From the IMG/VR virus record IMGVR_UViG_3300032282_000364, positions 1-23,483 of that record: a stretch of DNA of 23,483 nt; one strand, 5' to 3'. This DNA is from a virus. The notes below the pieces were generated by a model that ran no database searches, had not been told where the DNA came from, and was given only the letters and a program-made list of their open reading frames with translations. Shown here piece after piece: positions 1 through 23,483 of this stretch. Position numbers and translations under genes: made by a program. Position 1 is the first letter of the stretch, and each line of letters starts with the position of its first letter.

Positions 1-1125
1 AAGGCAGCTGCCAATACAACCATTGATGGGGTGATTATTGATGTTTATCAAAACCGTCTACGTTTTTTTGAAGCTGGCGGAACTTCCCGAGGTGCATACA
101 TTGATTTAACTACTGCAACAGCCAACGCAGCAACACATCTTATTTCTGGTGGTCCTACAGGCCCGTCTGGTCCAACTGGCCCAACAGGTGCGACTGGTAT
201 TACTGGTGCGACAGGTCCAGCAGGTGGACCAACTGGTGCTACAGGTATCACAGGCCCAACAGGTGCTACTGGTGATGTAGGTCCAACTGGTGCAACCGGC
301 GTTGGTGCAACTGGAGCAACAGGATTACAAGGTGCTACAGGGCCTGCAGTGGCAATCGGTGGCTCTAATACACAAGTTCAATTTAACGACAACAATGTTG
401 CTAATGCATCAGCAAACTTTACATTTGATAAGACTACTAATAATGTTACAGTAACAGGTAATCTCATCGTAAATACAGGTGCACATTATGGTAGCGGCCT
501 GGGCTTAACTAATCTTCCAGGCGCAAATGTTACTGGTCAAGTGGGTAATGCATTGGTAGCAGGAACGGTATACACAAATGCACAACCAAACATCACTAGT
601 GTAAGCACTTCATTTACTAACTTAACATTTGCTAACGCACAAACAATCAGTGGTAATAACATGACATTGACTACTGGTGCAAATACCAACCAAGGTACTA
701 TTACAGGTAATTGGACATTAACATCTGGATCAAGATTGCAAGCAACATATGCTGACTTAGCAGAATACTATTCAGCAGATAAAGATTATCCAACAGGCAC
801 AGTATTAGAGTTTGGCGGTGATAGTGAAGTTACACTTGCTGGTGAAGAAAGTAATAAACTTGCAGGCGTAGTTTCAAGCGAACCTGCATATGTTATGAAC
901 TCAGCAATAAACGCAGAACATGCAGTAATGATTGCATTGATTGGTCGTGTACCAGTCAAAGTCATCGGTCGTGTAAACAAGGGTGATATGCTAATCAGCG
1001 CAGGTAATGGATTTGCTAAAGCATCAACAATGACACCTAAAGTTGGTACTGTAATTGGTAAGGCAATACAAAACAAAACTACTGACGGCGAAGGTATTGT
1101 TGAAGCAATGGTTGGAAGAATGTAA
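1..1125 (+). CDS. Collagen-like tail fibre protein, 3' part (5' end outside window)
   Basis: The frame is open from the first base, so the gene starts upstream; the GTG at 31 is an internal valine, not a start. The visible 374 residues have three parts. The first, about 1-50, contains [10 protein letters not shown], a type of stretch common before collagen-like tracts in marine T4-like phage fibres. A Gly-X-Y tract rich in GPTGATG follows at about 51-116. The C-terminal domain, about 245-374, begins [10 protein letters not shown] and ends in a glycine/valine-rich beta region with GRVPVKV and VGRM. This last domain resembles the C-terminal domain of many phage fibre and neck-appendage proteins (Peptidase_G2-like), which can trim or trimerise a fibre. 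I infer a trimeric tail or baseplate fibre for host contact. The family is clear; exact position on the virion and self-cleavage are not. A late promoter follows the stop. Confidence 0.8.
151..348 (+). repeat. Collagen-like Gly-X-Y coding repeat
   Basis: About 22 Gly-X-Y triplets, mostly GPT, GAT and GIT, encoded by near-identical 9-base units such as GGTGCTACA. Periodicity breaks at an extra glycine before [10 protein letters not shown] and again at GVGATG. These tracts usually form collagen-type triple helices in phage fibres. At DNA level they are recombination-prone and may differ in length between related phages. Confidence 0.9.
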
Positions 1126-1126
1126 G

Positions 1127-1134
1127 AATAAATA
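1127..1134 (+). promoter_or_regulatory. T4-type late promoter (AATAAATA)
   Basis: AATAAATA lies 18 bases before the ATG at 1153 and matches seven of eight positions of the T4 late element TATAAATA, recognised by the phage sigma factor gp55 with its partners. Transcription would start near 1140, leaving a short leader that contains the AGGA ribosome-binding site at 1141. Confidence 0.55.
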
Positions 1135-1152
1135 CAAGACAGGATTAAAACA

Positions 1153-1710
1153 ATGGCATCATACGTATATACAGCAAGTGGTTCAGCCACAGCATCAGCA
1201 AATATAGCAACTGACAAAGTTAGAATTGCTACTACAGGTTCACCAATTCAATATACTACTAGTTTCCCTAACGTAGCATTAACTGGTACTGTAACTTGTG
1301 CTACAAACAGCAATGTAGTGACTGGATCGGGCACAGCATTCTTATCACAATTAAACATTGGTGCTTGGATAGGCAACACAGCAGGTAATACTGTAGGTAT
1401 TGTTCAATCTATCGCTAATAACACAAGTTTAACATTAACTGCTAATGCCGCAGTAGCAATATCAGGTGCAACTGCACGTTATAATCCATACGGTGTTCCA
1501 TATACTGTAGCAACTGCTAACAGCGAAATTATTCCTGCTAATACTGTAGAAAACAGTATCATTGTAGGACAAGGTAATATTATATCATTCTTAGACATTG
1601 GTAGTGGTAGCGCACAAGAATTCAGTATTACTGAATTAGGTGCTCCTCATCCTAACACTGGCACAACTGGCGTACTAGCAACTCCAGCAGCCGGTGGTCC
1701 GTTAGAATAA
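1153..1710 (+). CDS. Virion structural protein with a beta-rich decoration module
   Basis: A 185-residue protein starting MASYVYTASG, with an AGGA site 8 bases before the ATG. It is rich in Thr, Ala, Asn and Gly and has no signal peptide or membrane segment. Residues about 35-110 form a module I recognise from phage tail and fibre proteins: VVTGSGTAFLSQLNIGAWI, then VGIVQSIANNTSLTLTANAA. This is probably a small beta-sandwich. The remainder, with SEIIPANTVENSIIVGQGN and SGSAQEFSITELGA, is not assigned. It follows a fibre gene and precedes a 426-aa protein carrying a diverged copy of the same module, so a fibre-associated or tail-decorating role is inferred. No enzymatic motif is visible. Confidence 0.65.
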   Translation: MASYVYTASGSATASANIATDKVRIATTGSPIQYTTSFPNVALTGTVTCATNSNVVTGSGTAFLSQLNIGAWIGNTAGNTVGIVQSIANNTSLTLTANAAVAISGATARYNPYGVPYTVATANSEIIPANTVENSIIVGQGNIISFLDIGSGSAQEFSITELGAPHPNTGTTGVLATPAAGGPLE

Positions 1711-1737
1711 TAGCAGCGTAATATAATCACATTTTTT

Positions 1738-1745
1738 GATAAATA
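1738..1745 (+). promoter_or_regulatory. T4-type late promoter (GATAAATA)
   Basis: GATAAATA, following a T run, matches the late consensus at seven of eight positions. By T4 geometry the transcript would start near 1751, giving an 80-base structured leader before the ATG at 1831. Confidence 0.55.
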
Positions 1746-1830
1746 TTGATATGTTCATGACGTTGTTGTTGTGAACTTATGCGGTCCCCGCCGCGTATCG
1801 GCTAGAACCCGACATTATAGGAGAAAAACA
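1746..1830 (+). other. Structured, locally GC-rich 5' leader
   Basis: This leader between the late promoter and the 426-aa gene can form three consecutive small hairpins: GTTCA 1753-1757 with TGAAC 1772-1776; GCGG 1781-1784 with CCGC 1791-1794; and TCGG 1798-1801 with CCGA 1809-1812. It is clearly richer in G and C than the surrounding DNA. It ends with a strong ribosome-binding site, TAGGAGAAA, 6-7 bases before the ATG. The role is unknown; stability or translation control of an abundant late mRNA is a guess. Confidence 0.4.
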
Positions 1831-3111
1831 ATGGGTCGTCCATTAAAAATAGCAAAAGCACAAGCAGTCGTTACTTTGACTGCAACAAATGGTACTACAG
1901 AAGTAGTAACAACAAACGCAAACTTTACTAATCTAGGCATCATTGCTGGCATGAGTTTCATTCCTGCAAGTAGCGTAGGGAATCTAGTAGCAGGTACAAT
2001 GTACTGGATTTTACAAGTATTGAACGCAGGTAACAACAGTACATTTACTGTTTCATCAACACAATTATCAGCAAACCCAACTTATACACCATTTAATCTT
2101 GGAACTACTGCTGCTCAATCTGTTGCATTAACTGTAAACGTAGTTGACGCATACTTCAACAATCCAAACGGTGGCGCAGGCTACCCAGCAACAAACGCAA
2201 ATACTTACTCAGTAGTTGGTGGTAACACAGCAATCTATGGTAAGCAAGTACTATGTAATGTTGCTATTGGTGTAAGTGCTGCAGGTACAGTATTTGCTGA
2301 TACAGGCAGCGACATGGTAACAGGTTTAGGTACTGACTTTGCAAATGTTCCAGCAGGCGCAAACATGTTTGCACTATGGGGCAGTAATGCATACGATCCA
2401 CATCTATTAGGCACTGTAAGTGCTCCTGGTAGCAATGTATTGGTCGGTCTTGCAAACACAAATGCAACAGGTAACATCATCGGTGTAGACGTTGGCTCAG
2501 ACGCTACTGACTTGATTGAAGATGGCCCAGTTGTATTTGACGTAACAGCAGGCGGTATCGTCGCAGGTCAAACTTACTTTGTATTAAACGTTGCTAACTC
2601 AGCAGCATTTACTATTACAGCAAGTCCGGGCGGTCCTGAAGTTGCATTGACTACAGTAGGAACTGTATCAGGTAATGCAGGTCAGGAACAAATTCAATTA
2701 GATGCTAACTCTGCAAATAATGCAAGTGGTGTAGATGGTTACGGCGATCCGTACACATACGCAACATTTGAAGCAGGTTACATTGTACGTCAAAAAGGCA
2801 AGCAGAAGTATCTAGTAACAGGTACAACTACTGGCTTGACTGGTGCAGTTTATACAGCAAACGTTGCAAACACAGCATTGTTACCAAACACAATGACAAT
2901 TATCGCAACTTATGCTAACACATCAACTGTAAACGTACAGTCATTGAGCGATCATACAGCTGAATTGTTCACAGCAGATTCAGGTGGTCCAGCATATGAA
3001 ACTGACAACATCAACAATAGTGCTCCAGCATTCAGCACATTCAATACTGCTTATGCTGCTAACACTTATGGTGGTCAGCCATACCCAATCGTCACTATTA
3101 ACGGCGTTTAA
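1831..3111 (+). CDS. Modular virion structural protein
   Basis: A 426-residue protein. I chose the ATG at 1831 (MGRPLKIAKAQ) because TAGGAG lies just before it; the in-frame GTG at 1771 falls in a structured leader and adds a basic peptide of atypical composition. The chain is mostly beta-forming, rich in Thr, Asn, Ala and Gly. Two copies of one motif are visible: near residues 45-95 (NLVAGTMYWILQVLNAGNNS, then FTVSS) and near 235-275 (GIVAGQTYFVLNVANSAAFT, then ITASPGGP). A further module at about 150-215 (DMVTGLGTDF, later GTVSAPGSNV) is a diverged relative of the module in the preceding 185-aa protein. No enzymatic residues are apparent. Its place after fibre genes suggests a tail, fibre or capsid decoration protein; the exact site is unknown. 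Confidence 0.65.
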   Translation: MGRPLKIAKAQAVVTLTATNGTTEVVTTNANFTNLGIIAGMSFIPASSVGNLVAGTMYWILQVLNAGNNSTFTVSSTQLSANPTYTPFNLGTTAAQSVALTVNVVDAYFNNPNGGAGYPATNANTYSVVGGNTAIYGKQVLCNVAIGVSAAGTVFADTGSDMVTGLGTDFANVPAGANMFALWGSNAYDPHLLGTVSAPGSNVLVGLANTNATGNIIGVDVGSDATDLIEDGPVVFDVTAGGIVAGQTYFVLNVANSAAFTITASPGGPEVALTTVGTVSGNAGQEQIQLDANSANNASGVDGYGDPYTYATFEAGYIVRQKGKQKYLVTGTTTGLTGAVYTANVANTALLPNTMTIIATYANTSTVNVQSLSDHTAELFTADSGGPAYETDNINNSAPAFSTFNTAYAANTYGGQPYPIVTINGV

Positions 3112-3123
3112 TAGGAAACGACA

Positions 3124-3447
3124 ATGCCAGCAACAGCACGTTTATCAAAATCTAAACAAACTGAAACTGACATTGCGGTACTTCAGGTTCAGGTCGCCGG
3201 TCTTGACGAAAAGATCGACGACCTGAAATCTGATATTAAAGAAATTAAAGATGCATTACAACATCATTCCGAAACAAGTTTGGAAGTGATGAATAGTTTT
3301 AAAAAAGAAAACGCTGACCAACACAATGAACTAGCAAAGAAAGTATCTGCTCTTGAGAAATGGCGTTATATGATGATAGGAGCAGGATTATTAGCAGGTG
3401 CTATGGGCTTCTCAGCAGCAAAAGCAATCTTAGTTGGATTGGGTTAA
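3124..3447 (+). CDS. Coiled-coil protein with C-terminal membrane segment (XhlA/holin-like candidate)
   Basis: A 107-residue protein starting MPATARLSKSKQ, with TAGGAAAC before its ATG. Residues about 15-80 are heptad-rich and charged (LQVQVAGLDEKIDDLKSDIK, further on HNELAKKVSALEKW), predicting a coiled coil. Residues about 83-107 are hydrophobic (MMIGAGLLAGAMGFSAAKAI), predicting one transmembrane helix at the C-terminus. This resembles small XhlA-type proteins encoded near phage lysis genes and similar proteins in marine T4-like phages. A holin accessory, or a membrane anchor acting in lysis or assembly, is inferred. No endolysin is visible nearby, which leaves the lysis role unproven. Its last 18 bases overlap the 3' end of the convergent Nudix gene. 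Confidence 0.55.
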   Translation: MPATARLSKSKQTETDIAVLQVQVAGLDEKIDDLKSDIKEIKDALQHHSETSLEVMNSFKKENADQHNELAKKVSALEKWRYMMIGAGLLAGAMGFSAAKAILVGLG

Positions 3448-3843
3448 TTGACTTAACTTTTCTTGAACTAAATCAATATTTACAGTAGAAAATAATCCAG
3501 GATGTAATGGGCGAGGATACTGATTATCTCCTACCCATGCATAGCCACAATGTTCTTCATTTAGTAAAGGTTTAAATTCTTCATTCACCGCACAAAAGAA
3601 TGTGTGATATGTGAATGTGCCATTTACAAACTTTTGTATTGGAATAAGTTTTGCGTTAGTTGGCCAGTAACTTGTTTCTTCTAAACATTCGCGTTTAAGA
3701 CCTTCCATTAATGTTTCTTCTGGATTTATTTTACCGCCCGGTATACTCCATACATAGGATTTACCGTCGCTTCTAAAAAGATATAAGAAACGTTTGGTGG
3801 TAGTACAATAATAGAAAATGCCGCAGGCTGTATTATTCATCAT
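3430..3843 (-). CDS. Nudix hydrolase
   Basis: A 137-residue protein with a nearly complete Nudix box at residues 37-59: G37, E43, R51-E52 and E55-E56 fit the pattern GX5EX7REUXEEXGU, but the usual glycine near the end is serine (S58). The three glutamates that hold magnesium are present. The family cleaves nucleoside diphosphates linked to another group, for example oxidised dNTPs, ADP-ribose, NADH or RNA caps; the substrate cannot be read from the sequence. Its ATG overlaps the TGA of the gp15 gene, so the two are translationally coupled on the minus strand. It converges on the 107-aa gene with an 18-base tail-to-tail overlap. A second methionine follows at once. A nucleotide pool-cleaning role is inferred. 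Confidence 0.85.
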   Translation of the reverse strand: MMNNTACGIFYYCTTTKRFLYLFRSDGKSYVWSIPGGKINPEETLMEGLKRECLEETSYWPTNAKLIPIQKFVNGTFTYHTFFCAVNEEFKPLLNEEHCGYAWVGDNQYPRPLHPGLFSTVNIDLVQEKLSQLTQSN

Positions 3844-5222
3844 ATAACTATACTGTAATCACCTTGATCATACCAACCTTCATAAGATTTCATCCACTGA
3901 CCTTCTTGTTGTACATATCTATATTGTACTTGATTTGCGAGATTAGTGACATACTCTACATCACCTGCTGCTGCTTCATCGGCGGCAAATGCTACATACC
4001 AACTCATTGTAGTTGAGTTAAATTGAATAATATCATTTGCTTTGGCAACTAAATCACCCCAAGCAGTTGTAGTTTCACCCTCACTACCTATATCTTCAAC
4101 AATTAAATATCTACGATTGTTTATAGGTCCAGGTAATCCTGCGTTTGGCCCAACTAATTGTGGATTAATAACACCGTCAACTGGATCTAGTGTATTTTGA
4201 GGGAGCGTATCAGTATCAACATTATAAATCAATATTCTGTCGTCTAATGGATCAGGAACAATAGTGCCCACAATATCATTTTCCATATATGGATTTTGTA
4301 ACCATATCTGACTAATACCCGGTTTAAATTTACCGTACACGTTTAATAAACTAGTCCAATACAAATCAGTGTTTGGCGGTACTGCTTGCTCAAATGTATT
4401 ATTAGGTGGTTCAAATGGTTCATATCTAGGTAATAATTGCAGTGTACCATTTTGATACAATACTTTATACCCATATGGTGTAATCTTTTGACGAGTACCT
4501 AACAACAAATCTTCGTCTTGTATATCAAGCAATGAATTGCCTTTGTAAATGCTTGCAATAATCTTTTGAATCACACCAAGTTTCTTTAGTTTTGAACTTG
4601 TGCTAATCCATATAGGCATATAGAACTTCCAAGTCATAACATCTATTGGATTACCTGTCCCTTGAGGTATACTGCGGCTGCTAAATGTTAGTCCATCTTG
4701 ATATACAACACTTAATGAAGTCCAGTCAATGAAGTTATCTGTACTTTGAATTTCTAATGCAGGATTGAATAGTGTACCCAACTGCTCAATTATTTCTAAC
4801 TTCTGATTATAGTTAGTGGTCCATATTTCTACATTACAACGTAATGTATAAGGCACAGGCATCAATCTTTCAACTGTAAATGCTTGACCTTGCGTAGTCT
4901 CATAACTACTGGTATCACTATTATAAGCACGTTGACGCACATTTACTTTATCTATGAATGTTGGGTCTTGTGTACGTTGCTGATTGTATTCTAAACCACT
5001 GATGTAATATGTAATTAATGGCGCGCTTGGTAAATTACTTGCACTATTTTTTGCGATAATTGTCGCAGCCTGTCTACTACTATCACCATACATTACAGGT
5101 ACACGTACAAGAATATCATTGCCATTAGGGTCTTTACCTTTAGTTACATACCAGTTACTAAAGATTTTCGCAAACTGCAATAGGAATCTGCGTATCTGAT
5201 TGTCGTAAAAGAAGGCGGCCAA
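3840..5222 (-). CDS. gp15: Tail sheath stabiliser and completion protein, T4 gp15-like
   Basis: The N-terminal region MAAFFYDNQIRRFLLQFAKI, then VRVPVMYGDS, then PYTLRCNVEIWTTNYNQKLE, closely follows T4 gp15, which forms the ring capping the tail and joins it to the neck. The product is 460 aa, against about 270 in T4. The extra C-terminal part (about 370-460, with RRYLIVEDI, AWGDLVAKANDIIQF and EGWYDQGDYSIVI) matches a domain I know from gp15 of other marine T4-like phages. The start is not ATG. I prefer TTG at 5222 because GAGGA lies 8 bases upstream and homology begins there; a TTG at 5273 would add 17 residues lacking family similarity. It lies downstream of the gp14-like gene, but an antisense endonuclease gene separates the two. 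The Nudix gene follows with overlap. Confidence 0.85.
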   Translation of the reverse strand: MAAFFYDNQIRRFLLQFAKIFSNWYVTKGKDPNGNDILVRVPVMYGDSSRQAATIIAKNSASNLPSAPLITYYISGLEYNQQRTQDPTFIDKVNVRQRAYNSDTSSYETTQGQAFTVERLMPVPYTLRCNVEIWTTNYNQKLEIIEQLGTLFNPALEIQSTDNFIDWTSLSVVYQDGLTFSSRSIPQGTGNPIDVMTWKFYMPIWISTSSKLKKLGVIQKIIASIYKGNSLLDIQDEDLLLGTRQKITPYGYKVLYQNGTLQLLPRYEPFEPPNNTFEQAVPPNTDLYWTSLLNVYGKFKPGISQIWLQNPYMENDIVGTIVPDPLDDRILIYNVDTDTLPQNTLDPVDGVINPQLVGPNAGLPGPINNRRYLIVEDIGSEGETTTAWGDLVAKANDIIQFNSTTMSWYVAFAADEAAAGDVEYVTNLANQVQYRYVQQEGQWMKSYEGWYDQGDYSIVI

Positions 5223-5236
5223 AATGTAAATCCTCG

Positions 5237-5244
5237 TATAAATA
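5237..5244 (+). promoter_or_regulatory. Consensus T4 late promoter (TATAAATA)
   Basis: A perfect TATAAATA, 58 bases before the ATG of the GIY-YIG endonuclease gene and lying in the 5' edge region of the minus-strand gp15 gene. Transcription would start near 5250. It gives the inserted endonuclease its own late expression against the direction of its host operon. Confidence 0.65.
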
Positions 5245-5247
5245 GTT

Positions 5248-5277
5248 GTAGTTCGCGGAATTGCACTTCCCAACTAC
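5248..5277 (+). promoter_or_regulatory. Hairpin in the endonuclease leader
   Basis: GTAGTT (5248-5253) pairs with AACTAC (5272-5277), and inside it GGAA (5257-5260) pairs with TTCC (5267-5270). It lies just at the expected late transcript start and upstream of the AAGGAG site at 5289. Free-standing and intron homing genes of T4 often have leader hairpins that limit translation; the same use here is inference. Confidence 0.35.
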
Positions 5278-5302
5278 TCTAATGCTAAGAAGGAGCATCA
5301 GC

Positions 5303-5914
5303 ATGAATATTTATCTATATCATAAACGCCATCGTAAAACCGGCTTAAACTACTTCGGAAAAACCATGATTGAACCGTATAATTATTACGGTTCAGGAAA
5401 ATATTGGAAGAGACACTTAAACAAACATGGGTATGATATTGAAACTGTTTCAGTTTGGGAATTTAGCAATCAGGAAGAATGTACTAAATTTGCCCTGCAA
5501 TTTTCTATAGATAATAATATAGTTGAGTCTAAAGACTGGGCAAACTTAAAAATAGAAGATGGCAAAGATGGGGGAGATTCAGGTCCTGAAGGTCGCAGAA
5601 AGATCGCAGAAGCCCATATGGGTAGAAAGCATTCCCCTAAAGAAAATGAGAATAAAAGTAAACGTCAGAAGGGCGTAAAACGTTCGCCCGAATATATTGC
5701 TAAAAAAATAGGATTAAAGTACAAGACATCTAAACCAAGGAAAGCACCAAACAAAAATAAAGGCAGGCCCTTACCTAAAGAGTGGGTGGAAAAAAGTGCG
5801 AGAGCAAGAACCGGTATGAAGTATACCATAATAACTTGTCCGAATTGCGGGAAGGAAGGCGGCTCTTGCACGATGCCTAGATGGCATTTTGATAATTGTA
5901 AATTCAAAAAATAA
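5303..5914 (+). CDS. GIY-YIG homing endonuclease with NUMOD3-like repeats and zinc-finger tail
   Basis: A 203-residue protein. The ATG at 5303 has AAGGAG 8 bases before it; an upstream TTG lacks such a site. Residues 4-6 (YLY) and 17-19 (YFG) stand for the GIY and YIG elements, followed by YYGSGKYWKRHLNKHG at 28-43, a pattern typical of Seg-type phage endonucleases. ALQFSIDNNIVESKDWANL is also typical of the group. The middle carries NUMOD3-like DNA-binding repeats (GRKHSPKENENKSKRQKGVK). The end is a CCHC finger, C-x2-C-x12-H-x3-C, reading RWHFDNCK. Such genes spread by cutting endonuclease-free relatives beside the insertion site. It is antisense to, and lies between, the gp14-like and gp15 genes, only 4 bases from the stop of the former. 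It has its own late promoter. Confidence 0.85.
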   Translation: MNIYLYHKRHRKTGLNYFGKTMIEPYNYYGSGKYWKRHLNKHGYDIETVSVWEFSNQEECTKFALQFSIDNNIVESKDWANLKIEDGKDGGDSGPEGRRKIAEAHMGRKHSPKENENKSKRQKGVKRSPEYIAKKIGLKYKTSKPRKAPNKNKGRPLPKEWVEKSARARTGMKYTIITCPNCGKEGGSCTMPRWHFDNCKFKK

Positions 5915-5918
5915 ATTA

Positions 5919-7643
5919 TTACTCTAGTGGTGCTATCGGTGGTTCAGGTAAATTCAATATTTGACTCAATGGTTGTGCTGAAGGAATCAATTCTTGTTGA
6001 TTATTTACGTAAATCTCTCCTTCATTATTAATAAATCCTGATTGTTGTGATGTATCTCCTGCCGTAAAGCCAGTCTGTGTTCTAACATTACTGCTTATTC
6101 TTACCCATAATTGACCGTCCCATCTAAACAATAGTTGTGGAAAGTAATCAATACGCAAGAAATAATCACCTACTTGTGGATTTTGTGGGAAGGCAATGCC
6201 TGCACCAGTTGGCAATCCGTTTGGTGCTTCTCCCGTTCCATCAAGATACCCAGTACTGTAACCAAAACTACGTGGGCTACTACGTGCGATATATTGGAAC
6301 GCAGGATCGCAGTCTGCACGATAGTCCATAGTATCTGGACCATATGGCTCTGTGCCAGTAAAGCCCGGTGCTTCTGGATTTTGATCAGCAGTAGCATATG
6401 TGTTATCTGCTGTACCGTATGGACCAGTGACACCACCTATTGGAGTAACTGCCAACATTCTAGCACCTTCTACAGGACCTGATCCATTTGTATCTGCTAT
6501 TGCTTGAGGTGCAAATGTTTGTACTTGTAAATTAGTTTGAGTATGAACTCCTAAACGATCTTGGTCGGCAGTCATATTCCAAATATTCTGTAGTAATGCT
6601 CTAGGTACTCTTAATCCATAACTACCATTTGCATATCTAGCATTTCTAACATATAGAACAGTAGCCGTTGATCCTGTACTTGGGGCTCCTAATGAACTTG
6701 TGACAATGGAAACAGGAGGCGCAGGATTGTTAATTTTATTTGACAATACTCCATTACTTTCATATACACCATAGGTAGGTACAATGTAGAGTTTACTACG
6801 ATCATAACCTGCCTTAGGTACAATACGTGCTGCTTCTTCCAATTGTGCATTATTGATTTCAATATTTCTATTATAAGTGGCAAGTATGTCTTTGAGATTC
6901 TGATTAGTATCAAGTTGCCAGTATGTAGGATCAGGTGGATTCTTACCAGGAGGTACATCAGTGATGCTGATATAATTCTTATCACCATAACTGATTACAT
7001 AGCCAGGAGGATATCCTTTAGTTGCGTCCCAATCACCAAGATAGTTGTCTTGGTTAATTGGCTCTTTAAGTATGTTACTAAATTCTTCACTATCAACTAG
7101 TGGTTCACACTTGATACGCCATAAATGTGGATACCAAGTTTGACTGAATCCTTCACTTGCGTAGTTTGCATCAGTGATTTGATAGAAACGTTTTAATGCG
7201 ACTGGTATCGTTTCTTTTAATGGGTTATAATCAAGCAAGTGCGGTAGTTCTAAAACGTCGCCCACCATTAATTTTCTGCCAACGATGTCGATCATGTCGT
7301 TGTAGTGAACGGTTATAAAAATAATATCATTATTTAGGAATAAGCCAAATTGGCTTAGATCGAAATCTAAATTCTGAACATTATAATGACCACGCAAACG
7401 ATAAATGTTTGGGTCGTACTTTCTATCTCTATTCTCTAAAAACAACAAATCCTGTATTTGATTTGGATCTGGTGTTAAGTACTGAGGCTGTGTATAATCA
7501 ACGCTAGGGGTCTGTGCGTCAGGTCCTAGATACTTGTGAATATATAAGTCAGTACCCCCGACTGTCAACATCTCGGATATCGTTCTATCCATGAATTTAT
7601 AGTCGTTTTGTTTAGTAGGGGTATATAGAGACAGTTTTGGCAT
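5919..7643 (-). CDS. gp14: Neck protein, T4 gp14-like, with large C-terminal extension
   Basis: A 574-residue protein. Its first 190 residues (MDRTISEMLTVGGTDLYIHK, then GLFLNNDIIFITVHYN, then GDVLELPHLLDYNP, then RFYQITDANY and LWRIKCEPLVDSEEFSNI) follow the pattern of T4 gp14, which with gp13 forms the neck joining head and tail. T4 gp14 is about 256 aa, so more than half of this protein is extra. Residues about 202-243 (GDWDATKGYPPGYVISYGDK, later PPDPTYWQLD) look like a carbohydrate-binding module of the CBM5/12 type. Residues about 488-515 (NPQVGDYFLRIDYFPQLLFR, then WDG) match a domain frequent in structural proteins of marine T4-like phages. Position directly before gp15 supports the call. 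The gp14 assignment is by pattern memory and is less sure than gp15. Confidence 0.65.
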   Translation of the reverse strand: MPKLSLYTPTKQNDYKFMDRTISEMLTVGGTDLYIHKYLGPDAQTPSVDYTQPQYLTPDPNQIQDLLFLENRDRKYDPNIYRLRGHYNVQNLDFDLSQFGLFLNNDIIFITVHYNDMIDIVGRKLMVGDVLELPHLLDYNPLKETIPVALKRFYQITDANYASEGFSQTWYPHLWRIKCEPLVDSEEFSNILKEPINQDNYLGDWDATKGYPPGYVISYGDKNYISITDVPPGKNPPDPTYWQLDTNQNLKDILATYNRNIEINNAQLEEAARIVPKAGYDRSKLYIVPTYGVYESNGVLSNKINNPAPPVSIVTSSLGAPSTGSTATVLYVRNARYANGSYGLRVPRALLQNIWNMTADQDRLGVHTQTNLQVQTFAPQAIADTNGSGPVEGARMLAVTPIGGVTGPYGTADNTYATADQNPEAPGFTGTEPYGPDTMDYRADCDPAFQYIARSSPRSFGYSTGYLDGTGEAPNGLPTGAGIAFPQNPQVGDYFLRIDYFPQLLFRWDGQLWVRISSNVRTQTGFTAGDTSQQSGFINNEGEIYVNNQQELIPSAQPLSQILNLPEPPIAPLE

Positions 7644-7648
7644 ATATG

Positions 7649-7654
7649 TATTTA
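7649..7654 (-). promoter_or_regulatory. Late-promoter-like core touching the gp14-like start codon
   Basis: On the minus strand the bases before the ATG read CTAAATACATAT. The TAAATA core ends 5 bases before the start codon, so by T4 spacing the transcript would begin at the A of the ATG. No Shine-Dalgarno sequence is visible. This is either a leaderless late transcript or a chance match. Confidence 0.35.
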
Positions 7655-7680
7655 GTTATAAATCAATGACTTACATAGGC

Positions 7681-7709
7681 TTGACTCTAGTTTACTGCGG
7701 AGTTATAAT
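7681..7709 (+). promoter_or_regulatory. Host sigma-70 type promoter
   Basis: TTGACT at 7681-7686 and a perfect TATAAT at 7704-7709 are separated by 17 bases, the ideal spacing. The ATG of the 376-aa gene lies 34 bases past the -10 box, with CGGAG before it. It is the strongest host-type promoter in the window and marks the following genes as an early or middle unit within late genes. Confidence 0.75.
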
Positions 7710-7743
7710 AGTAAAGTGAAAGTGTTTTCTAACGGAGTGTTGT

Positions 7744-8874
7744 ATGAAACGTACAGAAGTTAAAGAGTTGCATCCGCGCGACACAGACGCGAAGTATCTA
7801 GGTCCCGAACCCAAATTCAATACTGAAGGTGTAAGCACTACTTGGGACCTCGCTAAGGCGTTCAGTTGGTACAATCACTTTTATGACAACAAGGACGCTA
7901 AGGAGTTTATTGCCCAATATCTTGACTATTCGGGCAAGCCTGACAGGGCAAAACTGTTGCGCAAGGTCAGCGATAGTCAGGTCAAGCCCACATTCGGTTG
8001 GTTAGCACGTTGTATCACTCGCGGTGGTACTGTTGATAGTGACACACTTGCTAAATTTAATACCGAAATTGATCGTCTTGTTGCGACAGTACAACAGGAA
8101 GTGTCGTGTGACACGACACTTGTAGTGACCAATCGGCCTAACGTGCAAGAGTTGATGCGTGAACGTACTCTGAGCGTCGGTGGTGAACTTGAGGGTCAGT
8201 GGGACGATTATATCAAGTCTGGTGCAAAGAAAGAATGCACCATTAAGACGATTGATGAGTTGACTAGGGCAAAAGTGTTGCCGCAACACGTACCTATGTT
8301 GGTCAATGCTTGGCAGGCTAAACTTGATGAGTACGAAGAAACACTCGCAGGTAAGGACGAGCAGTTGAATGAGGCGTATGATCGTTTTGGTAAGGTTCAG
8401 TTGAAGAACATTATCAGTGCGATTCAAACTGTGCTTGCCGATCTTAATGCTTACGTTGGTATGAAGAAAGCAGGCAAGAAGGTACGTGCTAAGAAGCCTG
8501 TACCGGTTGAGAAGATTGTTCGCAAACTTAAGTATCTCAAAACTTTCAAGTTGGAGAAACTTGAACTTGAAAGTGTCAGCCCCACTAAGTTGCATAACTG
8601 TAGCGAAGCGTGGGTCTACGATACTAAGAAGCGCAAACTATATCACTATGTTGCTGATGAGTACAGCAAGAGCCTAAGCGTCAAGGGTAATGCTGTGTTA
8701 GGTTTCTGTACTAAGGAATCGCAAATCAAAACACTACGTAAGCCCGAAGTACAAATCAAAGAAATTATGGGTAGCAAGCCCGCAGCACGTAAATATTTTG
8801 ACAACATCAAAGCAGTTAGTGCGAAGCCCAATGGTCGCTTCAACGCTAACATGATTATCTTGAGGGCATTCTAA
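7744..8874 (+). CDS. Conserved phage protein of unknown function (376 aa)
   Basis: First gene after the sigma-70 promoter. The protein is hydrophilic and highly charged, with no signal peptide, membrane segment or recognisable catalytic motif. Residues about 185-235 (HVPMLVNAWQAKLDEYEETL, then AGKDEQLNEAYDRFGKVQ) should be helical. A lysine-rich stretch follows (KKAGKKVRAKKPVPVEKIVRKLKYLK). The C-terminal third (AWVYDTKKRKLYHYVADEYS, then LSVKGNAVLGF, then SQIKTLRKPEVQIKEIM) seems to be the most conserved part of a family I have seen only as hypothetical in T4-like marine phages. Basic patches suggest nucleic-acid contact, but that is a guess. Codons look richer in G and C than in flanking structural genes. 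Its stop overlaps the next ATG (TAATG), and a perfect inverted repeat lies inside it. Confidence 0.75.
   Translation: MKRTEVKELHPRDTDAKYLGPEPKFNTEGVSTTWDLAKAFSWYNHFYDNKDAKEFIAQYLDYSGKPDRAKLLRKVSDSQVKPTFGWLARCITRGGTVDSDTLAKFNTEIDRLVATVQQEVSCDTTLVVTNRPNVQELMRERTLSVGGELEGQWDDYIKSGAKKECTIKTIDELTRAKVLPQHVPMLVNAWQAKLDEYEETLAGKDEQLNEAYDRFGKVQLKNIISAIQTVLADLNAYVGMKKAGKKVRAKKPVPVEKIVRKLKYLKTFKLEKLELESVSPTKLHNCSEAWVYDTKKRKLYHYVADEYSKSLSVKGNAVLGFCTKESQIKTLRKPEVQIKEIMGSKPAARKYFDNIKAVSAKPNGRFNANMIILRAF
8099..8121. repeat. Perfect 10-bp inverted repeat with 3-base centre
   Basis: AAGTGTCGTG, centre TGA, CACGACACTT. It encodes part of QEVSCDTTLV in the 376-aa protein. It could act as a protein-binding palindrome or as an RNA hairpin within the early mRNA. 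No second copy was noticed elsewhere in the window. Confidence 0.6.
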
Positions 8875-9116
8875 TGGATATTGAAATTGATAACTTTAAT
8901 AAAATACTAGCAGGGTGTGAACAACACTTTGATAAGGTGTTTATTGATGAAGCAGGTAAAGAATACGTGTTCTATGGAATAGTATATGGTAAAGATGATC
9001 TTTATTATGGTATGCATCCTGTAGGTGGCGGACGTTCTTGGTTATTGAGTTGTGTTACTAATTTAGAAACACACGGATTCAAATTGAAGGAGACTAACGA
9101 TGAGTCAGCAGTTTGA
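8874..9116 (+). CDS. Small protein of unknown function (80 aa)
   Basis: The ATG overlaps the stop of the 376-aa gene by one base (TAATG), which indicates translational coupling. The protein starts MDIEIDNFNKILAGCEQHFD and continues with aromatic-rich beta-like stretches (YVFYGIVYGKDDLYYGMHPV) and GGGRSWLLSC. It is acidic and soluble, with two cysteines. I do not recognise a family. The last 17 bases overlap the next gene, whose ribosome-binding site AAGGAG lies inside this one. Membership of the early-type operon suggests takeover of host functions or regulation of metabolism, without direct evidence. Confidence 0.65.
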   Translation: MDIEIDNFNKILAGCEQHFDKVFIDEAGKEYVFYGIVYGKDDLYYGMHPVGGGRSWLLSCVTNLETHGFKLKETNDESAV

Positions 9117-9297
9117 TCCTATTGAACAACGTATGTCTACAATGATGACTATTATTGATACTGCTATTCTTTCAGCCGACAATAGAAATGATCAGTTGAT
9201 GTTGGCTTGTGCTATGATGCAACGTACTAGAGAAATTTTTGATGCTACTCTCGGGGTAGAGGGTCGCAAAACAATGTTTAAAGGAGTTAGTGAATGA
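9100..9297 (+). CDS. Small helical protein of unknown function (65 aa)
   Basis: Starts MSQQFDPIEQRMSTMMTIID with AAGGAG 8 bases before the ATG. The chain is methionine-rich and predicted almost wholly helical (NDQLMLACAMMQRTREIFDA). No membrane segment or known motif is seen. It overlaps the preceding gene by 17 bases and the following MazG gene by four (ATGA), so the three are surely co-translated. A regulatory partner of MazG would fit the coupling but is only inference. Confidence 0.65.
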   Translation: MSQQFDPIEQRMSTMMTIIDTAILSADNRNDQLMLACAMMQRTREIFDATLGVEGRKTMFKGVSE

Positions 9298-9746
9298 GTA
9301 ATCAAGTTGACTTAAACAAGTATCAAGAGTTTGTACAGGCAGTGACTAGCGAAGCAAGTAATGATCTCACAGCGTTTATGAATCGTCTTGATCGTCTAGA
9401 TGCAAACTATGAAGCATATGGTAGCGATGGTGAGTACATGCATGGACCACATGTCAATGTCCCATTATTGCTTACTGGTGCAGTTGGACTGACTGCTGAA
9501 TCAGGTGAACTGATTGAGATTGTGAAGAAGATGCTGTTTCAAGGCAAGCCGCTTAACGAAGAAAACGTTTTTCACATGAAACGTGAACTCGGTGATATTA
9601 TGTGGTACTGGATCAATACTTGTCGCGCACTTGAACTAGACCCCAATGACGTTATTGCAGAGAACGTAAAGAAACTTGAAGCACGTTACCCTGGCGGAGA
9701 GTTTGACGTTTTTCATAGCGAAAATCGTAAATCAAACGATCTTTGA
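9294..9746 (+). CDS. mazG: MazG-like nucleotide pyrophosphohydrolase
   Basis: A 150-residue protein with the MazG metal-binding pattern: E69-S-G-E72 in the helix AESGELIEIVKK and E98-L-G-D101 in RELGDIMWYW, giving ExxE and ExxD about 26 residues apart. The C-terminal AENVKKLEARYPGG is also typical. The fold binds magnesium and hydrolyses (d)NTPs or alarmone-type nucleotides to monophosphates and pyrophosphate. In T4-like marine phages such genes have been proposed to affect ppGpp or to recycle host nucleotides; the substrate cannot be decided here. It is the last gene of the early-type unit, four-base overlapped with the 65-aa gene and followed by a hairpin with a T tract. About 60 residues precede the core. 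Confidence 0.88.
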   Translation: MSNQVDLNKYQEFVQAVTSEASNDLTAFMNRLDRLDANYEAYGSDGEYMHGPHVNVPLLLTGAVGLTAESGELIEIVKKMLFQGKPLNEENVFHMKRELGDIMWYWINTCRALELDPNDVIAENVKKLEARYPGGEFDVFHSENRKSNDL

Positions 9747-9755
9747 TATCAACAG

Positions 9756-9792
9756 AATTCCCGATAAATAATATACTATCGGGAATTTTTTT
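9756..9792 (+). terminator. Perfect hairpin with T tract (intrinsic terminator or RBS-blocking stem)
   Basis: AATTCCCGATA (9756-9766) pairs perfectly with TATCGGGAATT (9777-9787) around a 10-base loop. Seven Ts follow at 9786-9792, and the gp13 ATG begins at the next base. It ends the MazG unit. The right arm also holds the only plausible ribosome-binding bases for gp13 (GGGAA, 9781-9785), so in read-through RNA the stem would hide them. Confidence 0.8.
9763..9770 (+). promoter_or_regulatory. gp13: Late promoter nested in the hairpin (GATAAATA)
   Basis: GATAAATA covers the end of the left arm and the start of the loop. By T4 spacing the transcript starts near 9776, after the left arm, so late RNA cannot form the hairpin and leaves GGGAA free 7 bases before the gp13 ATG. 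Confidence 0.6.
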
Positions 9793-10578
9793 ATGGCTAA
9801 TGATCCACTGTCAACACCTACTAACGCAACATTAGAAGAGGCCAAAGAAGGTCTTTATAATAACTTAAGATTACGTTTAGGTGGTGACATTGTTGATCTT
9901 GAATTGGATCCTCAACACTACGAAGCGGCATATAACTACACTATCAAGTTATATCGTCAACGTGCGCAGAACGCTAATATTGAAGCCTATACGTTATTAA
10001 CGATCATTAAGAACGTTGACACATATACACTTCCCGCAGAGTTTGTAAACGTACGTAGTATCTTTCGTAGAACAGTAGGTCTAGAGACTGGCCCGAGCAG
10101 TACATCATTTGATCCGTTCTCAAGTGCTATTCTCAATACATACTTGTTGAATTATAACTACACAGGTGGCATGGCTACATATGATTTCTATGCAGGCTAT
10201 GTTGAATTGGCTGCACGTATGTTTGGCGGATATGTAACATATACATTCAATCCAGTAACTAAAGTGTTGAAAATGGTACGTGACTTCAAGGGCACAGGTG
10301 AGCGTGTATTGATTTGGGCAGACATTCAACGCCCCGAATTAGAGTTACTAATGGACCCAGGTATTGGTGTTTGGATTGGTGACTATATGTTGGGTACACT
10401 AAAAACTATTATTGGTGAAGCCCGTGAAAAGTATGGTACCATTGCAGGTCCGGGTGGAGGTACAACATTAAATGGTACTGCTATGAAGGCAGAAGGTGCC
10501 GCACTACAACAAAAGTGTATTGAAGACCTGGGTAAGTATGTTGATTACAGTCAACCATTAACTTGGATACAGGGATAA
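9793..10578 (+). CDS. gp13: Neck (head completion) protein, T4 gp13-like
   Basis: A 261-residue protein. The N-terminal part (LEEAKEGLYNNLRLRLGGDI, then VDLELDPQHYEAAYNYTIKL, then YRQRAQNANIEAY) and the C-terminal helix region (GDYMLGTLKTIIGEAREKYG, then GGGTTLNGTAMKAEGAALQQ, then KCIEDLGKYV) follow the pattern of gp13 in T4-like cyanophages. gp13 binds the portal after packaging and, with gp14, makes the neck that accepts the tail. The ATG directly follows a T tract and has only GGGAA as ribosome-binding site. Expression is expected from the late promoter nested in the upstream hairpin. Unlike T4, gp13 is not next to gp14; they lie on opposite strands, separated by the early-type unit. An HNH endonuclease gene follows. 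Confidence 0.8.
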   Translation: MANDPLSTPTNATLEEAKEGLYNNLRLRLGGDIVDLELDPQHYEAAYNYTIKLYRQRAQNANIEAYTLLTIIKNVDTYTLPAEFVNVRSIFRRTVGLETGPSSTSFDPFSSAILNTYLLNYNYTGGMATYDFYAGYVELAARMFGGYVTYTFNPVTKVLKMVRDFKGTGERVLIWADIQRPELELLMDPGIGVWIGDYMLGTLKTIIGEAREKYGTIAGPGGGTTLNGTAMKAEGAALQQKCIEDLGKYVDYSQPLTWIQG

Positions 10579-10581
10579 GGC

Positions 10582-10608
10582 TTGACAAACACAGAATATA
10601 CTTATATT
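10582..10608 (+). promoter_or_regulatory. Possible sigma-70 promoter before the HNH gene
   Basis: A perfect -35 box, TTGACA, at 10582-10587 is followed by TATATT at 10603-10608 (spacing 15) or TATTTA at 10605-10610 (spacing 17). Neither -10 choice is ideal. It would give the homing endonuclease its own early expression, as is common for such genes. Confidence 0.4.
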
Positions 10609-10637
10609 TATCTTATCCTCACCGTATAAGTAAAGAT

Positions 10638-11468
10638 ATGAAACATATCTTTATAGAAAATAAGTATACCAAGTGGTATTATGCTATTGTACAACAAGCA
10701 CAAGCACGCACTGTCCAAATAAAGGGTGAGAAGCACCATATTATTCCTGAATCGTTCTACCTAAACCGCAAAAGAAAAGGTAGTGCAGGTTGGTTAGAAG
10801 GTCACCCCGACGATCCCTCTAACCTTGTTACCCTTACTGAACACGAACACTTTGTTTGTCATTTGTTATTGCCAAAGATGACAACAGGTCCTGCTAAACA
10901 CAAATCACTCAGGGCTATTATGGGGATGTCTACTTTACACAGCCCGGGACAGGATAGAAAACGCTTGACCGGTCGTAGATATGCGGCGATTGCCAAAGGA
11001 CTATCTGAAACAGAAATGTCGGAAGAATCTAAACAGAACTATAAGCAAGCAGGAATCAATCGCGCCGCCAAAAGGAGAGAGGCAGGATTGGGAGGAACAT
11101 TTAAAGATAAGAAACATCAGCCTAAAACCATATTAGCAATGAAAGAGACTGCATCTCGTCCTAAATCACAAGCCTGGAAAGATAGTGCATCTAAAAACAG
11201 GAAAGGTAGAACTCCGTTCAATAAAGGTAAGACATTTGAAGAACTATACGGAGAAGACAGAGCCGAAGAGATACGAAAAAAGATTTCATTACCGGGCGAG
11301 AGAAATGGGTTCTTTGGGAAGAACCATAGCGCCGAACAACGGGCTAAAAAAAGCAAAGAAAAACTTGACGCACCTAAAAAAACCTGCTATTATTGTAACA
11401 AGACAGTAGATGCTATGAACTATTCTAGATGGCACGGTGACAACTGTAAACAAAAAGGAATGACATAA
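10638..11468 (+). CDS. HNH homing endonuclease with NUMOD3 motif and zinc-finger tail
   Basis: A 276-residue protein. I use the ATG at 10638 because MKHIFIENKYTKWYYAIVQQ is the usual N-terminus of this phage HNH family; the TTG at 10563 would overlap gp13. The nuclease core is at residues 30-75: EKHHIIPES (H33, H34), then N62 in SNLVTLT, then H71 and H75 in HEHFVCHLLL. The middle and C-terminal parts carry basic NUMOD-type DNA-binding repeats, including PFNKGKTFEELYGEDRAEEI and the NUMOD3 motif GFFGKNHSAEQRAKKSKEKL. The end is a CCHC finger, C-x2-C-x12-H-x3-C, with RWHGDNCK. It lies between gp13 and the dNMP kinase gene and overlaps the latter by one base (TAATG). A free-standing mobile gene is inferred. 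Confidence 0.88.
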   Translation: MKHIFIENKYTKWYYAIVQQAQARTVQIKGEKHHIIPESFYLNRKRKGSAGWLEGHPDDPSNLVTLTEHEHFVCHLLLPKMTTGPAKHKSLRAIMGMSTLHSPGQDRKRLTGRRYAAIAKGLSETEMSEESKQNYKQAGINRAAKRREAGLGGTFKDKKHQPKTILAMKETASRPKSQAWKDSASKNRKGRTPFNKGKTFEELYGEDRAEEIRKKISLPGERNGFFGKNHSAEQRAKKSKEKLDAPKKTCYYCNKTVDAMNYSRWHGDNCKQKGMT

Positions 11469-12100
11469 TGATTGTGGGCATCACGGGGCTGATCGGGTCA
11501 GGCAAAGATACTATTGCCGACTATCTTGTTACCTTTAAGGGCTTTCGCAGAATGAGTTTTGCTGAACCACTGAAAGATGCTGTCAGTGCAATCTTTAACT
11601 GGGACCGTGAACTACTTGAAGGCAAGACTGCGCACAGTCGTGAATGGCGTGAACAAGTAGATGAATGGTGGGCCAAGCGTTTAGACTTACCACATCTTAC
11701 CCCACGTTTCATATTACAACAATGGGGTACTGAAGTAGGTCGTCGTGCGTTCCATGATGATATCTGGATCGCTAGTATTGAAAATCGTTTACGAAATATC
11801 AAAGACCACATCGTATTAAGTGACGCACGATTCCCCAATGAACTTAAAGCAGTTAAGGATGCAGGGGGCATTACAATACGTGTTAATCGCGGAGAGAACC
11901 CACCCTGGTATAACGCCGCACTAGAGTTTAGTCGTGGATATTATAGTGCTGGTTATATGGCAGCGCGTAAAACACTTGAAGAATACAATGTTCATGCTAG
12001 TGAATATAGCAGTGTAGGGTTAAAGCATGACTATTATATTGACAATAACGGATCTGTGGACGAATTACATAAACAGATTGAATCAATAATCAATCTGTAA
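11468..12100 (+). CDS. gp1: Deoxynucleoside monophosphate kinase, T4 gp1-like
   Basis: A 210-residue protein opening with the P-loop GLIGSGKDT (residues 7-15) and continuing with FAEPLKDAVSAIFNWDRELL, SREWREQVDEWW, TPRFILQQWGTEVGR, FHDDIWIASIE and SDARFPNELKAV. These are the conserved blocks of T4 gene 1, which phosphorylates dGMP, dTMP and hydroxymethyl-dCMP to diphosphates with ATP. The C-terminal VHASEYSS and YIDNNGSVDEL also fit. Whether this phage uses a modified cytosine cannot be said. The gene is coupled to the HNH gene by a one-base overlap, and its last 18 bases overlap the convergent zinc-finger gene. With MazG and Nudix it forms a nucleotide-handling set scattered among structural genes. 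Confidence 0.88.
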   Translation: MIVGITGLIGSGKDTIADYLVTFKGFRRMSFAEPLKDAVSAIFNWDRELLEGKTAHSREWREQVDEWWAKRLDLPHLTPRFILQQWGTEVGRRAFHDDIWIASIENRLRNIKDHIVLSDARFPNELKAVKDAGGITIRVNRGENPPWYNAALEFSRGYYSAGYMAARKTLEEYNVHASEYSSVGLKHDYYIDNNGSVDELHKQIESIINL

Positions 12101-12436
12101 ATCACCGCGTTTCCAAGTAACTTCTTTACGTTTAATAATCTCTACGCAGTTTAAACATATACTACGTAGGTTGCTAAAAGCAACATTTTTTAAGTCTCCG
12201 TCAATATGAAATACTGTCATTTGACTAGGATATAAACTTTTATATCCACAGTTATCACATACCTGTTTCTTTTTATATCCTGCTTTCTCCCAGTTGGCTT
12301 GTCTTGGCTTTAGTTTGTTTTTCTTTCTGCCGCACTCATCACACATACTTCTATAGTGTCTTACGTTATTCTTTACGTAATTGACAGCACAGGAGTTCTT
12401 ATTGCATGTTTTACAGATAGGTCTAATAGCAGGCAT
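12083..12436 (-). CDS. Small zinc-finger HNH endonuclease-like protein
   Basis: A 117-residue basic protein with four CxxC pairs: C8/C11, C32/C35, C60/C63 and C94/C97, enough for two structural zinc sites. Between the last two pairs lies an HNH-like core, H77-x-D79-G80 with N84 and N89-L90 (TVFHIDGDLKNVAFSNLRSI). Proteins of this type, with CAVNY near the start and WKRGDLQ near the end, are common in T4-like marine phages and are annotated as HNH endonucleases. Activity is unproven; the second catalytic histidine is not obvious. It faces the dNMP kinase gene tail to tail (18-base overlap) and sits just before the tail sheath promoter region, transcribed away from it. Mobile origin is inferred. 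Confidence 0.75.
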   Translation of the reverse strand: MPAIRPICKTCNKNSCAVNYVKNNVRHYRSMCDECGRKKNKLKPRQANWEKAGYKKKQVCDNCGYKSLYPSQMTVFHIDGDLKNVAFSNLRSICLNCVEIIKRKEVTWKRGDLQIDY

Positions 12437-12440
12437 AGTG

Positions 12441-12446
12441 TATTTA
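12441..12446 (-). promoter_or_regulatory. Late-promoter-like core touching the zinc-finger HNH start codon
   Basis: The minus strand reads ATTAAATACACT directly before the ATG. The TAAATA core ends four bases upstream of the start codon, nearly the same geometry as at the gp14-like gene. No Shine-Dalgarno sequence is visible. Confidence 0.3.
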
Positions 12447-12495
12447 ATATAAAAACCTTTGAAGGTATGCTATTCCCGTAATTTTTGCCATACAA

Positions 12496-12503
12496 CATAA
12501 ATA
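12496..12503 (+). promoter_or_regulatory. gp18: T4-type late promoter of the tail sheath gene (CATAAATA)
   Basis: CATAAATA matches seven of eight late-consensus bases and lies 58 bases before the sheath ATG. The expected start is near 12509. The leader then holds a small hairpin, AGGGT 12517-12521 with ACCCT 12527-12531, and the ribosome-binding site AGGAAG at 12548. Confidence 0.6.
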
Positions 12504-12561
12504 ATAATGAGAACCCAGGGTATGTAACCCTCAAAATATTACAACATAGGAAGATAATACA

Positions 12562-15500
12562 ATGGCATTAACATCACCAGGCGTCGAAGTTACAATCATC
12601 GACCAATCACAATATTTACCAGGAGCAGGAGCATCAGTTCCATTCGTAATGATCGCTACTGCTGCTAATAAAGCAAACCCAAATGGCGTAGGCTTAGCAC
12701 AGGGTACTGTACCAGCCAATGCAGGCAAGTTATTCCAAGTAACTAGTCAGAGAGATTTAACTACTCTATTTGGTACTCCATTCTTTTATACTACTAGCGA
12801 CGGTACACCAATTCAAGGTTATGAATTGAATGAGTACGGTCTACTAGCAGCGTACTCAGCACTAGGCGTATGCAACAATTGCTACGTACTAAGAGCAGAC
12901 GTTGATTTAGCAAGTTTAGTAGGTCAGACAGGTCGCCCAACTGGTGCACCAGACGATGCTACTTACTGGTTAGATACAACTACAACTACTTGGGGTATCT
13001 ATGAATGGAATGCAACAACACAAGCATTCACATACAAAACTCCAATCGTCATCACTAACAGTGATCAATTGTCAGGTACTGTTCCATCCTCAAGTCTAGG
13101 CAATACAGGTGATTACGCTATTGTAGAAGTAGCGGCAACTGCTGCAAATCCTTCTGCTGCACAGAAAACATTCTTCCACAAGTCTCCAACTAATATTTGG
13201 AACCCATTAGGATCAACACCATGGTTAGCGCAGGTACCAGCAGTTACAGGTACTGAATCAAATCCAGTATTAACTATTGGCGATACAATGACTCTTGCAT
13301 TATCAAATGGTGCAACATTTACTGTAACTACTACTGCTACTACTGTTGCTTCACTAGCAAGTTTAATTAATGGTGTAGGAGTTAAGGGTGTATCAGCAGC
13401 AAAAAATGCATCAACCGGCGCATTAGAAGTTTACTCTTCACAGGTATATGGTGAAGAAAATACTGACCCACCAAATTCAGTAACAATTACAGGCACAGGC
13501 ACATTGCTTGATGATTTAGGTATTGATCCAGGTACATACTATCAACCACAAGTTATATTTGGTACAAATGCACAGATGCCATTATGGCAGACTGATCAAA
13601 CTTACCCAGCACCAAGTGGTTCAGTTTGGATTAAGATATCAACTGCAAATAATGGATTGAATCCAATCGTCAAGAGTTATAATGCAACGACTGGCGTATG
13701 GCTAACACGCAACTGTTCATTAGCAACCAGTGACTGGGTAGCAACTGAGGCACTGGATGCAACAGGTGGACAGGCAATTCCTGCAGGAACTGTTTACGGT
13801 CAATACAATGCTAACGGTGATTTAGTCAGTAGTCCATTGTATATTTGGAAGAGAGCAGCAACTGGTCCAACAATTGTAACTGGTTCTGTAACTTCACCAA
13901 GTTTCACTAGCGGGCCATACACTGCAAGCGTCTATGTATCTACACCAGGCAATACAACTCTTTCAGGTCCATATGCACTATCATTGGGTGATAATACAAA
14001 TGCAAGTGATTTCGTCACTGCATGGTCAGCAGCAGTAATTCCTTATACTACTGCTGCTGTCAATGATGATGGTGCAATTGTATTGACACATACTGAAGGT
14101 GGTGAAATCGTACTTGACGATTATATAGACAACGTATCAAGCGGCTTATTCGCAGAAGCAGGATTTGTTGCAAACAGCACTGAATACTGCAAACCAGGTC
14201 CTTCAGCAACAGCAACTATTAACTGTGCTGCAAACGTAAACGTTACCGGTTCAGGAAGTGGATTACAAGTAACTCTAAGCACAATTAACGGTCGTGTTTC
14301 TGTGAATCCAACAGTATTTCCTGCAGCAGGTACAGGTTATGCTGTAGGCAATATTGTTAAAGTATTAGGTACTGCTATAGGCGGAACTACTCCAGGCAAC
14401 GACATTGCTTTAAGAATTATGTCAGTTGGTGGAGGTGGTGCAGTTACAGCAGTTGCGTTAAGCGAAAACGTACCTGGTTATGCTCCAGCAGTATACACTA
14501 CTCAATTAAGTAATTGGGAATTTGTTGACTATATTCCAAACGAAGGCGCACCAACTCAAGCACCAGCAGATTTGACAAACTGGTTCTGGAGCACTGCCGA
14601 CCAAGTAGATATCATGGTAAACACAAGTAGTACTGATTCACAAACTGGTTCAAATTGGAAAGCATATCGTAATGTTGCTTATGATGCTAATGGTTTCCCA
14701 AAACCAACTGGTACTAATGGTACAGATCCAAATGGTCCAATTATCAGTGCAACTAAGCCAACTACCCAGTCAGATGGCACAACTGCATTAGCATATGGTG
14801 ATCTATGGATAGATACAAGTGATCTTGAAAATTATCCAGTAATCTCACGTTGGCAACAACTAAAAGATAAGAATGGTAATCCAACAACTGAAGATGGTTG
14901 GGTACTAATTGACAATGCTGATCAAACTTCAAGTTCAGGAGTAGTATTTGCGGACGCACGTTGGGCAGGAAATGGCACAACTAACCCAGCAAATGATCCT
15001 ATACCAACAATCAAGAGTTTGTTAACAAACAATTATCTTGATATTGATGCTCCGGACAGTGATTTATATCCTGTAGGAATGTTATTGTTTAATACTCGTC
15101 GTAGTGGCTATAATGTTAAGCAGTATCGCACTAACTATCTAACACCTCTTCGTTTCCCGGACATGCCGTCTCCTCCAGGATATCCTGCAGAAACAGCAAC
15201 ATGGTTGTCAGCAAGTGGCTTACAAAGCAATGGTAAGGCATACATGGGTCGTCAGGCTCAGAGAGCAATGGTAGTTAAGGCACTACGTGCTACAATGGAT
15301 ACTAACCAAGCAATCAGAGATGAAGATAACTTCTTCAACTTGATGGCAACACCAAACTATCCTGAACTACAACCAAATATGGTCGTTCTAAACAATGATC
15401 GTGGTCAGACAGGATATATCTTAGGTGATACTCCAATGGGTCTACCAATGGACGCAACAGCAATTCAAGCCTGGGCAACTAACGCAGCAGGTGCAGAATC

Positions 15501-16191
15501 AACTGGTGAATATGGTCTAGTAACACGCGACACTTATTTAGGATTGTTCTACCCTAGCGGTATCGCTCCTGATCTAAGTGGCAATCTAGTAGCAGTTCCA
15601 CCAAGTCATATGATGATTCGTACATTCTTACGTAATGATACAGTTGCATATCCTTGGTTAGCGGCTGCTGGTACACGTCGTGGTATCATTGATAATGCTA
15701 CAAGCATTGGTTATCTAGACAGAGATACTGGTGAATTCCAAGTAGTTAAGACACCACTAGGTATTCGCAACACATTGTATATCAACTTCATCAACCCACT
15801 AGTGTTCTTCACTGGTAACGGCTTGTTGAACTATGGTAACAAGACTTCATATAACAGTCAAAGTGCGTTGGATCGTACAAATGTCGCAAGACTTGTTGCT
15901 TATGTTCGTCGTCAATTGACAATTGCTGCAAGACCGTTCGTCTTTGAACCAAATGACGCAATTACTCGTCAGCAAATTGCAGGTGTCGTAGAATCATTGA
16001 TGATTGATCTTGTTGCTAAGAGAGGCATCTATGACTACTATGTACAATGCGATGAATCAAATAATACTCCAGCAAGAATAGATCGTAATGAACTTTGGGT
16101 AGACGTAGCAATTGAACCAGTCAAGGCTGCTGAATTTATCTATATACCAGTACGCATCTTGAACACTGGAGAGGTAGCACAGTTACAGTAA
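12562..16191 (+). CDS. gp18: Tail sheath protein, T4 gp18-like, with large central insert
   Basis: A 1209-residue protein. The first 123 residues (MALTSPGVEVTIIDQSQYLP, then QRDLTTLFGTPFF, then GYELNEYGLLAAYSALG, then CYVLRADVDLASL) and residues about 844-1209 (NTRRSGYNVKQYRTNYLTPL, then ERSG-type polymer regions, then NFINPLVFF, LDRTNVARLVAYVRRQLTIA, RPFVFEPNDAITR, RIDRNELWVDVAIEPVKAAE) are the two halves of a contractile sheath subunit. T4 gp18 has 659 residues; here about 720 are inserted at 124-840. The insert is built of beta modules: ATYWLDTTTTTWGIYEWNA, a segment with LTIGDTMTLALSNGATFTV, a GTGYAVGNIVKV plus VGGGGAVTAV module near 600-630, and GDLWIDTSD near 750. These should project outside the sheath. 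AGGAAG lies before the ATG. The product is surely abundant and late. Confidence 0.93.
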   Translation: MALTSPGVEVTIIDQSQYLPGAGASVPFVMIATAANKANPNGVGLAQGTVPANAGKLFQVTSQRDLTTLFGTPFFYTTSDGTPIQGYELNEYGLLAAYSALGVCNNCYVLRADVDLASLVGQTGRPTGAPDDATYWLDTTTTTWGIYEWNATTQAFTYKTPIVITNSDQLSGTVPSSSLGNTGDYAIVEVAATAANPSAAQKTFFHKSPTNIWNPLGSTPWLAQVPAVTGTESNPVLTIGDTMTLALSNGATFTVTTTATTVASLASLINGVGVKGVSAAKNASTGALEVYSSQVYGEENTDPPNSVTITGTGTLLDDLGIDPGTYYQPQVIFGTNAQMPLWQTDQTYPAPSGSVWIKISTANNGLNPIVKSYNATTGVWLTRNCSLATSDWVATEALDATGGQAIPAGTVYGQYNANGDLVSSPLYIWKRAATGPTIVTGSVTSPSFTSGPYTASVYVSTPGNTTLSGPYALSLGDNTNASDFVTAWSAAVIPYTTAAVNDDGAIVLTHTEGGEIVLDDYIDNVSSGLFAEAGFVANSTEYCKPGPSATATINCAANVNVTGSGSGLQVTLSTINGRVSVNPTVFPAAGTGYAVGNIVKVLGTAIGGTTPGNDIALRIMSVGGGGAVTAVALSENVPGYAPAVYTTQLSNWEFVDYIPNEGAPTQAPADLTNWFWSTADQVDIMVNTSSTDSQTGSNWKAYRNVAYDANGFPKPTGTNGTDPNGPIISATKPTTQSDGTTALAYGDLWIDTSDLENYPVISRWQQLKDKNGNPTTEDGWVLIDNADQTSSSGVVFADARWAGNGTTNPANDPIPTIKSLLTNNYLDIDAPDSDLYPVGMLLFNTRRSGYNVKQYRTNYLTPLRFPDMPSPPGYPAETATWLSASGLQSNGKAYMGRQAQRAMVVKALRATMDTNQAIRDEDNFFNLMATPNYPELQPNMVVLNNDRGQTGYILGDTPMGLPMDATAIQAWATNAAGAESTGEYGLVTRDTYLGLFYPSGIAPDLSGNLVAVPPSHMMIRTFLRNDTVAYPWLAAAGTRRGIIDNATSIGYLDRDTGEFQVVKTPLGIRNTLYINFINPLVFFTGNGLLNYGNKTSYNSQSALDRTNVARLVAYVRRQLTIAARPFVFEPNDAITRQQIAGVVESLMIDLVAKRGIYDYYVQCDESNNTPARIDRNELWVDVAIEPVKAAEFIYIPVRILNTGEVAQLQ

Positions 16192-16204
16192 TAAATGAGA
16201 GAAA

Positions 16205-16228
16205 TGAGTGCCTCGCAAGGGGCACTCA
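16205..16228 (+). promoter_or_regulatory. Stem-loop with GCAA tetraloop between gp18 and gp19
   Basis: TGAGTGCCTC (16205-16214) pairs with GGGGCACTCA (16219-16228), one T-G wobble included, closing a GCAA loop of the stable GNRA class. No T run follows, so a plain intrinsic terminator is unlikely. It may protect the 3' end of the sheath mRNA or attenuate read-through into gp19. Confidence 0.55.
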
Positions 16229-16234
16229 GAATAG

Positions 16235-16242
16235 ACTAAATA
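16235..16242 (+). promoter_or_regulatory. gp19: Late promoter variant before gp19 (ACTAAATA)
   Basis: ACTAAATA keeps the TAAATA core. It is followed by the ribosome-binding site CGGAGAA at 16252 and the gp19 ATG at 16264, giving a short leader from about 16248. Confidence 0.45.
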
Positions 16243-16263
16243 TAGTATATACGGAGAATTAAA

Positions 16264-16902
16264 ATGGCAACAGCCTCACAATCATTGTTTAACATGACAG
16301 TAGCATCTGATAACGCCGGAGGCAATCAGGGCCTGTTGATGCCAAAACTACAATTCCGCTTCAGAGTTAACTTCTTAAACTTTGGTATTGACGCAAGCGG
16401 CGGTTTAAACTTAACTAAACAGGTCATAGACATTGCAAGACCGCAGATACAGTTTTCAGAAATCACACTTCCAGTTTACAACTCAACATTGTATCTTGCT
16501 GGTAAGTACGCATGGCAACCAATCACTTGCAACATTCGTGACGATGCCTCAGGCACTGTTTCAAAAGCAGTCGGTCAACAGATTCAAAAGCAATTAGACT
16601 TTGTTGAACAAGCATCAGCCGCAACCGGTCAAGATTATAAGTTTCAAACTAATATTGAAGTATTAGACGGTGGCAACGGTGCTGCTGCTCCAACAGTATT
16701 AGAAGCATGGGAACTATACGGATGTTTCGTACAGACTGTAAACTACAACAACTTAAACTATGGTGCTAATGAAGATGCAAGAATCAGTTTGACACTTCGT
16801 TATGACAACGCAATCCAATCACCTCTCGCTTCTGGCGTTGGTGCTTCAGTAGGAAGAGCATTTGGTGGCGCATCAGTAACTGGTATTGGCGCAACCCAAT
16901 AA
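16264..16902 (+). CDS. gp19: Tail tube protein, T4 gp19-like
   Basis: A 212-residue protein placed directly after the sheath gene, as in T4. The core (LQFRFRVNFLNFGI, then DIARPQIQFSEITLPVYNST, then YAWQPITCNIRDD, then EAWELYGCFVQTVNYNNLNY, then ARISLTLRYDNAIQ) is the beta-barrel fold that forms hexameric rings of the inner tail tube, through which DNA passes. T4 gp19 has 163 residues; the extra here is an N-terminal segment of about 25 residues and a glycine/alanine-rich C-terminal tail. Tube length is set by tape-measure proteins not in this window. A late promoter and CGGAG site lie in front. Confidence 0.9.
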   Translation: MATASQSLFNMTVASDNAGGNQGLLMPKLQFRFRVNFLNFGIDASGGLNLTKQVIDIARPQIQFSEITLPVYNSTLYLAGKYAWQPITCNIRDDASGTVSKAVGQQIQKQLDFVEQASAATGQDYKFQTNIEVLDGGNGAAAPTVLEAWELYGCFVQTVNYNNLNYGANEDARISLTLRYDNAIQSPLASGVGASVGRAFGGASVTGIGATQ

Positions 16903-16916
16903 TAGTTTATAGTTGA

Positions 16917-18338
16917 ATGTCAGGATGGTTTCAAAATTTACTTAAAGGTGCTGCCGGAGGTTTCTTCGGCAGCGACTATCTTAGAGATTATACACACGCC
17001 GATAAGGCGTATCATACTAATCTATATCAATACGCTCCAAAACTAAAGTTTTTATTTCATTGTTACTTCAATATTAACAGTGATGTTTACGATATAGATG
17101 GCAACCCCAATACACAACAAAATTTTGGTTTGTTAGTTCGTGACGTAAAGTTACCCGCTTATACGATTCAAACTGCTCAAATGAACCAGTACAATCGTAA
17201 AAGAATTGTACAAACTAAAATTAAATATGACCCTGTAACTTTTTCATTCTTTGATGATAACAGCAACACGATGGCAAAAATGTGGGCTGCATATTATACA
17301 TATTATTATAATGATGGTAATATGCCTGATGTAGTATTTGGAGGAGTTAGAGGTGGAAAAGGACAAGACCTTTCATCAACAATAAAAAAAGGCACTATCA
17401 GAGGATTAGGTAGTCAAGTACAGGGAGGTGGTGCAAATGACTCAAAGTATTTTGACAGAAATATCTATCAACCTTCTATTACTGATAACGTTGCGTGGGG
17501 TTATGAAGGTAGTAATAATTCAAAACAAAGCGGTGATAAAAAGCCATCCTTCTTCAAAGATATAACTATATATGGTTTCTATCAAAAGAATTTTATAGCA
17601 TACACATTGATCAATCCTATTATTACACAGTTTGCTCACGATACCTACAATTATGAAGAGAGTGCCGGTATCATGAAAAACACTATGACTCTTGATTACG
17701 AAACAGTAGTATATAATGAAGGTGCTATGGCAGGTGATAAACCATCAGGTGGCGGCTTAGTTCCTGGATTTGCTGTTGATGGTTTATATGATAGAAAGTT
17801 AAGTCCTATAGCAATGCCAGGCAGCAACAATACAGTTTTGGGTCAAGGTGGATTAGTGGATGGTTTATCCGGAACATTAAAAAGTTTGGGAAGCAATCCT
17901 CCAAATGTTATTGGTGCAATCAAAAGTGCCGGTTCAACTTACAATACATTTAAAAATACTAATATTGTTCAAACATTAAAAAATGATCTACAAAATCAAT
18001 TTATTAATAGTATGAGACAAGAACCAAATGCTACAAGAAATTTGAATTTTGACTTCAAAAACCCTGCAAGTGGTCCAGGATCAGCAGGAAATGCAAGTGC
18101 GCCGCCAATTGATTCAACAGGCGGAACATCATCTTTACAAAATACTGATAAGACTAAAGGTACAGCATACCGAGAAAGCGTAGCAGGCCCAATAGATTTT
18201 GGAGCCACGGCCCTAGATTATATTGGAATTCCAAACGTCCCACCAGCAGGCAAACAATCAAATACAGGTGGCGGCGTAAATTTACCTCCCACTCAACAAG
18301 ATGTAAATACGGTCTTTCAAAATAACTTATTTGGATAA
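16917..18338 (+). CDS. Second tail-tube-fold protein (gp19 paralogue, candidate tube initiator)
   Basis: A 473-residue protein. Residues about 35-270 carry the same strand pattern as gp19: PKLKFLFHCYFNI, VRDVKLPAYTIQTAQMNQYN, KIKYDPVTFSFFDDNSNTMA, KMWAAYYTYYYNDG and later ESAGIMKNTMTLDYETVVYN. T4 gp48 and gp54 also have tube folds and start the tube on the baseplate, so a baseplate-tube junction role is proposed. The C-terminal 200 residues are Gly/Ser/Asn/Pro-rich and low in complexity (GSNNTVLGQGGLVDGLSGTL, PPNVIGAIKSAG, NASAPPIDSTGGTSS), perhaps flexible linkers. The N-terminus (MSGWFQNLLKGAAGGFFGSD) is amphipathic. There is no clear Shine-Dalgarno sequence before the ATG, so coupling to gp19, 14 bases upstream, is likely. 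Which T4 protein it equals is not settled. Confidence 0.7.
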   Translation: MSGWFQNLLKGAAGGFFGSDYLRDYTHADKAYHTNLYQYAPKLKFLFHCYFNINSDVYDIDGNPNTQQNFGLLVRDVKLPAYTIQTAQMNQYNRKRIVQTKIKYDPVTFSFFDDNSNTMAKMWAAYYTYYYNDGNMPDVVFGGVRGGKGQDLSSTIKKGTIRGLGSQVQGGGANDSKYFDRNIYQPSITDNVAWGYEGSNNSKQSGDKKPSFFKDITIYGFYQKNFIAYTLINPIITQFAHDTYNYEESAGIMKNTMTLDYETVVYNEGAMAGDKPSGGGLVPGFAVDGLYDRKLSPIAMPGSNNTVLGQGGLVDGLSGTLKSLGSNPPNVIGAIKSAGSTYNTFKNTNIVQTLKNDLQNQFINSMRQEPNATRNLNFDFKNPASGPGSAGNASAPPIDSTGGTSSLQNTDKTKGTAYRESVAGPIDFGATALDYIGIPNVPPAGKQSNTGGGVNLPPTQQDVNTVFQNNLFG

Positions 18339-18343
18339 TAATT

Positions 18344-18709
18344 ATGCCAACAATTTTTGACAATAGAGATTCAATGGATCAAACTGTAAGAATTTACGAT
18401 CAATTTTATAATGTTGACGTAGTAGTAAATGCTGCCGAATTTGATATTGTATTTGGTTTCTTTCAAACTATTTGTGCTACTACACAGATTGCAGCCAATT
18501 ACACCTCATTCCTTTTTAGAGTTTCTAGCGAATCAGGTATTCCAATAATGCAATTTATGGAAGATTTAAACAAAATGAAAACTGATAAAATGTTAGTAAA
18601 TTCATTCCTTGCTTTTTATCTTAACAAATTTAGATCAAAAACTAATTTATACGGCGTAAGCACTGTCCCTCGCCCAGTACAGCCAGTAGCAAGAAACGTA
18701 GTACAATGA
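18344..18709 (+). CDS. Conserved protein of T4-like marine phages, probably tail assembly
   Basis: A 121-residue protein (MPTIFDNRDSMDQTVRIYDQ, then FYNVDVVVNAAEFDIVFGFF) with mixed helix and strand and no membrane segment. The C-terminal half includes ESGIPIMQFMEDLNKMKTDK and FYLNKFRSKTNLYGVS, ending in PRPVQPVARNVVQ. I recall similar small proteins next to tail tube genes in cyanophage-type T4-like genomes, always unassigned. It starts 5 bases after the second tube protein and ends one base before the gp4-like ATG, so it is co-translated with head and tail completion genes. A chaperone or minor structural role is inferred from place alone. Confidence 0.65.
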   Translation: MPTIFDNRDSMDQTVRIYDQFYNVDVVVNAAEFDIVFGFFQTICATTQIAANYTSFLFRVSSESGIPIMQFMEDLNKMKTDKMLVNSFLAFYLNKFRSKTNLYGVSTVPRPVQPVARNVVQ

Positions 18710-18710
18710 A

Positions 18711-19148
18711 ATGGCTAACTTTGCATCAGGTGTATACGAGCCTTTAAATCCAGCAAAGTATGTAGGCAAACATAAGCCACGTTATCGTTCAGGGTGGGAA
18801 CTTACCTTTATGAAGTTCTGTGACAATAATAAAAGCATCATAGCCTGGGCTAGCGAAGCAATACAAGTACCCTATCGTAATCCATTTACAGGCAAACAGA
18901 CTGTTTACGTACCTGACTTCTTTGTTATGTACGAAGATAGGAACGGTAGCAAACGTGCAGAGATCGTTGAAATAAAACCTAAAAAGCAAAGCATCATTGA
19001 AAGCAAAGTTGCCAACGCTAAAACTAGAGCAACAGTAGCACTGAATCATGCTAAATGGGCTGCTGCGAATGCTTATTGCAAACGTGCAGGATTAACTTTT
19101 CGTGTTATAACAGAAGATGACATTTTCTATAATGGAAAAAGGGGTTAA
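18711..19148 (+). CDS. gp4: Head completion protein, T4 gp4-like, PD-(D/E)XK nuclease fold
   Basis: A 145-residue protein matching T4 gp4 (also called gp50/65): YEPLNPAKYVGKHKPRYRSG, then WELTFMKFCDNNKSIIAW, then SEAIQVPYRNP, then VPDFFVMYED and EIVEIKPKKQ. T4 gp4 is needed to complete filled heads before tail joining. The residues E30 and E49, P68-D69, and E87-I-K89 fit the TnsA-type restriction-endonuclease fold, so a DNA-end trimming nuclease is plausible. All key acidic and lysine residues are present. The C-terminal 35 residues (ALNHAKWAAANAYCKRAGLT, then FRVITEDD) complete the fold. Follows the 121-aa gene by one base. Confidence 0.88.
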   Translation: MANFASGVYEPLNPAKYVGKHKPRYRSGWELTFMKFCDNNKSIIAWASEAIQVPYRNPFTGKQTVYVPDFFVMYEDRNGSKRAEIVEIKPKKQSIIESKVANAKTRATVALNHAKWAAANAYCKRAGLTFRVITEDDIFYNGKRG

Positions 19149-19158
19149 TAAATAATGT

Positions 19159-19638
19159 ATGACCAAGAAGTTAGAAGAATTGTTCCAACTTGCTAGTGAT
19201 ATAGACGAATCCGGCAATGTACAATTACCACCTGAAACACAAGAAGTTACAGAATCAGCACTAAACAACCTTGAGAAAATAGAGCAAGCATTACCACAAG
19301 TAAGGGGTTTAGAGACTGCTGATATAGAAATGGATAGTCTTGCTGATCTGGCACAATCAAGTTATAAAGATTTGATGGATTTGGGTATGCAAGTAGACAG
19401 CCGCTATAGTAGCGAGATATTCAATGTTGCGGGAACAATGCTAGGACATGCAATTACAGCAAAGACCGCTAAAGTCACTAAAAAACTCAAAATGATTGAG
19501 TTGCAGTTAAAGAAAGCACAGTTAGATGCAAAAAATGCTGATAAGGATAAAGAGATTGAGGCTACCCCATTGGGTGAAGGTCGTGCTTTAGACCGTAACG
19601 AAATACTCAAGGCCTTGACAAACAAAAACGCAAACTAA
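19159..19638 (+). CDS. gp16: Small terminase subunit, T4 gp16-like
   Basis: A 159-residue acidic, helical protein. The central region (DIEMDSLADLAQSSYKDLMD, then LGMQVDSRYSSEIFNVAGTM, then LGHAITAKTAKVTKKLKMIE, then LQLKKAQLDAKNADKD) follows the two long antiparallel helices of gp16 in T4-like phages, which assemble as a ring and regulate packaging by the large terminase gp17. N- and C-terminal parts are acidic or charged and variable, as in the family. It begins 10 bases after gp4, with AAAAAGGGG as a distant ribosome-binding site. The large terminase gene, normally next, is absent; two head-type genes follow instead. The assignment rests on helix pattern and context. Confidence 0.75.
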   Translation: MTKKLEELFQLASDIDESGNVQLPPETQEVTESALNNLEKIEQALPQVRGLETADIEMDSLADLAQSSYKDLMDLGMQVDSRYSSEIFNVAGTMLGHAITAKTAKVTKKLKMIELQLKKAQLDAKNADKDKEIEATPLGEGRALDRNEILKALTNKNAN

Positions 19639-19639
19639 A

Positions 19640-19647
19640 GATAAATA
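19640..19647 (+). promoter_or_regulatory. T4-type late promoter (GATAAATA)
   Basis: GATAAATA lies two bases after the gp16 stop and 16 bases before the ATG at 19664. TTAGGGA at about 19651-19657 provides the ribosome-binding site on the resulting short-leader transcript. Confidence 0.55.
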
Positions 19648-19663
19648 TTATTAGGGACCAATT

Positions 19664-20299
19664 ATGAAAAGTTTCAAACAATACATTGTAGAAAGTCTAC
19701 ACACATATGATATTACTATCAAGATTGCCGGGGAAGTAGACAAGAACTTCCTGGATATGTTCATTTATAACTTAAAGAAGTTTGAACCAATCGGTAATAT
19801 TACTCCAAAGACACTTCCTATAATGAAGTCACCTTATGGTTTCCCAAATTTAAGCAACGAACCTGTAACTGTTATTAAGTGCAAGTTCCGTTATCCTGCA
19901 ACCGAACCAATGATTCAGCAAATGGCACAATTGTTGGGCTATAATGTCAACATGGTTCGTGCAGTAGATACCAAGTATGATGACAGCGTTGACCATGAAA
20001 TGAGTCAATATGAAAATCAAATGTCACATACTCCAGTTCTTACACATGAAGAAATGGAAGACGGCGGTGACGCTGCCAAAAAAGCAAGTGCTGATTATGC
20101 TAACTCATATTTGAATAGCATTAAAGATCAAAGTAAAGATCAATTCCAAACTAAAGATATTCCATTCGCAGCAAAGAGAACACCAGATGCGTTTGATCCA
20201 TTTAAGCCATATTTAGATGACAAGAAGATGGGCGATCAAAGTCCAATGTCAAAAATTAAATTGCCAGCCAAACCAAAGACTGGCGCACTAAAGGGTTAA
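19664..20299 (+). CDS. Probable head-internal protein with capsid-targeting N-terminus
   Basis: A 211-residue protein. The N-terminus MKSFKQYIVES aligns position by position with the capsid-targeting sequence of T4 internal proteins (MKTYQEFIAEA): K2, aromatic 4, aromatic 7, I8 and E10. I8-V-E10 also fits the T4 prohead protease (gp21) rule, Leu/Ile-X-Glu, so cleavage after E10 would release a 201-residue mature form. Residues 15-105 look folded (YDITIKIAGEVDKNFLDMFI, then VTVIKCKFRYPATEPMIQQM, then AQLLGYNVNMVRAVD), perhaps a ferredoxin-like alpha/beta domain. The remainder is charged and disordered. I infer packaging inside the head, either as core component or as a protein ejected with DNA. 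Final function is unknown. Confidence 0.6.
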   Translation: MKSFKQYIVESLHTYDITIKIAGEVDKNFLDMFIYNLKKFEPIGNITPKTLPIMKSPYGFPNLSNEPVTVIKCKFRYPATEPMIQQMAQLLGYNVNMVRAVDTKYDDSVDHEMSQYENQMSHTPVLTHEEMEDGGDAAKKASADYANSYLNSIKDQSKDQFQTKDIPFAAKRTPDAFDPFKPYLDDKKMGDQSPMSKIKLPAKPKTGALKG

Positions 20300-20303
20300 T
20301 ATC

Positions 20304-22838
20304 ATGGATTTCAGAGATATACTAGGCAAGTTCAACGAAACTAAACAAGTCATTAATGAAAGTATAGAAACTCCTGCGAAGGAAAATAGCCTACCATCAT
20401 TAAAGAAAATCTTTGAGTCATTGTCAGAAGCAGTTCCTGCTGGCATGAAGCCACTAGCAATTCTTGATCCAGCAAATAAACAAGCAGGCGCTGGTGTAGT
20501 AACTAGCAAAAATCCTGCAGTACAAAAAATGTTAGGCAGTCTTGATCCAAAAGATGTGCAAATCGTAATGACTACTCAACAACAAAAGACAGGAACTCAA
20601 CCAGCACCTACTCCAACTACACAAGCAACTGCTATGAAAGAAGAACAAGTTGATGAAAAGTGGGCAGGCGATGCTAAGATCAAGCCAACTGGTCAATACA
20701 GTGGTAAGAGTAAAGAAGAATTAAAATCAATGTTAGCCAAACTTAAAAAGTCTGGTCCACATGGTAAAGACAGTCCTGCTGCTAAGAAAATGCGTCAAAT
20801 CAATTTTGCATTACGTGCAAAAGGTGGTTGGAAAAGCGGTGAAGGCGCTGCTATGAAAGAAGAAAAAGTTGATGAAAAATTTGCTAGCAAGCAACAAGCA
20901 AAATTAATGTATGCTGTTGCCGGCGATAAAGATGTTGCTAAAAAGACTGGCGTAAGTCAGAAAGTAGCAAAAGAATTTATTAAAAAGAGTCACGGACAAA
21001 AAGTAAGCAAACTACCAAAGAAAGTATCTGAAGCAGAAATTGCCTCAACTAAATCACAAGACACAATGGGTGCTGGTTTAGGTGCTGGTAGAAATCCAAA
21101 CGTATTAGAAGGCAGCAAGCCTGATTTCTTAGACTTAGATAAAGACGGTAATAAGAAAGAATCAATGAAGAAGGCAGCAGCCGACAAAAAGAAAAAGGTG
21201 AAAGAATCTATGAATCCAAAAATTAAAGCAGCCTATCACGAAGGCTATTCACATGGTTTACGCGGTGAGTCACACAGTGGCAAGCGTTATGAAGATATGG
21301 AAGAAGCACGCCAGTATCATGAAGGTTACAAGTGTGGCCTAGATGAATGCTATGGTATGAGTGGCGATGCAAAGATGGGTGATCGTCAGGCACCAATCGT
21401 TGGTTTAGTAGGCGAAGGTATGCCAGAAAGCACAGAAGCAATGGCACATCAGGGTTTACCAAATTATATGCCAGAAGCAGAAATGGATGAAGGCAATGCC
21501 TTTACTGCTGCTCTCGCTAAAACACCAAAGGGTGGCAAATTCACTGTAGGTGGTAAATCATTTACTGATAATTCAAATTATGACTCAAAGATTGATGAAT
21601 TCGCATTTGAATCATTAGATAAGCAATTAAATGCATTATTAAATGAAACTATTGAGCAGGTCAACGAAGGTATTTCAGTATCAATGTCAACTGGCAATGA
21701 AGGTTCACCAGACACAGTAAGTGTTACTGCTACTGATGAAGCATCATCAAAATTACTTGATTTCATTAAGCAAGTAGGTTTAGGTGGTATGGGTGCTGAT
21801 AAGCCAGAAATGTCACACGGTGAACCCGCAATTGCTGTAGCAAGTGATTACGGTGCGCCAAAGTTTAGTGGTCATGACGGTATGGCAGCATTACTTAAAA
21901 AAGTAGGTGCAGATGGCGATGAACACGATCATGCTCCAGAAGCAAAGCACGGCGACATGTGCAGTGAATGCGGCATGGGTTATACAGCGGAAGGTTCATG
22001 CGGTTGTGACAAAGAATCTGTAGAAGAAGTTCAAACACCAGATCAAACTCTTTATGCAACTACTTCTGAAGGTACTATGAAAGAAACAGACGGTGAAGGT
22101 GATATTGCAGCCTATGGACAAGAAGCAGAAATCAACAGTTCAATGCCAGCAAAGGGTGGCGCAACTAATGAAGATGGTGCAGAAGCCCCTGGTAGTGATG
22201 TAGTAGGTCAGTCTGAACAAGAAGCTGCTGAAGAAGTAAATGAAGAATCAGAAGCAGAAAAGGACGATCACGCAGAGCGTGCTGCTAAGAAAGTTGCCAA
22301 AGACATAGAATACGATGAAGGTCATAAGGGCAAAGATGATGACAAAGCAGAACGTGCTGGTGAAAAAGTAAAGAAAGACATTGAATATGATGATAAGAAA
22401 GATCATAAAATGTCAGAATCCAGTTTCTTTGATCTTTATAAGAAAATATCATTACTTTCAGAAGAATCAACTGCTGAGAAAGATGATAAGGCAGAACGTG
22501 CTGCTAAGAAAGTCGCTAAGGATATTGAACATGACGAAGGTCATAAAGGTAAAGACGATAACAAAGCAGAAAAAGCCGGTAAAGAAGTAAAGAAAGATAT
22601 TGAATATGATGACAAGAAAGACAAGAAACTTGATGAATGGGCAAATCAAGCCGGTCAGAAAGGTACTGACACAGCATTTGAACAAGACATTGAGTTTATG
22701 ACTAAAGTTATCAGCGGCGGCTTAAACAAGCCTAAAGCAACTGGTCAAACAACTATCCCAGTTATTGCACATCAAGATGCACGTACTGGTGAAGAAGATG
22801 TTAAAGCCTGGAAGAAACTTGCAGGCCTAGACAAGTAA
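20304..22838 (+). CDS. Large modular Lys/Glu-rich head or core protein
   Basis: An 844-residue, highly charged protein, mainly disordered or helical, made of short modules. Near the start, I17-N-E19, I36-F-E38 and L40-S-E42 fit the prohead protease rule. Repeated MKEE-VDEK units occur at 111 and 184. YSGKSKEELKSML with SGPHGKDSPA (132-160) and a KQQAKLMYAVAG to LPKKV segment (about 193-245, DUF3008-like) are modules I have seen in other phage proteins. D277-L-D-K-D-G is a calcium-loop-like motif. YHEGY recurs at 311 and 338. C553-x2-C with C566-x-C may bind zinc. Two 52-residue repeats lie at 652-703 and 725-776. The end has GGLNKPKATGQTTIPVI. It follows the capsid-targeted protein. A scaffold or core role processed by protease is inferred; the family is not firmly identified. 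Confidence 0.6.
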   Translation: MDFRDILGKFNETKQVINESIETPAKENSLPSLKKIFESLSEAVPAGMKPLAILDPANKQAGAGVVTSKNPAVQKMLGSLDPKDVQIVMTTQQQKTGTQPAPTPTTQATAMKEEQVDEKWAGDAKIKPTGQYSGKSKEELKSMLAKLKKSGPHGKDSPAAKKMRQINFALRAKGGWKSGEGAAMKEEKVDEKFASKQQAKLMYAVAGDKDVAKKTGVSQKVAKEFIKKSHGQKVSKLPKKVSEAEIASTKSQDTMGAGLGAGRNPNVLEGSKPDFLDLDKDGNKKESMKKAAADKKKKVKESMNPKIKAAYHEGYSHGLRGESHSGKRYEDMEEARQYHEGYKCGLDECYGMSGDAKMGDRQAPIVGLVGEGMPESTEAMAHQGLPNYMPEAEMDEGNAFTAALAKTPKGGKFTVGGKSFTDNSNYDSKIDEFAFESLDKQLNALLNETIEQVNEGISVSMSTGNEGSPDTVSVTATDEASSKLLDFIKQVGLGGMGADKPEMSHGEPAIAVASDYGAPKFSGHDGMAALLKKVGADGDEHDHAPEAKHGDMCSECGMGYTAEGSCGCDKESVEEVQTPDQTLYATTSEGTMKETDGEGDIAAYGQEAEINSSMPAKGGATNEDGAEAPGSDVVGQSEQEAAEEVNEESEAEKDDHAERAAKKVAKDIEYDEGHKGKDDDKAERAGEKVKKDIEYDDKKDHKMSESSFFDLYKKISLLSEESTAEKDDKAERAAKKVAKDIEHDEGHKGKDDNKAEKAGKEVKKDIEYDDKKDKKLDEWANQAGQKGTDTAFEQDIEFMTKVISGGLNKPKATGQTTIPVIAHQDARTGEEDVKAWKKLAGLDK
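22257..22412 (+). repeat. Coding direct repeat, copy 1 (52 codons)
   Basis: Encodes EKDDHAERAAKKVAKDIEYD and continues to DDKKDHKM. It is nearly identical in protein to the copy 219 bases downstream. Each copy is itself two shorter half-repeats built on KAER-A--V-KDIEYD. Synonymous differences show the duplication is not brand new. Confidence 0.85.
22476..22631 (+). repeat. Coding direct repeat, copy 2 (52 codons)
   Basis: Encodes EKDDKAERAAKKVAKDIEHD and continues to DDKKDKKL. It is separated from copy 1 by 63 bases coding for SESSFFDLYKKISLLSEEST, which contains another possible prohead-protease site (L-S-E). Confidence 0.85.
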
Positions 22839-22856
22839 GTTTAACGCTTACCCGAC

Positions 22857-22890
22857 AAGGTGCCCGGCTCATAGCCGGGCATTTCCTTTT
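22857..22890 (+). terminator. Intrinsic terminator after the modular protein gene
   Basis: TGCCCGGC (22861-22868) pairs with GCCGGGCA (22874-22881) around TCATA, an 8-bp GC-rich stem, followed by TTTCCTTTTC. It is the strongest conventional terminator in the window and ends the head and tail gene series before the next fibre gene. Confidence 0.8.
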
Positions 22891-22894
22891 CAAG

Positions 22895-22902
22895 AATAAA
22901 TA
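22895..22902 (+). promoter_or_regulatory. T4-type late promoter (AATAAATA)
   Basis: AATAAATA begins five bases after the terminator tract and lies 23 bases before the fibre ATG at 22926. Terminator followed at once by a late promoter makes the fibre gene an independent late unit. Confidence 0.6.
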
Positions 22903-22925
22903 CAATACTAACGGTAGTTTAACTA

Positions 22926-23483
22926 ATGACACAGCAGAATATTGATTTCGGTGCGTTTCCTGATGATCCAGATGCAGATGCTATCCGAACCGCGTTCATT
23001 AAAGTTCAGAATAATTTTGATCAATTATTTGCAGCGCAACAAGAAGGTATAGTACTAAGTGTTAATCAAACACCAGGCGCTGGCATCACAGTCAATAGTC
23101 CTACCGGTAATGTTGTTGTAAGTGCCAAGATTGCCTGCGTACAAATTCAGTCAAGTACGTTAGGTTTAGGTATCGGTAGTGGCAACAATACAGCAAGTTT
23201 CGCACAATATACATCTTCTGCTCAAACATTAACAGTTGACTTATTGCCAAATACTACTATTAGTGGTAGCTTAACTGTTGGTAATGCAATCAGTACACAA
23301 AATTTTAGTGTTAGTGGCTTAGCAAATTTAGGCAATGTAAACAATCTTCTTATTGCAGGCGGTAATGCTGGTGAAGTACTAACTGCTTATGCTAACGGTA
23401 GTGTATACTGGAGTACATCTGCTATAGGCGCTACTGGTGCTACTGGTCCTATAGGTGCTAGTGGTCCAATTGGTGCAAGTGGT
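22926..23483 (+). CDS. Collagen-like tail fibre protein, 5' part (3' end outside window)
   Basis: The frame is open to the last base; 186 residues are visible. The N-terminus (MTQQNIDFGAFPDDPDADAI, then RTAFIKVQNNFDQLF) is the typical virion-attachment start of large fibre or tail-decorating proteins in marine T4-like phages. It is followed by beta-rich sequence (SVNQTPGAGITVNSPTGNVV, later TISGSLTVGN and GNAGEVLTAYANGSVYWS) and, from residue 168, Gly-X-Y triplets. It resembles the fibre whose C-terminal part opens the window, so the two may be neighbouring paralogues in a fibre cluster. Terminator and late promoter stand in front. There is no strong ribosome-binding site; ACGGTAG at about 22911 is the best candidate. 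Confidence 0.8.
   Translation, partial: MTQQNIDFGAFPDDPDADAIRTAFIKVQNNFDQLFAAQQEGIVLSVNQTPGAGITVNSPTGNVVVSAKIACVQIQSSTLGLGIGSGNNTASFAQYTSSAQTLTVDLLPNTTISGSLTVGNAISTQNFSVSGLANLGNVNNLLIAGGNAGEVLTAYANGSVYWSTSAIGATGATGPIGASGPIGASG
23427..23483 (+). repeat. Collagen-like Gly-X-Y coding repeat, cut by window end
   Basis: GATGATGPIGASGPIGASG in 19 codons at the edge of the window. The unit composition (GPI, GAS, GAT) differs slightly from the GPT/GAT tract at 151-348, which suggests separate expansion of the two tracts. Confidence 0.85.

Follow-up and report, generated by a model that had tools for sequence, protein, structure and literature searches.

The window, which is the whole 23,483-nt stretch of DNA analysed here, carries a gene for a gp13-like head-tail adaptor, a neck protein, and the gene before it on the same strand encodes a MazG nucleotide pyrophosphohydrolase (Table 1). 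Between the two genes, a perfect 11-bp stem was observed, and ATAAATA and GGGAA both lie inside this hairpin. G9755 and A9754 lengthen the stem to 12-13 pairs, and folding gave an energy of -12.6 to -14.6 kcal/mol. The fold z score of the 81-nt hairpin region was -3.6, and none of 200 shuffled sequences was equally stable. Direct reading placed the stem, the ATAAATA, the GGGAA, the T run and the gp13 ATG exactly where an earlier, sequence-only reading of this DNA had put them, to the base. Three perfect 11-bp stems with loops of 3-15 nt are present in the window, and only the one at gp13 is followed by a T run. A general terminator scan missed this hairpin because its loop is longer than 8 nt. 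ATAAATA by itself is not rarer than chance in the window (10 copies, 8.3 expected), and seven of the eight plus-strand copies are located within or at short intergenic gaps.

Table 1. Features of the gp13 upstream region, with positions in the window.
Feature	Position	Strand	Basis or remark
Sigma-70-like promoter TTGACT-17-TATAAT	7681..7709	+	11/12 consensus matches, consensus only; candidate start of unit reading into gp13
MazG nucleotide pyrophosphohydrolase, last gene before the hairpin	9294..9746	+	Pfam PF03819 7.7e-11; phrog_229 3.2e-46
Left arm AATTCCCGATA	9756-9766	+	Direct sequence reading; arm covariation; absent from predicted late transcripts
T4-type late promoter element GATAAATA	9763-9770	+	In left arm and loop; start expected near 9776
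Loop AATAATATAC	9767-9776	+	10 nt; direct sequence reading
Right arm TATCGGGAATT	9777-9787	+	Carries gp13 Shine-Dalgarno bases; direct sequence reading
GGGAA, Shine-Dalgarno-like sequence of gp13	9781-9785	+	Within right arm; sequence
T7 run	9786-9792	+	Possible terminator tail and SD-to-ATG spacer; first two T belong to the stem
gp13 start ATG	9793-9795	+	T run abuts ATG directly
Proposed target of the control: gp13-like head-tail adaptor (neck) gene	9793..10578	+	phrog_211 (head-tail adaptor Ad2), 3.4e-21

The sigma-70-like promoter lies 2.1 kb upstream of the hairpin, and strong sigma-70-like matches were also found about 1.2-2.2 kb upstream in several relatives. The phage itself is known only as this 23.5-kb IMG/VR fragment, and the search for the late sigma factor gp55 covered the records of its relatives. 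The gp55 family was present in 6 of 11 of them, including those of 333, 367 and 260 kb; in the others it is absent or lies outside the contig. ATAAATA has earlier been put forward as the late motif of another phage, the jumbo phage CBB, in which a gp55-like factor is present (PMC5259590). The 333-kb contig (L339) has a related gp13, which suggests that the window belongs to a T4-like jumbo phage.

Directly after gp13, and overlapping its stop codon, lies a homing-endonuclease ORF (phrog_655, 10563-11468). An in-frame ATG of this ORF at 10638 is inside a perfect 10-bp hairpin with an AAA loop (10631-10653), possibly a second translation lock.

The upstream regions of related gp13 genes were compared at two depths. 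The close set consisted of 80 gp13 loci and the window; among these, 50 distinct upstream sequences had sufficient flank, and in all 50 ATAAATA ends 17-23 nt before the ATG. With wider searches and isolated phages, TAAATA was found upstream in 335 gp13 loci (183 distinct), and 11 loci gave no call. The distant loci were reached with an approximate 62-aa query, whose first part is the gp13 of a relative and whose rest approximates the family, and were afterwards re-matched to real gp13 proteins. A nested stem above the score threshold was found at 143 of the 183 distinct sites (78%), compared with 8% after shuffling of the left side, and at 27 of the 41 sites with less than 60% gp13 identity. 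Absence of the stem from close relatives had been named beforehand as an outcome that would refute the sequence-only reading; the stem was found there, which is in favor of that reading. The layout is shared by IMG/VR relatives and by jumbo phage isolates, with protein identities as low as about 32-45%. The left arm enters the promoter element in 109 of the 143 nested stems and stops short of it in the remaining ones, placing the element in the loop. An SD-like tetramer is entirely within the right arm in 125 of the 143, and loop lengths range from 5 to more than 20 nt. By score the stem is weak at 40 of the 183 sites, some of which have a same-strand upstream gene (L022, L040). No Rfam family matched the gp13 hairpin.

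The stem still accompanies gp13 where the upstream gene is not mazG, and its presence depends on the direction of that gene. It was found at 118 of 138 sites with a same-strand upstream gene and at 4 of 12 with an opposite-strand one (P=1.7e-4, kinship ignored). An opposite-strand upstream gene is not expected to yield read-through RNA, and with such a neighbor the stem is mostly missing.

While the structure is kept, the sequences of the arms are not. Unrelated arms in the same layout were observed in the far relatives L184 (AAATATCCCGTT/AACGGGATATTT) and L185 (GTTATCCTGTTG/CAACAGGATAAC), in Xanthomonas phage XaC1 (AATCCTCTAAA/TTTAGAGGATT) and in Cronobacter phage GAP32 (CCCCTAAA/TTTAGGGG). 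Cognate arms paired better than swapped ones (15.9 vs 10.7), a difference reached in none of 20,000 permutations, and the advantage held when each arm class was represented by a single sequence (n=13). The covariation score of the alignment was 0.221 against 0.165 after shuffling, and none of 500 shuffles was as high. Hence, the covariation upstream of gp13 that had been suggested as a check was found in the related phages. A control slid by -1 likewise scored high in this test, probably owing to one-base differences in loop length, which blur the pair counts of an alignment. The helix is thus maintained by compensatory change between the arms, lineage by lineage.

An inverted repeat that overlaps a promoter could also be a DNA operator, bound by a homing-endonuclease autorepressor as at I-TevI or by another dimeric regulator, and a homing-endonuclease gene does lie immediately 3' of gp13. 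However, arm sequence and loop length vary freely while the pairing stays, the stem depends on a same-strand upstream gene, and the exceptions to pairing are mostly G.U. Internal G.U exceptions were found in 18 distinct contexts and A.C exceptions in 4 (P=0.004), which points to a coding-strand (+) RNA rather than to a palindrome in the DNA. Among the strand-based tests for RNA, only this count gave a signal; folding energies of the region showed no overall preference for the plus strand over the minus strand (P=0.50). The operator reading was rejected on the free variation of the arms, and we consider it very unlikely.

Opening the ribosome binding site (RBS) of gp13 in the window was predicted to cost 14.1 kcal/mol in the read-through RNA and 0.6 kcal/mol in the late RNA. 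Across the 50 distinct close-set sequences, the predicted means were 10.2 and 1.5 kcal/mol, respectively, and shuffling the left side lowered the former to 3.3, with P<=0.05 for 42 of the 50 sequences. L001, L025, L040 and L055 failed this test. As positive controls, T4 genes with known hairpins were run through the same code, and their opening costs fell from 14.4 to 0.9 for e, from 15.3 to 2.5 for 49 and from 11.9 to 0.3 for I-TevII. The precedent of T4 e, 49, soc and I-TevI, which the sequence-only reading had invoked, is supported by the same contrast in the e, 49 and I-TevII controls. In T4 gene 13 itself, the leader has no ATAAATA and the hairpin device is absent.

A purine-rich Shine-Dalgarno sequence beside pyrimidine-rich sequence might fold by accident, and the intergenic sequence here is short and AT-rich. 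Against such an accident, the left-shuffled sites seldom reached the threshold, and in the complete 333-kb relative, of the 53 comparable promoter-gene pairs that include an SD, only 9 have a nested stem with P<=0.02, gp13 being one of the strongest. The RBS energies, the cognate-arm permutations and the shuffled-site counts refuted a chance origin, to which we assign a negligible probability. In two other such pairs of this relative, the gene begins like a GIY-YIG and an HNH homing endonuclease, respectively, an assignment made by eye rather than by profile; this agrees with the practice of T4.

From the computed anatomy, the covariation of the arms, the conservation of the layout, the difference in opening energy and the dependence on the direction of the upstream gene, we propose that the RBS-hiding hairpin with its internal late promoter very probably serves as a cis-acting early-to-late translation switch on gp13. 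We infer the transcript starts, the read-through, the effect on translation and the termination as follows. RNA from the upstream mazG unit would hold both arms, so that the hairpin folds and the only Shine-Dalgarno bases of gp13 are buried, and gp13 would hardly be translated at this early stage. At late times, a gp55-type polymerase would initiate at the promoter element within the hairpin. The resulting RNA would lack the left arm, leaving the Shine-Dalgarno bases open, and gp13 would be translated. The T run, where present as in this phage and a few more, may additionally allow the hairpin to end a fraction of the transcription arriving from upstream. The earlier suggestion that the late transcript lacks the left arm and that read-through RNA hides GGGAA is thus supported by modelled energies and the T4 controls as well as by covariation and conservation.

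Whether the hairpin also ends transcription, as had been suggested, received a mixed answer. The hairpin of the window, with its stem of 11-13 bp and its T7 run, scores as a terminator (d = +10.9, positive), and T-tailed versions occur in separate lineages, e.g. XaC1 (L083), L069, L153/L156/L163 and L184. These observations would suit a hairpin that is chiefly the intrinsic terminator of the mazG transcript, with the overlap of promoter and RBS reflecting economy of space. However, the score was above zero in only 14 of 145 nested stems, from several lineages and with the window among them; the T tail is not conserved, yet the stem is retained and continues to overlap the SD. The T run also extends the stem toward the ATG, which would serve occlusion. 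Since the T run is absent from most relatives, which keep the hairpin, a plain terminator was rejected as the conserved role, and we regard a mainly terminating hairpin as improbable. Termination is possibly an optional extra of the hairpin, with the conserved role elsewhere.

A combination of both functions is a more plausible alternative, which we rate as possible but doubtful. Here, the terminator would act only on RNA with the left arm, and occlusion of the RBS would be a backup for read-through; the late RNA, being unable to form the stem, would not terminate itself. The window and about 10% of relatives combine a T tail with an SD inside the arm, but with a 10-nt loop and no more than four G-C pairs the hairpin would be a terminator of moderate strength, and the termination is a prediction. 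Tentatively, the roughly 40 bases could then constitute a self-cancelling terminator and translation lock, with early RNA both terminated and blocked at the RBS and RNA from the internal promoter immune to both. The layout stands on a virion gene in many T4-like and jumbo phages, with the T-tailed versions in separate lineages.

The early-to-late switch proposed for gp13 has close counterparts in T4. Hairpins at I-TevII, and also at I-TevI, I-TevIII, segB and mobE of Aeh1, block upstream transcripts, and in the I-TevII type, as at gp13, the late promoter lies across the left arm and the loop, and the right arm contains the SD (PMC2988022). The geometry of I-TevII (CCTCGTAT-AAATATGA-ATACGAGG) is identical to that of the window hairpin, but it has no T run, and hairpins of this type control homing endonucleases whereas the one here precedes a virion gene. 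In T4 e (lysozyme) and 49, the late promoter is in the 5' strand of an inhibitory stem, which reduces translation of early read-through RNA, 100-fold for e, and in several T4-like phages e lacks the structure (PMC3014915). The e and 49 structures concern single genes in close T-even relatives, whereas the version at gp13 is spread over phages that are only very distantly related. Intrinsic terminators share with the window hairpin a G-C-containing stem followed by a T run; the gp13 hairpin differs in its longer loop, in the lack of the T run in most relatives, and in a stem that contains the promoter and the SD of the downstream gene.

Hence, a lock of the T4 type, previously known from a few genes and chiefly in close T-even relatives, appears, with good support from sequence comparison and modelling, to be kept on one virion gene across divergent phages. 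A literature search, with most subscription papers outside its reach, found no report of it at gp13. Its near fixation at a single structural gene in very divergent phages with unrelated arms would be comparative evidence that excluding the neck protein from early messages matters. The layout may also offer a sequence signature for spotting early-to-late translation switches in uncultured phages.

Other RNAs and leaders were seen in the same records. One virus contig (L097) carries a betaproteobacterial tmRNA and a COG2908 RNA, at 15364-15715 and 18725-18769, which is either a hint of the host or a sign of a chimeric contig. In three gp13-like genes (L160, L161 and L176), TAAATA stands only 5 nt before the likely ATG, and their late mRNAs would be leaderless if these starts are right. 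Genes beginning with M(A/S)IIQISKIQ were found at 14623 (-) in L118, 8110 (-) in L101, 8246 (-) in L112, 221 (+) in L132 and 10627 (+) in L103. In these genes, a late promoter precedes a hairpin of the GTTGTACT..AGTACAACT type, which abuts the ATG and is itself part of the late leader; a clear Shine-Dalgarno sequence is lacking. In the window, a match to the Rfam family RF02980 ('freshwater-2 RNA', 1739-1833, 61.3 bits) begins about 10 nt after a late promoter, TTTTTTGATAAATA, and extends to the start codon (ATG) of an MGRPLKIAKAQAVV gene. The order of late promoter, RF02980 and ATG was the same in all 8 relatives where the family was found, and RF02980 therefore looks like a 5' leader of a late mRNA of T4-like phages.
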